Assembly (NCBI GenBank): GCA_027492255.1
Contig: JAPUFB010000004.1
Span: 124,001-188,000 of the forward strand
Length of the DNA: 64,000 nucleotides
Source: Candidatus Saccharimonadota bacterium
GTDB lineage: Bacteria; Patescibacteriota; Saccharimonadia; Saccharimonadales; Saccharimonadaceae
Reading direction: 5' to 3'
The translations under genes and the position numbers were made by a program. Position 1 is the stretch's first letter. Every line of letters begins with the position of its first letter. Under the pieces are notes generated by a model. The model was not told the origin of the DNA and searched no databases. It saw only the letters and a list, made by a program, of their open reading frames with translations. This document shows positions 1 through 64,000 of the stretch, in pieces.

Positions 1-2
1 TC

Positions 3-692
3 CTCATCGCCAGCGGTATCGGGTACATCAACTACAACTACCCGACGTTGCGCCGTGATAGCGAGAGTTACCGTGTCGCTGAGCTGCAGCAGCTCCTCGC
101 GAACAACTACCTGAAGACGTATCTCCCCAAGAACTTCGTGACATCGAAGAAGCTTGGCGTAGAGACAAGTCAGGCGTTGTTCCAATGGGAGACTGCCAAC
201 AAGCTGGCGCATCACAGCATTGTCAAGGTCGACGGCACTATCAAGGTCAATTCGGATGAATGGTACTTACTGAGCAGTCAGCGCATACCCGCAACTCCGA
301 AAGACCTCGATCAGAGATGTTACTCGAACGGAAGGGTGTTCTGCGCCGACAAGACAACCGAGAAACTCTGGTTCATCGTCGACGGCGAAGCCCGTGTCGT
401 TACTGACGCTCGCTTCGGCAGTACGGAAAATCCGACCCAGGAAGGCTCGTTCACTATCCAGCGCAAAGAAGCGGACAGTTGGAGTCAACCCTACCAGGTC
501 GAGATGCCGTTCAGCCTCTACTTCTACAAGGGTGAAGCAATTCACTACTCGCAGCAGTTTGAGGATGCGAAGCCCGAGAACCCTGGCGCTTCGGCCGGAT
601 GTATCAATCTGAAGGACTTCGAGAAGGCCGGTTGGCTCTTCTCGCAGACCAAGGTCGGCGACCGTGTCATCGTCTACCGATCCAAGCCCTAA
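3..692 (+). CDS. L,D-transpeptidase (YkuD family), 5' truncated by window edge
   Basis: Probable cell-wall enzyme that crosslinks peptidoglycan stems or attaches proteins to them outside the membrane. The C-terminal third carries the YkuD signature: a conserved His in GEAIHYS followed by the SAGC catalytic motif, with the Cys codon at 600-602. The reading frame is open from base 3 and its first codons (LIASGIGYINY) read like the end of a membrane anchor, so the true start lies before the window and the internal TTG at 48 is not the start. Codons favour AAG and are GC-richer than the next genes. It has its own strong terminator and no co-directional partner, like the orphan cassettes further on. 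The family call is confident; the exact wall substrate is unknown. Confidence 0.85.
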   Translation, partial: LIASGIGYINYNYPTLRRDSESYRVAELQQLLANNYLKTYLPKNFVTSKKLGVETSQALFQWETANKLAHHSIVKVDGTIKVNSDEWYLLSSQRIPATPKDLDQRCYSNGRVFCADKTTEKLWFIVDGEARVVTDARFGSTENPTQEGSFTIQRKEADSWSQPYQVEMPFSLYFYKGEAIHYSQQFEDAKPENPGASAGCINLKDFEKAGWLFSQTKVGDRVIVYRSKP

Positions 693-741
693 CCGCTCCC
701 GGTTAGGCCGCCCCGCTTTTAGTTTACTAGAGGCGGGGTTT
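688..741 (+). terminator. Double hairpin terminator after the L,D-transpeptidase
   Basis: A 7-bp hairpin (CCTAACC at 688-694 with GGTTAGG at 701-707) straddles the stop codon. It is followed by a second stem, CCCCGC at 711-716 with GCGGGG at 733-738, and a short T-rich tail. The placement of hairpin structure directly on the stop codon recurs in other cassettes of this window. Confidence 0.7.
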
Positions 742-800
742 CACATTTATAACTGAGGTGATGTGTTGTATATTATTACTATTTGTTGTATTATATTAAG

Positions 801-1469
801 ATGTCTCAACCGAGTAATCTTCCTCGTTCTGCCGTGTTTCGCGCGGTCGCTCAAGAATATACAGAAGAAATCCTTAGACTCCAGGATACTCTCGTTGATA
901 GCTTTCCAGGATTTATTAAGCGAGTAGCTTCACCTCACCTGACGATTGCGGCAGGGAGGCGAGCGATTACCGATCGAAAAATAAGTGAATTACGACCACC
1001 ACAATCAACAGGAAGACAACTAGCACTTGAAACGGCTAGCACGTCACTTCTGGGAACTCGTATGGGTGTCTGTGCGGTGTCATTAATTATTGTCAGTAAA
1101 GACGGTACCCCAGAAGATGAACATACGTACTACCAAAAGAGGTTGTATGAGCACCCGACTTCTCGGTATCGGCCACATATCACTCTTGGCCGCATCTCAG
1201 CACAGCACGCGACTATAGAAATGCTTGAGTATATTGATGCAAATAAGCCTCCGATCATCGTATTCGATCTCCCACATACGAACGATGGGCGTTCAATTTT
1301 CCGGCCACTAAAACCCCAGGCGCTGCCATCAGAAATCGTATATCCCAAAACTGAAACGCCGCCTATAGATATCGGTCGATACGAAGGGAATCTAAGAATA
1401 CCCCGAGAATTCCTCCAAAAAGTAAATGGTCTTGTCGTTAACAGTCATGCGCAAAATAGCTCTGACTAG
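801..1469 (+). CDS. 2H phosphoesterase superfamily protein (LigT/CPDase-like)
   Basis: Protein of 222 residues with the two His-x-Thr motifs that define the 2H phosphoesterase fold: PHLTIA with His at about residue 46, and PHITLGR with His at about residue 126. Members hydrolyse or ligate 2',3'-cyclic phosphate RNA ends or small cyclic nucleotides. I take ATG 801 as start, because the six codons before it begin at a TTG and no Shine-Dalgarno precedes either site. The upstream AT-rich stretch (TATTAT) could act as a -10 for a nearly leaderless transcript. The C-terminal 70 residues after the second motif are not recognised. The substrate cannot be predicted from sequence alone. Confidence 0.7.
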   Translation: MSQPSNLPRSAVFRAVAQEYTEEILRLQDTLVDSFPGFIKRVASPHLTIAAGRRAITDRKISELRPPQSTGRQLALETASTSLLGTRMGVCAVSLIIVSKDGTPEDEHTYYQKRLYEHPTSRYRPHITLGRISAQHATIEMLEYIDANKPPIIVFDLPHTNDGRSIFRPLKPQALPSEIVYPKTETPPIDIGRYEGNLRIPREFLQKVNGLVVNSHAQNSSD

Positions 1470-1596
1470 CATGTAAAATATGTCGTATTGGTGGGCGGGA
1501 AGGAACCATCACTCCGCTCTTTTGTTATTAGATTTTGGCGTAGCGAAGCGGAGAAGCGAGGTTATACCAAGCGCTGTCTAACGAAGCATTGATGTT

Positions 1597-1683
1597 TGGT
1601 GCCGCGGGCCGGACTTGAACCGGCACGTCCTAATGGACATCAGATTTTGAGTCTAACGTGTCTACCAATTCCACCACCGCGGC
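1597..1683 (-). tRNA. tRNA-Leu (CAA anticodon), CCA encoded
   Basis: Read on the minus strand this is an 87-nt class II tRNA: acceptor GCCGCGG paired with CCGCGGC followed by encoded ACCA, leucine-type D arm (GGAATTGGTAGACAC), anticodon loop CTCAAAA giving anticodon CAA for UUG codons, a long variable arm, and the T loop TTCAAGT. The acceptor stem is extended outwards by a 14-15 bp inverted repeat (1585-1598 with 1685-1698) between leader and trailer. That would form a long precursor stem. Confidence 0.95.
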
Positions 1684-1699
1684 ACAAACATCAATGCTT

Positions 1700-1741
1700 G
1701 TTTCGTGAAACGAAACCGTATACCAATTCCGCCACTCGCCC
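1700..1741 (-). pseudogene. 5' half of a tRNA-Leu-like sequence upstream of tRNA-Leu(CAA)
   Basis: On the minus strand, bases 1741 to 1716 read as acceptor strand GGGCGAG plus a leucine-type D arm (GGAATTGGTATACG). They are followed by a perfect 7-bp hairpin with a 3-nt loop (1700-1716) instead of an anticodon arm, and then directly by the leader of the intact tRNA. No matching T arm or 3' acceptor strand was found. It looks like a partial duplication or remnant of a tandem tRNA-Leu gene. Confidence 0.5.
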
Positions 1742-1790
1742 ATCCATACGATATATTTTTAAATTTCTTTCCCGGAAACCATAAGTCCAT

Positions 1791-1819
1791 TTGAGATAGA
1801 ACGCATACAATTGTACAAT
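1791..1819 (+). promoter_or_regulatory. Promoter of the sortase gene
   Basis: TTGAGA at 1791-1796, a 17-nt spacer and TACAAT at 1814-1819. The start codon is only 10 nt beyond the -10, so the predicted mRNA leader is about 3-4 nt. An AAGAGG sequence in that gap could alternatively serve as Shine-Dalgarno if transcription starts further upstream. Confidence 0.6.
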
Positions 1820-1829
1820 AAAGAGGTCT

Positions 1830-3023
1830 ATGCAACCAAATGATACCCAGGATCCTCGGCCCGTACATATACCGCCTCGTGATCAGAATCAACCACTCCA
1901 GACTCCCGCACGAGACACGGCAGTCCGCTTAATGCGTGAACAGATCGACACTATTTATGATGATCCGGCAGCAACAACAATCCATGATGTTGAAACAGTA
2001 ACAGCATCGACTAGCGACGAAAATCCTTACGAGAAGTCGCATTCTGAAACCGGTGATCACGCTGCAGCGACCGAAGATATCTCAAACCAATGGCAACAAT
2101 ACCATTCACAGTGGCAAAATTATTATCAACAATATTATGAACGGTATTACGTCGGGGAAGTGCAGCGCCAAAAACTACTTGCAGACGCTGCCCGAACAGA
2201 ACCGGTAGTCCAGCAGGCTTCAGCGCAGGAAATAACTAAAGATCAAGCAGTTAGCGAGCTACGCTCAGAGCTACTTGGAAAGATTAAAAACCAGGGAGAA
2301 AAAGTACGTCGCAGTCGGCATTTCATGCCAGCGATTGTTGCAGCCTGTGTTGCGGGAATATTTTTATTCCTCCAATACAACACTCTGTTTTTCGGTCAGC
2401 TCATGGCCTATGCAGTCCCTAGTTCAAATAATTCACCAAATGCTGTCGTTGATCCAACCGCCTCAGCAGTCGTTAGTCCGGAGCCAAAAATTATCATCCC
2501 TAAGATTAATGTCAACGCGCCAGTCGTTTATGACGTTTCATCTCTTGACGAACATGTTGTACAAACAAAACTAAAAGATGGTGTTGTCCATTATCCAATT
2601 CCTGGAGCGGATGGGTTCCCGGGACAAAAGGGAAATACTGTCATACTTGGACATTCTTCAAATGATGTTTTTGATGACGGTAAATATAAATTTGTATTCG
2701 TACAACTCGACAGTCTCGCAGTCGGTGATATGTTCTATCTTAATTACAACAGTGTCCGCTACGCGTATAAAGTAACTGAAAAGAAAATTATCGAGCCTAA
2801 TCAAGTAAGCGAGCTAGTTCTCGACAATAGTAGGGCTCGCGCCACTCTTGTAACTTGTACTCCACCTGGTACCGCACTAAAGCGTCTTGTTGTCATAGGG
2901 GAGCAGATAAGTCCAAATCCTGACGCGGCAACTGAAAAAGCCACGACACCCACATCAACAAATCAAACAACCAGTATTGGTGGTGCCCCAAAAAGCTTTT
3001 TCGAGAGACTGTTTAATTTCTAG
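1830..3023 (+). CDS. Sortase family transpeptidase, membrane-anchored
   Basis: 397-residue protein with a long polar Gln/Tyr-rich N-terminal region, one membrane segment around residues 163-187 and an extracellular sortase barrel from about 215 to 365. The catalytic triad is visible: His275 in LGHSS, Cys343 in LVTCTPP and Arg352 in LKRLVV. Sortases cleave sorting signals and attach surface proteins to the wall or polymerise pili. No partner substrate with an LPxTG-like tail was recognised in the window. The long cytoplasmic N-terminus and the Thr/Ser-rich C-terminal tail are additions to the minimal enzyme. The gene converges with the next one and their ends overlap by 4 nt. Confidence 0.88.
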   Translation: MQPNDTQDPRPVHIPPRDQNQPLQTPARDTAVRLMREQIDTIYDDPAATTIHDVETVTASTSDENPYEKSHSETGDHAAATEDISNQWQQYHSQWQNYYQQYYERYYVGEVQRQKLLADAARTEPVVQQASAQEITKDQAVSELRSELLGKIKNQGEKVRRSRHFMPAIVAACVAGIFLFLQYNTLFFGQLMAYAVPSSNNSPNAVVDPTASAVVSPEPKIIIPKINVNAPVVYDVSSLDEHVVQTKLKDGVVHYPIPGADGFPGQKGNTVILGHSSNDVFDDGKYKFVFVQLDSLAVGDMFYLNYNSVRYAYKVTEKKIIEPNQVSELVLDNSRARATLVTCTPPGTALKRLVVIGEQISPNPDAATEKATTPTSTNQTTSIGGAPKSFFERLFNF

Positions 3024-4456
3024 AGAACTATTTGCGATGCCTGCAGATAGACGTGACCACTAGCGGTGTCGCGTAAGAAACTATAGAGATACTTCTCGTC
3101 ATCACTTAAGATTGCTCGAAAAACACCGTCTGCTGCTGTCAAGGGTTGTTGATTATCACCATCAAAATCCATCGTACCAACTCCAGTTTGATCGTAACGA
3201 GCAAGTGTATAGTTATCAAGCCACGTCGGACGAGCGGCAGTCGAGAGCGTCACGGCGTGTGCAAGCTTAAGCTCTAGATCATAACTAAGATACTGTGTGT
3301 TGTTCCCGACGATAATAATACGGCCCTCACTCGAACTATCAAGCCAGGCCGCTTCAAACTCTAATGCTTGTGATGCAAATTTAATAACATCTGTCTTCTT
3401 TTCGGCCTGCGGATTCTTCAAGATATCGATAATCTTGCCGCGTGCGATCACAAGATATTCTTCGCCGTAATATTTAGTACCACGTACATACACTGGAAGG
3501 GAATTGTCGTACGCCGCAATCTGCACAAGTGTACCGCCAGGGTTCATTTGTGCAACAGTTGTTGCTACATCGGTTTTCTGAACAATGCTCATGATACCAT
3601 TCTCTTCGATTGTGACGGATTGCACGCCTCGTGCGAGTGGCTCAGACAACTGGCTATTCGCAACGTCAAGACGGCGCAGATTACCGTTTTCTATACCATA
3701 GAGAACAGTATCATTGCTACTTGAAAACTGTACATCAGTGAGCGATACACCTAGTTTTACACTGATATTTTGCATATTCGCCGTATCACTCCGAGATATT
3801 CGTAAGAATTCCGTCTTATCGGCATAGATGTGTTTTATGAGAACATAATTACTACTTGCATCCCAACCCGCAATACTGAACTGATGTGCTGCGCCCTCCT
3901 GAGTAGAGTACGCTGTTACCGGAATAGTAAGGGTAGATACTTTGAGGTTTTTTTCGTCGCTAATGTCTAACAAGGTAAGTGATGGTTTTGTCGCATCCTG
4001 AACACTCATCAGCCATTTACGGTCTCGAGAAACAGATACGCTCGAAAGGGAAGTGAAATCATATGCCTTGATCGTCTTGATCGTGACTGGTGTTAAGCGT
4101 GCCTCGCTGAGCCAATGTAATTCACCAGGTCCAACAGTAAATGTTTTGGTCCACTCGCGATATCCGTCAAGTTTTAGTGTCACAGTATGATTACCGGCTC
4201 GAACATCTTGTTTATTGGGTGTTTTCAAAGATAAATTTTTGCCATCCAGTATGATTTGGGCACCACCTGGCTGCGAGCGGAATTGCACAAGCGCACCTTG
4301 CTCTACCTTTTTAAGACCAAGATCGAGACGATAGCCAAGAAGGAGAAAGACACAGACGATACTTATAAGCGCGACTGTCGCTGTCATGAGTGCATAGGAA
4401 AAAAATAAAGTAATCTTTTGACGTTTCTGCTTCTTCTTATACTGTTCGTTTGGCAT
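3020..4456 (-). CDS. PEGA-domain membrane protein, predicted beta-propeller-like ectodomain
   Basis: 478 residues: basic N-terminus, one membrane segment around residues 15-40, then a PEGA-type domain at about 52-125 (GGAQIILDGK, then AGNHTVTLKLDGYREW). The remaining 350 residues are beta-rich with repeated strand-turn patterns that suggest a WD40/propeller-like fold. PEGA domains occur in surface proteins of many bacteria and are frequent in CPR genomes; a structural cell-surface role is inferred. On its strand a TATACT lies about 14 nt before the ATG. It ends convergently against the sortase gene. No enzyme motif was seen. Confidence 0.65.
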   Translation of the reverse strand: MPNEQYKKKQKRQKITLFFSYALMTATVALISIVCVFLLLGYRLDLGLKKVEQGALVQFRSQPGGAQIILDGKNLSLKTPNKQDVRAGNHTVTLKLDGYREWTKTFTVGPGELHWLSEARLTPVTIKTIKAYDFTSLSSVSVSRDRKWLMSVQDATKPSLTLLDISDEKNLKVSTLTIPVTAYSTQEGAAHQFSIAGWDASSNYVLIKHIYADKTEFLRISRSDTANMQNISVKLGVSLTDVQFSSSNDTVLYGIENGNLRRLDVANSQLSEPLARGVQSVTIEENGIMSIVQKTDVATTVAQMNPGGTLVQIAAYDNSLPVYVRGTKYYGEEYLVIARGKIIDILKNPQAEKKTDVIKFASQALEFEAAWLDSSSEGRIIIVGNNTQYLSYDLELKLAHAVTLSTAARPTWLDNYTLARYDQTGVGTMDFDGDNQQPLTAADGVFRAILSDDEKYLYSFLRDTASGHVYLQASQIVL

Positions 4457-4621
4457 ATTATGCGTCTTTTAGTATAGCAGAAAATCAAAACTGGGGTTAG
4501 TACAGAGCAGGCCACAACCGGTTACTAATTACCCCCTGTTATCGCTTGCGCTTTTCTGTAAAAAATACTACTCTAGTAGTGTATAGTCAAACTAGACAAA
4601 AAGAAGCTGTGAACAGGGAAT

Positions 4622-5635
4622 ATGAGCGCAAAAACCACAATCATAATCAATGGAAAACGTTATGATGCCGTTACTGGCTTGCCAGTAGATGGCACTATTC
4701 AGGTACACACACCGTCACCAACCGTCGCACGACCAGCCTCATCGCGTAAAATTGTCTCTGACATCGGTGTTGCTTCGACACAGCGCTCAGCCGTGAGGAC
4801 CAGTCCTTCTACGTCCGTAACTGTCCATAGTGGACCGCAAAAAAGTGTCACTCTAAAACGCAGTCATCTTAAGAAACCTGTTTCCGCTCAGCAACCCGCT
4901 CGTCAACGACGCAGCCTTATCGGGCATATTACAAAAAGTCCGCTAATCAATCGTTTTGCTCAGACGCAAACACCAGAAAACATTAGTAAACCCGTTGCGC
5001 CAATCTCTGATATCTCACCCCTTGCTCATCATTTTCATGAAAAATTGAAACCGAAGGATATCCATAAAGAAACATTGAGTGGTACAGCTTTAAAGGAAAA
5101 ATTAATCGCTGATAAACTTGCGGTGGCAATAAAAAAATCCCCCGCTCAACCAGTAAAAAAATCCATATTAGAGCGACTGAAGCCAAAAACCGTTGCTCGT
5201 GGGGTCGTACTCGTCATTACGCTCTTGCTGCTAGCAGGTTATTTTACATATCTTAGTATGCCAAGCCTATCCGTGAGGATTGCCGCCTCTCAGGCAGGTC
5301 TCGCTGCCACCTATCCGAGCTACCATCCTAATGGGTATCGTTTTCAAGGACCGGTTGCGTATGAACCTGGTCAAGTAAGGATTACTTTTGCATCAAATAA
5401 TCTTGATCAAAAATATCTTATAAAACAGCAGGCAAGCTCCTGGAATTCTGAGGCAGTACTCGAGAATCTCGTTGAGAAAGCGACGCAAACATTTAGTACT
5501 AATTCCGATGGTGGACTCACCATCTTTACCTATAACAACCACGCTGCCTGGGTAAACGGGGGCATCCTTTATACGATTGAAGGAAACGCTCCGCTCTCCA
5601 ATGATCAGCTGGTCCGCATTGCCGCCAGCATGTAG
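4622..5635 (+). CDS. Single-pass membrane protein with DUF4367-like C-terminal domain
   Basis: 337 residues. It opens with a short motif NGKRYDAVTGLPV, continues with a long basic low-complexity Ser/Thr/Pro/Lys segment to about residue 190, has one membrane segment around 193-213, and ends in a compact extracytoplasmic domain. That domain (TYPSYHPNGYRF to the end) resembles the DUF4367 family. Function is unknown. The polar N-terminal half is predicted to be cytoplasmic or disordered. The start ATG follows an AGGGAAT stretch. It stands alone between the divergent PEGA gene and an orphan cassette. The domain call is by eye and moderate. Confidence 0.6.
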   Translation: MSAKTTIIINGKRYDAVTGLPVDGTIQVHTPSPTVARPASSRKIVSDIGVASTQRSAVRTSPSTSVTVHSGPQKSVTLKRSHLKKPVSAQQPARQRRSLIGHITKSPLINRFAQTQTPENISKPVAPISDISPLAHHFHEKLKPKDIHKETLSGTALKEKLIADKLAVAIKKSPAQPVKKSILERLKPKTVARGVVLVITLLLLAGYFTYLSMPSLSVRIAASQAGLAATYPSYHPNGYRFQGPVAYEPGQVRITFASNNLDQKYLIKQQASSWNSEAVLENLVEKATQTFSTNSDGGLTIFTYNNHAAWVNGGILYTIEGNAPLSNDQLVRIAASM

Positions 5636-5672
5636 CGATTGGTTAGGGTGTCTACGTATGAGCTCCGACTCA

Positions 5673-5702
5673 TTGACTTTTTTATTATTTATGTAATATA
5701 AT
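5673..5702 (+). promoter_or_regulatory. Promoter of orphan cassette at 5810
   Basis: TTGACT at 5673-5678, 18-nt spacer, TATAAT at 5697-5702. Transcription would start near 5709, giving a leader of about 100 nt before the Shine-Dalgarno and ATG at 5810. Confidence 0.75.
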
Positions 5703-5809
5703 ATTTTTATGTTCGCATGATAGCAGGGTGGAGATTCTCTAGCTGTCTATCTATGAGCATATCCGAGTCAGAGATCGTCTCTGCTTGTGATACTACGAGA
5801 GGAATTGCC

Positions 5810-6199
5810 ATGGGAGATTATGGCGGCAAGGTCATCTTTACCTACACAGGAAAGAGGAGTTCAATTCTTCCCGACAGGCGGGTGCGTGAGCGCTTCGCAG
5901 AGTCGCTCCTACGCCTTAGTCGATGCAGGGCGTATGCGTGGTGGCTTCACAATACGATGCAGATTTCGTGGCGTGTTGTCAGTAGCACTGCGACAAAAGC
6001 CGATCAGGCTCACTACAAGCCTCCGAAGTTCGTCATCACCTTGGAGCCAGTAGGCAATGATGATGAGTATCGCCCGTTTGTGTCGAGCGATTCGCTAACC
6101 AGCTTCGAGAATAAGATGGGTGAGCTTGCAGCTGCGTCACTCAACTTTCTGCTCCACTCATCTGCATACACTGTGCAAGTCAACCTGCAACTGATGTAG
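5810..6199 (+). CDS. Orphan cassette protein, 129 aa, unknown
   Basis: I do not recognise this protein. ATG 5810 is chosen over an earlier in-frame ATG at 5717 because GAGAGGA sits 6 nt before it and the earlier codon lies just past the predicted transcription start. The product (MGDYGGKVIF...) is soluble, with a basic, Trp-rich middle (RAYAWWLH) and a beta-rich second half; no signal peptide or membrane segment. It is a single-gene unit with its own consensus promoter and a 15-bp terminator stem whose first base overlaps the TAG stop. This matches the architecture of other cassettes in the window. Confidence 0.6.
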   Translation: MGDYGGKVIFTYTGKRSSILPDRRVRERFAESLLRLSRCRAYAWWLHNTMQISWRVVSSTATKADQAHYKPPKFVITLEPVGNDDEYRPFVSSDSLTSFENKMGELAAASLNFLLHSSAYTVQVNLQLM

Positions 6200-6241
6200 C
6201 CCCGTCACACGGTTTGAGCTCCGCTCCCGTGTGACGGGGCT
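6198..6241 (+). terminator. 15-bp GC-rich terminator starting in the stop codon
   Basis: AGCCCCGTCACACGG at 6198-6212 pairs perfectly with 6227-6241. The 5' arm begins inside the TAG stop codon of the cassette gene. The tail is only moderately T-rich (CAAACTTTATTT). Confidence 0.85.
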
Positions 6242-6280
6242 CAAACTTTATTTGAGTTTTACATCTGTTATACTGTCCAT

Positions 6281-7705
6281 ATGATTGTTCGTACTCGTTT
6301 TGCCCCAAGTCCAACCGGGTATATTCACGTTGGAAATGTTCGTTCAGCACTTTTCCCGTATCTTTTAGCTCGGCAAAATGGTGGTCAATTTATCTTACGC
6401 ATAGAAGATACTGATCAAGCGCGCTTTGTCGAAGGAGCAACCGATCTCATACTTGATACCCTTGAATGGCTTGGACTTGAATGGGACGAAGGCCCTAGAA
6501 TGGGCGGGGCATACGGACCATATATTCAAAGTGAACGCCGGGAGCTATATAAGACATGGGCCCAAAAGCTTATCGACAAAGGTCTCGCGTATGCCGACCC
6601 GTTCACTGCCGAAGAAGTTCAGGCGTTCCGCGAAGAAGCCAAAGCCCTCAAGAAACCGTTTCTTTATCGAGACCATCGACCCGATAATCCACCAGTATGG
6701 GATGGAACGCAGCCACTAAGATTTAAAGTTACCGATATTAAACGCTATACCTGGCATGATCCAGTTATGGGAGACCTTTCGGCTGGCTCAGAAGTGCTTG
6801 ATGATTTTATCCTTATAAAAGCTGATGGCCTACCAACGTATAATTTTGCACATATTGTTGATGATGCAGAGATGGGAATTACGCACGTTATTCGTGGTCT
6901 CGAATATATAAGCTCAATTCCACGGTATTTATCGCTCTATGAAGCACTTGAGATTGAGCCGCCAGTCCTAGCGTGCTTGCCGCATATCATGGCACCCGAT
7001 GGGAAGAAAAAACTCGGCAAACGCGACGGAGCAAAGAGTGTTTCGGATTATCGCACCGATGGGATCTTACCTGAAGCTATGCTTAATTTCCTCGCAAGCA
7101 TGGGGTGGAATGATGGGACCGAACAAGAAATTTTTACGAAACAGGAACTGATCGAAAAATTTAGCCTAGAACGCGTCCAGCGTTCGGGAGCTCGATTCGA
7201 TGAAGCCCGTCTTCTGTGGATGAATGGGTACTGGATCCGCTCGCTCGATATCGACGACCTTTACCTGCGTGTCGAACGGTATTGGACAAATGCCGCTGCG
7301 AACTATGACGAGGTGTATCAAAAAAATGTTTTGACACTCGTCAAAGATCGACTTAAAACCCTTGCTGAACTACCGCTCATGACTCGTTACTTTTTTGAGG
7401 AACCTGAACAACATCTTGAACTTATATCGGGCAACAAACAGCTCGCTAAGCTCAGTAGCGAAGAAAGAATCAATCTCATACATATATCACATGCTGAACT
7501 GGATAAAATCGAGGATTGGAGTGCCGAACACATCCAGGCAACGCTCAATTACCTCATTGAACTCACTGGTCAAAAACCTGGTATTCTCTTTAGTCTCATT
7601 CGTATTGTCACTACCTGGGCGCCATTCAGTCCACAGCTCAACGATACACTTGCTCTTCTTGGAAAAGAAAAGACTCTCGCTCGTCTCGCAAGGTTTACAC
7701 AATAA
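6281..7705 (+). CDS. gltX: Glutamyl-tRNA synthetase
   Basis: 474-residue class I aminoacyl-tRNA synthetase that charges tRNA-Glu. The signature FAPSPTGYIHVGN near the N-terminus is the HIGH-type motif, RIEDTD follows, and KLGKR at about 243-247 is the KMSKS-type motif (usually KLSKR, so the Ser is replaced by Gly). The C-terminal anticodon-binding helical domain is complete and length is normal. TATACT at 6269-6274 lies only 6 nt before the ATG, with no Shine-Dalgarno, so a leaderless mRNA is predicted. Whether it also misacylates tRNA-Gln (non-discriminating type) depends on a GatCAB gene outside the window. Confidence 0.96.
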   Translation: MIVRTRFAPSPTGYIHVGNVRSALFPYLLARQNGGQFILRIEDTDQARFVEGATDLILDTLEWLGLEWDEGPRMGGAYGPYIQSERRELYKTWAQKLIDKGLAYADPFTAEEVQAFREEAKALKKPFLYRDHRPDNPPVWDGTQPLRFKVTDIKRYTWHDPVMGDLSAGSEVLDDFILIKADGLPTYNFAHIVDDAEMGITHVIRGLEYISSIPRYLSLYEALEIEPPVLACLPHIMAPDGKKKLGKRDGAKSVSDYRTDGILPEAMLNFLASMGWNDGTEQEIFTKQELIEKFSLERVQRSGARFDEARLLWMNGYWIRSLDIDDLYLRVERYWTNAAANYDEVYQKNVLTLVKDRLKTLAELPLMTRYFFEEPEQHLELISGNKQLAKLSSEERINLIHISHAELDKIEDWSAEHIQATLNYLIELTGQKPGILFSLIRIVTTWAPFSPQLNDTLALLGKEKTLARLARFTQ

Positions 7706-7817
7706 CGACGGGACATGGTTTTCCTGTAGGCGTAGACATTTTGCCAATAAAGTAGCTCTGAGCGCGTAAATTATAGTGTTTTCCACCTCTGATTGAAATG
7801 GTATAATCATAAGCACG

Positions 7818-8936
7818 ATGCATCAGCCGCCAAGCGAAACGCCCACCCCTAAGATTCCTTTCAGGGAAAGATTTAAGAAGTTAAATATCAATGCGTTTCT
7901 TGGCGATAAAAAAGGGGTGAAATATTTTTGGATAGCTATCGCTTTTGTGATTACAGTCGGAGTAGGTCTTTTGTTATGGATAAAACTCAATCCCATTCCT
8001 GATGTACCAGACATCGCTCCAGTCATTCAAAAAAAGCCGGCAGTAAAGTACTATTCACCACTTTCTGGAATACTTGTCGGTGATGAAGCCGCAACAAAGC
8101 GGCAAGTAACAGCCGTTATGATTGAAAATAGTCCCGATGCCCGTCCACAATCAGGCCTTAAGGATGCCGGGGTTGTTTTTGAAGCAATTGCAGAAGGTGG
8201 TATTACACGGTTTATTGCACTGTATCAAGAATCCCGCCCATCGCTTATCGGTCCAGTACGAAGCCTTCGTCCATATTATCTAGAGTGGGCAAGTGCATTT
8301 GACTCCGGCATCGTTCATGTCGGTGGAAGCGCGAGAGCACTCACGATGGCTCGAAGCGGCAGTTATGGACCCGATATGGACCAGTATTTTAACGGTGGCT
8401 CATTCTGGAGAGCGACTGATCGGGCAGCCCCACACAATGTCTATACGAATTTCGACAAACTTGATGCGTTATCAACCGCCAAAGGTAAAGTATCGAGTAC
8501 TTTTGTCTTCTCCTCTCGAATTGACGAGAAAAAAGCAGCATCACCAAGTGCCAGCCATATCAATATTCCAGTCTCGACAGGATCATTTGCCGTTACGTAC
8601 GATTATGATACTGCAAGCAATAATTACATTCGCAAGCAAGGCGGGGAGGCACATATCGATAGAGAGGGTGGTCAAATACAGCCAAAAGTTGTTATTGCGA
8701 TAAAAGTCGCAATGACCTATGCGATGGAAGATGGCTACCGCGAGCAGATCACCACAACTGGCACCGGCTCGGCATATGTTTTTCAAAATGGAACTGTCAC
8801 CGAGGGTACTTGGTCCCGAGATACTGATAAGGCCCAACTGAAATTACTCGATGCCAGCGGCAAAGAGATTCCTCTCGTTCGAGGTCAGACTTGGGTTACA
8901 GCGCTTGCGAGCGAAAAGGTTGTGTCATGGCAGTAA
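7818..8936 (+). CDS. DUF3048 (YerB-like) membrane-anchored protein
   Basis: 372 residues: cytoplasmic N-terminus of about 35 residues, one membrane segment around 37-57, then a DUF3048 module (VMIENSPDARPQSGL, EGGITRFIALY, GPVRSLRPYYLEWA) and a DUF3048 C-terminal module ending in ALASEKVVSW. YerB-type proteins are extracytoplasmic and of unknown biochemical role. TATAAT at 7802-7807 is 10 nt before the ATG, so the leader would be very short. The gene overlaps the following histidine kinase start by 10 nt, so the two are probably translationally coupled; the ectodomain may report to that kinase (inference). Confidence 0.8.
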   Translation: MHQPPSETPTPKIPFRERFKKLNINAFLGDKKGVKYFWIAIAFVITVGVGLLLWIKLNPIPDVPDIAPVIQKKPAVKYYSPLSGILVGDEAATKRQVTAVMIENSPDARPQSGLKDAGVVFEAIAEGGITRFIALYQESRPSLIGPVRSLRPYYLEWASAFDSGIVHVGGSARALTMARSGSYGPDMDQYFNGGSFWRATDRAAPHNVYTNFDKLDALSTAKGKVSSTFVFSSRIDEKKAASPSASHINIPVSTGSFAVTYDYDTASNNYIRKQGGEAHIDREGGQIQPKVVIAIKVAMTYAMEDGYREQITTTGTGSAYVFQNGTVTEGTWSRDTDKAQLKLLDASGKEIPLVRGQTWVTALASEKVVSWQ

Positions 8937-10444
8937 GACTAGCTGATTTTTATAAAGAACATGTTAAGCGTAAAACTCCGCTATGGATACTTGCAGAACT
9001 TATCGTCACGGGACTTACTTTTTTACTTGTATTATCGCTCGATATTGAACCGCTTACAGCACTTTTTATCGTTGTACTCCCGTCCTTTGTTCTCCATATT
9101 GGAATGTATATCACCTTGGGAAAAAATACGCTACGTCCCCTTGAGATTATTACCCGCGCAGTTACCTTCACTTCGACGCAAGCCAGCGATGTCCAGCCGC
9201 CGATATTAACAGATGAAGCCGACGATAAGAGCGGGTTGAAATCGATGGTTGAAAATATCTTCGCACGCACCGCTGCACCAGCAGTTAATACAGACAATAC
9301 GAAGGATGATAGAGAGTTGAAGATCGCCCTCCTTGATACGCTTGATTGCGGCGTTATCGTGCTCAATGAGCAAAGAGAGATCGTCTACGCTAACGCTGCC
9401 GCACCAGTACATACAGATGAGAAGGATCAAACAACTATACAGCTGCTATTCGAGGCAAGCGATACCTTGGAGCAGTGGCTGGATTACGCCGAAAGCTATA
9501 ATATCAGCGCAAAACACACGTGGACCCGTATCGCAAATGTATTACCCGAAGAACCTGATCGCAAAATTTTTGATATTATGGCTGATTATCATAAAAATGG
9601 CGACAAAGGTATTGAAACAGTCGTACTTACGGTTGACCGCACCGAGCACTATGCCGTGGATGAAGAAGATATGGACTTTATCGCTCTTGCCGCCCATGAG
9701 CTGCGAGGACCAATCACCGTTATTCGCGGCTACCTTGAAGTCTTAATGGATGAAATGGCCGAAGTTATTAAGCCCGACCAGAAAGTCCTTTTTGAACGTC
9801 TCAGTGTCTCCGCACTCAAGCTTTCAAGCTATATCAATAATATTCTTAATGTGTCTCGTTCAGACCGACGCCATCTCCAGTTACACTTGCGCGAAGACAC
9901 TCTAAAAGGCGTCTACGATAGCGTTGCTCATGATCTTGCACTCCGCGCCTCAACCCAAAACCGACTTCTCAATGTTACGTTTCCTGATGACCTACCGACA
10001 ATTGCAGCCGACCGCAACAGTTTGAGTGAAGTTATCTCAAACCTTATCGACAACGCGATAAAATACTCCAATGAAGGCGGTACTGTCACGGTAACCGCAC
10101 GTCTTGACGGCAATAGTGTTCGTTGTGATGTCCAGGATTTTGGTATGGGAATTCCAAGTTCCGTCCTGAGCCACTTATTTACCCGGTTCTATCGCTCGCA
10201 CAGATCTCGTAAGACTGTCGCCGGTACAGGACTCGGATTATATATTTCAAAGGTGATCATCGAATCTCATGGCGGGCAAATTACCGCATCATCAACCGAA
10301 GGAAAGGGCTCAACATTTACCTTTTCAATTCCAACATACGCCTCTGTAAAAGATAAATTACTTGCCAATGATAGCTCAAATGAGGGTATTATAGAAAATA
10401 GTAACGGGTGGATAAAAAATCACTCGATGATTATGAAAGGGTAG
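8927..10444 (+). CDS. Sensor histidine kinase
   Basis: 505 residues from ATG 8927, preferred to an upstream TTG in the same frame. Two closely spaced membrane segments (about 17-60) are followed by a linker with a PAS-like stretch (about 130-230), a HisKA dimerisation domain with phospho-accepting His257 in AHELRGP, and a HATPase domain with N box (NLIDNAIKYS), G1 (DFGMGIP) and G2 (GTGLGLYIS). The periplasmic loop is very short, so sensing is probably intramembrane or cytoplasmic. It overlaps the DUF3048 gene and is followed after 3 nt by a receiver-only protein, giving a three-gene signalling unit. Confidence 0.9.
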   Translation: MAVRLADFYKEHVKRKTPLWILAELIVTGLTFLLVLSLDIEPLTALFIVVLPSFVLHIGMYITLGKNTLRPLEIITRAVTFTSTQASDVQPPILTDEADDKSGLKSMVENIFARTAAPAVNTDNTKDDRELKIALLDTLDCGVIVLNEQREIVYANAAAPVHTDEKDQTTIQLLFEASDTLEQWLDYAESYNISAKHTWTRIANVLPEEPDRKIFDIMADYHKNGDKGIETVVLTVDRTEHYAVDEEDMDFIALAAHELRGPITVIRGYLEVLMDEMAEVIKPDQKVLFERLSVSALKLSSYINNILNVSRSDRRHLQLHLREDTLKGVYDSVAHDLALRASTQNRLLNVTFPDDLPTIAADRNSLSEVISNLIDNAIKYSNEGGTVTVTARLDGNSVRCDVQDFGMGIPSSVLSHLFTRFYRSHRSRKTVAGTGLGLYISKVIIESHGGQITASSTEGKGSTFTFSIPTYASVKDKLLANDSSNEGIIENSNGWIKNHSMIMKG

Positions 10445-10447
10445 AAA

Positions 10448-10837
10448 GTGGAACGCAAAATCCAAACAATTCTGATTATCGAAGATGATCGTTTTATAGG
10501 TGAGATGTATGTTCGATCACTCAGAAAAAATGGATATACCGTCGACTGGGCAGTAAATGGCCGCGAGGGAGTTGCCGCTGCGCTCGCTAAAACCTACGAT
10601 CTTATACTCCTTGATGTGATGCTACCTGAGCAGCAGGGAACAGAGGTGATTGCCGAACTTCGCTCAAACAGCGAAGATAAAATTCCTCATAGCCGCGTTA
10701 TTGTGTTAACTAATTTCGACCAGGATGATGAGTCTCGCGCCGCAATGCAGTCTAAAGCCGATGCCTATCTCATAAAGGCTGATATCACACCTAGTCGACT
10801 CCTAGAGATAATCTCGCAACTAAAACCCATGGAGTAA
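10448..10837 (+). CDS. Single-domain response regulator (receiver only)
   Basis: 129 residues, a CheY-like receiver with no output domain. Acidic pocket residues are in IIEDDRF, the phospho-acceptor Asp56 is in LLDVMLP, the Thr switch is in VLTNF and the conserved Lys in LIKAD. GTG start 3 nt after the kinase stop with AGAAA before it. Cognate partner of the preceding kinase. With no DNA-binding domain, it must act by protein contact or phosphorelay. The next gene downstream is tRNA-Glu, so the unit ends here. Confidence 0.88.
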   Translation: MERKIQTILIIEDDRFIGEMYVRSLRKNGYTVDWAVNGREGVAAALAKTYDLILLDVMLPEQQGTEVIAELRSNSEDKIPHSRVIVLTNFDQDDESRAAMQSKADAYLIKADITPSRLLEIISQLKPME

Positions 10838-10892
10838 GCTAGACTTTTCGCCTCTGTTTTGATAGAGTAATTCGTGATTGACAGTATGTGAT

Positions 10893-10967
10893 GGCCCCGT
10901 CTTCTAACGGTTAGGAAATCGGGTTCTCATCCCGGCAATAGGGGTTCGATTCCCCTCGGGGTCACCA
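10893..10967 (+). tRNA. tRNA-Glu (CTC anticodon), CCA encoded
   Basis: 75 nt: acceptor GGCCCCG paired with CGGGGTC plus encoded ACCA, D arm with GGTTAGG, anticodon loop TTCTCAT giving CTC (reads GAG), and T arm GGGGTTCGATTCCCC. All stems close well. Confidence 0.96.
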
Positions 10968-11016
10968 CATCTTGTCAAGAGCTTCCAGTAAATAGTAATA
11001 GCGGGAGGATCACATC

Positions 11017-11730
11017 GTGAAACGAAGCAAAACTTCTCGCCAGGCTATTTCAAATAAAACAATCGTTATTGCCGCAGTCGCCGTCATAGCAATGATTGCG
11101 TTACTTATTATTTTTTGGCAACCATTCATCGCGTTTTTTGGAAATCCCAACGAAATTAAAGCTGTTGTAGATCGCGCCGGTATTTTAGGCCCACTCGTCT
11201 TCATAATCCTCCAAGCACTGCAGATTATTATCGCGCCTATCCCTGGACAAGCAGTCGCCGTGATGGCTGGTATGCTTTTCGGTCCATGGCTCGGGACACT
11301 CTACTCGCTCATAGGAGCTTTAATTGGATTTACGGCTGTCTTTTTTCTTGCACGACAACTCGGTCGACCATTTGTTGAGCGGTTTGTAGAACCCAAGCAT
11401 CTTAGTAAATTTGATAAGCTCTCAACCAAAGCCGGTCCACTTGTTTTCTTTCTGATATTTTTGCTTCCCGGTTTCCCTGATGATGTTATTTGTTACATCG
11501 CAGGACTTAGTAAAATCCCTATCCGAACACTTATACTTATATCGATCGCAGGACGGTTACCAGGATATCTGTTATCAGGTTTTGCGGGAGCCGGCATCGA
11601 ACAAGGCAACGCCTGGCTCATTGCGTCAATGGCAACCGCTTTCGTCATCGCCCTTGGAATTGCTTACTGGAAACGGAAACCACTTGAGTCATGGGTAATG
11701 AGCCTTCTTGACAGTGACGAAGATCACTAA
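11017..11730 (+). CDS. VTT/SNARE-associated (TVP38/TMEM64, DedA-related) membrane protein
   Basis: 237 residues, polytopic with about six membrane segments. The family signature is seen as PGQAVAVMAGMLFGP...LGALIGFTAVFFLARQLGRP and later FLLPGFPDDVICYIAGLS, where the GxxxG-rich and FPDD-like elements match the VTT domain. Homologues act as lipid scramblases or transporters of undecaprenyl-phosphate and phospholipids; the particular lipid here is unknown. GTG start preceded by CGGGAGG, a clear Shine-Dalgarno. It follows tRNA-Glu and precedes an ABC exporter that has its own -10 just before its ATG. Confidence 0.82.
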   Translation: MKRSKTSRQAISNKTIVIAAVAVIAMIALLIIFWQPFIAFFGNPNEIKAVVDRAGILGPLVFIILQALQIIIAPIPGQAVAVMAGMLFGPWLGTLYSLIGALIGFTAVFFLARQLGRPFVERFVEPKHLSKFDKLSTKAGPLVFFLIFLLPGFPDDVICYIAGLSKIPIRTLILISIAGRLPGYLLSGFAGAGIEQGNAWLIASMATAFVIALGIAYWKRKPLESWVMSLLDSDEDH

Positions 11731-11750
11731 GTAAGCGTATAATACTCTTT

Positions 11751-12647
11751 ATGACACCAGCAATTGAAACTAAACAACTGACGAAAAAATATGGCAAATC
11801 GAGAGGTATCATCGATATCGATTTACAAATACAGGAAGGAGAAATTTTCGGGTTTATCGGCCCGAATGGAGCAGGAAAGTCGACAACTATTCGCACACTG
11901 CTTGGTCTTCTTAAGCCAACGTCAGGCTCAGCAACTCTGTTTGGCAAAGATATCGTCAATGAGGGCCCCGCTGCACGAGAGGATGTCGGCTATCTGCCAA
12001 GCGAAGTTTTTTACTATGACAATATGCGCGTCATCGACCTTCTCAAATACTCTGCAAGTTTCTACAAAAAACCAAAACGTGATATTGAAATTCGGATGCA
12101 TGAGCTTGCAAAACTCCTTGATCTTGATCTTACTCGCAAAATCGACGATCTTTCATATGGCAATAAGAAAAAGGTCGGAATTATACAGGGAATGCAGCAT
12201 TCACCACGACTCCTAATCCTTGATGAGCCGACTGGCGGTCTTGACCCATTGATGCAACAGACTTTCTTCGACCTGCTTCGCCAGGAAAATAAACATGGCG
12301 TTACTATCCTGTTTTCTTCGCACATCCTCAGTGAAGTCCAGAAACTCTGTGATCGCGTTGCCATCATCAAAGATGGTCGTATCGTGGAAACACAATCGAT
12401 TAAAAGTCTCCGTGGTCATAATTACTTCCGTTGTGAATTAGAGCTGGCAGCGCCAGCCAAAAAAAGCATCTTCGCCAATAAAAATATTAGTGACTTTAGC
12501 GTTCATGGTCACAATATTCACTTTATTTGGAGTGGTGACGTCAACGAACTAACGCGCCTACTCGCAGGACTCCAGCTGACAGATATTTCACTCGAAGAGC
12601 CCGAGCTTGAAGAAATATTTCTGCATTATTACAAAAAGGAAGGGTAG
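11751..12647 (+). CDS. ABC transporter ATPase (ABC-2 type exporter)
   Basis: 298 residues. Walker A GPNGAGKS, signature LSYGNKKKVG (a divergent LSGGQ), Walker B LLILDEPTGGLDP and the switch His (SSHILSE) are all present, so it should hydrolyse ATP. The C-terminal 70 residues are the extension usual in drug or antibiotic exporters of the CcmA/NatA type. Followed by two permeases in the same operon (9-nt gap). TATAAT at 11738-11743 is 7 nt before the ATG and no Shine-Dalgarno is visible, predicting a leaderless transcript. Confidence 0.93.
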   Translation: MTPAIETKQLTKKYGKSRGIIDIDLQIQEGEIFGFIGPNGAGKSTTIRTLLGLLKPTSGSATLFGKDIVNEGPAAREDVGYLPSEVFYYDNMRVIDLLKYSASFYKKPKRDIEIRMHELAKLLDLDLTRKIDDLSYGNKKKVGIIQGMQHSPRLLILDEPTGGLDPLMQQTFFDLLRQENKHGVTILFSSHILSEVQKLCDRVAIIKDGRIVETQSIKSLRGHNYFRCELELAAPAKKSIFANKNISDFSVHGHNIHFIWSGDVNELTRLLAGLQLTDISLEEPELEEIFLHYYKKEG

Positions 12648-12656
12648 GGGATTACG

Positions 12657-13466
12657 GTGAACGTTTTTCGCTTCGAGCTTCGCTCACTTAGTCGTAGCAC
12701 CTTCCTTTGGATACTTGTTTTGCTTCTATTGACATCTATATATATGAGTGTGTATCCAGCATTTGCGAGTGATGTTGATACTCTCAAAAATCTTTATAGC
12801 CACCTGCCTGCAGCTGCGCGCGCAGCTATGGGACTTAGTCATATCGATACAAACACTCAATTTTCTTTTCTAAATTTCTACGGCAATATCTTTCCGTTCT
12901 TTATGCTAGCAGGCTCAATCCAGGCGATGTTGCTTGGGGTAGGTATATTGAGCCGTGAAGTCCGTTCTAAAACAACTGATTTTCTCCTGTCAAAACCAAT
13001 CCGCCGCCGCACTATTTTCCTGTCGAAATATGCAGCTGCCCTCACTTCGCTGGTTGTGACCGGTATTGCATTCGTTGCGATGACATTTATAGGGGCAAAA
13101 ATCACCGGAGCGGGTAGTTTTAGTATGACAACATATCTACTTATCACTGCGGTTTTCTCGATTGTTCAGCTAGTCTTTTTGTCGCTCGGGTTACTAGTAT
13201 CTCAACTCATCAAGAAGATTAAATCTCCTGCCTCGATTTCACTCGCGGTAACACTCGGGTTATTTATCACCGGAACCTTGGGTATTGCACTTGGTGAAGA
13301 TAAGGTTCGCTATCTTTCACCATTCAAATACGTTGACTTCCTATATGTCATTGATCATAAAGCATATGAATGGCAATATCTCGTAGCTGGTATTAGCCTT
13401 TTTATAACCTGTATCGTCATGAGCTACCTCCTATATATTAGGCGTGATAGAAGGGCAGTTGACTGA
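12657..13466 (+). CDS. ABC-2 type permease subunit 1
   Basis: 269 residues with about six membrane segments and an ABC-2 layout: first segment at 15-35, a long loop with conserved SREVRSKTTDFLLSKPIRR (the coupling-helix region), then five further segments. Its GTG start follows a purine-rich GGGTAGGGG. The stop codon overlaps the next permease start by one base (TGATG). Probably forms a heterodimeric exporter with the next gene and the preceding ATPase. The substrate is unknown; peptides, lipids or drugs are typical. Confidence 0.85.
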   Translation: MNVFRFELRSLSRSTFLWILVLLLLTSIYMSVYPAFASDVDTLKNLYSHLPAAARAAMGLSHIDTNTQFSFLNFYGNIFPFFMLAGSIQAMLLGVGILSREVRSKTTDFLLSKPIRRRTIFLSKYAAALTSLVVTGIAFVAMTFIGAKITGAGSFSMTTYLLITAVFSIVQLVFLSLGLLVSQLIKKIKSPASISLAVTLGLFITGTLGIALGEDKVRYLSPFKYVDFLYVIDHKAYEWQYLVAGISLFITCIVMSYLLYIRRDRRAVD

Positions 13467-14263
13467 TGAATGTTTTTCTTAAAGAACTAAAGACTCGTCG
13501 CAAAAGCCTCATTATCTGGTCTGTCGTCATGATCATCTACCTCTATCTTAGTATGCTTAAATTTGAGACATTCTCAGCCACCCCAGCGGTAGTCAGTGAG
13601 CTCCTTAGAAATTTTCCGTCAACACTAAAAGCCGTGTTTGGGATGGGAGGGCTTGATCTTACGACGCTGAGCGGCTATTTCGGGGTTGTATTTGCATATA
13701 CAGCACTCCTCGTCGCTGTCTTTGCGGGCATGCTTGGAAGCCGTGTTCTCAGCGATGAAGAGAGTGATAAAACGTCTGAATTTCTCTATGCGAAGCCTAT
13801 CCCGCGATCAAAGATACTTACCGCTAAGTTATCTGTTGTACTTATCGATATTGTTATACTTTGCGCCGTGCTGTTCGCCGGATCACTCGCGCTCGTTTCA
13901 AAGTTTTCCCCAACATCGCAGGATATACATTTCATTATCCTACTAAATACCGCGGCACTTATAATTATGCTGGTATTTGCAGCTCTCGGCGCGGCCGCAT
14001 CAAGCCTTCTTAGGCGGGCTGTAACTGGTGGAAAAATTATTGCCATGCTTGTATTTGCATGTTTTGTTCTCGACAGTGCCTCCAAGCTTACCCCTGATCT
14101 TGATTGGATGAAGTATTTTTCAATCTTTTCATGGTTTGATGCACAAAGAATACTTACGGCAATGAATCTCAACATGTACGCCCTTATCGCTTCAAGTGCC
14201 TTAGTGGTCATTGGTATCGTCGTAACATACGTCTTTTATAGTAAGAAAGATCTTACAACGTAA
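13466..14263 (+). CDS. ABC-2 type permease subunit 2
   Basis: 265 residues with six predicted membrane segments. It shares the loop pattern DEESDKTSEFLYAKPIPR with the preceding permease, so the two are likely paralogues forming a heterodimer. Its start overlaps the previous stop, indicating translational coupling. The operon ends here: a T-rich run and an 8-bp inverted repeat follow before the next gene. Confidence 0.85.
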   Translation: MNVFLKELKTRRKSLIIWSVVMIIYLYLSMLKFETFSATPAVVSELLRNFPSTLKAVFGMGGLDLTTLSGYFGVVFAYTALLVAVFAGMLGSRVLSDEESDKTSEFLYAKPIPRSKILTAKLSVVLIDIVILCAVLFAGSLALVSKFSPTSQDIHFIILLNTAALIIMLVFAALGAAASSLLRRAVTGGKIIAMLVFACFVLDSASKLTPDLDWMKYFSIFSWFDAQRILTAMNLNMYALIASSALVVIGIVVTYVFYSKKDLTT

Positions 14264-14289
14264 CATCGTCGTTTTTTTAAGTCTTCCTT

Positions 14290-14308
14290 AAGATACATCC
14301 TGTATCTT
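14290..14308 (+). promoter_or_regulatory. 8-bp inverted repeat in leader region of 14329 gene
   Basis: AAGATACA-TCC-TGTATCTT at 14290-14308, just upstream of a GATATAAGGAG stretch and the ATG at 14329. It could be an operator or a small terminator for the ABC operon. Confidence 0.4.
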
Positions 14309-14328
14309 TAACGATATAAGGAGAAAAT

Positions 14329-14643
14329 ATGGCTAAAGAAACTACTGTTACAAAAACTATTACGTCGGAGGCTGTGGTTCCAGAAGATAACAAAGAAATA
14401 CCAACTACTGTAGTATCTAGGTCGCAACTGACTCCAACTATTACCTACATCATTATTGGAGTAATTGTATTATTTGCCTGTATGGCTTGTTTCTTTTTCG
14501 GCTGGCTAGTCGGACGTAATACCACCAATACTCGGTTGCCGATGGACTTTGATGACCGCGGACGCATGATGCAGCCGGATGCCAATAACCGCTACTACCG
14601 TTCGCCGTCCAATTTACAGTCACCCACCACTAGCACTCAATAA
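14329..14643 (+). CDS. Small single-pass membrane protein, unknown
   Basis: 104 residues: Thr/Val-rich polar N-terminus, one strong membrane segment at about 44-67 ending in GWLVGRNT, and a Gln/Pro/Ser-rich tail. I do not recognise a family. AAGGAGAAAAT precedes the ATG as a good Shine-Dalgarno. The gene stands between an ABC exporter operon and a small winged-helix regulator, with a terminator-like hairpin after it, so it is probably monocistronic. Confidence 0.6.
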   Translation: MAKETTVTKTITSEAVVPEDNKEIPTTVVSRSQLTPTITYIIIGVIVLFACMACFFFGWLVGRNTTNTRLPMDFDDRGRMMQPDANNRYYRSPSNLQSPTTSTQ

Positions 14644-14686
14644 TTTCGTATTCCCTGAGAGGAAGCCCTTACTTTCTCGAGAACCA

Positions 14687-14720
14687 ATCACCCTACGCCC
14701 TCCATACACCGTAGGGTGAT
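14687..14720 (+). terminator. 11-bp hairpin terminator
   Basis: ATCACCCTACG at 14687-14697 pairs perfectly with 14710-14720. The downstream tail is only moderately T-rich. Confidence 0.65.
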
Positions 14721-14795
14721 GTTAGTTAAGGTTATTTTCAGAAGGACTTACTATATTCGTATGTATCATATTCAGTAAAAAGAAAGGGTAGACAT

Positions 14796-15065
14796 ATGAC
14801 ACATATTGCACAAATGAGCCATGACCTTGGTAACGAGGAAGCCTTAGCGCTTCAACAAATATATGAAAACGAAGAGATAACACCTGATGCACTGGCACGC
14901 CAACTCGGTATGACGAAAACTAAGGTGATGCGGCTCATCGAGACACTCCGACACAAACATCTTATTGCCGTAAAGAGAACGTATGAAGAGTTATGGTTGA
15001 ATCTCAATACCGAAGGTAGGCGGGTGATGAAATATATCTGGCCAGAGTTCGTGATGAGCGTCTAA
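14796..15065 (+). CDS. Small winged-helix DNA-binding regulator
   Basis: 89 residues, essentially one winged helix-turn-helix domain: ALALQQIYENEEITPDALARQLGM is the first two helices, TKTKVMRLIETLRHKHLIAVKRTYE the recognition helix and wing. MarR or ArsR-like topology without extra dimerisation helices. AAAGGG lies 8 nt upstream of the ATG. It sits directly before the response regulator-kinase operon, from which it is separated by a promoter, so it could regulate that operon (inference). Confidence 0.7.
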   Translation: MTHIAQMSHDLGNEEALALQQIYENEEITPDALARQLGMTKTKVMRLIETLRHKHLIAVKRTYEELWLNLNTEGRRVMKYIWPEFVMSV

Positions 15066-15111
15066 ACTATATTTTAAGCTTGTTTTAATATTTACTTATA
15101 TACTAGAGAGT

Positions 15112-15786
15112 ATGAAAATACTTGTCGTTGAAGATGAACACCGAATTGCTCAAGCGATAAAAGAAGGACTTGAGGATGAATCGTATGCTGTTGATATCGC
15201 GTATGACGGAGACGAAGGATATCGTAGCGCCAGCGCCGATGAATACGATCTCATTATTAGCGATGTCATGATGCCTGAGATGAACGGGTATGAGATGGTG
15301 GCAAAACTGCGCCAAGACGGCGATCACACACCTGTACTTATGTTGACGGCTAAAAGCCAAGAGAGCGATGTCGTAAAAGGTCTCGATACGGGTGCTGATG
15401 ATTATCTCGCGAAACCATTCTCTTTCAACGTGCTCCTTGCTCGTATCCGCGCACTCCTTCGGCGTCCGACACAAAGTTTGGGAGAAACCCTCAAAGTTGG
15501 TCCATTAACTCTCGACCCGGCTGCGAAACGGGTGGAGCGCGAGGGCAGAGTACTGAAACTTTCTTCAAAAGAATTTGCTATCCTTGAATTTTTCATGCGT
15601 AATCCAGGTAAAATCCTCAGTAAAGACACCATTATCACGCATGTCTGGAATTTTGATGCTGACATCCTACCGAATAACGTCGAGGTGTTTATCACGTTTC
15701 TTAGAAGCAAAATCGATAAGCCCTTTAAAAAACCTCTTATCCATACTGTGCGAGGCTTCGGCTATCGTCTAGGAGAAGAATCGTGA
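15112..15786 (+). CDS. OmpR/PhoB-family response regulator
   Basis: 224 residues. Receiver domain at 1-118 with phospho-acceptor Asp51 in IISDVMMPE, Thr in MLTAK and Lys in LAKPF; C-terminal winged-helix DNA-binding domain at about 127-222 (LSSKEFAILEFFMRNPG, ITHVWN, VHTVRGFGYRLG-like end). TATACT at 15099-15104 ends 7 nt before the ATG, predicting a leaderless mRNA. The start of the next gene, a kinase, overlaps its stop by 4 nt. Confidence 0.95.
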   Translation: MKILVVEDEHRIAQAIKEGLEDESYAVDIAYDGDEGYRSASADEYDLIISDVMMPEMNGYEMVAKLRQDGDHTPVLMLTAKSQESDVVKGLDTGADDYLAKPFSFNVLLARIRALLRRPTQSLGETLKVGPLTLDPAAKRVEREGRVLKLSSKEFAILEFFMRNPGKILSKDTIITHVWNFDADILPNNVEVFITFLRSKIDKPFKKPLIHTVRGFGYRLGEES

Positions 15787-15803
15787 AAAGTACATTTTTC
15801 ACG
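15782..15803 (+). repeat. 22-bp palindrome, copy 1
   Basis: CGTGAAAA, 6-nt spacer, TTTTCACG, spanning the GTG start of the kinase gene. Two further copies with the same 8-6-8 layout are at 19424-19445 and 37412-37433. Confidence 0.55.
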
Positions 15804-16775
15804 GATCGAACAACACAACTCGCAGGCACCTACCTTGCAATTATTATGGCAATGTCGATGCTATTTAGTGGTGTCATTTTTGCCCTTGCTAACGACCAGA
15901 TGCGACGTCCGGAACCGCAACACCGCAACATACCAGACAATAGTTTAGAAAGTCAGGCTATCGATGACGTCCTTCGTGCTCGTGCTGAGCGTTCCGCCGG
16001 CGAGCTACTGTTACTGCTCGTATTTCTCAACCTTGTTATGTTAGTATTCGGTGCTTTTTTCAGTTACTTCCTTGCACGTAAATCACTTGAACCTATCGAA
16101 CAGGCTATGCTCGCGCAAAGCCGCTTTGTCAGTGACGCGAGCCATGAGCTGCGTACGCCACTCGCTGTCATGCAAACCACCAATGAAGTAGCTCTTCGCA
16201 AAAAAAGCCTTACGCTCCCTGATGCTCGAAAAGTCCTCGCCACTAATGTCGATGAGGTTATTCGCTTGCACGGACTAACCGAAGCATTACTTGGCCTTCT
16301 CTCAACAGAGTCGAGCGAAAATACACGGCAGAATGTTGATATCAAAGAACAGGTTGATAGTGCTATGCAAGGTGTTGCAATACTTGCTGAAGAAAAAAGT
16401 ATCATCGTTAAGAATACTGTATCGTCTAAAATTATTCCGGTTGATATACAAACGCTTGACCACGTCCTTCGAAATCTTCTCGACAATGCCGTGAAATATT
16501 CGCCGTCAGGAGCTGAAGTGCTGATTACCAGTGAGGAACACGGTAAAGAAACGTGGCTGCATGTTATCGATAAAGGACCCGGCATCGCCCCCGAACACCA
16601 TGAAAAAATCTTTGAACGTTTCTATCGTACCGATGAAGCTCGTTCACAGCACGCAAACGGGGGATACGGCCTCGGTCTTGCAATCGCTAAAACTCTGTCT
16701 GAACGGGCCGGCATGAAGTTAAAAGTGGCCAGTGAAATAGGCAAAGGAAGCACCTTTAGTGTGCGCGTAAGTTAA
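15783..16775 (+). CDS. Sensor histidine kinase, partner of the OmpR-type regulator
   Basis: 330 residues. Membrane segments at about 11-33 and 75-97 flank a short extracytoplasmic loop of about 40 residues. No HAMP domain was evident. HisKA with His121 in ASHELRTP; HATPase with NLLDNAVKYS, DKGPGIA and YGLGLAIAK. GTG start overlapping the regulator stop by 4 nt; the stop overlaps the ATG of the GH5 gene by one base (TAATG). The three genes therefore form one translationally coupled unit. Confidence 0.93.
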   Translation: MKSTFFTDRTTQLAGTYLAIIMAMSMLFSGVIFALANDQMRRPEPQHRNIPDNSLESQAIDDVLRARAERSAGELLLLLVFLNLVMLVFGAFFSYFLARKSLEPIEQAMLAQSRFVSDASHELRTPLAVMQTTNEVALRKKSLTLPDARKVLATNVDEVIRLHGLTEALLGLLSTESSENTRQNVDIKEQVDSAMQGVAILAEEKSIIVKNTVSSKIIPVDIQTLDHVLRNLLDNAVKYSPSGAEVLITSEEHGKETWLHVIDKGPGIAPEHHEKIFERFYRTDEARSQHANGGYGLGLAIAKTLSERAGMKLKVASEIGKGSTFSVRVS

Positions 16776-17752
16776 TGGAAAAACTTAAGGGGGTCAATCT
16801 TGGGGGTTGGCTCGTGCTTGAACGCTGGATGACACCTAGTCTTTTTGAGGGGTCGACAGCCGAAGACGAGTTTACATTCATCCAAGAAAAGGGTGCGGCG
16901 GCAAAACTTGAAAAACATTGGCGCGAGTTTGTGACAGAAGAAGATTTCCGCTGGTTGCATGATAACGGATTGAATGCCGTACGAATTCCCGTTGGTTACT
17001 GGATTTTTGGAGACGAAAAGCCCTATCGAAGCAGTATACGTTACCTCGACAAGGCTATGCGCTGGGCGAAAAAATATAATATCCACGTGCTCATATGTCT
17101 CCATGCCGCACCTGGCTCGCAAAACGGCCAGCAGCACACAGGACGTCGCGGTAAAGCCCAGTGGTTTACCTCACTTCGCTACCAAGAAAAGACGCTTCAT
17201 ATCCTCGAACGATTAACTAATCGATATCGCAGCCATGCCGCCTTCTGGGGTATTGAACTGCTTAATGAGCCGAGGCTTGGGATTTTTCATCACGTGCTCC
17301 GTCGTTTTTATCGACACACATACAGTTCGCTCGTTCATAACACTCGGGTTGTTTTTTCTGACGGATATACTCCGCGCCTTATGTCGGGTGCTCTGCCAAG
17401 CAATGCAATTATGGACGTGCATTGGTATCATTTCACCCTGCCGTTGCAGCGCTTCATACCTCTGTCTCTGTATTATCTCCTCTTAAAACATCGGGGAAAC
17501 CTTCTTCGAAAATTACAAAAGAAAAATCCTATTATTATTGGTGAGTGGAGTATCGTTATTTCTACTCATACCTTTAAGCATTTTCCAAAAAATCGTCACG
17601 AGCAGATGATGGACGAGCATGGTCGTCGCCAACTCGAAGTATATGCAGTGGCCGACGGATGGTTTTACTGGACATATAAGACAGAGGGACGAGGAACCTG
17701 GAATTTCCGTTCGCTGATCGAGGATGGCCGGCTAATTTTAAGAAACGATTAA
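16775..17752 (+). CDS. Glycoside hydrolase family 5, exo-beta-1,3-glucanase-like
   Basis: 325 residues forming one GH5 TIM barrel. It opens with GVNLGGWLVLERWMTPSLF, the hallmark of the GH5_9 type known best from fungal exo-1,3-beta-glucanases. The acid/base is Glu165 in LLNEP and the nucleophile Glu257 in IIGEWS; substrate-site VRIPVGYW and DVHWYHF are also present. Family knowledge predicts release of glucose from beta-1,3-glucans. No signal peptide or anchor is visible, so the enzyme is predicted cytoplasmic or exported by an unknown route. It is coupled to a two-component system by one-base overlap. Confidence 0.88.
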   Translation: MEKLKGVNLGGWLVLERWMTPSLFEGSTAEDEFTFIQEKGAAAKLEKHWREFVTEEDFRWLHDNGLNAVRIPVGYWIFGDEKPYRSSIRYLDKAMRWAKKYNIHVLICLHAAPGSQNGQQHTGRRGKAQWFTSLRYQEKTLHILERLTNRYRSHAAFWGIELLNEPRLGIFHHVLRRFYRHTYSSLVHNTRVVFSDGYTPRLMSGALPSNAIMDVHWYHFTLPLQRFIPLSLYYLLLKHRGNLLRKLQKKNPIIIGEWSIVISTHTFKHFPKNRHEQMMDEHGRRQLEVYAVADGWFYWTYKTEGRGTWNFRSLIEDGRLILRND

Positions 17753-17778
17753 GCTCGTTTGCTATAATAGGTGACTGA

Positions 17779-18834
17779 ATGCCTGAACAACCGAAAACAA
17801 CCCGGTTGGTCACTCTTGACTACCTGAGGGGATTTTTCATCACTGTTATCATCATCGATCATCTTTGGCGCTGGCCAAATCTTTTTCAGTATGTCACTGG
17901 TCGTGGCGAGCTCTGGGTTTCTGCGGCAGAAGGTTTTGTTATCATCTCCGGCTTGCTTGTCGGCTATGTACACGGGTTTAAAAAACGCCATCAGCCGCTA
18001 TTACCAATTGCAAAAAAACTAAGCCTTCGCGGTATCATGCTCTTTGCCTGGATGGTTATCACAACCCTTACCCTTGTTTGGGCAACTTGGTATCTCCCAA
18101 TGAAGGGTAATATGGCGTATATACCAGTCGAAAAAGATAATTGGAATCTTCTCTGGCAGAATATGATACATCTCGACTATGTCCATTCGTTGACGCATTT
18201 CCTCTACCTCTACGCTATCTTCCTTGTTATTTCACCCTTTGCAATCTGGCTACTGAGGCGTAGCTGGTGGTGGATTATTGTGATCGCTTCGGGTGTTCTA
18301 TGGTGGCACGGACTCGTATTTGATACCGAATGGCAACAGTGGCAGGTTGTATTCTTCATCCCGGCGATTATTGGCTACTATCTTGATTCAATATTGATTT
18401 TTATCAGGAGCCTACAACCGCGACTTCGACATTTAGTGCGTATCGCACCGATTCTCGTAATGTTCACGACGTTCATGTGGTCGATGCAGGTTGTTTTTGC
18501 CTATGAACCCGGCGTTTACGATGATCTTGTTTTTAGTCGTGATCCGTTGTCTTTGTCATCGATCGCTCTGTCGTTCGTATGGTTTGCTGGACTCCTCAGC
18601 CTCTTCCAATATCTATTGCCATGGCTCAAAAAGACAGCCAGTTGGATTTTACCGGTCTTTGGTGAACGATCTCTGACGGCATACATACTTCACACTGTTC
18701 CGCTTGTGGCGTGTCAACTACTGCTCGTCAATACAACAGGCTTATGGATTAATACGTTTATTACCACGTTATGCATACTTATAACGTGGCTACTCCTCAA
18801 AGTTCCACATATTAACAAACTTATTCCGCGCTAA
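17779..18834 (+). CDS. OpgC/acyltransferase-like polytopic membrane protein
   Basis: 351 residues with about ten membrane segments. The N-terminal LVTLDYLRGFFITVIIIDHLWRWP carries the Arg-Gly and Asp-His spacing of OpgC and acyltransferase-3 type proteins, which O-acylate (for example succinylate) glucans or surface glycans. Which acyl donor and glycan are used is unknown. TATAAT at 17763-17768 is 10 nt before the ATG. It follows the GH5 gene and converges on a GT39-like gene with a 14-nt overlap at the 3' ends, so it probably belongs to a surface-glycan neighbourhood. Confidence 0.7.
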   Translation: MPEQPKTTRLVTLDYLRGFFITVIIIDHLWRWPNLFQYVTGRGELWVSAAEGFVIISGLLVGYVHGFKKRHQPLLPIAKKLSLRGIMLFAWMVITTLTLVWATWYLPMKGNMAYIPVEKDNWNLLWQNMIHLDYVHSLTHFLYLYAIFLVISPFAIWLLRRSWWWIIVIASGVLWWHGLVFDTEWQQWQVVFFIPAIIGYYLDSILIFIRSLQPRLRHLVRIAPILVMFTTFMWSMQVVFAYEPGVYDDLVFSRDPLSLSSIALSFVWFAGLLSLFQYLLPWLKKTASWILPVFGERSLTAYILHTVPLVACQLLLVNTTGLWINTFITTLCILITWLLLKVPHINKLIPR

Positions 18835-20284
18835 GCGTCTGGACGTGCATTGAGCCGAAATCTTTTGTACTGACGATTCGGTACGACGCAGGTGCAAGTA
18901 ATCTCGGTGAGTCATAATACACATAGTAGAGTGTTTTTGTCTGAGCTGGCATCACTAATGTCCGGAACTGGAGAGGATTTTTATCATACGGTGCATACCC
19001 GCCGCGAAGCGTATCCCATTCCTTGTAAAATGCGATATCGCACTTATTTCGCAGGTAATATTGTAGTTCGGTGGCAACATACGGTTCATTGGCAATCACC
19101 GAGCTATTTGCATCACAGGTGTTAATAAAGTAGGCAAGTGATTTTACGTCTGGTTTTTGCATACGCTGAAAATTATAGTTACCAACATTCGTAAGCTGTA
19201 CGATCCCAACACCCATCGAGATAACGATGCCTACAAACACAGCACCGACAATTCGAGTATGATGACGGGAGGCTGCAGCGGCCATAACTGCGACTAAGAT
19301 CACGCCTCCAATCGCGATATGCGATAAATACCGCTCAACATACAGCGGTCGAGCAAGGCTGATGAGCATAAGAATTGCTATAGGAAAAAGGAAGTAGAGT
19401 GCAAAAAGTACAGCGTACTTATTCGTGAAAACTTTACTTTTCACGGAGAGATATGCAAGACCGGCCATGACTGCAAGCACCAGGAGAGAGGTAAACGCTC
19501 CGAGAGCCCAAAACGGCTGATATACGGTATTAAACGAGATAATACCAAATAGGTTCTGAAGAGTGAGTGGTTGTGAGATAGGTGCTAACGCCCCATTTGT
19601 TAGTTGAGAAAGAAAGGTTGGCAACTGGGGCAAAAAGAATATAACACTCAAGACATATGACCATAACCACGGGGCCCTCCAAGATAAACGTTTTTCGCGT
19701 CTATATACCCATGCAAGCCAGACAAGATGCGCCATCCAGAGATACAGCAGGTTATAGAGCGTTGCCATACCGATCGCAACAAATAGGGCATACAGCAGCC
19801 ACCACCAGCGCTGATATGTCCTGGAATTCTCTGCGCGTATCATGACATACGTTGCAGTTATGCCAATAAATGAAGCTAGTGCGTACGAACGGATCTCAAA
19901 ACCATAGCGTACAAGCAATGGAGAAACGATAAGCAAGAGGAGTGTAGCGAGCGCTGCTCGCATGCCAAATAATCGCTTAACAAGTACACCGGCGACGGCG
20001 ATTGCGCCACCGAAGACAAGAGCACTTGATACTCGTAGCGCGGATTCTCCCCATCCGAATAATGTACCCCATTCGTGCAAGAAGAGATAATAAAGTGGGG
20101 GATGGGTATCAGCCGCAGCAAGGCGTATTATTTCACCGATCGGTTGTTGCGCAACTAATACCGAGTAGGCTTCGTCAAACCAGACACTTTGTTGCATGCC
20201 AATCAAATAGCTTGCGAGCGCACCGACTCCAGCGAAAACAATCAACAGTACCCAAAACCGCTTTGTAATTTGATGATTCTTCAT
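18821..20284 (-). CDS. GT39/ArnT-like membrane glycosyltransferase
   Basis: 487 residues with about eleven membrane segments. The first loop has the GT-C signature: Asp-Glu in VWFDEAYS and the motif DTHPPLYYLFLHEW, as in dolichyl- or undecaprenyl-phosphate mannosyltransferases and related PMT/ArnT proteins. The soluble C-terminal region follows the last membrane segment. It likely transfers a sugar from a lipid-phosphate donor to a surface acceptor. ATG 20284 is preferred to an in-frame GTG 15 nt upstream. A TACTAT six nt before that ATG suggests a leaderless transcript. Confidence 0.8.
   Translation of the reverse strand: MKNHQITKRFWVLLIVFAGVGALASYLIGMQQSVWFDEAYSVLVAQQPIGEIIRLAAADTHPPLYYLFLHEWGTLFGWGESALRVSSALVFGGAIAVAGVLVKRLFGMRAALATLLLLIVSPLLVRYGFEIRSYALASFIGITATYVMIRAENSRTYQRWWWLLYALFVAIGMATLYNLLYLWMAHLVWLAWVYRREKRLSWRAPWLWSYVLSVIFFLPQLPTFLSQLTNGALAPISQPLTLQNLFGIISFNTVYQPFWALGAFTSLLVLAVMAGLAYLSVKSKVFTNKYAVLFALYFLFPIAILMLISLARPLYVERYLSHIAIGGVILVAVMAAAASRHHTRIVGAVFVGIVISMGVGIVQLTNVGNYNFQRMQKPDVKSLAYFINTCDANSSVIANEPYVATELQYYLRNKCDIAFYKEWDTLRGGYAPYDKNPLQFRTLVMPAQTKTLYYVYYDSPRLLAPASYRIVSTKDFGSMHVQTLSAE
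19424..19445 (+). repeat. 22-bp palindrome, copy 2
   Basis: CGTGAAAA, 6-nt spacer, TTTTCACG, inside the GT39-like coding region. Read on the minus strand it shares CGTGAAAAGTA and the right arm with copy 1. Confidence 0.55.
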
Positions 20285-20416
20285 GTCTCTATAGTACACG
20301 AAATAACAATAGAGGCCGCCACTCCTGCTGAAGAAGTACTCAATAATTCTTCAGATCTTTTTAAGAATGAGTGCTTATATTAACGTAGGAAACAACCATT
20401 AACTACAAGGAAACAC

Positions 20417-21781
20417 ATGAATCCAATCACACGAGGAATTCGTAACGCCTTCCGCAACGGCGTGCGCACTATTTCGATCGTTGCCATCCTGGGTATTAGT
20501 ATCGGTCTAGCGCTCAGTATGATGATTGCGCGAGGCGCGGTCAGCGATAAAATAACAAGTGTTAAAAGTTCTGTAGGAAATACTATCTCAATCAGCCCGG
20601 CAGGTGCCCGCGGTTTTGAGGGGGGCGGGGAACCGCTTACTTCCGCAGATATCACCACTATCAAACAGACTACTGGTATCGCAAGTGTTACTTCAACCCT
20701 CAGTGATCGCCTCACGACAAGCAACACAAATCTTGTGGCTGCAATTGAAGCGGGGAGTCTCGGCCAGCGCAATTCATCTAATTCTGGAGTAGCTATCGCT
20801 CCGCCTGCGGATATGCCAGCAAGTTCAACCACATCCGCATCGACCAATAACTCGGTCGGTCGCAGCTTTACACCACCGGTCATGATCTCAGGTATAGATA
20901 GTTTCGTAAGTAACAGTGTCTACGGTTCAAGCACTGTCACCTATACAAGCGGCTACGCATTTGATCCTACTGTCGACAAAGAAGTTGCAGTCATAGGTAA
21001 GGGTCTGGCCGAGAAAAACAACCTCAACGTCGGCTCAACATTTACTGCATATGGCACTACTATCACTGTTGTTGGTATCTACGATACTGGCAATACATTT
21101 TCAAATGCCGGCCTCCTCGTACCGCTCAGCACGCTGCAGCGCCTGACGAACCAGACAGGTTTAATCACGTCAGTCAGCGCAACAGTTGATTCTATTGATA
21201 ATCTCGCTACTACAACCACTACCCTCAAGACCGCACTGGGTACCAAGGCGGACATCACTAATAGTCAGGATGTTGCCAATAATGCTATCCAACCACTCGA
21301 AAGCGTTCAAACCATCTCAACATACAGCTTCTTTGCTGCACTCGGCGCAGGGGCTGTAATTATCCTCCTAACCATGCTTATGATAGTCCGTGAACGACGT
21401 CGTGAAATCGGGGTCATGAAAGCAACTGGAAGTGGCAATACTACGATCATGCTCCAATTTATCGTCGAATCAGTCACGCTCACGCTACTTGGACTTGTTA
21501 TCGGACTCGGCGTTGCATTCGCCGCTGCTAGTCCGCTCACGAGCACGATGGTAACAAATGCTAGTAGCTCATCACAAAGCACTCCAGGTGTACGTGGCCC
21601 ACGCGGGGGGAATTTCGGACAAGTCGCCGGACAAAACCTGCGAACTATTGAAACGTCAGTTGGCTGGCAATCGCTCGGGTATGGTGTCGGAGTCGCTCTT
21701 CTCATCGCTATTGTCGGCAGCGCCGTCCCAGCCTATTTCATCAGCAAGGTCCGTCCATCAGAAGTTTTAAGGTCAGAATAG
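20417..21781 (+). CDS. MacB/FtsX-type ABC transporter permease
   Basis: 454 residues. One membrane segment near the N-terminus (about 17-38), a large Ser/Thr-rich extracytoplasmic domain (about 40-300) and three C-terminal membrane segments (about 300-450) give the four-segment MacB topology. The conserved RRREIGVMKATGSGNTTI segment after the second membrane helix and the terminal VRPSEVLRSE motif are typical. Such permeases act as mechanotransmission pumps or lipoprotein/peptide exporters. Shine-Dalgarno AAGGAA precedes the ATG. The ATPase follows after 12 nt. Confidence 0.88.
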   Translation: MNPITRGIRNAFRNGVRTISIVAILGISIGLALSMMIARGAVSDKITSVKSSVGNTISISPAGARGFEGGGEPLTSADITTIKQTTGIASVTSTLSDRLTTSNTNLVAAIEAGSLGQRNSSNSGVAIAPPADMPASSTTSASTNNSVGRSFTPPVMISGIDSFVSNSVYGSSTVTYTSGYAFDPTVDKEVAVIGKGLAEKNNLNVGSTFTAYGTTITVVGIYDTGNTFSNAGLLVPLSTLQRLTNQTGLITSVSATVDSIDNLATTTTTLKTALGTKADITNSQDVANNAIQPLESVQTISTYSFFAALGAGAVIILLTMLMIVRERRREIGVMKATGSGNTTIMLQFIVESVTLTLLGLVIGLGVAFAAASPLTSTMVTNASSSSQSTPGVRGPRGGNFGQVAGQNLRTIETSVGWQSLGYGVGVALLIAIVGSAVPAYFISKVRPSEVLRSE

Positions 21782-21793
21782 AGGAGGTTAGCT

Positions 21794-22471
21794 ATGTTAA
21801 AAGTTTCAAAGATTACCAAGTTATTCCGTTCAGGTGATACAACCGTCACTGCGCTTAAAGATGTTAGTTTCGATATTAAGGACGGTGAATTCGCCTCCGT
21901 CATAGGCAAGAGTGGGAGTGGAAAGAGTACATTACTCGCTATTCTCGGAGCACTCGACACACCAACAAGTGGGCGCGTCGATGTTGATGATACCGATATT
22001 ACCAGTCTACGCGACAGAGCGCTCAGCTCGTATCGTCGCAATAAAATTGGTTTTGTGTTCCAGAGCTATAACTTAATTCCAAATCTTAGCGCACTTGAAA
22101 ACGTCATGCTTCCGATGGAGCTTGCCGGTGTCGCAAGACATGAACGCCAAGCACGTGCTACTGAACTATTGCAACGCGTTGGTATCACTGACGACAAACA
22201 GCAGCGCAAACCCGGAAAACTCAGCGGCGGAGAACAACAGCGCGTTTCTATCGCCCGTGCTCTCGCAAACAAACCGTCACTTATCTTAGCGGATGAACCG
22301 ACCGGCAATCTCGATTCAAAAACAGGTGAAATGATCTTTGATCTTCTTCATTCGCTCAGTCGCACTGATAAAACAACAATTATCGCCGTGACGCATGATC
22401 TGGAAATTGCCGGTAGGAGCGATCGTACGTTCAGTCTTACTGACGGCAAGCTAACTCCTGTGCGATCATAA
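21794..22471 (+). CDS. MacB/LolD-type ABC transporter ATPase
   Basis: 225 residues, a complete nucleotide-binding domain: Walker [11 protein letters not shown] loop FVFQSYNL, signature [15 protein letters not shown], Walker [14 protein letters not shown] and the switch His in VTHD. The preceding permease and this ATPase make a MacB-like exporter. GAGGAGG is a strong Shine-Dalgarno 6-10 nt upstream. A perfect bidirectional terminator follows. Confidence 0.95.
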
Positions 22472-22484
22472 AATTAAAATGGTT

Positions 22485-22515
22485 CTTAAAACCCCGGAAT
22501 ATCCGGGGTTTTAAG
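22485..22515. terminator. Bidirectional 13-bp terminator
   Basis: CTTAAAACCCCGG at 22485-22497 pairs perfectly with 22503-22515. The A and T runs on each side suit termination of both the ABC operon and the convergent small membrane gene. Confidence 0.9.
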
Positions 22516-22518
22516 TGG

Positions 22519-22722
22519 TTAAAAGATACGTGGTGATAAGTATTTATATACTAGAAGCCCACTGAGAAGGAAAGAAAGTAGCCATTCTATCCATGACGAC
22601 AGATTGACTGCAAAGATCGTGAAGAAAAAAATCAGGAAAAAATAACTAAGTAGCGTCAATAGTGCCACAAGTAGACATAATTTAACGTATCTATTAGCAA
22701 GAATCTGTTGTATCTTTTCCAT
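22519..22722 (-). CDS. Small two-helix membrane protein, unknown
   Basis: 67 residues with two hydrophobic segments (about 13-35 and 38-60) and a basic C-terminal end. No family recognised. On its strand a TATACT lies 12 nt upstream of the ATG, so the leader is very short. It ends against a bidirectional terminator shared with the MacB-like operon. Codon choice looks normal for the window. Confidence 0.55.
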   Translation of the reverse strand: MEKIQQILANRYVKLCLLVALLTLLSYFFLIFFFTIFAVNLSSWIEWLLSFLLSGLLVYKYLSPRIF

Positions 22723-22870
22723 GAGTCAGGTACTAGTATACCAAAAAGGTGGCCTTTGTCGTTTTCTTTATATTCCACATTCTTTATCACTACCTGTTGA
22801 TTTTGCCTAGTTTTTTACCCCTCATTTCTATGAAAAACAAGTCTAGCCAGCACGACACGACAGGCTCATA

Positions 22871-23119
22871 CTAAGGTACAGCTATGTGGGTACTGACGAA
22901 TAAAACCGTTTTTCCACTCACAAGCTTTACACTGGTGACCAATGTGTTACCACAAAAGCAATCTATGATCGAGCCATCAAAACGTTCGCTCATCACCTCA
23001 ACTACCACCGGCCAAAAGAGAGCAGGGAACGGCTCCTCTTCACCAAAAAGGCACGCGTAGTTTTTCTCCACCATCCGTTCACTGGCGTCTGTCCAGTACT
23101 CTTTCTTACTAATTTTCAT
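22871..23119 (-). CDS. Hypothetical protein, 82 aa
   Basis: I do not recognise this protein. The product starts MKISKKEYWTDASERMVEKNY, contains several Cys and aromatic residues, and has no membrane segment. Codon usage looks protein-like and an AGG sits just before the ATG. It is divergent from the small gene at 23144 with only 24 nt between the two starts, so the two could share a regulatory region. It could still be a chance frame; moderate confidence only. Confidence 0.4.
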   Translation of the reverse strand: MKISKKEYWTDASERMVEKNYACLFGEEEPFPALFWPVVVEVMSERFDGSIIDCFCGNTLVTSVKLVSGKTVLFVSTHIAVP

Positions 23120-23143
23120 TACCTGTCTTAAAGGAGAAATAAG

Positions 23144-23416
23144 ATGACTACTACCTCACAAAAAACTGATATCTGCTTCATTAATAAGCCAGTTGAAGTA
23201 ACTGCAATGCGCTTCACTGACCAGTTCGATATCATCCCGCGCCGTATCGAAGTCGACGGCCATACCTATAGCTTCACCGAAAAAGGACGGCAGGTGTTAC
23301 TGCGCAGCGGGGAAGAATTAATCCGCCTACTCGATATTAGCGATGGAAGCGCTCAGTTTCGTCTCCGCCAAAATTCACGGGACGAATCATGGAGACTTCT
23401 CACAATCTCCAGATAA
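23144..23416 (+). CDS. Hypothetical protein, 90 aa
   Basis: Soluble 90-residue protein, beta-rich with many charged residues (DQFDIIPRRIEVDGHTYSFTEKG). No known domain was recognised. AAAGGAG lies 8 nt before the ATG, a strong Shine-Dalgarno. The promoter must lie within or before the divergent 82-aa gene. It precedes a kinase-receiver operon by about 56 nt but that operon has a TATACT of its own, so co-transcription is uncertain. Confidence 0.6.
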   Translation: MTTTSQKTDICFINKPVEVTAMRFTDQFDIIPRRIEVDGHTYSFTEKGRQVLLRSGEELIRLLDISDGSAQFRLRQNSRDESWRLLTISR

Positions 23417-23472
23417 AGCATAGGCAATAACAAGAGAAATGTCGTATACTATATAAAGAAACCATAGATGTT

Positions 23473-25221
23473 ATGAACACCGTAAACGAAAACGAAAATC
23501 CGTTCACCTCATTCTGGCCGCGGCGGCTAGCTGTCGCGTCTCTTGGGGTATCTATGATTCTTATTGGTATCTGGTTGGCTGAATTTGTAGGAATCCTTGA
23601 CGCATTTCACCCACTTAGCGAATCACTGGTGTTTGTTATCGCCTGTGCAGTCACAGCAGCTGTCGCTACCTCAGCCCTTATATTCCGTAAACAAGCTGAG
23701 ATTCTCGCTCAATTCGCATATGTAGCATCCGCTACAACTATTCTCTTTGGCTTATATGTTATCGGTACGCCACTATCACCACTTTTCATCTTCTGGAGCA
23801 TAATCGCCCTCCTTGCTGGCGTGTACTTATTTAAGACATTATTACCGACTATTATCCTGTTCACGATATACAGCCTGTACCTAGTCCTATATAAGGGTAT
23901 TTCTTCAGAGGAGGGGATCCTTCTTGTTGCCTGTAGTTATTTGCCGTTATTGTTTAGTATCTTCCTCTGGTCTAACACGATTCCTCAGAAAACAGACAAA
24001 CAACAAGCTCTTGATGTACTAAGTCATGAGCTCAGTGAAGTATCCAATAAATCGGAAATTGTGATCAATACGATATCTGACGGCGTGATCGCGCTCGGGA
24101 ATGATGGTATCATCGTCCTTATTAATCCCGCAGCGCAAGCACTTCTTGGCTGGGATAAAGATGATGCACTCCATCTGGACTATAAACTCGTATTTAAAAT
24201 CGTTGATAAAGCCGATAAAGTAGTCGATCCTGCGGTCGACCCAGTTAATCAGTGCTTCAAAACCGGTGAGCATAAGACTACCTCAGAACTTCGTGTTATC
24301 ACTAACTCTGACAAGCATATTCTCGTCTCAATTGATGTTTCACCTGTCGGCGAGAAGGCAAAAAATGGTGCAATTATCGTCTTCCGTGACATCACGACGC
24401 AGGTTGAAGAAAATCGTGAACGCACCGAATTTGTGAGTACCGCATCGCACGAGATGCGCACCCCAGTTGCCGCCATAGAAGGATACCTTGGCCTTGCACT
24501 TAACCCACAGACCGCCACAATCGATGATAAAGCCCGTGAATACATCACGAAGGCTCATGAGTCTGCTCAGCACCTTGGGCACCTCTTTCAGGATCTCTTG
24601 GATATCTCAAAAGCAGAGGATGGACGTATGCAGATCAACCTCCAGGTTACCGATATCGTAGCCCGTACCCGTAGTGTCGTTCAAGGATTCGCAACTAGTG
24701 CTGCCGCCAAGGGTCTTACGCTTGTATTTAATCCAGATGCAACAAAGCAGAATGGTAATCTTACACCAGCTTTTTACGCTGAAGTTGATCCTGATCGATT
24801 TGACGAAATTAGCGGAAATCTCATTGAAAATGCCATTAAATATACAAAAACCGGTAGTGTAACGATTGACGTGAAGGGTGATGAAAATCACGTTCGTATT
24901 AGCGTACAAGATACCGGTATCGGTATCCCTGCCGAGGACATCCCTCATATGTTCCAGAAATTCTACCGAGTCGATAATTCAGACACTCGGGAAATTGGCG
25001 GCACCGGACTTGGCCTGTATCTCTCACGCCAGCTCATTGAATCAATGGGGGGACAGCTCATTCTTCAAAGTGAATACACTCAAGGAAGTACTTTCACTAT
25101 AGAACTTAATCGACTAACGAAGGCTGAGATAGATCAAAAAGTTGCAGCCGCGAGCCAAACAATGCAGCCCACGCCACAAACTCAAGTACCCCCAACAGCG
25201 CCAATGCCGCCAGCAGCCTGA
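23473..25221 (+). CDS. PAS-containing membrane histidine kinase
   Basis: 582 residues. About five or six membrane segments in residues 15-170 form the sensor part, followed by a PAS domain (about 195-315, VINTISDGVIALGNDGIIVLINPAAQALLGW), a HisKA domain with His326 in ASHEMRTP, and a HATPase domain (NLIENAIKYT, DTGIGIP, GTGLGLYLS). The last 30 residues are Gln/Pro/Ala-rich. Pairs with the receiver protein 45 nt downstream. The membrane part without an extracellular domain suggests sensing within the membrane. Confidence 0.92.
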   Translation: MNTVNENENPFTSFWPRRLAVASLGVSMILIGIWLAEFVGILDAFHPLSESLVFVIACAVTAAVATSALIFRKQAEILAQFAYVASATTILFGLYVIGTPLSPLFIFWSIIALLAGVYLFKTLLPTIILFTIYSLYLVLYKGISSEEGILLVACSYLPLLFSIFLWSNTIPQKTDKQQALDVLSHELSEVSNKSEIVINTISDGVIALGNDGIIVLINPAAQALLGWDKDDALHLDYKLVFKIVDKADKVVDPAVDPVNQCFKTGEHKTTSELRVITNSDKHILVSIDVSPVGEKAKNGAIIVFRDITTQVEENRERTEFVSTASHEMRTPVAAIEGYLGLALNPQTATIDDKAREYITKAHESAQHLGHLFQDLLDISKAEDGRMQINLQVTDIVARTRSVVQGFATSAAAKGLTLVFNPDATKQNGNLTPAFYAEVDPDRFDEISGNLIENAIKYTKTGSVTIDVKGDENHVRISVQDTGIGIPAEDIPHMFQKFYRVDNSDTREIGGTGLGLYLSRQLIESMGGQLILQSEYTQGSTFTIELNRLTKAEIDQKVAAASQTMQPTPQTQVPPTAPMPPAA

Positions 25222-25265
25222 AAACGCTAGCTTTTTTCCCAATAAATCCGTAAAATAGGAGTAAT

Positions 25266-26156
25266 ATGACAAAAATTATGCTTGTCGAGGACGATAAAAG
25301 CCTCCGCGAAATCTACGGTGTTCGCCTGCTTGCTGAAGGATACGATATTGTTTCAGCTGGCGACGGGGAAGAGGCCCTCGCGATTGCGATCAAAGAACGT
25401 CCTTCTCTGATTATTAGTGACGTTATGATGCCAAAAGTAAGTGGGTACGACATGCTTGATATTCTTCGGTCCACTACGGAGACAAAAGATATTAAAGTTA
25501 TCATGATGACTGCATTAAGCTCAGAGGAGCAACGAAAGCGTGGCGAATCATTGGGTGCCGATCGCTATCTCGTAAAGTCACAAGTTGGCATCGAAGATGT
25601 TGTGCATGTCGTGCATGATATCCTCTCCGATAACACTACACCAGCACCCGCAGCTACTATTCCTCCGATTACTACGGCACCGCAACCAGTTGCACCTGTT
25701 TCCGCAGTACCAACGCCGGTTACGATGCCCTCACCAGTAGCTCCGCCTACTCCACCAATCGCAACACCTGTTTCACCGGTAGTTACTTCGCAACCTGCTC
25801 CGACCCCGTCGCCACGTCCTGAACCGCTTCCTACTCCACCAATCGCAACGCCAAAACCCGCTTCCTTGAAAGATCGCGTCATTCAACCAATTAATGACCC
25901 AACCGTACAGACTGTGAATATGCAGGAGCTACTTGATAAGGAGATCGCTAAAGAGGCTGGCATCACCGCAGACGCACTCCCGCCAATCGCAACCGCCGAT
26001 CAAGAAAAGGCAATGCTTAATGATCAATTAGCTTCTTTCCAGCCACAGCCTGGACTTGATATGCCAACACCGAACATCTCAACCCCGCCCGTCACTCCGG
26101 ATACCTCCGTACAGACACCTCCTCCTCAGCCACCCATCACCCCTCCACAGGTGTAG
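25266..26156 (+). CDS. Receiver protein with long Pro-rich C-terminal tail
   Basis: 296 residues. The receiver domain occupies 1-120 (Asp52 in IISDVMMPK, Thr in MMTAL, Lys in LVKSQ). The rest is a Pro/Thr/Ala-rich region with a repeated PPIATP-like unit and a short helical stretch at about 215-255 (VNMQELLDKEIAKEAGI). There is no DNA-binding or enzymatic output domain. It may work as a scaffold or bind a partner through the tail (inference). Shine-Dalgarno AGGAG. Cognate to the kinase upstream and 4 nt ahead of the pseudouridine synthase gene. Confidence 0.85.
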   Translation: MTKIMLVEDDKSLREIYGVRLLAEGYDIVSAGDGEEALAIAIKERPSLIISDVMMPKVSGYDMLDILRSTTETKDIKVIMMTALSSEEQRKRGESLGADRYLVKSQVGIEDVVHVVHDILSDNTTPAPAATIPPITTAPQPVAPVSAVPTPVTMPSPVAPPTPPIATPVSPVVTSQPAPTPSPRPEPLPTPPIATPKPASLKDRVIQPINDPTVQTVNMQELLDKEIAKEAGITADALPPIATADQEKAMLNDQLASFQPQPGLDMPTPNISTPPVTPDTSVQTPPPQPPITPPQV

Positions 26157-26159
26157 TTT

Positions 26160-26858
26160 GTGGTTACTAACGGTCTATCTGACAATTCTCAGCGCATCAA
26201 TAAATTTCTAGCCCACGCGACTGGCCTAAGTCGTCGTGAGGCGGATAATGCGATCACAGCAGGAAGAGTACGCGTGAACGGTGCCCCTGCTGAACTTGGC
26301 ACCCATGTACTTCCCGGGGACCAGGTCACTTTTGATAATAAACCTGTCGCGCAACAGGCGGCATATACGTATATACTCCTTCATAAACCTGTGGGTTATC
26401 TGTGCTCACGCCGGTCACAAGGCGGCATTCCTACAATTTTCGAACTTCTCCCCGAAGAATTTCGCCCGCTAAAGCCTGTGGGCCGTCTCGATAAAGACAG
26501 CTCCGGACTAATTCTACTGACCGACGATGGTGATTTTGCTCATCAGATGACACATCCCAAATTTGCCAAAACGAAAATATATGAAGTACAGCTCGACAAA
26601 ACTCTCGAACCACTACATCAACAGATGATATCCGACCATGGAATAGCACTAGAAGACGGTGTATCACGTTTTTTGATTAGCACCTCGGAAAAACCTCATA
26701 GTTACGAAGTTACAATGCACGAAGGTCGTAATCGTCAAATTCGCCGCACCTTTGCCGCCCTCGGTTATACGGTTACAAATCTTCACCGTACACAGTTTGG
26801 TAAATATTCACTAGGTAATATAAAAAGAGGTGAGTACGTACTCACCGATATGCTTTAA
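26160..26858 (+). CDS. 16S/23S rRNA pseudouridine synthase, RsuA/RluB family
   Basis: 232 residues. An N-terminal S4 RNA-binding domain (RINKFLAHATGLSRREADNAI...RVRVNG, residues 12-60) is followed by the catalytic domain, with the active Asp in the family motif GRLDKDSSGLILLT. The enzyme isomerises a uridine in rRNA; the exact position cannot be told (RluB and RsuA differ subtly). GTG start 4 nt after the receiver gene, so it is probably co-transcribed with the signalling pair. Ends before a bidirectional terminator. Confidence 0.9.
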   Translation: MVTNGLSDNSQRINKFLAHATGLSRREADNAITAGRVRVNGAPAELGTHVLPGDQVTFDNKPVAQQAAYTYILLHKPVGYLCSRRSQGGIPTIFELLPEEFRPLKPVGRLDKDSSGLILLTDDGDFAHQMTHPKFAKTKIYEVQLDKTLEPLHQQMISDHGIALEDGVSRFLISTSEKPHSYEVTMHEGRNRQIRRTFAALGYTVTNLHRTQFGKYSLGNIKRGEYVLTDML

Positions 26859-26880
26859 ATAATATAACCAGGAGGGGTAA

Positions 26881-26918
26881 CCTACCGGTGAGGCGTTCAT
26901 TAGCGCATCACCGGTAGG
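26881..26918. terminator. Bidirectional 11-bp terminator
   Basis: CCTACCGGTGA at 26881-26891 pairs with 26908-26918, with an outer ATAACCA/TGGTTGTTAT extension. It separates the convergent pseudouridine synthase gene and the 106-aa gene. Confidence 0.8.
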
Positions 26919-26927
26919 CATTGGTTG

Positions 26928-27248
26928 TTATAACTTTTTGTGCTTACGTACCATTTTTTCTGCTACGGCAGCATATTTGGAGACTTTCCCGAGCAAATCT
27001 ACGCCAGGTAAAAGACGTACCTCCGCACGAATACCTCCACTCCGCCAAGTACCGTACTTGAATGTGACGTAGGGTTGTTCATCATCCGTCAGATATGTAC
27101 GAACATAGCTCTCAACGCCTGCCGCTTCATCTTCAGTTAGCCGCCTACCACCTATTGAGTAATAAGTACTCGGAAGACGAACCACTAGCTTGACAGCGGG
27201 CTCAGCGCTCTGGGGCAAGACTTTACGGCGTCGCAAAACACCAAACAT
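26928..27248 (-). CDS. Hypothetical protein, 106 aa
   Basis: Basic soluble protein (MFGVLRRRKVLPQSAEPAVKLVVRLP...), with a central YVTFKYGTWRSGGIRAEVRL segment and a Lys-rich end; not recognised. Monocistronic on the minus strand: CAGGAGGAG is a strong Shine-Dalgarno 2-10 nt upstream, an extended -10 (TGATAAAAT) lies about 80 nt upstream, and the gene ends in the shared terminator. Its architecture is like the plus-strand orphan cassettes, though on the other strand. Confidence 0.6.
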   Translation of the reverse strand: MFGVLRRRKVLPQSAEPAVKLVVRLPSTYYSIGGRRLTEDEAAGVESYVRTYLTDDEQPYVTFKYGTWRSGGIRAEVRLLPGVDLLGKVSKYAAVAEKMVRKHKKL

Positions 27249-27333
27249 TACTCCTCCTGATTGTGAATATAGACGGTCGATGTCTATGTACTGACTATTC
27301 AGTTAAGTGTGATTTTATCATAATTATTAACAG

Positions 27334-27362
27334 TTGTAAAACTGTATCACCTCTGTTATAAT
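27334..27362 (+). promoter_or_regulatory. Promoter of der
   Basis: TTGTAA at 27334-27339, 17-nt spacer, TATAAT at 27357-27362. The ATG follows 10 nt later, giving a predicted leader of about 3 nt and no Shine-Dalgarno. Confidence 0.8.
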
Positions 27363-27372
27363 AAACTGTAAC

Positions 27373-28755
27373 ATGGCAAAATTACCCTATGTCGCGATCG
27401 TCGGCCAAACTAACGTTGGCAAAAGCAGCCTCTTTAACCGCCTCTACGGTTCACAAGAGGCGATTGTTGCCCGTGAGCCAGGTACGACGCGTGACAATGT
27501 CGTCCGCAAGATTACGGTCACGACAGGTGAAAGTCAGGAACAAACTGAACCTCACACAGCTTCATTCTGGCTTGTCGATACAGCCGGTCTAAAAGACGCT
27601 GAAGATGATTTTGAAGCTGATATCCAAGAACAGATTCTCGAAGCTACTGAGCTGGCTGATGTTATTCTTGTTGTTGTCGACAGCACGATGTATCCTAGCG
27701 ACCAAGACCGTCGCATCGCTAAAACTGCCCTAAGAAGTAAGAAGCCGGTTATTCTCCTTACTAATAAGTGTGACTTGAAAGGTTCCCTTATGGTCGATGA
27801 ATTCCGTCGACTCGGTATTAAAGATATTATTCGCACAAGCGCAGAGCATAATCAGGGAATCAAGCAACTTACTGAAGCGATTGTAGGGTACCTACCAGCA
27901 GCAGTAGATACTTCTATGTATGAAGAGCAGCCTCTACGTATTGCTCTCATTGGTCGCCCTAATGTTGGTAAAAGCCATCTGTTTAATACGCTAGCCGGCA
28001 AACAGCAGGCAATCGTAGCCAATATCGCAGGTACTACACGTGATGTAAATCGAGTCGCGATTCGCTACAAAGGCAAGGCTATAGAACTCCTCGATACCGC
28101 GGGCATTCGACGTAACGGTAAACAAGAGGTTGGTATCGAAAAATTCTCTGTTTTACGTTCCCTGGCCGCCATTGACGAAGCTGATATCTGCCTTTTGCTT
28201 ATGGATGTCAATGAGCTCTCGACACAACTTGACCAAAAACTCGCCGGGCTTATCAAAGAAGCAGGCAAAGGCCTCATCCTGGTCGTGACAAAGTGGGATA
28301 TCGCCGAAGAGAAAGATGCTTTCACTCGAGATGATCTTGCTCCGCGCATCGCCCATGAATTTGCATTCGTGCCTTGGGCACCACTAATTTTTACAAGCTC
28401 TGTCACTGGTCAAAATGTAACAAAACTCTTTGAACTTGCCGAAGACATCGTCGAGCGACGAGCCCAGCTTATTAAAACAAGAGATCTAAACGATATCCTG
28501 CAGGACTGCCTCCACAAGCATCCCCCAGCTGGTCTTAAGAATACCCATCCAAAACTGCGCTACATGGTCCAAACTGATCAAAATCCACCGTGGTTCGTCA
28601 TATTTGGAAGCAATCTCAAGTTACTACACTGGAGCTATAAGCGCTATCTTGAGCATGCCGTTCGTGATCATTTTGATTACATCGGCACGCCAATTATGTT
28701 TAGTTTTCGCGAAAAAGAAAAATCATCCGTTCCCAGAACCGCTAAAACTGATTAG
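27373..28755 (+). CDS. der: Ribosome assembly GTPase Der (EngA)
   Basis: 460 residues with the two tandem GTPase domains unique to Der: first P-loop GQTNVGKSS near residue 11 with G3 DTAG and G4 TNKCD; second P-loop GRPNVGKSH near residue 196 with DTAG and G4 TKWD. The C-terminal KH-like domain (from about 370) is complete. Essential for 50S subunit maturation. Promoter and very short leader are clear. Two overlapping inverted repeats span the stop codon and downstream region and may terminate both this gene and the convergent pair. Confidence 0.97.
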   Translation: MAKLPYVAIVGQTNVGKSSLFNRLYGSQEAIVAREPGTTRDNVVRKITVTTGESQEQTEPHTASFWLVDTAGLKDAEDDFEADIQEQILEATELADVILVVVDSTMYPSDQDRRIAKTALRSKKPVILLTNKCDLKGSLMVDEFRRLGIKDIIRTSAEHNQGIKQLTEAIVGYLPAAVDTSMYEEQPLRIALIGRPNVGKSHLFNTLAGKQQAIVANIAGTTRDVNRVAIRYKGKAIELLDTAGIRRNGKQEVGIEKFSVLRSLAAIDEADICLLLMDVNELSTQLDQKLAGLIKEAGKGLILVVTKWDIAEEKDAFTRDDLAPRIAHEFAFVPWAPLIFTSSVTGQNVTKLFELAEDIVERRAQLIKTRDLNDILQDCLHKHPPAGLKNTHPKLRYMVQTDQNPPWFVIFGSNLKLLHWSYKRYLEHAVRDHFDYIGTPIMFSFREKEKSSVPRTAKTD

Positions 28756-28769
28756 CAACTCTGGGAACG
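28728..28769. terminator. 10-bp inverted repeat across the der stop codon
   Basis: CGTTCCCAGA at 28728-28737 pairs perfectly with 28760-28769. A competing hairpin uses the same right arm (GAACGTG with CACGTTC a little further on), so two alternative structures are possible. No T tract, hence low confidence as a terminator. Confidence 0.4.
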
Positions 28770-28809
28770 TGAGCAGAAGGATCTCTAACACACGTTCAGG
28801 GACAAATGC

Positions 28810-29013
28810 CTAGGGCTCCTCAACTTCTTTGGATGATTTCATGATGCTGATCGTAATCAAAACAATCGCCACAATCACCAATGCTAGAAGTGGAAAACCG
28901 AAGGCGGGTCCCTTTGTTTCATCGTTGAGCCCAAGAAGGGCAGGGAACCTGATGACAGCAAAACTCCATACGACATCGGCCGCAAGGAGCGCTATCCATT
29001 TCCTGACACTCAT
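28810..29013 (-). CDS. Small two-helix membrane protein, unknown
   Basis: 67 residues with hydrophobic segments at about 6-26 and 39-60 and a charged C-terminus (MKSSKEVEEP). Not recognised. It lies 4 nt after the stop of the 81-aa membrane protein gene and has AGGAA before its ATG, so the two form an operon. GC-rich, GC-ending codons resemble those of the plus-strand orphan cassettes. Confidence 0.55.
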   Translation of the reverse strand: MSVRKWIALLAADVVWSFAVIRFPALLGLNDETKGPAFGFPLLALVIVAIVLITISIMKSSKEVEEP

Positions 29014-29017
29014 ATTC

Positions 29018-29263
29018 CTAGTTTCCTTGTCCGCGAGGATAAATGATTCGTCGACGTCGGCGAATCACCTCTCGACTGGCGTACAATGAGATGAGTGTGG
29101 AGACAAAACACATAGCTCCAATGAACGAAGCCAGCTTCACGTCCTGCTCACTACCACGACTCACCACAACCAAGATGATCGAGGTGATGCATCCCGCGAT
29201 GAAGAACGCTGAAAAATGCCGGTAGATCCCAAGCCGATTATAGGCTTGTCTGAGTTTGATCAT
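29018..29263 (-). CDS. Small two-helix membrane protein, unknown
   Basis: 81 residues: basic amphipathic N-terminus, two hydrophobic segments (about 16-35 and 44-62) and a very basic end (REVIRRRRRIIYPRG). Not recognised. Strong promoter (TTGAAA, 17 nt, CATAAT) and Shine-Dalgarno AGAAGGA. The leader is about 45 nt. It is first in a two-gene minus-strand unit and may partner with the 67-aa protein behind it. Confidence 0.55.
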   Translation of the reverse strand: MIKLRQAYNRLGIYRHFSAFFIAGCITSIILVVVSRGSEQDVKLASFIGAMCFVSTLISLYASREVIRRRRRIIYPRGQGN

Positions 29264-29310
29264 GTCAATCCTTCTGCTCTTGTCCGACTCAGTCGTCGAA
29301 CACGAAAAGC

Positions 29311-29351
29311 ATTATGACACAATTTGTATATACTTTCAAGTAACGTATACT
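29311..29351. promoter_or_regulatory. Overlapping divergent promoters
   Basis: Minus: TTTCAA/ATTATG complement gives TTGAAA (29334-29339), 17-nt spacer and CATAAT (29311-29316). Plus: TTGTAT (29324-29329), 16-nt spacer and TATACT (29346-29351) for pth. The two polymerase sites overlap and should exclude one another. Confidence 0.65.
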
Positions 29352-29358
29352 AGAGACT

Positions 29359-29913
29359 ATGAAACTTATCATTGGCCTTGGTAATCCCGAGAAACAGTAT
29401 GATGGCACTCGCCACAATATTGGATTCGACGTGCTCGATGCATACGCCTCCTTGCACACGCTTCATTTCGCATTGAAATCAAAATTCAAGGCAGTGATAG
29501 CTGAGTATAGTAGGGATGATAAGCCCGTCCTACTCATTAAGCCGACGACGTATTACAATCTGGTTGGAGAGTCAGTACGGGTCATTGCTGATTTTTATAA
29601 AGTCTCGCCCGATAATATTCTCGTTATCCATGATGATCTCGCACTACCCCTTGGTACGCTTCGTATCCGCCACGGCGGCGCAGATGCTGGTAATAACGGT
29701 ATTAAGTCTATGAATAGCAACATAGGCTATGAGACACATCGTCTTCGTATTGGAACCCACACTGAACACCGCACATTAGTCGGTGATACGGATTTCGTCT
29801 TATCACGCTTTACAGTTGAAGAGCAGGAGGCGCTTACCTCAGCTTTACCAAAAATCTTTCAGGTAATTGATTCTTTTATCGATGGGTCCCTTGAACACAC
29901 AACTCATCGTTAG
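29359..29913 (+). CDS. pth: Peptidyl-tRNA hydrolase
   Basis: 184 residues, normal length. Motifs: GLGNPEKQYDGTRHNIGF (catalytic His in TRHN), LIKPTTYYNLVGESV, and VIHDDLALPLGTLRIRHGGADAGNNGIKS with the conserved Asp. Releases peptidyl-tRNAs dropped from ribosomes. TATACT ends 7 nt before the ATG and no Shine-Dalgarno exists, predicting a leaderless transcript. Confidence 0.96.
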   Translation: MKLIIGLGNPEKQYDGTRHNIGFDVLDAYASLHTLHFALKSKFKAVIAEYSRDDKPVLLIKPTTYYNLVGESVRVIADFYKVSPDNILVIHDDLALPLGTLRIRHGGADAGNNGIKSMNSNIGYETHRLRIGTHTEHRTLVGDTDFVLSRFTVEEQEALTSALPKIFQVIDSFIDGSLEHTTHR

Positions 29914-30023
29914 CTTTATGGTATAATATCGAGATTCTTACTAGAGAACAGGTAGTACTCCATATTCCGCCAAGTTCTCGTAAAGAAGAACTTTCGACGG
30001 ATCAAAACGGCAAAGGAGCCGCC

Positions 30024-30302
30024 ATGACTGCAGTAATGTCGGGTCAGCAACTGCTGACGGTCGTAGACGACCACATCACCACTATTGGCCATCTGGTTAA
30101 TCAGATCATTAGCCGGCAAGGGCTCGTCTCTGGCGGGACCATCAAGGTCGATGACGAGCTATGTATCGCACGCAATCGCTTCAGCGTGGCGGCGGTCTAT
30201 CGCTACGACCATGGCCGGCGCGGTGCCCAGCTTGCACTTCGTGAGATGGCCACTCGAGAGCTTCGCGACTTGATCGTAACTCTCGGGCACATGAACCGCT
30301 GA
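30024..30302 (+). CDS. Orphan cassette protein, 92 aa, unknown
   Basis: Soluble, helical protein (MTAVMSGQQLLTVVDDHITTIGHLVNQIIS...), no family recognised. AAAGGAG 6-12 nt before the ATG. An extended -10 (TGGTATAAT) directly after pth gives a leader of about 90 nt. The unit ends in a nested terminator hairpin. GC-rich codons (GGC, GCG, CGC) set it off from pth. An overlapping minus-strand frame at 29916-30119 is judged a shadow. Confidence 0.6.
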   Translation: MTAVMSGQQLLTVVDDHITTIGHLVNQIISRQGLVSGGTIKVDDELCIARNRFSVAAVYRYDHGRRGAQLALREMATRELRDLIVTLGHMNR

Positions 30303-30305
30303 TAC

Positions 30306-30349
30306 GTCGAAATAATCCCGGCCTCCCAATTGGGACGCCGGGATTCGAC
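30306..30349 (+). terminator. Nested hairpin terminator
   Basis: Outer GTCGA/TCGAC and inner AATCCCGGC (30314-30322) with GCCGGGATT (30337-30345), followed by a run of six T. Confidence 0.9.
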
Positions 30350-30375
30350 TTTTTTGCTATTTGTCATTTTTATGC

Positions 30376-30436
30376 TATTCTTACCTTAATTTCGTCGAGT
30401 AAGGTAAGAAATTGTTCTTCGCTCCGAAATCGGAGC
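30376..30436 (+). promoter_or_regulatory. Promoter and structured leader of the 30458 cassette
   Basis: Extended -10 TGCTATTCT (hexamer 30376-30381) with TTTGCT 17 nt upstream. A perfect 9-bp inverted repeat (CTTACCTTA at 30380-30388 with 30400-30408) overlaps the -10 and transcription start, which suits an operator. A second 7-bp hairpin (30421-30436) lies in the leader before the Shine-Dalgarno. Confidence 0.5.
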
Positions 30437-30457
30437 TTAACATGGAAAGAGTGTGAC

Positions 30458-30994
30458 ATGATCAACGCTAAGCGTCTCATACGACAACGTGAATCAGACG
30501 AACTGGCACGACAACGTGAAGAAGTACGATCCGAACACCAGAAGCGAGTACGTACGTTCGAAGCAGATAAGCCCTTGCGTGACAGTCTTCAGGAAAAGAT
30601 CCAGGACGTCGTGCGGGACATATTCGGTCTACTAACAGCGGATGATTGGTACAAGCATGGAATCTTTTGTCGTCTTGAGACGCAAGGATTCCTCTTCAGG
30701 CACAGCAGGAAAAAGGCTTGCATCAATCTCTGCAGTCATCACTTCGTTGCATATCTGCTATACGAGAGTTCAGAATGGACTCGTCACTATGCATTCATCG
30801 GAATCAGTCAAGACGGCAAAGCATGTGTTGGCCTCGATATTTATTCGGGGAAATATGTCACTGAGATATCCGATCGTCGGGAACTCCAGGATATCCTCAC
30901 GTTCTACGTCGAAGCATTGAAAACACTCAAGGACCGTACGGTCACATCACCCACAGAACCTAGCGGTGACGTCTCGGAAGAAATGAGTTCATGA
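30458..30994 (+). CDS. Orphan cassette protein, 178 aa, unknown
   Basis: Highly charged N-terminal helix (RLIRQRESDELARQREEVRSEHQKR) that may form a coiled coil, then a compact domain with several Cys/His residues (CRLETQGFLFRHSRKKACINLCSHHF). No family recognised. Shine-Dalgarno GGAAAGAG upstream. Its stop overlaps the next gene start by 4 nt (ATGA), so the pair is translationally coupled and probably works together. AAG and CGT/CGA codons are frequent. Confidence 0.6.
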   Translation: MINAKRLIRQRESDELARQREEVRSEHQKRVRTFEADKPLRDSLQEKIQDVVRDIFGLLTADDWYKHGIFCRLETQGFLFRHSRKKACINLCSHHFVAYLLYESSEWTRHYAFIGISQDGKACVGLDIYSGKYVTEISDRRELQDILTFYVEALKTLKDRTVTSPTEPSGDVSEEMSS

Positions 30995-31464
30995 TGAGAG
31001 TCCACGCACTACGCCAGATCGGCCAACGAACACGCCGAAGAAGGGGTGAAGCTATCCCGCTAGGGAGCCAGAAGCTCTATGACGAGATACGCGAGGCCGC
31101 CCGCATTATCGGTACTACGATCGCCCGTTGTAAGGAGTCTGATCAAGTCTGGCATCAACTACTTACGGATCCGATCAATTATGCACCAGTCGTACTCATC
31201 GGAAGACAATCACGTCCCGAGAACTCGTACCGATGTGTTGCGCTCGTTCGCGGTACAGAGGTAAGGGTGCGTCAGTTCGGTGAATATCATCATTTTGCGG
31301 TCGATGCCGATGGGAATATCTACTACCGACAATTTTATCGGGACTGGCGTTTCCGCCAGGACGTCCGTATCTGGAGGCTCATCAAGGAGCTCGAATACGA
31401 TCAACTCGATGACGGCATTCTGAGGACCGATTTACTCAGACCGATGCTCTCCGCTCTCCGTTAA
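30991..31464 (+). CDS. Orphan cassette protein, 157 aa, unknown
   Basis: Very basic N-terminus (MMRVHALRQIGQRTRRRRGE) followed by an alpha/beta domain rich in Arg and aromatic residues (YRQFYRDWRFRQDVRIWRLI). Nucleic-acid binding is possible but not shown. Coupled by a 4-nt overlap to the 178-aa gene. A strong terminator follows at once. No homologue recognised. Confidence 0.6.
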   Translation: MMRVHALRQIGQRTRRRRGEAIPLGSQKLYDEIREAARIIGTTIARCKESDQVWHQLLTDPINYAPVVLIGRQSRPENSYRCVALVRGTEVRVRQFGEYHHFAVDADGNIYYRQFYRDWRFRQDVRIWRLIKELEYDQLDDGILRTDLLRPMLSALR

Positions 31465-31473
31465 AGCTCCGAA

Positions 31474-31505
31474 GCCCCGGCCGTCATGGCCGGGGCTCGG
31501 TTTTT
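31474..31505 (+). terminator. 9-bp GC-only terminator with T tract
   Basis: GCCCCGGCC at 31474-31482 pairs with 31488-31496, followed by TCGGTTTTTA. Confidence 0.93.
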
Positions 31506-31563
31506 ATGTGGACTATTTTTTGGTAGCGCATACGCAAGTACTGACCCTTTCAATTATTAAATC

Positions 31564-31680
31564 AAAAACAACCGTCGAATTTACTTCGCGGTTGTTTTTA
31601 TAAATAAGGGAAAAGCCCAGCCAGACAAAATGTATCATTTTGTCTGCGCGTCAGGAAAAACCGTAGGTTTGTCCTGAGTC
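31564..31680. other. Three consecutive hairpins between the cassette and the ncRNA
   Basis: Three perfect or near-perfect stems in a row: AAAACAACCG/CGGTTGTTTT (about 31565-31598, T run on the plus strand, a likely terminator), CAGACAAAAT/ATTTTGTCTG (about 31622-31646) and TCAGGA...TCCTGA (about 31650-31677). They lie immediately downstream of the minus-strand ncRNA terminator. No ORF is present. Confidence 0.5.
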
Positions 31681-31689
31681 AGAAAATGA

Positions 31690-32052
31690 AAAAGCGGCTC
31701 AGCAAGGGTGGGCATCGCTGAGCCGCTATTTCACCCTTCAACCCACCCGGGCTGTCTGTTCGATGAAGCGCTACGACCGTATTAAGCTACGCGGTGTGCG
31801 CCTGAGGTATCCTCGCAGAGAACATCTCACTTGTTTGATAGTCACTAGTGAACTAGACAAGACCTGAAAGTTGATTCCAGGTCACGCAGACGGACGGGCC
31901 GACTACGGGACGAGGTTAAAGGGGTTAGACGCATGTAAATCTATATGTCTTAAAGTGGAGGGTAGAAAACTTTAAAACGATTTACATGCGGTCTAACAAA
32001 TTCTTGTTAGAATGGGGGTATAAGGTGCGTTGAACTGTATAACAGTTGAACG
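31690..32052 (-). ncRNA. Putative structured ncRNA of about 360 nt, family not identified
   Basis: A consensus promoter (TTGACT, 17 nt, TAATAT) reads into an ORF-free interval that ends in an 11-bp terminator stem with T run. In between are many paired elements: an 18-bp stem (31924-31941 with 31979-31997, one bulge) enclosing a 7-bp hairpin, a 9-of-10 hairpin at the 5' end, GACCTG/CAGGTC (31861-31883), and nested GCGC and CCG/CGG stems (about 31767-31800). Length and compactness resemble a housekeeping RNA, but I find neither tmRNA ends (5' GGNUUCGAC, 3' tRNA-like arm with CCA) nor the RNase P core (GAGGAAAGUCC, ACAGAA). Confidence 0.6.
31693..31727 (-). terminator. Terminator of the ncRNA
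   Basis: AGCGGCTCAGC at 31693-31703 pairs perfectly with 31717-31727; on the minus strand a TTTTTCATTTT tail follows. Confidence 0.9.
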
Positions 32053-32058
32053 TGTTGT

Positions 32059-32087
32059 ATATTAGCACGTATTTGCATATAAGTCAA
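32059..32087 (-). promoter_or_regulatory. Promoter of the ncRNA
   Basis: On the minus strand TTGACT (32082-32087), 17-nt spacer, TAATAT (32059-32064); start predicted near 32052. It lies back to back with the dprA start at 32108. Confidence 0.85.
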
Positions 32088-32107
32088 TACTTTTAAACAC
32101 TTTTTCT

Positions 32108-32959
32108 ATGAAAATCAATAACATAAGCAGTTCTACCCCTGTTTTCCCAGAGAGGCTTCGAAATATTCCAAGCGCTCCTAAAGAACTGTATTATCTAGGA
32201 AATATCTCTCTCGATGCACCTGTCGTTTCAATTATTGGTACTCGCAAGCCTACTCCGTACGGAAGCGCTGTTACTTTTGAAATAGCTGAGAAACTTGCGT
32301 CAAGAGGAGTGGTTATCGTGAGCGGGCTTGCGCTTGGTATTGACGGTATTGCGCACCAAGGAGCACTCAAGGCTAGAGGCAGAACAATTGCCGTACAGGG
32401 AAATGGACTTGATATGATTACTCCTCGCACACATCGTCAATTAGCGATCGATATTCTTGAGTGCAATGGGGGAATTATAAGCGAGCATCCCCCTGGCACA
32501 CCAGCCAGCCACTATTCATTCGTTGTCAGAAACCGACTCGTAAGTGGTCTATGTGATGCACTTATCGTCACGGAAGCAGCGACAAAAAGTGGAACGATGA
32601 ATACGGTTATGCACGCGCTTGAACAGGGAAGAGAAGTATTTGCAGTTCCAGGAAATATCACAAGTCCGATGAGTGCCGGCTGTAACCGCCTCATTGAACA
32701 GGGCGCTACGCCAATTGTCGATATAGACGCCTTTATCGAGCGAATCGCGCCGAAGCAAGCCTTACTCTCCTCACCACTGTTACAGGCCTATTCAGAAGAC
32801 GAAAAATGTATTCTCGAGCTTATCTCGAACGGTATCAGTGATGGCGATCAAATAGCGGTGCAGAGTGGGTTGAAACCAGAAGTATTTCAACGTACGATGA
32901 CGATGCTCGAGCTCAGCGGAGCAATTTCACCTCTTGGCGCCAACCAGTGGAAACTTTAA
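32108..32959 (+). CDS. dprA: DNA processing protein DprA (Smf)
   Basis: 283 residues. Rossmann-like DprA core: SIIGTRKPTPYG, SGLALGIDGIAHQGAL, RNRLVSGLCDALIVTEA, SGTMNTVMHALEQGREVFAVPGNITSPMSAGCNRLI. DprA loads RecA on incoming single-stranded DNA during transformation. A C-terminal winged-helix-like domain (about 220-280) follows. It is slightly shorter than usual and lacks an N-terminal SAM domain. Divergent from the ncRNA promoter; ends convergently with a 191-aa gene 4 nt away. Confidence 0.93.
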   Translation: MKINNISSSTPVFPERLRNIPSAPKELYYLGNISLDAPVVSIIGTRKPTPYGSAVTFEIAEKLASRGVVIVSGLALGIDGIAHQGALKARGRTIAVQGNGLDMITPRTHRQLAIDILECNGGIISEHPPGTPASHYSFVVRNRLVSGLCDALIVTEAATKSGTMNTVMHALEQGREVFAVPGNITSPMSAGCNRLIEQGATPIVDIDAFIERIAPKQALLSSPLLQAYSEDEKCILELISNGISDGDQIAVQSGLKPEVFQRTMTMLELSGAISPLGANQWKL

Positions 32960-32963
32960 CCCC

Positions 32964-33539
32964 TTAGGCCGCCAGTACGAGTACCCGTCTCCCTATCTCT
33001 TGAGACAACTCGTCCTCACCAGCTTCTTGGCGGATAATTTTTTCACGCAGATCTTCAGCACGATACTCATTTTCAACTAACAACACCGTTGTCATAAGCT
33101 CTTCCGGCTCATCATCGCTTGCGAGCTCGACGATAATATCCCTGATAACATCTAAACGCGACACACCGACGTGATCCCGGTTAAGCGCGGTACTAAAGCC
33201 TTTCTCGACCCATTGATGCACAGCAGTAACAAACTTCGGATGCTCATCCTGCCAGCGTAGAATATCAAGTTGCGAAGACAGGACTTCGTGCTCCGCCTCA
33301 AGCAGGAGTAATTCACGAGACTCGTCTCGACTCAACCCGCCGCTATGTGCTTCTTGTTCACGCAGTTTATAGATCGCTTCACAGACGCCATCCACCTCAA
33401 AGACGAGATCGTCAACAGACTCGGTTAATTCCCCGCGTGACAGACCATCGTAGCTTTCTGGAGCTGGCTGAGGTTCAGGTATTTGATAATTATGGAAAAC
33501 ACGACCACCATCCTCAATACTAAGGGTATTACTTTTCAT
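32964..33539 (-). CDS. Hypothetical acidic helical protein, 191 aa
   Basis: Soluble and strongly acidic, mostly predicted helical with heptad-like Leu/Glu patterns (YKLREQEAHSGGLSRDESRELLLLEAEHEVLSSQLDILRW), so partly coiled coil. No family recognised. Strong promoter (TTGACA, 17 nt, CATAAT at 33595-33623) and CAGGAG Shine-Dalgarno with a leader of about 50 nt. Expected to be well expressed. Confidence 0.65.
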   Translation of the reverse strand: MKSNTLSIEDGGRVFHNYQIPEPQPAPESYDGLSRGELTESVDDLVFEVDGVCEAIYKLREQEAHSGGLSRDESRELLLLEAEHEVLSSQLDILRWQDEHPKFVTAVHQWVEKGFSTALNRDHVGVSRLDVIRDIIVELASDDEPEELMTTVLLVENEYRAEDLREKIIRQEAGEDELSQEIGRRVLVLAA

Positions 33540-33594
33540 AATTTACTCCTGGTTTTATTTTGTGCGTGCCGATGTTAATCGGTAGTTGCCTAAG

Positions 33595-33623
33595 ATTATG
33601 CTCTTGCTAAAAATCATTGTCAA
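33595..33623 (-). promoter_or_regulatory. Consensus promoter of the 191-aa gene
   Basis: On the minus strand TTGACA (33618-33623), 17-nt spacer, CATAAT (33595-33600). Confidence 0.85.
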
Positions 33624-33672
33624 TTCATACACTAGAGCTTCTTGCAAATACATGATTATATCTTAAGATGTA

Positions 33673-33701
33673 TTGACTGATTATTGATTTTGTGCTAAAA
33701 T
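33673..33701 (+). promoter_or_regulatory. Promoter of the 33766 cassette
   Basis: TTGACT (33673-33678), 17-nt spacer, TAAAAT (33696-33701). Confidence 0.85.
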
Positions 33702-33765
33702 AGTAAATACATCGTCTAACCACCACGCGTGGTCACTCGACCGCACGTCAACAGAGAGGCAAGTC

Positions 33766-34401
33766 ATGAGCACAGAGCTTAGCCGGGCATCCAAGGATGT
33801 CAAGAAGAACGCTGGCGCGTTCCTGACGAGCATCCTCATGCTCCTCATCGCGCTCAAGACGAAGGCAACCAACGCCTGGAAGGGCGTCGATTTGTACGAG
33901 GCTTACCCTGTCGCTTCAAGCGACAGCATGCCTGTCGCGGCAACGAAGATCATGGAGGACATGCACCGAAAGGTGAACCGCTCGCGTCAGTGGCGAAACT
34001 TCTTCCTTCTTCTCGCCGCCGCGCTGGCCATCCTCGCCGCGATCATCATCAACCAGCCTCCGAAGACTGAGGTACGAATCGTACACGACCCGTACCAAGG
34101 CAGGACGGCCACGGTGACGGTCACGCGGACCATCTACCCAGATGTTAACGTGTCGCCGATTCCGTCGACGACACCGAAGACCTCGTCGGTCTACCCGAGC
34201 CCGCCAGCCAACGCGACAGCCTCATCATCGTACACACCGACGACCCCGCCCCTGACTGGCGGCTACGTCGGGGATTTCCCGACCCCTGTCCCGACATGGC
34301 AGATATCGACGCCTTCGGCGTCGAGCCGCCCCACCAACTGCGTCACTCGCTACCTGCAGGCAGGGGATGGCACGCTGTACGGCAAGGAGTATTGCAACTG
34401 A
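33766..34401 (+). CDS. Orphan cassette membrane protein with Pro/Ser/Thr-rich stalk, 211 aa
   Basis: N-terminal 60 residues are Lys/Ala-rich and cytoplasmic, a membrane segment lies at about 84-101 (FFLLLAAALAILAAIII), then a beta-like stretch with TVTVTRTIYPDV, a long Pro/Ser/Thr-rich stalk (about 125-190) and a C-terminal knob with two Cys (TNCVTRYLQAGDGTLYGKEYC) that may form a disulphide. Looks like a type II surface protein. Base composition (about 58 percent GC in one 60-nt sample) and almost exclusive AAG codons differ clearly from the flanking genes. Own promoter, GAGAGG Shine-Dalgarno and terminator. Confidence 0.7.
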   Translation: MSTELSRASKDVKKNAGAFLTSILMLLIALKTKATNAWKGVDLYEAYPVASSDSMPVAATKIMEDMHRKVNRSRQWRNFFLLLAAALAILAAIIINQPPKTEVRIVHDPYQGRTATVTVTRTIYPDVNVSPIPSTTPKTSSVYPSPPANATASSSYTPTTPPLTGGYVGDFPTPVPTWQISTPSASSRPTNCVTRYLQAGDGTLYGKEYCN

Positions 34402-34409
34402 CGTGCGCG

Positions 34410-34451
34410 CAGAGCACGGGGTATTCTCGGAAGAGAAGATTCCGTGCTCTG
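34410..34451 (+). terminator. 10-bp terminator stem after the 33766 cassette
   Basis: CAGAGCACGG at 34410-34419 pairs with 34442-34451. A second small hairpin (GCCC-GAAA-GGGT) with six T follows at about 34480-34497. Confidence 0.8.
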
Positions 34452-34552
34452 CAGCAACCCAATCCCATAGAACAAAGCCCGAAAGGGTCTTTTTTATTTG
34501 CTAAAATCTCATTTGCTGATAATATAGGTTGCTGTTACCCTTGGATAAGCAT

Positions 34553-36868
34553 ATGCCTAAAAATCTCGTCATCGTAGAATCACCAGCCAAAGCCAAAACT
34601 ATCGAGAAATACCTCGGTAAGGACTTTAAAGTACTCTCAAGCATTGGCCATATCCGTAGCATTGCCAAGAAGACCAAGGACGGCACACCGCCGATCGACG
34701 TGGCGCATGATTTTAAAACTGTTTATGAAGTCGACAGCGAAAAACGCAAAGTTATCACTGAACTTAAGAAAGCTGTCAAAGAAACTGACACCGTGTGGCT
34801 CGCAACGGATGAAGACCGCGAAGGGGAGGCGATCGCCTGGCATCTTTGTGAGGTCCTGAAACTCGATCCGCGCGAAACGAAGCGAATCGTCTTTCACGAA
34901 ATCACAAAATCAGCCATCGAAGAAGCTATCCAGCATCCTCGCACCGTTGATATGAAACTCGTCGAAGCCCAACAAGCCCGCCAAATCCTCGACCGCATCG
35001 TTGGATTCGAACTCTCGCCAGTCGTCTGGCAGAAAGTACCGGGCGGCAAAAGTGCCGGACGCGTCCAAAGCCCTGCGGTACGATTGCTTGTTGAGCGCGA
35101 ACGCGAAATCCGCGCCTTCGATAGTACCTACCAGTTCAAGATAACGGCGCTATTCACGCATGGCAGCGAGGAAATTAAGGCCGAATTACCAGAACGATTC
35201 ACTACCGAAGAAGAGGCTCATTCGTTCCTCGAAAGTCTCAAAGGAGCAATCTTTAGCGTCTCTGGCGTCACAAAAAGCCCAAGTACCCGCAATCCAGCCG
35301 CGCCATTCACGACAAGCACCCTCCAACAAGAGGCCAACTCGCGACTTGGATTCAGTAGCAAATCTACCATGGCAAGCGCGCAGAAGCTCTATCAGGACGG
35401 TATGATTACCTATATGCGTACCGACAGCGTCATCTTGTCGAAACAGGCCCTGGCAGCAGCTGCAGGCTTTATAGAGCAGGCATTTGGCAAAGAATACGTC
35501 CAAGTTCGCGCCTACAAGACCAAAAGCGCCAGTGCTCAAGAAGCCCATGAAGCAATTCGCCCAACCGATATGGCCCGCGAACGAGCCTCCAGCAATGAAT
35601 ACGACCAGAAATTATACAATCTTATCCGCACCCGCACCCTGGCGTCACAGATGTCGCCCGCCAAACTCGAGAAAACAGAGATGGCAATCACCATTAGCAC
35701 CCAAGACTCACGAAAATTTATCGCCAAGGGTGAAGTTGTTGTCTTTGACGGTTTCCTGAAAGTATATGGAGGCGGCAAAGAAGACGCCCTTCTGCCAAAT
35801 CTCGTCTCTGGTGATCTCCTCTCACTCGAGAACGTCCTCGCCCGTCAAACCTTTGCCCGACCGCCAGCCCGCTACTCGGAAGGTGCGCTCGTCAAGAAAC
35901 TCGAAGAGCTCGGCATCGGCCGACCGTCTACCTATGCAACGATTATCAGTACCGTCCAAGCCCGTGGTTACGCCGAACGCGGGGAAGGCGAGGGCCAAGA
36001 GCGAGAAGTTATTGAACTGGCCCTGGATGGAGCCAAGGATGTATCTCGCCGTGTTGTCACCGAAAAAACTGGTTCTGACAGGGGCAAGCTTGTCCCGACT
36101 CCCGCTGGTGAGCTTATTGCCGACTTCCTCGGAGAACACTTCGATGAAGTTGTGGACTACGGTTTTACGGCCAGTGTTGAAAAACATTTTGATGACATCG
36201 CTGAAAACAAACTGGCGCGCAATGCGATGTTGAAAGATTTTTATGGTCCGTTCCATGCCCGTATCGAAAATTCTGGCTCTATCGACCGCAGTGCTGTTGC
36301 TCAGGCTCGAGAAATCGGTATCCACCCCAAGACGGGAAAGCCAATCCTTGCTCGTTTTGGCCGTTTTGGACCGATGCTCCAGCTCGGATCATCTGAGGAT
36401 AAAGACAACAAACCGGAATTCGCCCCTATGCCAGCTGGTGCTCGGGTCGAGACTGTCACGCTCGAACAGGCCCTCAAAGCCTTTGAATTACCTCGTCTTG
36501 TCGGAAAAACAGAGGACGGCAAAGATATTAAAGCCAATGTTGGACGTTTTGGACCGTATATACAAGTCGACAAGCTATTTATTAGCCTCAAAGCACCACT
36601 TGATCCCCATACAATAACAGAGGCAGAAGCCCGTGAAGCCTATGCCGCAAAGCTTATCACGGAAGCCGAGAAGAACATCGCCGACTTCGGCGACGGAGTC
36701 AAGGTTCTCAAGGGCCGTTTTGGACCATATATTACCGACGGCAAGAAAAATGCCAAAATTCCCAAAGACACAGAACCGTCCGCTATAACCCATGACCAAG
36801 CCAAGCAACTTCTCTTAGAAGCACCTGAGGCTTCAAAAAAACGCCGCTTCGTCCGTCGAAAAAAATAA
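34553..36868 (+). CDS. topA: DNA topoisomerase I
   Basis: 771 residues from ATG 34553, which matches the conserved start MPKNLVIVESPAKAKTIEKYLG better than an upstream TTG. Toprim domain at 1-125 with TDEDREGEAIAWH; type IA core with the nucleophile Tyr287 in MITYMRTDS and GRPSTYA. The C-terminus lacks Cys4 zinc ribbons and instead has three Topo_C repeats of the GRFGP type, then a basic Lys/Arg tail. Relaxes negative supercoils. Promoter TTGCTA, 16 nt, TAATAT upstream, with a leader of about 25 nt. Confidence 0.96.
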   Translation: MPKNLVIVESPAKAKTIEKYLGKDFKVLSSIGHIRSIAKKTKDGTPPIDVAHDFKTVYEVDSEKRKVITELKKAVKETDTVWLATDEDREGEAIAWHLCEVLKLDPRETKRIVFHEITKSAIEEAIQHPRTVDMKLVEAQQARQILDRIVGFELSPVVWQKVPGGKSAGRVQSPAVRLLVEREREIRAFDSTYQFKITALFTHGSEEIKAELPERFTTEEEAHSFLESLKGAIFSVSGVTKSPSTRNPAAPFTTSTLQQEANSRLGFSSKSTMASAQKLYQDGMITYMRTDSVILSKQALAAAAGFIEQAFGKEYVQVRAYKTKSASAQEAHEAIRPTDMARERASSNEYDQKLYNLIRTRTLASQMSPAKLEKTEMAITISTQDSRKFIAKGEVVVFDGFLKVYGGGKEDALLPNLVSGDLLSLENVLARQTFARPPARYSEGALVKKLEELGIGRPSTYATIISTVQARGYAERGEGEGQEREVIELALDGAKDVSRRVVTEKTGSDRGKLVPTPAGELIADFLGEHFDEVVDYGFTASVEKHFDDIAENKLARNAMLKDFYGPFHARIENSGSIDRSAVAQAREIGIHPKTGKPILARFGRFGPMLQLGSSEDKDNKPEFAPMPAGARVETVTLEQALKAFELPRLVGKTEDGKDIKANVGRFGPYIQVDKLFISLKAPLDPHTITEAEAREAYAAKLITEAEKNIADFGDGVKVLKGRFGPYITDGKKNAKIPKDTEPSAITHDQAKQLLLEAPEASKKRRFVRRKK

Positions 36869-36924
36869 CGCTCTATCATTGCGGTCTACGGTCCTTGCTT
36901 AACGAAACAACACTTTGTTGATAT

Positions 36925-36952
36925 TTGACTTATTATAGTTTTAGTTTATACT
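36925..36952 (+). promoter_or_regulatory. Promoter of the 36985 cassette
   Basis: TTGACT (36925-36930), 16-nt spacer, TATACT (36947-36952). Confidence 0.8.
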
Positions 36953-36984
36953 TTTTAAGTCCATCGACCGAAAGGCTTAGAAAG

Positions 36985-37350
36985 ATGAACCTTGATACCC
37001 CCCTTGTTCTTGTAATCTGCCTAGTCCTGATCTTTGCTTTTGGGCTCGTGTGTGGATTTTCCGCCTGGGGAATGCCAGGAAAATATCGGGTCCTGAAGGT
37101 CTCTCTCAGTATTATCGCGCTCAACATCCTTGTGCTCGTGGTAAATCATGACGTCAGCTTGTCTGTAGTATTCAGCTTGGGGGTCTTCATCTCTTTCTAC
37201 GGCCTGACGTATCTGTCGAACACGATGATCGCAGCCGAGACTGAGCCAGAAGAGCTCGAGGAGCGAGAAGAAATAGTAGTCACGCAGGAATTACCGCTCG
37301 AAGATAGCGAAGCCTGGCGAAAGTTCATCAGCCAGAACAAGGATAACTAG
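36985..37350 (+). CDS. Orphan cassette membrane protein, 121 aa
   Basis: Three hydrophobic segments (about 6-28, 37-52, 56-76) and a very acidic Glu-rich C-terminal tail (TEPEELEEREEIVVTQE). Not recognised. ATG 36985 is chosen because an earlier TTG start would overlap the promoter. AGAAAG precedes it. Own promoter and an 8-bp GC-rich terminator make it a single-gene cassette placed between topA and the sigma-like gene. Confidence 0.6.
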   Translation: MNLDTPLVLVICLVLIFAFGLVCGFSAWGMPGKYRVLKVSLSIIALNILVLVVNHDVSLSVVFSLGVFISFYGLTYLSNTMIAAETEPEELEEREEIVVTQELPLEDSEAWRKFISQNKDN

Positions 37351-37363
37351 CCCGTCTGCCGAG

Positions 37364-37408
37364 AGAGCCCGTCGTATACGATGGTGATGCTCCTTGGGGG
37401 CGGGCTCT
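37364..37408 (+). terminator. Terminator of the 36985 cassette
   Basis: AGAGCCCG at 37364-37371 pairs with CGGGCTCT at 37401-37408, followed by TTTTCG. Confidence 0.85.
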
Positions 37409-37411
37409 TTT

Positions 37412-37433
37412 CGTGAAAAGTATTCTTTTCACA
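37412..37433 (+). repeat. 22-bp palindrome, copy 3 (intergenic)
   Basis: CGTGAAAA, 6-nt spacer, TTTTCACA (last base differs), directly after a cassette terminator. It shares CGTGAAAAGTA with the other copies. Confidence 0.55.
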
Positions 37434-37568
37434 CCCACCAGAGGTAGATTTGACAGTGAAGAGGAGTATGGGCAGGCTAGTCATAAAATTCTACAACAAG
37501 AAAGTCCGAAAATACTATTTACCGTAAGCGTCTACAATATGATATACTAAATACATTAGATTTTGTAT

Positions 37569-37597
37569 TTGACTTATAACAAAACTTGTTATACAAT
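37569..37597 (+). promoter_or_regulatory. Promoter of the sigma4-HARE gene
   Basis: TTGACT (37569-37574), 17-nt spacer, TACAAT (37592-37597). The roughly 80-nt leader contains a GGTGGAA/TTCCACC hairpin. Apart from palindrome copy 3 and this promoter, 37434-37685 holds nothing recognised. Confidence 0.75.
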
Positions 37598-37685
37598 ACA
37601 TACAAGATTAATCCCTAAATTCGGTGGAATAGGGTATACATGATCTAAGGTTTCCACCAAATTTAATAATTAATAAGAGAGAAGT

Positions 37686-38747
37686 ATGAACGAAGAGTCA
37701 AAAATCCAAGACACAGCTCCAGATATCGCCAAAACAGTTGACGCGGTCCTTGCTACTATTGATCGAGAACGAGAACGAGAGATTATCTCACGTCGTTTTG
37801 GCCTCAATGATCGCAAAGAAACACTCGAACAGATCGGGGAGCTCCTTGGTATTACTCGTGAACGTGTTCGCCAGCTTGAAAAAGCTATCCTTATCCGCCT
37901 CAAAATATCTGCAGAAGACGGACAAGAAAACATCGCTAAGGCTGAAATGTACCTCGTTCGTAACCTTCATGAGATGGGCCGCGCTGCACGCGTTGCTGAT
38001 CTCAGCTCTAAGATGTTTGGCGACAAATCAGACGAACGACAGCGTTCACGGGTTGGTTTTATCGGTGCGCTCGCTCCACGCCTCACTGTCCTTGATGAAA
38101 ATGACAGCTATTTCCACGGCGTCGCTATAAAAGAGCACTTTGCTGATGAGAAATCCCTCAAAAAAGCGGTTGATGAAATCGTCAAGGTTATCAAAGAGAA
38201 CGGGGAAGCCATCTCTGTTGACGACCTAAACGCTAAACTACCTTCCTACGAACATCCTGATCATATTCGCGCAATTGCCAGCCTCAGCAAGCAACTTGCT
38301 GAACTCCGCGGTATGTGGGGTCTTGTAAAGTGGCCAAGCGTCAACCCAAAGAATATTCGTGATAAGATCTACGTTATTCTTCAAGAAACAAAGAAACCTA
38401 TGCATTTCTCTGAGATTTCAAAGTCGATCAAAGATTCTGAATTCAAACGCAAGAACGTTACCACCCAGGCGATTCACAACGAGCTAATCAAAGACAAGCG
38501 CTTCGTGCTCATCGGTCGCGGCATCTATGCCTTGGCTGAGTGGGGATATAGCAAGGGAACTGTTTCCGATATCATTGCTGATGTCCTCAAGAAAGAGAAT
38601 GGTCCGCTTCATCGTGACGAAATCGTCAAACGTGTCCTTAAGCACCGACAGGTACGCGAAACAACCATCCTACTCAACCTTCAGAGTAAATCAGAATTCA
38701 AGCGTGTCGCTAAAGCCACTTACGAGCTGGCACCTGACGCAAAATAA
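37686..38747 (+). CDS. Sigma-70 region 4-like protein with HARE-HTH domain
   Basis: 353 residues. Residues about 30-78 are a textbook sigma region 4 (REIISRRFGLNDRKETLEQIGELLGITRERVRQLEKAIL), which binds -35 elements and the beta flap. No region 2 or 3 is present. Residues about 225-290 (KPMHFSEISKSIKDS...LIGRGIYALAEWGY) form a HARE-HTH domain as in RpoE delta, and a second related module may follow (PLHRDEIVKRVL). It is not a complete sigma factor; a transcription cofactor role is inferred. Good Shine-Dalgarno (AAGAGAGAAG). Confidence 0.8.
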   Translation: MNEESKIQDTAPDIAKTVDAVLATIDREREREIISRRFGLNDRKETLEQIGELLGITRERVRQLEKAILIRLKISAEDGQENIAKAEMYLVRNLHEMGRAARVADLSSKMFGDKSDERQRSRVGFIGALAPRLTVLDENDSYFHGVAIKEHFADEKSLKKAVDEIVKVIKENGEAISVDDLNAKLPSYEHPDHIRAIASLSKQLAELRGMWGLVKWPSVNPKNIRDKIYVILQETKKPMHFSEISKSIKDSEFKRKNVTTQAIHNELIKDKRFVLIGRGIYALAEWGYSKGTVSDIIADVLKKENGPLHRDEIVKRVLKHRQVRETTILLNLQSKSEFKRVAKATYELAPDAK

Positions 38748-38768
38748 GCTCTACAGGAGACATATGCG

Positions 38769-38810
38769 ATCAACCTTAAATCCGCCTTTCCAGGGCGGTT
38801 TTTGGTTGAT
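38769..38810 (+). terminator. Terminator after the sigma4-HARE gene
   Basis: Inner CCGCC/GGCGG (38782-38798) with T run, nested in ATCAACC (38769-38775) and GGTTGAT (38804-38810). Confidence 0.85.
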
Positions 38811-38930
38811 TAGGACGTGGTTCTTGCATTTTCTTCATCAGTATGATATAATAGCAAAGATGTATAGTATAAAAACTAACAAGAAAGCATTTGCGATTTA
38901 CCCCGTTTTAGAGGAGAATAGTAGGTAACT

Positions 38931-41660
38931 ATGGGCAGTATTCTCTCGTTTATATTTGGTCTTCTTCTGCAGTGGTATGTCTGGGTGCCAATAGTGGCAA
39001 TCCTGGCATATCTCACATGGCGCAATTATAAGAAGGTTGAGCGTATAGACACAACCCAGCATGTCCTGCTCGTTCTTGAGATTCCGCGCGCCAATGACAA
39101 GAAGGAGCTTGCCGCAGAACAGATGTTCGCCAGCCTTCACGGTATATTGCGCGATAAAAATGAATTGCGGATGAGTGGGGGACTACAGGAGGCTTTGAGC
39201 TTTGAGATCGCTGCAGTGGGCAAATTAATTCGTTTTTATGTGCATGTCCCAAAGCACTTACAGAACTTTGTAGAAGGACAGATCTACGCCCAATATCCAA
39301 CAGTCCAGATTCATGAGGCAGAAGAGGATTACACGAAGCGTGAATTAAAGCACGGGGTTGTATATACCTCCGAGCTGGTTCCAACCGACAATGAAATGCT
39401 TCCAATTAAGACGTTTCAGAGTTTCGAAGTTGACCCGCTAGCAGGTATTACAGCAACCCTTGCTAAGCTCGAAGATGCCGGGGAAGAAGTATGGATACAA
39501 TTTATTGCTCGTCCTATCGCTGATACATGGCAAAAACGTGCATCGCAGTACTCTGACCGCATCAAGGGTAAAGGACCTGCATTCGGAAGTGGGTCAGACA
39601 CCTTTACTGCTATCGCCTCCTATCTTCTCAGGGTTCTTGAAGCATTATGGAAACCACCGGAAGAGAGCGCAAAATCATCAGCTCCAAAAGAGTTGAGTGA
39701 ACGCGACAAGACTCGTATATCTGAGATTGAGAAAAAATCAACAAAACTTGGATACCAAGTAAAAATTCGCATCGCGTATCTTGGCGAGGATCAGCAGTCT
39801 GCAAAACTTCGAATGCAGGCAATCGTAGGGACATTTAAGCAGTTCAACTCGACAAATCTGAATGGTTTCAAGATTGCAAACGCAAGCTTCAAGAGGGAAG
39901 AGCTCACAAAATACATTGCGCGTTTCTTTATTGACAAAGGTTTTATATTGAATATCGAAGAACTAGCGAGCGTATTCCATCTTCCGCATACTAACGTCGA
40001 AACACCGAATATCGTTTGGGCAAGTAGTAAAACGGCCGAACCGCCTTCAAATCTACCGATTCTCACTGGTGACAGTGCAGTCGATGAACAGGTAAGCGCT
40101 TTCGGGCTCACTAATTTCCGCGGTATCAATCAACAGTTCGGACTCTGGCGTAGCGACCGATCTCGTCATGTGTATATTATCGGTCAAACCGGCGCAGGAA
40201 AGTCCGGTTTACTTGAGTTGTTTGCATTGAGTGATGTCTATCATAACCAAGGCTACGCGATCATTGACCCGCACGGCGACTTCGCTGTTAATAATCTCAG
40301 GTTCATCCCAGCACACCGTATGAATGACGTTGTGTATTTCAATCCGGCCGATACTGCATACCCGCTAGGATTCAACCCGATGGAAGTGATTAATCCGGCG
40401 ATGAAAAATAATATCAGTTCAGAAATTATTGGTGTTCTTAAGCGTATGTTTGGTGAATCATGGGGCCCCCGACTCGAATATATCCTTCGTTACACCATCC
40501 TCGCTTTGCTGGATCATCCAAATACTACTATGCTTGATATCACCCGTATGCTCACTGACAAAAAGTTCCGTAAGCAAGTACTTGATACCTGTACTGACAC
40601 TGTTGTGATGCAATTCTGGAATGTTGAGTTTGCAAGCTGGAATGATAAATTCCAAGCTGAGGCAATTGCGCCAGTTCTCAACAAAGTCGGCGCCTTCACA
40701 GCCAATCCAATCATTCGTAATATCATCGGCCAACCAAAGAGTACCTTTAATATCCGTCAAATCATGGACGAAGGTAAAATTCTCATTGTCAACCTCAGTA
40801 AGGGACTTATTGGTGAAGACAATGCAAGTATCCTCGGTGCCTTTCTTGTGACTAAGATCCAGCTTGCAGCCATGAGCCGCAGTGACATCCAAAGTATCGA
40901 GGATCGGCGTCCGTTCTATCTCTATGTTGACGAGTTTCAAAACTTTGCCACAGATTCGTTTGCAACGATCCTGAGCGAGGCTCGTAAATATGGTCTCAAC
41001 CTAACAGTCGCCAATCAATATATCTCTCAAATGCAGGAAAATGTCCGTGACGCTGTTTTTGGCAACGTCGGTACCATGATCAGCTTCCGCGTCTCCGCTG
41101 ATGACTCTCCGATGCTCTCAAAGCAGTTCGAGCCTCAATTTGAACCTGCCGATCTTCTACAAATGCACAACCGTCATTTTATTATCAATATGGTCATCAA
41201 GGGTGAAAAAGCTCCTGCCTTCAGCGCGACGACGCTTACTATTCCGCCGTCACAAACTGACTATCTCCCTCATATCGTTGATAACTCTCGCCGCCGCTAC
41301 GCTCGTGATCGCGCAGATGTTGAAAGAGAGATTAGTGAGCTGATTATGCCCCGTAACGAGCCCCAGAAGGTCACTGTGACGCCGACAATGGCCCGACAAT
41401 GGCCTATTGATGCAGGCGCTAAACCAGTGGCATCGCCGAACAGGGGAGAGCAAAGGCATCATACCCCTGCTAATGCGCCGAGCAACGCTCCTCGCCAGGA
41501 AGCATACACTGAAAATGATAATCCGGTAAAACGCAAACGTACACGCAGTCGTTCACGCAACCGGAATAGACAAGAAGGCAGTGGAGAAGGCGAGAAGTCC
41601 CCTGCTCGCACCATCCTCCAAAAGCCAAGTAGCGACAGCAGCGAACTACGTCTGCATTAA
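38931..41660 (+). CDS. TraG/HerA-like membrane-anchored ATPase (type IV secretion/conjugation-type)
   Basis: 909 residues. One or two membrane helices at about 1-30, a large uncharacterised N-terminal domain (30-380), then a P-loop motor: Walker A GQTGAGKS with Lys424, Walker B YVDEF with Asp667, and a TraG/VirD4-like C-terminal part (SEARKYGLNLTVANQYISQM). The last 110 residues are Lys/Arg/Ser-rich and disordered. Such ATPases move DNA or protein through membranes; here it stands alone without VirB-type genes in the window. Shine-Dalgarno GAGGAG, and a promoter-like TATAAT about 70 nt upstream. Confidence 0.85.
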   Translation: MGSILSFIFGLLLQWYVWVPIVAILAYLTWRNYKKVERIDTTQHVLLVLEIPRANDKKELAAEQMFASLHGILRDKNELRMSGGLQEALSFEIAAVGKLIRFYVHVPKHLQNFVEGQIYAQYPTVQIHEAEEDYTKRELKHGVVYTSELVPTDNEMLPIKTFQSFEVDPLAGITATLAKLEDAGEEVWIQFIARPIADTWQKRASQYSDRIKGKGPAFGSGSDTFTAIASYLLRVLEALWKPPEESAKSSAPKELSERDKTRISEIEKKSTKLGYQVKIRIAYLGEDQQSAKLRMQAIVGTFKQFNSTNLNGFKIANASFKREELTKYIARFFIDKGFILNIEELASVFHLPHTNVETPNIVWASSKTAEPPSNLPILTGDSAVDEQVSAFGLTNFRGINQQFGLWRSDRSRHVYIIGQTGAGKSGLLELFALSDVYHNQGYAIIDPHGDFAVNNLRFIPAHRMNDVVYFNPADTAYPLGFNPMEVINPAMKNNISSEIIGVLKRMFGESWGPRLEYILRYTILALLDHPNTTMLDITRMLTDKKFRKQVLDTCTDTVVMQFWNVEFASWNDKFQAEAIAPVLNKVGAFTANPIIRNIIGQPKSTFNIRQIMDEGKILIVNLSKGLIGEDNASILGAFLVTKIQLAAMSRSDIQSIEDRRPFYLYVDEFQNFATDSFATILSEARKYGLNLTVANQYISQMQENVRDAVFGNVGTMISFRVSADDSPMLSKQFEPQFEPADLLQMHNRHFIINMVIKGEKAPAFSATTLTIPPSQTDYLPHIVDNSRRRYARDRADVEREISELIMPRNEPQKVTVTPTMARQWPIDAGAKPVASPNRGEQRHHTPANAPSNAPRQEAYTENDNPVKRKRTRSRSRNRNRQEGSGEGEKSPARTILQKPSSDSSELRLH

Positions 41661-41710
41661 TGTATAGGTAACACCTATTCGCACGTCACGACTAGTCATC
41701 GTAATAATAC

Positions 41711-41731
41711 AGAACAAATATAGAACATTAA
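41711..41731. repeat. 21-bp direct repeat, left copy
   Basis: Begins AGAACAAATATAGAACA; matches 42235-42255 at 20 of 21 positions. GAAC occurs twice, 11 nt apart, within each copy. Confidence 0.6.
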
Positions 41732-42234
41732 ACAATATAGTATGAATAGGCAAACATACCATGCATGTCACGTTCTAAAGCTGCACAGGAAATCACCAAT
41801 AAGGACGTGGCAGGTAATATAAATTTGTAGGACATAACAAAACAAGAAAATAGCGCGCAAATAGCCAGCGGGTGAACGTATAAGAATTCAACTTTGTTAT
41901 CAATACTCTATGTCGCACAATATTTATTTTACGACATGTAAGATATAAACAATAGTTGATTCACTATACCTTAATAACAGGGGACTTTTGATCACTATTG
42001 GCACACTAAGACCATTAGTGCTGTTTTGTTTTACGTAGTATGTATTATTCTCACGTGTTGTTCGTTGTATTTTACGTCCATAGCCCATACTATGACTTTT
42101 CCACACCATTTGGTGCATTATTTGACATTTATCTCACTATATATTTTTATCCCCCATTTCCCTGTTTTTTTGACAGTTGTTTGACTTTATTACTTCCCTA
42201 TGTTTTTATATAGTTTTATGTAATGGCACTATAT

Positions 42235-42255
42235 AGAACAAATATAGAACACTAA
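42235..42255. repeat. 21-bp direct repeat, right copy
   Basis: Same sequence as 41711-41731 except one T-to-C change; about 525 bp apart. Confidence 0.6.
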
Positions 42256-42311
42256 GAGTAGAGTGGTGGAGTTGTGAGATAAGGGAAAAGAAAAGCCGGA
42301 CTGGCGGGTGG

Positions 42312-43229
42312 CTACTGATAATATGCGCGGGAACTCACACGAACATCTACGTAAGCTGGAGTGATATGTTTCGTATCAAAATATTTTACGGCATTAATAA
42401 CATCGGTCGCCTGTGCTGACGTATCCCTATCGAGCTGCGTCTTAATAGGGTATCCCCTGCCCTCTAGCTGAATATCAATTTCTCTACTCGTGAGCGGCGG
42501 AAGGGTAATTGACACTACCTTGAACCCCCCCTGCCCTATCTTACCAATAAGCCGTCCTAGGTACTTCAAGAGGCGAGTTGAGGCGATTGACCCCTGCTCA
42601 TCCGGCTTCACCCCTGTTTTATCCGTCACAGCGACAGTCGGTTCGGCAAAGAAATTAGTAGAAAAAGCTTCGCCTTTAGCGTCTACGTAGTACTTTGTCC
42701 CTCCAAGCTGCCAGGTAACTACTGGTTGTCGTGCTACGAGGCGAGCCGTGGACGCACCAAGTGGCGTAGCTGGAAGTTCAATAGTTACTGAATCCAACTC
42801 AGCGTGATGACTCCTAACGGTATCTATAAGAGCATTTTCACGAAGCGCGAAACGAAAACGTTCGAAAGGATGGCTCCCGAAATACTCATTAATTGTTTTT
42901 TGATAGGAACCTGTATCAACTGCGTTTACTCCGACAATAACTGCTCGAGTAGAGAACACAAACTGACTCATTAGCCACATTAATCCTATGCATACCAAAA
43001 AACACCCCCCCAGGATAAGCGCGAGATGACGACGTTTCTGCCTCAATGCATGAGCTTTCATACGTGGCGACTGAAGATCACTACGATCTCGATGCGTGAC
43101 AACCGAAGTAACACTATCACTTGCCGAGCCAGTTAATGTGCGACTGCGACGAAATGAAAATGAATCGTTTTGAGCCGTTATGTGTGGCTGACGAATCGGC
43201 ACATCCTCTTTACGTCGGAATAATTTCAT
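42312..43229 (-). CDS. ftsQ: Cell division protein FtsQ/DivIB-like (POTRA)
   Basis: 305 residues. A basic cytoplasmic tail of about 68 residues, one membrane segment (about 69-93), then an extracytoplasmic POTRA-like domain (VFSTRAVIVGVNAVDTGSYQKTINEYFG) and a beta domain with GGTKYYVDAKGEAF, as in FtsQ and DivIB, which join the FtsL/FtsB divisome subcomplex. Its start overlaps the murG stop by 4 nt. It is the last gene of the division cluster here. Confidence 0.82.
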   Translation of the reverse strand: MKLFRRKEDVPIRQPHITAQNDSFSFRRSRTLTGSASDSVTSVVTHRDRSDLQSPRMKAHALRQKRRHLALILGGCFLVCIGLMWLMSQFVFSTRAVIVGVNAVDTGSYQKTINEYFGSHPFERFRFALRENALIDTVRSHHAELDSVTIELPATPLGASTARLVARQPVVTWQLGGTKYYVDAKGEAFSTNFFAEPTVAVTDKTGVKPDEQGSIASTRLLKYLGRLIGKIGQGGFKVVSITLPPLTSREIDIQLEGRGYPIKTQLDRDTSAQATDVINAVKYFDTKHITPAYVDVRVSSRAYYQ

Positions 43230-44395
43230 CGTCGAACCCCGCCATTAGTACTCCATACATTAAAAATAGCTTTTGCTACGTCCTGAGCGGCGTGTGGACG
43301 CGCGAAGGCATGTAAGCGCTCAGCCATAGCATTTGACTCTTCGGGATGCTCCACCAGCTCAATAATCGTGTCTGTCAAAGCAGTAGACCGTGTAATATCA
43401 TGGTCACTTAATACGACTGCAGCTCTCGCTTTTTCATACACTTCAGCATTCTTCACCTGATCGCCAAGTACGTGTGAAGGAATCATAATCATTGGCTTTC
43501 CCAGCGCTGCAATTTCTTGCGTAAACGTTGCACTACCTCGCGACACAACGATATCCGCCGCCCCTAGTACCTTTGCCATATCCTTATATACAAAAGGAAC
43601 AATCTGATAATCTGCATGGTTCTTCGCACGGGTAACTATGTCGTTATAATCCCTCTTGCCAGTCACATGGTAAACACCAATCCCCTTCTCTAGTAAGTGT
43701 TGTATATTTTGCACCACTGCATTGTTAATTGTTTTCGCCCCAAGCCCGCCACCAGTCACTACTACTAGTGGTTTAGAGAGATCAACAACCCCGATTTCTT
43801 CCCTCGCCTGTCTTTTTTCTTCCTCAGTCAATGGACTGAAATCGGCACTAATCGGCACCCCCGTATAGTGCGAACGTGTCTTTGGGTACGAGGGGTAATT
43901 ATCAAGCGGCGAACCAGTGGTAATCTTATCGGCATACCGGGCGAGCACTGAATTCGTAAGGCCAGGACGCGCATCTGAATCATGAATAACGAGCGGTATG
44001 CGTAGCATTTTTGCCGCTAACCCTAACGGCAAGCAAACAAACCCCCCCTTCGCAAAGACGACATCAGGCCGCTCACGGAGCATAAGCCAGAGACTCTGAC
44101 GAAATCCATTCATAATCCGCGAGATATCAGCGATATTCTTTGAAGTCGTTGGGAGATCAAATAATTGCCGGTACCATGCAATGCCGTGATAGCGACGAAG
44201 TTTTCCGGCCGAAATTGTCTTCACGACTACCGGAACAGCTGCGTGCGACATAAGCCCGCGCGATTGTTCTTCGAAGGCCTTATCGCATACGAAGGTTACT
44301 TGCAGATCAGTATCGAGCTTACTCAGCTCGTTGACGACTGCGAGCACCGGTGTAACGTGTCCGCCCGATCCCCCGCCGACGCAGAGTAGTTTCAC
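43226..44395 (-). CDS. murG: UDP-GlcNAc:lipid I GlcNAc transferase MurG
   Basis: 389 residues. GT28 fold with Gly-rich GGGSGGHVTP at the N-terminus, the lipid-binding surface in the first half, and the donor-binding motif ADIVVSRGSATFTQEIAALGKPMIMIPS in the C-terminal half. Makes lipid II from lipid I on the inner membrane face. Remarkably, its first 77 nt overlap the end of ftsW in another frame. Confidence 0.95.
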   Translation of the reverse strand: MKLLCVGGGSGGHVTPVLAVVNELSKLDTDLQVTFVCDKAFEEQSRGLMSHAAVPVVVKTISAGKLRRYHGIAWYRQLFDLPTTSKNIADISRIMNGFRQSLWLMLRERPDVVFAKGGFVCLPLGLAAKMLRIPLVIHDSDARPGLTNSVLARYADKITTGSPLDNYPSYPKTRSHYTGVPISADFSPLTEEEKRQAREEIGVVDLSKPLVVVTGGGLGAKTINNAVVQNIQHLLEKGIGVYHVTGKRDYNDIVTRAKNHADYQIVPFVYKDMAKVLGAADIVVSRGSATFTQEIAALGKPMIMIPSHVLGDQVKNAEVYEKARAAVVLSDHDITRSTALTDTIIELVEHPEESNAMAERLHAFARPHAAQDVAKAIFNVWSTNGGVRR

Positions 44396-45623
44396 TTGTC
44401 TCCTCCGTTTTCGTTTCTAAATCCTTATGAGTAGTATAGCGCGAAATATAGAAAACTACACCTAGGCCAATCATTGTGAAAAGTAGACTTGTTCCGCCAA
44501 AACTAAGAAATGGCAGAGTCACTCCAGTCAACGGAAATACTCCAGTCATGGCGCCAATATTAACGACTATATGTGTCGCAAGTAATCCAAATATACCCGC
44601 TACCATGAGGCGAGCCGTCACATCGACCGTTCTATCCATGGTACGAAGGATGCGCTTTAAAAGAGCGTAGAAGATAATCAAGATAACAATCACCCCTACA
44701 AAACCGAAAGTCTCCCCAAGGATCGCAAAAATTGAATCATTAATCGCCTCTGGAAGATATCCAAATGCTTGTACGCTATGCCCCAATCCCTTCCCAAACA
44801 GACCCCCGGATCCAAGCGCAATAAGTGCCTGGTTTATATGATACGATGATGCATCCGATACATCGGCGGGATTAAGAAATGTCAGCACGCGGGCAATACG
44901 ATGCGGCGACGTCATAACAAGAACGAGGCCGGCCGCCGCTACCACCCCAAGACCTACACCGAAAATCCGTCCAGAAACACCAGCCGCAACAAGCATCGCA
45001 AGTACCATACCAAACAACGTAATACCGGTGCCCATATCTTTCTGTAGGACAATGATGAAGAATGCTGCAACCGCAAGAACAACCCCAAGCGGGATGAGTG
45101 TGTCTTTTATACTACTAATCGAACCATCCCGTACCCGGCGACCTAAGAAACCGGCCGTAAACAGCATAACGCCGAACTTCAGAAGTTCTGCCGGCTGAAA
45201 TGAGCTGATTCCTAAATTAAACCAGCGCACTGCACCACCGGTCTTAATAATCGGTCCACTATTCATAAATAACCCAAGGAGCGCAAGGAGGGCGCACAGC
45301 GCTATCGCAACCACAAGAATCTTATTCGTATATTTTTGCCAAAATGTCAGCGGAATTACTGATGCTATACCAAACGACACAAGCCCCATCGCAAGATAGA
45401 GGAGCTGTTTTTGCATGAAATACGCTTGATTCAATTCACTGCTTACGTTGTTATTGAGAAACTCAACGCGGGCCGGACTAATTGCATAAAGAACAACCAG
45501 CCCAACGAGGACTAAAAGACCCATATAGAGAACTATCTGGTAATCTGGCCGATGCTTGCGGACTGCGCCAAGCGTACCGCTTCGATCAATACGCGCCGAT
45601 GTTCGCCCACCAAGGAAACTCAC
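44319..45623 (-). CDS. ftsW: Peptidoglycan polymerase FtsW (SEDS family)
   Basis: 434 residues with ten membrane segments. SEDS motifs: KTGGAVRWFNLGISSFQPAELLKFG, LQKDMGTG, GHSVQAFGYLPEAINDSIFAILGE, and PLTGVTLPFLSFGGTSLL. Polymerises lipid II at the septum with the class B PBP encoded just upstream. GTG start overlapping the mraY stop by 4 nt, with GGAGGAAG before it. The roughly 40-residue C-terminal basic tail (TLRRRGIGRTRYTGARSRQ) runs 77 nt into murG. Confidence 0.95.
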   Translation of the reverse strand: MSFLGGRTSARIDRSGTLGAVRKHRPDYQIVLYMGLLVLVGLVVLYAISPARVEFLNNNVSSELNQAYFMQKQLLYLAMGLVSFGIASVIPLTFWQKYTNKILVVAIALCALLALLGLFMNSGPIIKTGGAVRWFNLGISSFQPAELLKFGVMLFTAGFLGRRVRDGSISSIKDTLIPLGVVLAVAAFFIIVLQKDMGTGITLFGMVLAMLVAAGVSGRIFGVGLGVVAAAGLVLVMTSPHRIARVLTFLNPADVSDASSYHINQALIALGSGGLFGKGLGHSVQAFGYLPEAINDSIFAILGETFGFVGVIVILIIFYALLKRILRTMDRTVDVTARLMVAGIFGLLATHIVVNIGAMTGVFPLTGVTLPFLSFGGTSLLFTMIGLGVVFYISRYTTHKDLETKTEETSETTLRRRGIGRTRYTGARSRQRAE

Positions 45624-46669
45624 CGGATGCTTCCTCCCATCAGCGCAACAATTAATCCAATGATCGCAACCACTTGACCAATTACCCAGAAACGCATCGT
45701 TACCTTTACTTCTGGCCAGCCTGAGGCTTCAAGGTGATGATGGTATGGTGCTGAGATGAAAATCCGTTTCCCGTGGCGTAGTTTTTTTGACAGAATCTGC
45801 AAGGAGCTTGAGCCAGCTTCAACAACAAAGAGTAATCCGATAATCGGAAGAAGAAAGAGTGTATCGGTCAGCATCGCAACAACACCAAGCGCCGTCCCAA
45901 ATGCAAAACTTCCGACATCACCCATAAAGAAACGAGCCGGGAAAATATTAAACCAAAGATAACTGAGGAGCGCGCCGAGCACAGTAAAGCAGAAGCCGGC
46001 AATACCGAAATTGCCTTGCAGTAGTGCGATAACACCAAATGCGCCGTAGGCTGTCGCCAGGAGTCCCCCGGCAAGTCCATCGAGTCCATCAGTAATATTG
46101 ACAGCATTGCCGGTTGAGACGACTACCATAACAAACAATGGGATAATCAGCCACCCAAGCTGCCATTCTCCGAAAAACGGCACATGCACATTCGTGTAGC
46201 CAAGCTTATAGTAAAAGAACCAGGCGGCAACGAGTGCTACAGCCGAAATAAGGAGAAATTTAATACTTGAACGAAGCCCGCTGATACCCGTACCATTGCC
46301 ACGAATATTGATAATATCGTCAATTAAACCAACAACGCCGCCGCCAAGTAGTGCAACAAGCGGTAACCATGTTTGTTGTCGGTCAAGATTAGCAACCAAT
46401 GTCACAAATGAGATTACTACAACCCCAATCAATCCAGCCATGGTCGGTATGTGCCGTCGATGCTTTTCTTCATGAAGCTTGTTGAACACCTTTAATTCTT
46501 CGCCTGTCGTACTGACTGTTCGAGGCTGTTTCCAGAATCGATACTTATAGGCTATGAAGGTATAAAGAGGCGTTAATGCCATCGCAAGCGAAAATGACCC
46601 AACCGCAAGCAGTGATATTTTCACGATATGAGGGATAAGTTGTGTGATAAATGGTGTAATATCAAGCAT
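45620..46669 (-). CDS. mraY: Phospho-MurNAc-pentapeptide transferase MraY
   Basis: 349 residues with ten membrane segments. Hallmarks: DDIINI (Mg-binding Asp pair), NAVNITDGLDGLAGG, FMGDVGSFAFG, and a HHHLEASGW near the end. Makes lipid I from UDP-MurNAc-pentapeptide and undecaprenyl phosphate. 14 nt after the PBP gene and overlapping ftsW, so within one operon. Confidence 0.95.
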   Translation of the reverse strand: MLDITPFITQLIPHIVKISLLAVGSFSLAMALTPLYTFIAYKYRFWKQPRTVSTTGEELKVFNKLHEEKHRRHIPTMAGLIGVVVISFVTLVANLDRQQTWLPLVALLGGGVVGLIDDIINIRGNGTGISGLRSSIKFLLISAVALVAAWFFYYKLGYTNVHVPFFGEWQLGWLIIPLFVMVVVSTGNAVNITDGLDGLAGGLLATAYGAFGVIALLQGNFGIAGFCFTVLGALLSYLWFNIFPARFFMGDVGSFAFGTALGVVAMLTDTLFLLPIIGLLFVVEAGSSSLQILSKKLRHGKRIFISAPYHHHLEASGWPEVKVTMRFWVIGQVVAIIGLIVALMGGSIR

Positions 46670-46683
46670 GGTAACGCGGCTCC

Positions 46684-48447
46684 TTACCGCATTGGTTCTA
46701 TATTGAGATACTTCAAAAGCCAGTTAGACAAAGTGTTGAAAATTGGTCCTGCCGCAGTCGTGCCCGCATAGCCGCCAGCTTTTGAGTCATCAACTCGTAC
46801 CATTATGACATATTCTGGAGTCTCCGCCCCACCAAAACCAAGATAGCTACCGATAGAATTATCATTAGAGTATTTCCCTGTTTTTGGATCTATGACCTGG
46901 CTTGTGCCCGTCTTACCGCCGATTTTATACCCTTCAGGATCATTAGGACCAAAGAATCCTTGTTTACGAGCTTGCCAGATGAGATCTCGCAGCTCAGCTG
47001 AATGAGCTGGTGACAATGTGTTCTCTGCCAAAACTTTTGGCTGCACTGATGATACGCTCCCGTCGCTACCTAGGGTTCCGTCAATCAGTGATGGCTGATA
47101 ATACCGTCCTCCGTTAATAGCGGCCGAAAACGCAGATGCCGCCTGTATCATAGTTACATCCATGCCTTGTCCAAAAGCCATATTGGCATAACGAACGTTA
47201 TTACCCTCTTGCTGATCGGGTGCAATAATTGTTCCAGGTGTTTCCCCTGCTTGCTCAATGCCGGTCAACTGACCGAAACGGTAGTGACTATGAAAATAGC
47301 TATAGAGAGTGTCGCGTGCCTGACGATTCACTTCTCCTCCACCCATTTGTCGTAACGTAAAAACCACACCGGTATTCAACGAATATCGAAGTGTTGTTAA
47401 CATTGTTGCATTTGCCTGTCGAGGGTCTTCTTCGACATTACAAATCTTGCGGTCATCAACAGTAGCGCAGCCGCTCGAATCATTGAAAACAGTATTTGTA
47501 TTGACAGCACCACTATCCAGACCAGCACCAACCGTGAGAGTCTTCATAACCGAGCCAGCTTCATACGGTGCGGATACGACGGCGTTCTGAAAAACACTAT
47601 AATCCTGTACGTCACCGTACTTCGATGGATCATAGGTCGGAAAATTAGCCATCGCAAGAACGTGACCACTTCGAGGATCCATCACTAGCACACTCCCCTT
47701 TGTTGCGCGTACATTTGCGAGACCGTCCCGCAGTACCTGCTCAGCTTTACTTTGAATATTACGGTCAACGCTAAGCACAAGGTTATCGCCATTCTTAGCC
47801 TCGACCCTTGCATCATCTTTACCGATTGTGAGAGGAATTCGTCGCACATCTGTAACCGCTTCAAGTGTTCCTGGTGTACCGACAAGACGAGCCTGGAGAG
47901 CCTCTTCAAGTCCGTACTGACCAGTTCCTTCTGTATTTACATATCCCAGAGTCTGCGCGGCTAATGCTTGTTCAGGATAGACGCGTCGAGATCCTTTTTG
48001 CAATCCAATACCCGCAACATTCTCTTTCTGTATAAGTTCTGCTTGGGTACGTGATACCTGTCGAGCAAGCACAATATACCGGACACTTTTATCCGTCAGA
48101 CGAGCAAGGGAGTCGCTCACGATATTGCCGCCTGCTACGTTCTTGAGAACCTGAGTGACCTTACTAGCATCAGTGACTTCTGATGGATCCGCAAATACCG
48201 TATACACCGTCTCATTGAGTACGAGCGGTACTACTCCTGCTCCATCATGCGCATATATCTTACCCCGTTCCGGAGCAATTGTTAGTTTTGATACTTGGCT
48301 TGCTTTCGCCTGTTCGTCATAGTATCCGTGCTGAATAACCTGAATATAAAATAACCGCAGCGTAAAAATCCCAAAAAGCCCGAGCACTACAATCCGTAGG
48401 AGGCGCGAACGAGGCATGCGAGAAAACTGCTGCGTAAGTTGTGGCAT
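46684..48447 (-). CDS. ftsI: Class B penicillin-binding protein (FtsI/PBP2-like transpeptidase)
   Basis: 587 residues. One membrane segment at about 13-33, pedestal domain, then transpeptidase with active Ser299 in the SxxK motif GSVMK, SLN motif, and KTG with Lys512 in GGKTGTS. Crosslinks septal peptidoglycan and pairs with FtsW. No PASTA domains, so more like actinobacterial or Gram-negative FtsI than pneumococcal PBP2x. Second gene after the ftsL-like one, 36 nt apart. Confidence 0.93.
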   Translation of the reverse strand: MPQLTQQFSRMPRSRLLRIVVLGLFGIFTLRLFYIQVIQHGYYDEQAKASQVSKLTIAPERGKIYAHDGAGVVPLVLNETVYTVFADPSEVTDASKVTQVLKNVAGGNIVSDSLARLTDKSVRYIVLARQVSRTQAELIQKENVAGIGLQKGSRRVYPEQALAAQTLGYVNTEGTGQYGLEEALQARLVGTPGTLEAVTDVRRIPLTIGKDDARVEAKNGDNLVLSVDRNIQSKAEQVLRDGLANVRATKGSVLVMDPRSGHVLAMANFPTYDPSKYGDVQDYSVFQNAVVSAPYEAGSVMKTLTVGAGLDSGAVNTNTVFNDSSGCATVDDRKICNVEEDPRQANATMLTTLRYSLNTGVVFTLRQMGGGEVNRQARDTLYSYFHSHYRFGQLTGIEQAGETPGTIIAPDQQEGNNVRYANMAFGQGMDVTMIQAASAFSAAINGGRYYQPSLIDGTLGSDGSVSSVQPKVLAENTLSPAHSAELRDLIWQARKQGFFGPNDPEGYKIGGKTGTSQVIDPKTGKYSNDNSIGSYLGFGGAETPEYVIMVRVDDSKAGGYAGTTAAGPIFNTLSNWLLKYLNIEPMR

Positions 48448-48483
48448 TATAAGTTCTATAGGGTATTAAGGTAGTAGATTCGG

Positions 48484-48840
48484 TTAATTAACGTAGTCAA
48501 CGCTCTTTGGTTCGGTCATAGCCTTCGCGACATTACTATCCTTGACGCGTTGTAAAGCTTGTAGGCGGGCATTTTCGACCTGGAGGTCTTGCTGCTCGGC
48601 CTTGAGTGAAGCCATCTGTTCACTTTGAGTATTTAGCGTATAGCCGTAAAAACTAGTTTTCGTCACTTGTGTGAGATAGATAAGACCAAGTACCGCAATC
48701 ATCAATGCGACGAGCACCGTATGAGTAATCGGTCCCATTGCCGCACGTGGAGCAAATGCAACGGTATTTTGGTTTCGCTGCCACGAACGTTCACGCCGTG
48801 AGGAAAACCCCGAATTGTTTCTTCGAGTAGTATAAGACAT
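48484..48840 (-). CDS. ftsL: FtsL-like single-pass coiled-coil division protein
   Basis: 118 residues: basic cytoplasmic part, one membrane segment (about 36-56), then a Leu-heptad coiled coil (QSEQMASLKAEQQDLQVENARLQALQRV). Size, topology and place between rsmH and ftsI match FtsL, which scaffolds FtsQ, FtsB and FtsWI. Sequence conservation in FtsL is low, so identification rests on synteny. Confidence 0.75.
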   Translation of the reverse strand: MSYTTRRNNSGFSSRRERSWQRNQNTVAFAPRAAMGPITHTVLVALMIAVLGLIYLTQVTKTSFYGYTLNTQSEQMASLKAEQQDLQVENARLQALQRVKDSNVAKAMTEPKSVDYVN

Positions 48841-48935
48841 GTGGTGGAATGTTTTTCGTTAAATATTTATATGCACTCCCCTTGCAACTTGGACCGGTAC
48901 TTTATGTAGCCGGCCAAGTTAAAAGGAGCATACCG

Positions 48936-49007
48936 TTATTTACGGCGTCCGAAACGGACGTCGACGCGATATGCCTTTGGAGTTATATCGACAACTTTGA
49001 TAGCCAT
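48936..49007 (-). CDS. Possible 23-aa small protein inside the division cluster
   Basis: ATG-initiated frame on the minus strand, 27 nt after rsmH: MAIKVVDITPKAYRVDVRFG then RRK and TAA. AGGAAAGGA lies about 12 nt upstream, a little far for a standard Shine-Dalgarno. Base composition and codons look coding (GTC, GAC, CGT). It is followed by a bulged 11-bp hairpin before ftsL. Could be a real micro-ORF or a leader peptide; no homologue known to me. Confidence 0.35.
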   Translation of the reverse strand: MAIKVVDITPKAYRVDVRFGRRK

Positions 49008-49034
49008 AGCTTTCGTTGTCCTTTCCTGTTGTTT

Positions 49035-49976
49035 TTATTTTTTCACTGCGACCCGGAGAATTGCACTTCGAGCACGCGGATTGTGAACATCGTCAGTTTT
49101 GCCAAGAATCGCTTTTTTAGTAAGGAGGGTCAGTTCAGCTTCGTACCCGGCATTTGCTTGATCAGCAAAATACTGTTTAACGAGTCGGTCTTCCAGACTA
49201 TGGAAACTAATGATTGCGATCCGTCCGCCTGGCTCAAGGAGAGCTGGAATGTTTTTGAGTAGGGTTTCTACTTGTTCCAGCTCCCTATTGAGCTCTATCC
49301 GGATGGCTTGAAAGGTGCGCGTCGCTGGATGAGTCTTTTGGAAACGTCCGCGATGTGTATTAAGTATGACGTCGGCAAGCACTTGGGTCGTCAATATCGG
49401 TCGAGCCCGCGTGATCGCTCTCGCGATGGCACGTGCCCTGCCAGGAGGTTCTTCTCCGTAGCGTTCGATAATCTCTTGCAAAACGGTTTCGCTCGCATGA
49501 TTCACGATATCCGCAGCAGTTTTTTCCTGCCGTTGATCCATGCGCATGTCAAGCGGACCATTCCGTTTGAGTGAGAACCCACGTTCTGCCTTGTCGAGCT
49601 GTGGTGACGATACCCCCAAGTCAACAAGTACCATATTATAACGTTTTGCACCTGCGATTGCACTCCTTATGAAGTGAGCAAAATCGTCATGTACAACCTT
49701 CGCCCCGAGCTCCCGGAAAGATTCCAGTTGCTGGATAGCAAAATTATCGCGATCTACCAGTGTCATCTTGGACGCGTTCCCAGTTTTTGCCAGGATTGCT
49801 CTTGCATGACCGCCGTACCCGGCAGTTAAGTCAAGATATGTTTCGTTAGTTTTCGGGCTTAAAAGCTCGATTACTTTTTCAAGAAGCACTGGAATATGGA
49901 GTAGTTCGGTTTCGTTCGATATGTGATCGTTCGATTCCTTGTGTTGTTGTGGTGGTTTTTTACTCATATTATTCAC
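49035..49976 (-). CDS. rsmH: 16S rRNA m4C1402 methyltransferase RsmH (MraW)
   Basis: 313 residues. SAM-binding motif DLTAGYGGHARAI near residue 49, ending with the conserved NPRARSAILRVAVK. Other conserved parts: VLVDLGVSSPQLDKAERGFS, LDMRMDQRQ, IISFHSLEDRLVKQYF. N-methylates C1402 of 16S rRNA. First gene of the division cluster; mraZ, which often precedes it, is absent. It starts within a few codons of several ATGs and the exact start is uncertain. Confidence 0.95.
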   Translation of the reverse strand: MNNMSKKPPQQHKESNDHISNETELLHIPVLLEKVIELLSPKTNETYLDLTAGYGGHARAILAKTGNASKMTLVDRDNFAIQQLESFRELGAKVVHDDFAHFIRSAIAGAKRYNMVLVDLGVSSPQLDKAERGFSLKRNGPLDMRMDQRQEKTAADIVNHASETVLQEIIERYGEEPPGRARAIARAITRARPILTTQVLADVILNTHRGRFQKTHPATRTFQAIRIELNRELEQVETLLKNIPALLEPGGRIAIISFHSLEDRLVKQYFADQANAGYEAELTLLTKKAILGKTDDVHNPRARSAILRVAVKK

Positions 49977-50019
49977 GTTTCATTTTATCGTTTTTAGTCG
50001 GTAAATGATACGCTTTTCT

Positions 50020-50044
50020 ACGAGGTCACCTATCTGACAGTCAA
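50020..50044. repeat. 25-bp inverted repeat, left arm
   Basis: Starts ACGAGGTCACCTATCTG; complements 50281-50305 except at two positions. Confidence 0.6.
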
Positions 50045-50280
50045 TGTTTGTTTTCGCAAAATTTTTGTTTTTGTCACCCGACAAGTGTGTCGGATGTGAG
50101 TAGTCAATGGAGTTGTTGTGGTGTGAGGTACCGATAGATCGGAACCCCAATTTTTCGTTGAAGTCTCCACTGACTAGTGAGAGAGTGAGAGACTTATGTG
50201 TGAGGTGGAGTTTTTTGGGAGGTGTGTTGTTTGATGAAAGAACAAAAGCGGTAATTTTCAGCTGTCGCTTTATTCAGCTG

Positions 50281-50305
50281 TTGACTGCCAGATAGTTGAC
50301 CTCGT
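50281..50305. repeat. 25-bp inverted repeat, right arm
   Basis: Starts TTGACTGCCAGATAG; separated from the left arm by 236 nt. A further CTATCTGAC copy lies at 50312-50320. Confidence 0.6.
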
Positions 50306-50776
50306 GAATTCTCTATCTGACGACCGATTTGTTAACGTGCTTTGTTACTAATGCAGTGAAAGACGATATGTCATCGTCTTATCTCATTAGTGAATTGTTA
50401 TGTGGTGCCGTGGTTTTTTATTTTTGACGCTGCAGCTGATTTTGGCTGCTTTGTTTGCCACTGACATTAGTCTACAGCCATGCTTAAGCGAGATGCAAGT
50501 ACTTTTTTGCATATTATTGCAAAATATTCCCCTTTCTGTGGATAAATACCCGCCTTCACCGGGGTTGCTATTTGATAAAAATCAGATTTTCCCCTGTAGA
50601 CTGTGTATAACTATCATTTTTGTAAATAATAATTATGTAATCTGTCAATGATTTTATGTCATATTTCATATGTTAATTACAATATCATTTTTTATATGTT
50701 TTGGTATATTTGTCAATATATACTAGATCATAAAATGTATACATTACACAAATTTACCTCAAGAAACAAGTGGGTT

Positions 50777-51379
50777 TTAGCTTTCGGAGAGAATGTCTTC
50801 GAAGAAGGTTTTTGCATCTCTTAGACTGTAGAGTAATGGCCAATCTGGAGAAATACCTGATGTATCACCATCTAAACTAACCTGTACGAAGCTCGTACTG
50901 CTCGGTAATTCATCGCCTATAGCCTTGTCATCAACGAGCCAACCCGGTTCGTTTATTTCCTCGAGAAAAAGTGCTTTACTCTGAAGCATCGTTATAATTT
51001 CAATCCCCTGCAGCGAAGGACAGAGAGCAGCCTTAAACCTCTGATAATCATCAAATCCATACGTCAGTATGATCGGCGAAGCTTTTTCTCTTAATAATTC
51101 AATAAACTCACCCGCGCCATCATACTCAAATCTGCCGTCCGCGAGATCCGACTGCTCTAATTGTCCATATACCAGATCAGGATCAAGTCCTTCAGATATA
51201 AGCTGAGCTGAGAAATCATGTGCGTATGTGGTGTCGTCACTCCATACGTAAAACTGCGTTTGATTAGTATACATCTCTTCAGGGTTGATCTCGGGATATA
51301 ATTTCCCTATCTCCTCCATGACTTCTTTCATTCTGTCGGTTTGAAAAAGAGTTCGGTCAAGATCTACGTATACGTTCAT
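50777..51379 (-). CDS. HAD-superfamily hydrolase-like protein
   Basis: 200 residues. Begins with the HAD motif DLDRTLF (nucleophile Asp and general acid Asp), has a Thr/Ser motif around PIILTYGFDD and ends with WLVDDKAIGDE, the acidic motif IV. Cap region is helical. Probable small-molecule phosphatase of unknown substrate. Overlaps the YvcK-like gene by 4 nt and closes a three-gene operon. Confidence 0.75.
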   Translation of the reverse strand: MNVYVDLDRTLFQTDRMKEVMEEIGKLYPEINPEEMYTNQTQFYVWSDDTTYAHDFSAQLISEGLDPDLVYGQLEQSDLADGRFEYDGAGEFIELLREKASPIILTYGFDDYQRFKAALCPSLQGIEIITMLQSKALFLEEINEPGWLVDDKAIGDELPSSTSFVQVSLDGDTSGISPDWPLLYSLRDAKTFFEDILSES

Positions 51380-52377
51380 GTAAAATATATCCTCATCAGT
51401 TGTCGTGCGATGGCATCAGGATCGTGACGGATGTAACTCCGATCAGCACTTAATGCATCACTTGAGTGATTGTTTTGCCATATATAACCAGATAGCAACG
51501 GGACACCACGATACTGATACTGTTGTTTCTTAAGTGTGTCTATATCTGCCTCAACACTCAATTCACCATCGTGTGCATACTTATCAAGAAGAGCTTTGTT
51601 TGGTAATGCACTATTGAACACAACATAGTCAAGAAAATCTCCTCCGGCCAGTCGTTCAATCTCAGCGGCAAAATCATGTACTTTTAGACTATGCGTGGAA
51701 TGAGGTTTAGTAACGAGATTACATACATAGACACACACGGCTTTCGTTCGCGTCAAAGCCTCACCGACTCCCGGTACAACAAGTACCGGTGCAATACTCT
51801 CATAGAGATCACCCGGTGCTATCACAACCATATCAGCTTCGAGGATTGCCTGAATCGCTCGTGGATTTGCAACGGCCGCAGGTCGGAGTTCAACCTTCGG
51901 ACATCGTGCTAGAGATGAGCGGCCTATCTTATCTTCACCGACAATCATTTTTCCGTCTTGACCTTCAACACAAAGCGTCACGTCCGTAAGTGTCATAGGC
52001 TCAACTTTTCCGGTAATGTTTAAAACTTCACTAGCAAGCTCAACTGCCTCGGCAAAATTCCCTGTCATCTTCTCTAGAGCGGATAAAAATAAATTACCGA
52101 AGGCATGCCCCTTCATCGTCCCTTCTTCAAATCGATAATTAAACAAATCTCTTACTTTTGGTGAATCACTGAGCGCAACGAGACATTGTCGCACGTCACC
52201 TGGCGGTAAGGCACCCAATTCATCTCGTAACTGTCCTGTTGAACCCCCATCATCCGCCATATCAACGATTGCGGTAATATCTTGAACGTAGTTTTTCAAA
52301 CCGCTAAGTACTGCAAAGCTCCCCGTCCCGCCGCCTATAACAACAAATTTAGCTCCTGCAACTTCTTCGTGAATCAT
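51376..52377 (-). CDS. YvcK/CofD-like protein (gluconeogenesis factor family)
   Basis: 333 residues with the family hallmarks FVVIGGGTGSFAVLSGLK, DMADDGGSTGQLRDELGALPPGDVRQCL and GNLFLSALEKM, plus VVIAPGDLYESIAPVLVVPG. YvcK binds UDP-sugars and links carbon metabolism to wall synthesis in Firmicutes and Actinobacteria; CofD itself is a 2-phospholactate transferase. Neighbouring GH1 and cell-wall genes favour the YvcK role. Overlaps both flanking genes by 4 nt. Confidence 0.88.
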   Translation of the reverse strand: MIHEEVAGAKFVVIGGGTGSFAVLSGLKNYVQDITAIVDMADDGGSTGQLRDELGALPPGDVRQCLVALSDSPKVRDLFNYRFEEGTMKGHAFGNLFLSALEKMTGNFAEAVELASEVLNITGKVEPMTLTDVTLCVEGQDGKMIVGEDKIGRSSLARCPKVELRPAAVANPRAIQAILEADMVVIAPGDLYESIAPVLVVPGVGEALTRTKAVCVYVCNLVTKPHSTHSLKVHDFAAEIERLAGGDFLDYVVFNSALPNKALLDKYAHDGELSVEADIDTLKKQQYQYRGVPLLSGYIWQNNHSSDALSADRSYIRHDPDAIARQLMRIYFT

Positions 52378-53654
52378 ATACCCCTCATCTTTTTAACAAA
52401 TGCCGCGTAGTACAGCGCACTGCGTCGCGGAACACGTTTTAAATCATTATCATAGTCAATCCCAACCAATCCAAAACACGGCCATTTTCCATATGCCCAC
52501 TCGAAATTATCTGTCAAAGACCAGTAGAGATAGCCCTCGACTTTCACTCCTTTTTCAAGTGCGTTATTTACGGCGCGTATCGTACCATTCAACCATTCTT
52601 TTCGATAGCGGTCATGAACATCCGCAACCCCTGTTTCCGTCACTATCAACGGCTTCCTCCAGCGCGCAAGCCGGATAAGTACAGGTTCAAGATTATCTGG
52701 ATACATTTCCCAGCCTAGATCACTTGTTCGACGATCACTGTCCGCTTCATGATAGATATTTGCACCAAATATAAGTTTTCTTCCCTGATATGCATCAGTA
52801 AAATAGTAGTTCACCCCTATGAAGTCCATGTGTCTCCCGACATACCCAAGTGGAAGACTGTCACGCGTTTTGAGATTCCACCATACCATAAACCTCGTGA
52901 TTCTTCGGTCATCCAGCGCTACAACATGAGAATAACTCTTTACAAATCCGACTTTGAACCGCCGAGAAATCCTATGCGCACGTTGGTAAATTAATTTGTG
53001 GCCCTTTAGTAGGTTACGGTACACCCAAAAAGCTTTCCAAAGCGATCGTTTCTGCGGAGGATGCTCAAGCAGATAGTATCCGTGACTCACCACCGTATCG
53101 GGTTCATTGATTGTAACAATGAGTCGTATGTCTTTCCCTATTTCACTCAGTACTTTTTCAGCATAACGGACAAAATACTGAATATTACGCGCTTGCTCAA
53201 ACCCACCTTTTTCCGCGAACCACACAGGTACCGTCCAGTGATAAAGCGTCATGACCGGCTCGAGACCGCGTCGTTTCAGCTCATGAATATACTTCCGATA
53301 ATGTTCAATTTCGGCCGCATCCCACCTACCCTCTTCAGGTTCAATCCTCGACCATTCGATACTAAAACGAAAGGCATTCAGCGACATCTTACGGGCAATC
53401 TCAAAATCTTCTTCATAGCGATTATAATGATCTACAGCGCGTCCCGAGACATAATTATTAGGTGTCGAAGCTTGTTTTTTAATCTCTGGCCAGACTTTAA
53501 GTTCAGATTGTTTATATGAAGCCGCTTTAGCGAGTGCTCTTGCATTTTGCAACTCCCAAACACTCCAGTTGTTGTGGTTACCCCCTTCAACCTGGTGTGC
53601 ACTACTCGCTACTCCCCACAAGAAGCGTTTCGGAAATCGAAATTTCTCTGACAT
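52374..53654 (-). CDS. Glycoside hydrolase family 1 (beta-glucosidase-like)
   Basis: 426 residues, TIM barrel. N-terminal FRFPKRFLWGVASSAHQVEGGN, acid/base Glu184 in TINEP, nucleophile Glu340 in VTETG, and the sugar-binding YWSLTDNFEWAYG. Predicted to hydrolyse beta-glucosides or related disaccharides in the cytoplasm (no signal peptide). Could finish the degradation of products from the GH5 enzyme. TATACT lies 9 nt upstream of the ATG, so its mRNA leader is minimal. First gene of the GH1-YvcK-HAD operon. Confidence 0.93.
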   Translation of the reverse strand: MSEKFRFPKRFLWGVASSAHQVEGGNHNNWSVWELQNARALAKAASYKQSELKVWPEIKKQASTPNNYVSGRAVDHYNRYEEDFEIARKMSLNAFRFSIEWSRIEPEEGRWDAAEIEHYRKYIHELKRRGLEPVMTLYHWTVPVWFAEKGGFEQARNIQYFVRYAEKVLSEIGKDIRLIVTINEPDTVVSHGYYLLEHPPQKRSLWKAFWVYRNLLKGHKLIYQRAHRISRRFKVGFVKSYSHVVALDDRRITRFMVWWNLKTRDSLPLGYVGRHMDFIGVNYYFTDAYQGRKLIFGANIYHEADSDRRTSDLGWEMYPDNLEPVLIRLARWRKPLIVTETGVADVHDRYRKEWLNGTIRAVNNALEKGVKVEGYLYWSLTDNFEWAYGKWPCFGLVGIDYDNDLKRVPRRSALYYAAFVKKMRGI

Positions 53655-53827
53655 CTGATAACTAGTATACCGTATTACACAAAGGCATCGAAACGATAAG
53701 GATGATTTATAGCAACTTGCTTATGCTTGCAATAGTATCTCGAACAATCAATACTGTAGATTATTCCGTGTGAGAAGTGTGTCCACATCTCATTACGGAC
53801 GCACACGAGACTATAGGAGAGAAAAAG

Positions 53828-54184
53828 ATGACTGCTAACTCATCGTCACGCAATGCGATCCGACGAGCAACACGAGCTGCAATTCAGTTGAAGAAACAGA
53901 GGGATAAGACTCGGACAGCCTGTATCGAAGCTCTCCAGGCTTACCTCAAGGACAAGGAGGGTGCTGTTGATTTGCCACTGTCGCTGTGCAAGGCACTTCA
54001 GACCCTGTATTTCACAAATGACTCGTACTTCCTGCCCTCGCTCGAAAGATTTGTCGCCGGTATTCAGGAAAATTCGACACCGTCTAGGTTCCAGCTTACG
54101 GATGGACGTTCTGCGCGAATCGAGCTTGTCGGTAATCATGATGATACATGGGACATAGGGCTACGAGCTCTCATATCTTCATGA
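53828..54184 (+). CDS. Orphan cassette protein, 118 aa, unknown
   Basis: Basic helical N-terminus (RNAIRRATRAAIQLKKQRDKTR), then a helical middle and a beta C-terminus (FQLTDGRSARIELVGN). No family recognised. ATG 53828 is preceded by GGAGAG. Followed after 30 nt by a second gene of like size and architecture (helical half, then short beta half), suggesting but not proving that they are distant paralogues. AAG-rich codons. Confidence 0.6.
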   Translation: MTANSSSRNAIRRATRAAIQLKKQRDKTRTACIEALQAYLKDKEGAVDLPLSLCKALQTLYFTNDSYFLPSLERFVAGIQENSTPSRFQLTDGRSARIELVGNHDDTWDIGLRALISS

Positions 54185-54214
54185 AACAACCTCCGCTCTG
54201 AAAGGATTCTTCTT

Positions 54215-54622
54215 ATGCCATTCACTGATTTGCAAGAAGGTAATTTGGCGGTCATCAAAAGCAGCGCCCGTTCAATTGAAGCATCACTTGCTGCTTACTA
54301 CGTAGCCGTGGAAGTCGCCCTGGATGTCGCAAGACATACGCTCCATAGCTACCTCACGAACCTCCCGGGCGAAGTTCACACATGTGAGTTGTCTACTATC
54401 GATTGTCACCGCATCGCCAAGGTCTGGGCAGCACAGTATGCATTCAAGAATTCTGATTTCTCAGTGAGGTTGCATGCCCATGTTGACAGTCTTCTTGAGG
54501 GATCTGGTTGGATAGTCGTTATGAGTGAGACATCTGATCCGAATCCACGCAACGAACATGAGATGGAACGCCCCATCAAGATCACACTGCGACGTATTCA
54601 AGTACGTCACACCGATCAATAA
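54215..54622 (+). CDS. Orphan cassette protein, 135 aa, unknown
   Basis: Soluble protein, helical to about residue 90 (SIEASLAAYYVAVEVALDVARHTLHSYLTNLPGE) and beta after that (ITLRRIQVRHTDQ). Not recognised. AAAGGATT lies about 8 nt before the ATG. Second gene of a two-gene cassette; ends in a long bulged terminator. Shared YL-rich helix and similar length with the preceding protein. Confidence 0.6.
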   Translation: MPFTDLQEGNLAVIKSSARSIEASLAAYYVAVEVALDVARHTLHSYLTNLPGEVHTCELSTIDCHRIAKVWAAQYAFKNSDFSVRLHAHVDSLLEGSGWIVVMSETSDPNPRNEHEMERPIKITLRRIQVRHTDQ

Positions 54623-54624
54623 CT

Positions 54625-54676
54625 AGCCCTGATCCTCAAGGTTTTGAGTCCTCGACTCCCTTGTGGGATCGGGGCT
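54625..54676 (+). terminator. Long bulged terminator after the two-gene cassette
   Basis: AGCCC-T-GATCC at 54625-54635 pairs with GGATC-G-GGGCT ending at 54676, with a one-base mismatch; a short T run follows. Confidence 0.8.
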
Positions 54677-54686
54677 CTTAACCTAT

Positions 54687-56219
54687 TTAGGACAGTTGTA
54701 TCACGTCTTCCCCGAAATGTTTTTGTAAGCGTAATATAATTGATCGCTCATGTCGACCAAATTTTTTACTCAATTTCTTCAGAGGTACGCCATTTTGAAA
54801 GTCGCTTTTAAGTTTGATATCTTGTTCGTCCGTCCATGGTTTATAGGCATTTGGATGTTTCTCGCGCATCTTTTCGAGGCGCTCTGTCCAACTACTTGCC
54901 TTTTTATCTTTATCGGCCGCTTTTTTATTCTCATTCTTCTGACGTTTTACTGCTTGATCACGAAGATATTCGAATCTTGCATGGTCATCTGCCGCTTTCT
55001 CGCGCAGTCCTTCATCAATCTTAAGCGCTTCCTCGCTAACCTTGAGCGCCATTTGATTTATACCCACAAGACTAAGGCCGTCTAATGAACGAACGCGACT
55101 CAGCGCCACGTAGCCCATACCCTCAACGAATGCTTTACGCAGATCAATCCGCGCAGCATCGAGCGTCATCCCCTGGCTCTTATGGACGGTGATTGCCCAG
55201 GCTAGACGTAGTGGAATCTGACTGAGACTCGCCCGTTTCTTGTCACCATCACGTAGTTCCCATGTGTCAAGCTTCATTGTTACTTTACGGCCGTTTAAAA
55301 ATTCTACTACTGGAAAATCTGTCAACTTTTCAAATTCTACCACTGTTCCAATACTACCGTTAACGTATTTCCGCTCCAGGCTGTTTTTAATTGCCATCAC
55401 CAATGCGCCCTTTTTTAGGACTAGCTTTTCTTGAGCTATACAGGATCGCATTAACGTCGCAACGTAATTCTCCTTCCCTGTTGTTGTTGCGGTGTATGTA
55501 TGTGTTTCTCCGTCAAGTGCTCGTAATTTTTGTTCATTGAGACGATCGACATCGATATTCATTGTATGTAGTTCGGTTATCTCGCGTGGCCCAAGTGACG
55601 CGTCTATGCGAGTCAGAAGGGATTCTGCATGTCTTCTGCGGAGGTCACCCTGTCGCATAGAATTAAGAATATCGAGCAATACAGCATCATCCTGACGGTG
55701 CTGTTCAGCAAGGTAACATATAACTGGATTAAGCTTCTCCCAGGCCTCAGAATTGACGACAAAGCCTCCTCCGCGCGAATCATGTCGATTAACTGGAGGT
55801 AATTGAAAAAAATCACCACAGAGTACTACTTGTATACCACCAAAAGGACGAGGATCTTCACGAACTCTGCGAGCCACTAATTCGACCATATCAAGCCTAT
55901 AATCGTGAAGCATACTCACCTCATCAATAATAAGTACATCAGTTGTCTCGATGATATCGCGCCGGCTCTTGAGAAGATAGTCTTCAAAATCTTCTGGTAG
56001 TTCGTCATGAACCCCAATGCCACTCCAAGCATGGATCGTATTACCACCAATGTGTGTTGCTGCAAGCCCGGTTGTTGCGGTTACTGACACATGTTTGCCA
56101 GCCTTTTTTGCCGCTCGAATAAATTCATTGAGAACATATGTTTTACCTGACCCAGCCGGCCCAGTCAGTAGAACATTCTCCCCCGAAAGTAGTATCTCCA
56201 GCGCTAAGAGTTGATCCAT
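54687..56219 (-). CDS. PIF1-like/RecD2-like helicase with C-terminal DNA-binding segment
   Basis: 510 residues of SF1B type. Walker A GPAGSGKT near residue 20, motif Ia TATTGLAATHIGG, Walker B IIDEVSML, CGDFFQLPPV, and the final helicase motifs WAITVHKSQGMT and VALSRVRS. The last 60 residues (WTDEQDIKLKSDFQNGVPLKKLSKKFGRHERS) form a Myb-like or helix-turn-helix segment not standard in PIF1. TATACT lies 7 nt before the ATG, with TTGTAA 18 nt further up, so a leaderless mRNA is predicted. Confidence 0.9.
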   Translation of the reverse strand: MDQLLALEILLSGENVLLTGPAGSGKTYVLNEFIRAAKKAGKHVSVTATTGLAATHIGGNTIHAWSGIGVHDELPEDFEDYLLKSRRDIIETTDVLIIDEVSMLHDYRLDMVELVARRVREDPRPFGGIQVVLCGDFFQLPPVNRHDSRGGGFVVNSEAWEKLNPVICYLAEQHRQDDAVLLDILNSMRQGDLRRRHAESLLTRIDASLGPREITELHTMNIDVDRLNEQKLRALDGETHTYTATTTGKENYVATLMRSCIAQEKLVLKKGALVMAIKNSLERKYVNGSIGTVVEFEKLTDFPVVEFLNGRKVTMKLDTWELRDGDKKRASLSQIPLRLAWAITVHKSQGMTLDAARIDLRKAFVEGMGYVALSRVRSLDGLSLVGINQMALKVSEEALKIDEGLREKAADDHARFEYLRDQAVKRQKNENKKAADKDKKASSWTERLEKMREKHPNAYKPWTDEQDIKLKSDFQNGVPLKKLSKKFGRHERSIILRLQKHFGEDVIQLS

Positions 56220-56250
56220 TACTCTTAGTATAGCGTCAAGCAGGTATGGC

Positions 56251-56781
56251 TTACAAATTTCTTACGGGAGGCAGGAGTTTGATTTCATCGACAATGAATT
56301 TGTCAGTATCACTAAGATAACGGAGACGAACATAGTGTTCGGCCCGCCAATAATTACCCTCTTTTGTTTTATAGACAACATCACTGTTACGTACTGTTTG
56401 GGAGTCCCATAACGGACCGGAGTATAATAAATATTCGCGCGATTCCCCGCCATAAAGAAAGTTGTCTAGTTCCTTTTTTTGATCAAGCAGTACGACTTTA
56501 TCGAGCTCTACTTCTTCACGACTATGGTTGAGGATATGCCCATAGACATCCATATGATCACCATCGATATGGCAATTAACGGAAACGATTTCAATCAACG
56601 GTGGCGTTTCTTCGACAGCAGGCTCTTTGGAGGTGTCTACCTCGTTAATATTCTCATCTTGGTTATCGTCATCACGTCCATCGATAACCTCCTGCTCATC
56701 AACTTCACGAGTATCTATATCAGAGTCTTTGAAGGCCGGCTCGCCCACCAATAACCGGCGTGCGACACTCCAAAACCCCAT
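56251..56781 (-). CDS. Hypothetical protein with possible FxLYD-like beta domain, 176 aa
   Basis: N-terminal 60 residues are very acidic and Asp/Glu-rich (disordered); residues about 70-170 form a beta-sandwich-like domain (IEIVSVNCHIDGDHMDVYGHILNHSREEVELDKVVLLDQKKELD) that recalls FxLYD repeats. No signal peptide or membrane segment. It begins 1 nt after the excalibur protein gene, so the two are co-transcribed. Confidence 0.55.
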   Translation of the reverse strand: MGFWSVARRLLVGEPAFKDSDIDTREVDEQEVIDGRDDDNQDENINEVDTSKEPAVEETPPLIEIVSVNCHIDGDHMDVYGHILNHSREEVELDKVVLLDQKKELDNFLYGGESREYLLYSGPLWDSQTVRNSDVVYKTKEGNYWRAEHYVRLRYLSDTDKFIVDEIKLLPPVRNL

Positions 56782-56782
56782 A

Positions 56783-57355
56783 TTATCGCTCGCAGGCTAC
56801 GCCGTCACCATCACGGTCAAGTTTTGCTTGATAGGACGAATCAGCTTTCGCGATATTGAAGACGCCGGCATTAAAGGCCTCTGTACAGTTTGCAAATTGA
56901 CGGCCATTTGTAGGCTCGCTCGATGTACGATCCTTGACATTACTGAGCGCACCGTTTGACACTTGGCCATCTGTTGAATCAACAGGTACCTGGCTGTTCA
57001 CATAACCAAGACCAGCACCAAACCACGCCACGGTGATAACACTAAGGATTGCGAATGCTGGGCTTTTCTTGAAACCTTCTGGATCTCGAGCCCACATAAT
57101 AGCCATAATCGTGAGAGGGATAAACGGCAACACCACTAGCCAGAGTAAGTATCCGAGAACAATCCTCTTGGTTTTTGACCAATTCTGATATTTATACTTA
57201 GTAAATGGTAAACGGCTCAGGAGGTAGTCCGCTCCGCGAAGAAAGATGCCTTTTTTCTCACCTACTGTCGTAACAGGTGCTGTATGTGCTTGTGTTTCTA
57301 CGGTCTGTGATGAACCGCTCTGCCCTGCAGTGTAACGATGAACTTGCTTAGCCAT
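56783..57355 (-). CDS. Membrane protein with C-terminal excalibur domain
   Basis: 190 residues. Two hydrophobic segments (about 63-87 and 97-117) separate a polar N-terminus from a C-terminal excalibur domain: FANCTEAFNAGV...DRDGDGVACE, with the Ca-binding Asp loop and two Cys that may form a disulphide. Excalibur domains occur on the surface of Gram-positive bacteria, sometimes fused to nucleases. GAAGGAG precedes the ATG. First gene of a two-gene operon. Confidence 0.75.
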   Translation of the reverse strand: MAKQVHRYTAGQSGSSQTVETQAHTAPVTTVGEKKGIFLRGADYLLSRLPFTKYKYQNWSKTKRIVLGYLLWLVVLPFIPLTIMAIMWARDPEGFKKSPAFAILSVITVAWFGAGLGYVNSQVPVDSTDGQVSNGALSNVKDRTSSEPTNGRQFANCTEAFNAGVFNIAKADSSYQAKLDRDGDGVACER

Positions 57356-57449
57356 TCCATAAACTCCTTCAATTAGTATTTCTTAAAATCGAGTATACTC
57401 GTGCTAACAGTAGTAGGCAATGGGATTTCTTCGATTGCGAAAGAACTAT

Positions 57450-58196
57450 TTATTTTTTCTTGAAACCCCTAAAAGCATTTACAACAAGCTGGGTTGAAAT
57501 ACGATCTAATTCTTTACTACGACCTTTTTTCTTCCCTTTAGCTTTTTTATTTGACAGTTCTTTTTGTCGTTTCATCTCTCCATCTATCTCTGCTGCTAAA
57601 TAGTTAAGCGCGGGGAAAAATGCAGCATAACCCTGTATGTTATATTTTGGCTTTTCTGGTACTAATTTTTTCAATTTTGCTTTAGCCTTCTTTGATAATT
57701 CGGGATCCATATCCTCATATTCTCGATGAGGAAGAATGACTGCTTGAACAGGAATTAATTCTGCTATAAATGTTAACCAAGCACCAATATCATCCTCGTC
57801 ATCAGGTCTCTGACTGGTATCGATTCTTTCTATTTCCCCAGGATTAACATTTCGAAGATCGACGACAAAACCCTCTTGCACATCACCTGTATATGGCTCG
57901 TACGTTCTCATGAGGCCAAACCCGTCGATAACGTCCGCACCCTTAATGCCCCTCCACCTGTTATCAGCAACAAGATTTCCAGCAAGTAGCAATCTGCCTT
58001 TTTCATCAACTAACAACATAGAATCCTTTTCGCTGGAATAATCATTGTCAACTTTCATAGGAAGTACGTAGGGTACATCAGGCTCTATATCGCGAACTTC
58101 TTTTTCAATCCATCTCTCGGGTATATATACTTCCCTACTAACATGAATAGTAGGTGTGTCTTTTTCTTTTGCTACATCTTGTGGTATATCAGCCAT
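57450..58196 (-). CDS. Hypothetical protein, 248 aa
   Basis: Soluble, Lys-rich at the C-terminus (KKAKGKKKGRSKELDRIS). ATG 58196 is selected because GGAGGG is 4-9 nt upstream; an in-frame GTG 48 nt before it lacks this. The middle contains LLVDEKGRLLLAGN and a Glu/Asp-rich region. No domain recognised. Stands alone on the minus strand between the excalibur gene and the divergent 58387 cassette. Confidence 0.6.
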   Translation of the reverse strand: MADIPQDVAKEKDTPTIHVSREVYIPERWIEKEVRDIEPDVPYVLPMKVDNDYSSEKDSMLLVDEKGRLLLAGNLVADNRWRGIKGADVIDGFGLMRTYEPYTGDVQEGFVVDLRNVNPGEIERIDTSQRPDDEDDIGAWLTFIAELIPVQAVILPHREYEDMDPELSKKAKAKLKKLVPEKPKYNIQGYAAFFPALNYLAAEIDGEMKRQKELSNKKAKGKKKGRSKELDRISTQLVVNAFRGFKKK

Positions 58197-58304
58197 ACGC
58201 CCTCCGGTATATCCCTCGTATAAATATTGGTCTTCAGCCCCCACCGAATTGATTTATTTTACTATAGCATTAATCAAGTATTAATACGAAGAATATTCTC
58301 ATAT

Positions 58305-58333
58305 TTGACACTGTAAATTTTCCTCCCTATACT
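58305..58333 (+). promoter_or_regulatory. Consensus promoter of the 58387 cassette
   Basis: TTGACA (58305-58310), 17-nt spacer, TATACT (58328-58333). Confidence 0.88.
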
Positions 58334-58386
58334 CCTTCCTAGTGGGCCGCCCGGTCCATTTTCTGCTCACAGAAAGAGGTTGTTCC

Positions 58387-58665
58387 ATGGCTCGACGAGC
58401 AACCGTCAGGACTGGTAAGCACCGGTTTATGTATGTTCGTCGCTCACCGACTGGTAACCCTCGTACCTTCTTGGCACTCATTGAGAGAATCGAGGGGGTA
58501 CCGAACAGCAATACTCAGGTCGTCGGTAAGGATATTGTCATCGGTGTTCCCCCTGGCTATTCGGTCGATGAGGTACGTACAACGATCATTAGCGGTCTCA
58601 CCGAACTCGGCTACGACGTTCATCACGGACATCGCCCCCGACCCACCCCACTCCCCGTCCGTTAA
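58387..58665 (+). CDS. Orphan cassette protein, 92 aa, unknown
   Basis: Basic protein (MARRATVRTGKHRFMYVRRSPTG...) with a beta-alpha-beta look and Pro/His/Arg-rich end. Not recognised; nucleic-acid binding is possible. Shine-Dalgarno AGAAAGAGG about 8 nt upstream. Promoter to TAA spans only about 360 nt. A 14-bp terminator stem starts at the last base of the stop codon. One of the cleanest cassettes in the window. Confidence 0.65.
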   Translation: MARRATVRTGKHRFMYVRRSPTGNPRTFLALIERIEGVPNSNTQVVGKDIVIGVPPGYSVDEVRTTIISGLTELGYDVHHGHRPRPTPLPVR

Positions 58666-58706
58666 CGAATGAACCCCGTCTCGTTAGTGAGGCGGGGTTC
58701 ATTCGT
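58665..58706. terminator. 14-bp terminator starting at the stop codon
   Basis: ACGAATGAACCCCG at 58665-58678 pairs perfectly with 58693-58706. It may also serve the convergent FKBP gene. Confidence 0.9.
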
Positions 58707-58724
58707 GTAGTGATAGATTCATTA

Positions 58725-59108
58725 TTATCCGTTTCTTGGTATAGCAACAAGATCGATATCAAACACAAGATCGCTATTGGCGGGGATATTTTTTGCTGGA
58801 CTACTTGAACCGTAGGCCATCTCTGCCGGTATAACGAGTCTGCGCGTTCCGCCTACTTTCATACCCGGCACTCCTTTGGTCCAGCCAGCGATAACCTGAT
58901 GTAAGCCAAATGTTATAGCTTTACCAAAATCAAAACTGCTCTGAAAAATTATTCCATTCTTCACAAGTGCACCAGTATAGTGTGCCGTTATAGTCGCGCC
59001 TGGTTTCACTTCTTCGCCTGTTCCGACCTCAACATCCGTAACCTCAAGCTCTGTAACCGCTTCACTGCGCGGCTCAAAGTTATGTAATTTTGTTCCTTCG
59101 TATGCCAT
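58725..59108 (-). CDS. FKBP-type peptidyl-prolyl isomerase
   Basis: 127 residues from ATG 59108 (AAGGAG upstream). One FKBP domain: GATITAHYTGALVKNGIIFQSSFD, VIAGWTKGVPGMKVGGTRRLVIPAEMAYG, NSDLVFDIDLVAI. Catalyses Xaa-Pro cis-trans isomerisation; no signal peptide, so cytoplasmic. Starts 1 nt after the stop of the 135-aa gene, so in an operon with it. The Tyr, Phe, Trp and Tyr of the active pocket are present. Confidence 0.93.
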   Translation of the reverse strand: MAYEGTKLHNFEPRSEAVTELEVTDVEVGTGEEVKPGATITAHYTGALVKNGIIFQSSFDFGKAITFGLHQVIAGWTKGVPGMKVGGTRRLVIPAEMAYGSSSPAKNIPANSDLVFDIDLVAIPRNG

Positions 59109-59109
59109 G

Positions 59110-59517
59110 TTATTTCTCCTTATTACTGAAAATATCACTGAGTGGCTTAAGCGCATCCATCGGATCAAACGGCGGAAGCTCTTCTATCGCAACGTAAGTA
59201 TCTTCCGAATCAACATATACACTAACCGGTGAATGCAGTTCGACGTAGTTTTGTGCTATTCTTTGCGGCGTATTTGTTTCATCACTCTCATACATCTTTC
59301 CGTCATCAGTTATCACCTGAAATATCACATGTTCAGGAAACCCGATTCCTGACGATCCGTCTAGTAGTGATGAAAATGATAGATCAACTTCAAAACGCTT
59401 TTTGGTCGTAAATCCATTCACGACACCGTGGTATTTTTGTCCGCTCGAAAGAAGTCTTTCGATCACTTTTGTGCGACGCTTGTCGTGTGATGCTCGACGA
59501 ATATTTCTCATTTGCAT
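59110..59517 (-). CDS. Hypothetical protein, 135 aa
   Basis: Basic N-terminus (MRNIRRASHDKRRTKVIERLLS), beta-rich middle (KYHGVVNGFTTKKRFEVDLSF) and acidic end. Not recognised. TATACT at 59525-59530 lies 7 nt before the ATG on the minus strand, predicting a leaderless transcript. First gene of a two-gene unit with the FKBP. Confidence 0.6.
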   Translation of the reverse strand: MQMRNIRRASHDKRRTKVIERLLSSGQKYHGVVNGFTTKKRFEVDLSFSSLLDGSSGIGFPEHVIFQVITDDGKMYESDETNTPQRIAQNYVELHSPVSVYVDSEDTYVAIEELPPFDPMDALKPLSDIFSNKEK

Positions 59518-59565
59518 GCACTCAAGTATATCACTTGGCGTATTCTGATTTTTGCTCGTAGTGCC

Positions 59566-60021
59566 TTATGCGGCTTGTTGTAACTGCTCTTCAGTATTTT
59601 GTGATTCATTGACAACTTCTGGTTTTTTCTCGACGATAGCACCAAAATCGTTTTTGATCTCTCGTCTATGCTTCTCGAACCACGACATATACATAGCTAC
59701 TGCAGCTTTATCCGCCAAACCCTTAGCACGCTCATGTATATCTTGAGCTGCTTCAGCAAGTGTACATACAGTGTCTTGATGCTTTACTATTCTCACCATA
59801 TCCTGACTCGTCATCGCCTCTTGGAATGTAAGTAGGGGTGTCATGTATTCTATCCCCTTCTCGCTGTGATCCTCAGATAGATATTCGGGATGCATTTCCA
59901 GAAAATAATTCCATAATTGCTCAATATATGGATAAACGTGTGTCTGTTCATAGCTGTCGTGCTCGCGCGAAGTGCCCATGGCACCTTCAGTATTTATCAA
60001 TTCGAATCTCGGTAATGGCAT
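59566..60021 (-). CDS. Hypothetical helical protein, 151 aa
   Basis: Soluble, mostly helical, with acidic surface and a Gln-rich end (ESQNTEEQLQQAA). Motif-like YPYIEQLWNYFLEMHPEYLSED. No family recognised. Shine-Dalgarno GAGGAG 6 nt upstream. Flanked by AT-rich gaps, thus probably monocistronic. Confidence 0.6.
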   Translation of the reverse strand: MPLPRFELINTEGAMGTSREHDSYEQTHVYPYIEQLWNYFLEMHPEYLSEDHSEKGIEYMTPLLTFQEAMTSQDMVRIVKHQDTVCTLAEAAQDIHERAKGLADKAAVAMYMSWFEKHRREIKNDFGAIVEKKPEVVNESQNTEEQLQQAA

Positions 60022-60146
60022 AGTAACTCCTCAGTCGGTGTTAGTTTTATCTTAACCGTTATGTTTCGTATAATACCATATCTCATTTGCTCACAAAACT
60101 AGATTATGACAATTTACTACATCCTAAATTACAATTACTAAAGTTA

Positions 60147-60593
60147 TTACCCTATGTCCACTCTATGTTGAGAATATTCCCAGATACGTCTTTCTGTTGC
60201 TTTCTGTGAGTTTTTGAAAATATCAGGATCCATAAATGCTACCTCATCACCATCATCGCCTGCACTAAATTCCATTTCTTGTGGTATAAGTTCAAATATG
60301 AGTCGTATCTGATAAAACCCGTGCTCATCGAGATATTTAGGTTCATCTGTATCGATAATATGCCACGTAAAATTACCCGCTAAGTTCACTTCTTCCTTGA
60401 GTTCACGAGCTAAACCCTGTTCAAATTCTTCACCATGATCGAGACCGCCGCCCGGTAAATCCCACCAGTCCCTGTTTGTCTCCTTTACGACAAGAACCTC
60501 GTCTTTCTCGTTTCGTATCAATGCTTTAAGTGAAATCCTGTACAGATAATCCGTTCTGCGCCCTTTTTTACCAGTTTCGATAACTCCGTGCAT
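60147..60593 (-). CDS. Nudix hydrolase
   Basis: 148 residues from ATG 60593, with AGGAAGG 6 nt upstream; an overlapping GTG two codons earlier is too close to the Shine-Dalgarno. Nudix box GGGLDHGEEFEQGLARELKEEVNL is intact. WWDLPGG precedes it. Hydrolyses nucleoside diphosphate-linked compounds such as oxidised dNTPs, ADP-sugars or cap-like ends; the exact substrate is unknown. Confidence 0.92.
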   Translation of the reverse strand: MHGVIETGKKGRRTDYLYRISLKALIRNEKDEVLVVKETNRDWWDLPGGGLDHGEEFEQGLARELKEEVNLAGNFTWHIIDTDEPKYLDEHGFYQIRLIFELIPQEMEFSAGDDGDEVAFMDPDIFKNSQKATERRIWEYSQHRVDIG

Positions 60594-60710
60594 ATTCACC
60601 CTTCCTACTTAATATTATTGTCTCTTTTTGATTTTCCTGAATTTATCGATATTTCCTAGGATTCTTTTGGAGAACTTCCCCTGATGAGTCGTCGTAAGTT
60701 TAATATCTCC

Positions 60711-61271
60711 TCACTTTATTTTTTCTTTATTCCTAACCATAGCCGGTTTGGTTTTCTTTCCACGATCCTTAACCTTGGCTGTAGGAATATAATCTTTAAT
60801 GTCTTTAATGGAAAATCTCAATATATCAAGCCATGTTTCTTTCCTAAATGACGAGGCATTGTGACCAAGATCTATCCTAATCTGAACTGTTAACTCAGCA
60901 AGGAGCTTACGCCCTCGAAGCACTAATATATCTGGATTACTATCCGTGTAATAATGTTGCATCAAATCGCCAAAACTCTTAATCACCTCAGGCGATGCAT
61001 AATAAGCGGCTTCTTTGAATTTATCTTGTATCATACCGCGTAAATCATCGTAGTTATCATCATGACGATCATACTTTCCATCAATCATATCTCCCATGAA
61101 GGAAAGTAAGTCTTTATAAAAGCTCATTTTCTTAGCATTTAAGCTATCTCTCAGTTTTAGGTTTAGTTCATTTGCTTTCTGTAATCGATTACCCCATAAA
61201 ACAGTTACTAGCGTGGTGGTCGCCGCAATGACTGAGGTAACGATCGGAACGATAACCTGCCAGTTATCCAT
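60711..61271 (-). CDS. Membrane-anchored hypothetical protein, 186 aa
   Basis: N-terminal membrane segment (about 5-27), then a helical, likely coiled-coil cytoplasmic domain (GNRLQKANELNLKLRDSLNAKKMSFYKDLLSFMGDM) and a basic Lys-rich tail. No family recognised. Lies 2 nt downstream of glyS on the same strand, so probably co-transcribed with it. Confidence 0.6.
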   Translation of the reverse strand: MDNWQVIVPIVTSVIAATTTLVTVLWGNRLQKANELNLKLRDSLNAKKMSFYKDLLSFMGDMIDGKYDRHDDNYDDLRGMIQDKFKEAAYYASPEVIKSFGDLMQHYYTDSNPDILVLRGRKLLAELTVQIRIDLGHNASSFRKETWLDILRFSIKDIKDYIPTAKVKDRGKKTKPAMVRNKEKIK

Positions 61272-61273
61272 AG

Positions 61274-62632
61274 CTAAAAATTTTCTATATTCATACGTGT
61301 TTGCTCGGTCGTATCCCTATCCCTCACCGTCACCGTTCCGTCTTCCAAAGTCTGGAAGTCGACAACCACACAGGCTGGAGTGCCGATTTCGTCCTGGCGG
61401 CGATAGCGTTTGCCGATATTACCGTTGTCGTCCCATTCGCAGACGTATTTTTTCGAAAGTTCTGCGTAGACTTCGCGCGCTTTAGCGACAAGCTCGGGTT
61501 TGTTTTTCAGCAGCGGGAACACAGCATATTGCACCGGCGCAAGTTCGGGTTTGAGTTTCAACACCGTGCGAGTTTCACCATTTTCAAGCTCTTCAACACC
61601 GAGCGCATCAGAGATAACCGCGAGAAACACCCGCCCAAGTCCCATCGACGTCTCAAGTACCCAGGGGATGAATTTCTCATTTGTTATCGGATCGCGATAA
61701 TTAAGATCTGTACCGCTAAACTTCATGTGCTGCGAGAGGTCGTAGTCGGTTCGGTCATGAATTCCTTCGACTTCGTCAAATCCGTAACTCGGGAATTCGT
61801 ATTCAATATCCCAGGCATCTTTGGCGTAAAACACGAGGTTTTCGTGCTGATGCCAGCGCAGTTTTTCGGGTCGAATACCGAGATCGTTCACATACCAGTC
61901 CCACCTGTCCTGTTTGATGCGGTCGTAGGCTTCTTTGTTCTCGTTTGGACGAATGAAATACTGCGTGTCAGCCTGTTCAAACTCACGAACTCGGAACAAG
62001 AAGTTTCGCGGAGAGATTTCGTTGCGGAAGGCCTTACCTATTTGCGCGACACCAAACGGCACTTTCATGCGCGTCGTGTCGACGATATTTTTGAAGTTCA
62101 GATAGATGCCTTGGCAGGCTTCGCCCGGTAGATACACTGGTCGGTCGCCATTTTCCGTGAAGTCACCAAGGTTAGATTTCACTAGCAAATTGAACGGCTT
62201 CGCCTCTGTAAAATTCTGCTTGCCACAGTTTGGACACTTGATCTTGTCGCGGTTTTCGTCAAAGAGCTTATTCAGCTCCTCTGGTGACATTTTTTCGTCA
62301 GCTTGCACGCCAACTCTCGCGAGTTCCTTGTCGACACGTATGCGAGCATTGCACTCTCTGCACTCCGCGAGAGGGTCGGCAAATCCGCCAACATGGCCGG
62401 ATGCTTCCCAAACTTTCGGGTTCTTAAACATGGCGCTGTCGAGGCCAATGTAGTCTTCTTTTAGATAGACGTTTCGCTTCCACCACGATTTCTTAATGTT
62501 ATTTAAGAGTTCAACGCCATACGGACCAAAGTCGTACAACCCTGCTTCACCCCCGTAAATTTCACTTCCTGCATACACAAAACCACGACGTTTCGTGAGC
62601 GCAATGACGTCGTCCATTTTTATCTCTGACAC
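61274..62632 (-). CDS. glyS: Glycyl-tRNA synthetase, single-chain (alpha2 type)
   Basis: 452 residues of class II type. N-terminal KRRGFVYAGSEIYGG and YDFGPYGVELLNNIK, a zinc-binding Cys cluster (CRECN and CPNCGKQN at about 90-145), motif 2 FRNEISPRNFLFRVREFEQ, motif 3 in ETSMGLGRVFLA, and a C-terminal anticodon-binding domain. GTG start with AAGGGA about 12 nt upstream; an ATG 5 codons later is possible. A TATAAT and a 7-bp hairpin lie in the roughly 50-nt leader. Confidence 0.95.
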   Translation of the reverse strand: MSEIKMDDVIALTKRRGFVYAGSEIYGGEAGLYDFGPYGVELLNNIKKSWWKRNVYLKEDYIGLDSAMFKNPKVWEASGHVGGFADPLAECRECNARIRVDKELARVGVQADEKMSPEELNKLFDENRDKIKCPNCGKQNFTEAKPFNLLVKSNLGDFTENGDRPVYLPGEACQGIYLNFKNIVDTTRMKVPFGVAQIGKAFRNEISPRNFLFRVREFEQADTQYFIRPNENKEAYDRIKQDRWDWYVNDLGIRPEKLRWHQHENLVFYAKDAWDIEYEFPSYGFDEVEGIHDRTDYDLSQHMKFSGTDLNYRDPITNEKFIPWVLETSMGLGRVFLAVISDALGVEELENGETRTVLKLKPELAPVQYAVFPLLKNKPELVAKAREVYAELSKKYVCEWDDNGNIGKRYRRQDEIGTPACVVVDFQTLEDGTVTVRDRDTTEQTRMNIENF

Positions 62633-62783
62633 TGTAGTAGTTCCCTTTCCCTATGTTGGCAACATAGCGGTAAATATTTGTCTTCATTATACCATAAATC
62701 ACTCTGTTAGTAGAGTCTCAGCTGCTTTATTTTTCATGCATTTTACAGTATAATAACCCTACCCGTACGAGAGAGGAATAGCT

Positions 62784-62933
62784 GTGGCTCGAAAGAAGTC
62801 CGAGGACAGTGGACTGGACCTGAAAGCGAAAATCGTCTTCACCATCATGGACGTCATCTCGCTCATCATCCTTCCCTTCTACTTCGCTCAGAAGCGCATC
62901 AAGGCGTGGACCGAGCGAAAGAAGTCTCACTGA
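62784..62933 (+). CDS. Orphan cassette small membrane protein, 49 aa
   Basis: GTG-initiated frame: basic start (VARKKSEDSG), one hydrophobic helix (about 17-34, IVFTIMDVISLIILPFYF) and a basic tail (QKRIKAWTERKKSH). AGAGAGGA lies about 7 nt before the GTG. A -10 (TATAAT near 62749) and a 15-bp terminator frame it. Codons are GC-rich (AAG, ATC, CTC). Size and charge recall small membrane toxins, holin-like or regulatory peptides, but no family can be named. Confidence 0.6.
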   Translation: MARKKSEDSGLDLKAKIVFTIMDVISLIILPFYFAQKRIKAWTERKKSH

Positions 62934-62947
62934 ACAACATCACGGGC

Positions 62948-62994
62948 AGCCCCGGCTCACTTACCCTCTAAGGAGAGGAAAGTGAGCCGGGGCT
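62948..62994 (+). terminator. 15-bp terminator of the small membrane protein cassette
   Basis: AGCCCCGGCTCACTT at 62948-62962 pairs perfectly with 62980-62994; an inner CCTCT/AGAGG helix closes the loop. Confidence 0.92.
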
Positions 62995-63094
62995 CTCAAT
63001 ATTCTAAAAAATTAACTTGTGCTGCATCAGACAAGTGTTCGTTGTTTTTACATCAACATCTCTCCTCTGTTGTTTTCGGTGTTGAATATTACTG

Positions 63095-63123
63095 TTGTAT
63101 TTTTAATACGCTGGTGCTATAAC
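63095..63123 (+). promoter_or_regulatory. Promoter of the 63170 gene
   Basis: TTGTAT (63095-63100), 17-nt spacer, extended -10 with TATAAC (63118-63123). Its position argues that ATG 63125 is not the start. Confidence 0.65.
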
Positions 63124-63169
63124 GATGACAGGTTACTTTTTTATAAAAAACATATATCCCTCAAATAAT

Positions 63170-63928
63170 ATGAGTCCTAAAGTCGAAGCAATATTGATTG
63201 ATGCTACTACGCATATTGATTTCGTGAAAGAGTCAACTGACCCTGTTGCTATTGAAACTGCTGGCTCGCCTACTATTGATATCGAACGACTTGAGACCGC
63301 TTTTGCTCGTGATGCGGTATCGAGAATATTTAAATGGCTCGAGAATGACTCCGTTAACAGTCCTGACTACCTCACTTCGGCCGCGTATACAGCCCCACGC
63401 GCTTGGCTCGAATCAAATGCGATTCATATCCAGCATCAAATCCAAGAAGACCTTGCACATCTTACTACCGAGCACATCGAAGAAGATGTAGTTACTGCAC
63501 GCGATGTCTACGACCCGAATCATCATAAAACTCATATCAATATGGCGAATGGTCAGCTGGAAAATACAGCAAAGATCTTTGACGCATCAGATTTTATGTA
63601 TGCCGGTATTGAAGAGGTTATGCAGGAGGCGGGGCGACTTAATCCTGAAGTGACGATCGAAGCAACAAATCAACGATCAGTTCGAGCAATCGGAGCTATG
63701 GTTGTTCGGCACCTCTATCTCGAAATACTGGCGAGCGAAACGCCTGCCGTTCTCACCGTAGAGCGTATGGATACTATTAGTGCAGTATTCAAGCAAAATA
63801 TCCTCTCAGCCGTTAGACACATCGCCCTCCTTGAGCAACGTGCGTCTAGACTTGCGTCAGCAACCGAATCCCCTACCGAGGTATCACCCGCTCAGCAAGA
63901 TAGCGACATCTCTCAATTAGCGGCGTAA
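63170..63928 (+). CDS. Hypothetical helical protein, 252 aa
   Basis: Soluble, mostly helical protein with acidic surface (MSPKVEAILIDATTHIDFVKEST...). ATG 63170 is chosen since a possible ATG at 63125 lies at the predicted transcription start. Neither has a clear Shine-Dalgarno. A Thr/Pro/Ser-rich tail ends the protein. No domain recognised. A terminator follows, so it is probably monocistronic. Confidence 0.6.
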   Translation: MSPKVEAILIDATTHIDFVKESTDPVAIETAGSPTIDIERLETAFARDAVSRIFKWLENDSVNSPDYLTSAAYTAPRAWLESNAIHIQHQIQEDLAHLTTEHIEEDVVTARDVYDPNHHKTHINMANGQLENTAKIFDASDFMYAGIEEVMQEAGRLNPEVTIEATNQRSVRAIGAMVVRHLYLEILASETPAVLTVERMDTISAVFKQNILSAVRHIALLEQRASRLASATESPTEVSPAQQDSDISQLAA

Positions 63929-63958
63929 TTCCTTTGACATTTGCCGCTACCGATGGTG

Positions 63959-63981
63959 ATTGCGCTGAGATAAGGCGCAAT
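63959..63981 (+). terminator. 7-bp terminator with T run
   Basis: ATTGCGC at 63959-63965 pairs with 63975-63981, followed by ATTTTTA. Confidence 0.85.
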
Positions 63982-64000
63982 ATTTTTATATGCTCGGTCG

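Follow-up and report, generated by a model that had tools for sequence, protein, structure and literature searches.

A stand-alone RNA gene between pth and dprA

The window, a 64,000-nt stretch of DNA from a Candidatus Saccharimonadota bacterium, carries an RNA gene on its minus strand within the gene order der-pth-RNA-dprA-topA. Its transcription converges on the pth side and diverges from dprA and topA. The features of the locus are listed below in window coordinates, in the order in which they follow from dprA through the RNA.

32108..32959, plus strand: dprA, the divergent neighbour (PF02481, E = 1.3e-72)
32059..32087, minus strand: RNA promoter, TTGACT-N17-TAATAT, its -10 element extended by TG, conserved at the same position in nearly all of 81 loci
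31689..32052, minus strand: RNA gene, ~364 nt, its start inferred from the promoter and its end set at the U-run
32028..32052, minus strand: 5′ hairpin H1, from the predicted fold and the alignment; variable in sequence, with pairing possible in the relatives seen
32006..32028, minus strand: conserved 5′ motif GCACCUUAUACCCCCAUUCUAAC, mostly unpaired, from the alignments; diverged in genera g3, g11, g12 and g40
31924..31997, minus strand: helix P3, which in the window has 18 bp and one bulge, from covariation in 28 sequences
31955..31965, minus strand: apical loop of P3, CUACCCUCCAC, which contains CCUCC, from conservation and predicted unpaired probability
31914..31923, minus strand: 5′ strand of P4, CCCUUUAACC, from the analysis of P4 strand pairs
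31744..31913, minus strand: middle domain, enclosed by P4 and of variable length (in relatives between about 45 and 165 nt)
31742..31748, minus strand: GGGUGGG, complementary to the terminator loop; part of a proposed pseudoknot, with a 2-nt overlap with P4
31734..31743, minus strand: 3′ strand of P4, GGUUGAAGGG, from compensatory pairs
31704..31716, minus strand: terminator loop GAUGCCCACCCUU, with GCCCACC at the equivalent position in 80 of 81 loci
31687..31733, minus strand: 3′ hairpin and intrinsic terminator, from the arms and U-run, conserved in relatives

A preliminary description of this DNA had placed a consensus promoter and a terminator on either side of an ORF-free unit divergent from dprA. 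Each of these elements was confirmed, with the promoter, the terminator and the RNA between them all on the minus strand and the dprA ATG at position 32108. The promoter matches the consensus at 32087-32059; one such site is expected by chance, and a TTGAC-N16/17-TGnTAnnnT box occupies the equivalent site in nearly all 81 of the relatives' loci. The terminator arms (31717-31733 and 31687-31703) are 17 nt long and 94% complementary, and are followed by TTTTT; this terminator was overlooked by a consensus scan because its loop is 13 nt. An ORF scan detected no ORF of ≥60 aa within the RNA region. In the loci where neighbours were found, there was no co-directional downstream gene. Given that the neighbours are all convergent or divergent, we conclude that the RNA is not a cis-regulatory leader or riboswitch.

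Two further features of the surrounding DNA are worth recording. Just 3′ of the RNA, at 31566-31648, there are two short inverted repeats, around AACAACCGTCGAA..TTCGCGGTTGTT and AGACAAAATG..CATTTTGTCT, which on inspection of the sequence are possible terminators. Between pth and the RNA there are two overlapping ORFs of 178 and 157 aa (30458-31464), which had no match in Pfam; tblastn detected neither of them in the relatives that were read.

Fold, anatomy and compensatory change

The region had been described as strongly self-complementary, with an 18-bp stem. Consistent with this, the minus strand folds far better than shuffled sequence (z = -7.9, compared with z = -5.5 for the plus strand), and all 12 family members tested gave folding z values between -5.4 and -10.6. 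The stem corresponds to helix P3, whose strands in the window are GTTAGA/TCTAAC plus CGCATGTAAATC/GATTTACATGCG, with one bulged C. The same order of elements is common to 80 of 81 loci: first the TTGAC-type promoter, then the 5′ hairpin and 5′ motif, P3 and its loop, the 5′ strand of P4, the middle domain, GGUG, the 3′ strand of P4, and finally the terminator hairpin, whose loop holds GCCCACC. The terminator hairpin is not only a transcription signal but also a conserved part of the RNA fold. Across loci the RNA is 212 to 513 nt long, with a median of 339 nt.

Alignment of relatives had been proposed as a means of finding compensatory changes, and such changes are present in both P3 and P4. 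Among the 28 sequences aligned for P3, 11 of the 16 pairs have changes on both sides, and 94.8% of cells are paired. P3 and its apical stem together contain 75 cells with double changes, as compared to 23.8 in shuffles, and all slid registers gave a much lower signal. Read by eye, the outer P3 pairs GUUAG/CUAAC are replaced in diverged genera by GUUGC/GCAAU, GUUAC/GUAAC or GUUAU/AUAAC. For P4, a long-range helix, we found 26 distinct strand pairs with compensatory changes, including GCCUUUAUCC/GGAUGAAGGC, CCCUUUGUCC/GGACGAAGGG, CCUCUUGACC/CGUCGAGAGG and CCCUAUAACC/UGUUGUAGGG. The paired fraction of P4, at 0.858 against 0.819 for shuffled pairs, was reached in 1 of 2000 shuffles; this figure is conservative, since the fixed anchor that was used put five of the 26 strand pairs out of register. 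We conclude that P3 and P4 are maintained by compensatory change.

The terminator loop and the sequence 5′ of it offer a further helix, in the form of a proposed pseudoknot between GGUGGG and GCCCACC (6-7 bp of complementarity). GGUG is present in 80 of 80 loci and GGUGGG in 76 of 80, so that the pairing is nearly invariant and hence beyond test by covariation. We also considered a second pseudoknot, between UUAUACCC of the 5′ motif and GGGUnnAA located 3′ of P4; the pairing is perfect in some members but shows no consistent covariation, and we dropped it. In other families of the order (L071-L075), the 5′ side of P3 starts with GUUUUAGA(G/A)CG and so resembles the start of Cas9 crRNA repeats (GUUUUAGAGCU), a resemblance that is probably due to chance.

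Distribution and comparison with known RNA families

With the RNA as query, blastn gave matches in the two other genomes of the genus and, across the family, in 125 of 151 genomes (53 of 61 genera), as two conserved blocks. We built a covariance model from the 5′ block of the RNA (28 sequences). Within the order, this model matched 140 of 198 genomes, which represent 95 of 122 genera, and nearly every one of them had a single copy. When 380 genomes of the phylum were searched with the model, matches were confined to this one order, except for one weak match (G455) that has neither the 3′ motif nor the family motifs and looks like AT-rich DNA; we regard it as spurious. Genera g3, g11, g12 and g40, which the 5′ model missed, carry the RNA with a diverged 5′ block, and the figure of 140 out of 198 is therefore a lower bound. 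In genus g2 of the same family (e.g. G003, G063, G089), the 5′ model gave no match in about a dozen nearly complete genomes of 0.7-0.9 Mb, which from the sequences could reflect either loss or strong divergence. A scan of named genomes with the core pattern of the RNA returned at least 118 stretches, and the titles among those listed are nearly all Saccharibacteria, Saccharimonadia or unnamed bacterium; viral contigs scanned with the same pattern gave no match. The core is also present on SEAL01000024.1 (L135), a contig titled as a Chloroflexi MAG, which is probably a misbinned Saccharibacterial contig.

We compared the window with all 4227 families of Rfam 15, and at the gathering score found nothing but two tRNAs. 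The locus itself gave no convincing match at E values up to 10. Fourteen relatives gave no match at the gathering score, and 14 others, searched at E up to 2, gave sub-threshold matches alone, which we took as chance. The weak matches dismissed in this way include the trpB motif (24.5 bits, where 59 are needed), miRNAs, and ncr1175 (32.3 bits, where 60 are needed). Models for OLE, GOLLD, ROOL and raiA were likewise unmatched, both at the locus (E up to 10) and in relatives. The covariance search that the preliminary description had suggested thus gave no convincing match at the locus, and its view of the region as an unassigned structured RNA holds.

The preliminary description had allowed for either a housekeeping RNA too diverged to recognise or a new RNA class. 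The first of these does not hold for RNase P RNA or tmRNA. The class A RNase P model (RF00010) and the tmRNA model (RF00023) were unmatched at the locus, and the true genes lie elsewhere in the genome, on another contig (C6), at 32989-33350 (245.6 bits) and 36105-36477 (117 bits), respectively. SRP RNA, considered below, is also excluded, and for 6S RNA no match was found in Rfam scans of the locus and its relatives. The second possibility, a new class, is well supported by conservation and covariation. We consider it virtually certain that this is a real and new class of structured RNA, one that lies outside the families described in Rfam 15 and of which no description was found in the literature searched. 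Because that search took in open-access papers, with no bioRxiv preprints and few subscription journals, its failure to turn up the RNA is weak evidence.

Several known RNAs provide points of comparison. Like OLE, GOLLD, ROOL and raiA, whose functions are mostly unclear, the new RNA is a few hundred nt long, stands alone, is strongly structured and conserved within a lineage, and has a function that is not evident from sequence; it differs from them in being unmatched by Rfam and in its own architecture, which comprises P3 with the CCUCC loop, P4 and the proposed terminator pseudoknot. It resembles RNase P RNA, tmRNA, SRP RNA and 6S RNA in length, in usually occurring as one copy per genome and in being near universal in its clade, whereas RNase P RNA and tmRNA are encoded elsewhere in this genome, SRP is seemingly absent as a system and 6S is unmatched.

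Large RNAs found across a whole order are rare, and those known for long, namely RNase P, tmRNA, SRP and 6S, proved central. Saccharibacteria have tiny, reduced genomes, and the cultured members depend on a host. A near-universal RNA in genomes as compact as these (about 0.6-1.5 Mb), which keep little that is dispensable, presumably does something important. With the alignment, model and anatomy described here, annotation pipelines could mark a gene that is now blank in many genomes.

C-rich loops and possible functions

The most constant parts of the RNA include two C-rich sequences, CCUCC and GCCCACC, while the stems vary freely. CCUCC is found in the P3 loop at 80 of 81 loci, plus 10 further, and is retained even in lineages with a changed 5′ motif. 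Both loops are predicted to be exposed: mean unpaired probability is 0.89 for the P3 loop and 0.86 for the terminator loop, compared with 0.35 over the RNA as a whole. The anti-Shine-Dalgarno sequence has CCUCC as its core. We propose that the RNA acts in trans, and that P3 would present the CCUCC loop as a mimic of the anti-Shine-Dalgarno end of 16S rRNA. The partners of the loop could then be purine-rich ribosome-binding sites close to start codons, or the RNA might contact ribosomes. The proposed 3′ pseudoknot of GGUGGG with the GCCCACC terminator loop would fold and protect the RNA end, and may open to expose a further C-rich loop, to which a target or a protein could bind.

Action in trans through exposed C-rich loops suggests a general base-pairing regulator of translation or mRNA stability as the most likely role. 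That the near-invariant C-rich loops of a trans-acting RNA contact other RNAs or ribosomes is nonetheless a tentative proposal, and the combined picture, of a stand-alone non-coding RNA gene of the order working by base pairing in trans, is one that we put forward with only a little more assurance. Regulatory sRNAs with C-rich loops are known from Firmicutes, among them RNAIII and RsaE of Staphylococcus aureus. The new RNA is like these in having exposed C-rich loops, as predicted here, that could pair with ribosome-binding sites, and in ending with a terminator hairpin. In contrast to them, the new RNA is spread over an order, has no known target and has a nearly invariant terminator loop, and we detected no homology.

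The genome offers few obvious partners for such pairing. An exact search with TGGAGGGTA, the 9 nt complementary to the P3 loop, found three other sites in the genome, none of them at a ribosome-binding or start site. Upstream of 52 long ORFs in the window, AGGAG occurs at seven and GGAGG at two. Strong Shine-Dalgarno sites are therefore sparse, and would leave an anti-Shine-Dalgarno mimic little to pair with. Protein binding would explain the near-invariance of the loops just as well. Given the lack of a start-site partner and the scarcity of strong Shine-Dalgarno sites, we consider a protein-binding scaffold about as likely as base pairing. In that case the C-rich loops would bind a dedicated protein, for example of the KH-domain or cold-shock type, and the RNA would possibly have a housekeeping task in its own right, in the manner of 6S, SRP and OLE RNAs in other organisms. 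A large, multi-domain RNA that is near-universal, usually single copy, and combines near-invariant loops with highly variable stems has the pattern of a housekeeping RNP, and the exact 9-nt search, which returned no mRNA target, is consistent with this. However, we identified no partner protein or co-occurring gene, and the middle domain varies strongly in length.

A bolder reading is that the RNA is a new general housekeeping RNA of the Saccharibacterial order, with an anti-Shine-Dalgarno-like loop that acts on ribosomes or translation as a whole, in cells seemingly without SRP, and that it is perhaps essential. We think this unlikely.

If the RNA were a 6S RNA, strongly diverged but still bound to RNA polymerase, its size range, its own promoter and its general conservation would fit. 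However, the Rfam 6S models (RF00013 and its relatives) were unmatched at the locus (E up to 10) and in 14 relatives (E up to 2). Moreover, the predicted fold is not a single long rod with a central bubble: it combines several hairpins with a long-range helix, and the terminator hairpin stands independently. We therefore judge a 6S identity very improbable.

The preliminary description had also raised a link to competence, given the back-to-back position of dprA. At most loci the dprA start lies about 20 nt from the -35 box of the RNA, as might be expected of a cis-acting or antisense regulator of dprA. However, the two genes are transcribed divergently, with no overlap between them. In addition, dprA was undetected by tblastn in 13 loci where topA was seen, and in 12 of these topA starts so close to the RNA, at a distance of up to about 640 nt, that dprA would not fit between them. 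At least 12 loci thus retain the RNA between pth and topA where dprA is absent. Since the RNA persists without dprA, we conclude that the linkage reflects inherited gene order, with no sign of a competence function, and that regulation of dprA by the RNA is scarcely credible. As a separate observation, the -35 box lies within an inverted repeat, TTGAC-N5-GTCAA, in many members of the same family, and imperfectly so in the window (32059-32107). With its start about 20 nt beyond, dprA may be transcribed almost without a leader, from a divergent promoter that overlaps that of the RNA.

Finally, the SRP RNA models RF00169 and RF01854 found nothing in this genome and nothing convincing in 20 relatives, which made it worth testing whether the RNA is the missing SRP RNA of Saccharibacteria. 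That identity can be dismissed, because the signal-peptide-binding domain of Ffh (PF02978) was detected in none of the 61 genomes tested from the order (this genome and 60 relatives), as against 14 of 14 positive controls, and the SRP helix 8 motif CAGG..GGAA..AGCA occurs in 0 of 80 family RNAs. SRP seems to have been lost in the order, as was reported for ffh and ffs in Parcubacteria (PMC4508563).
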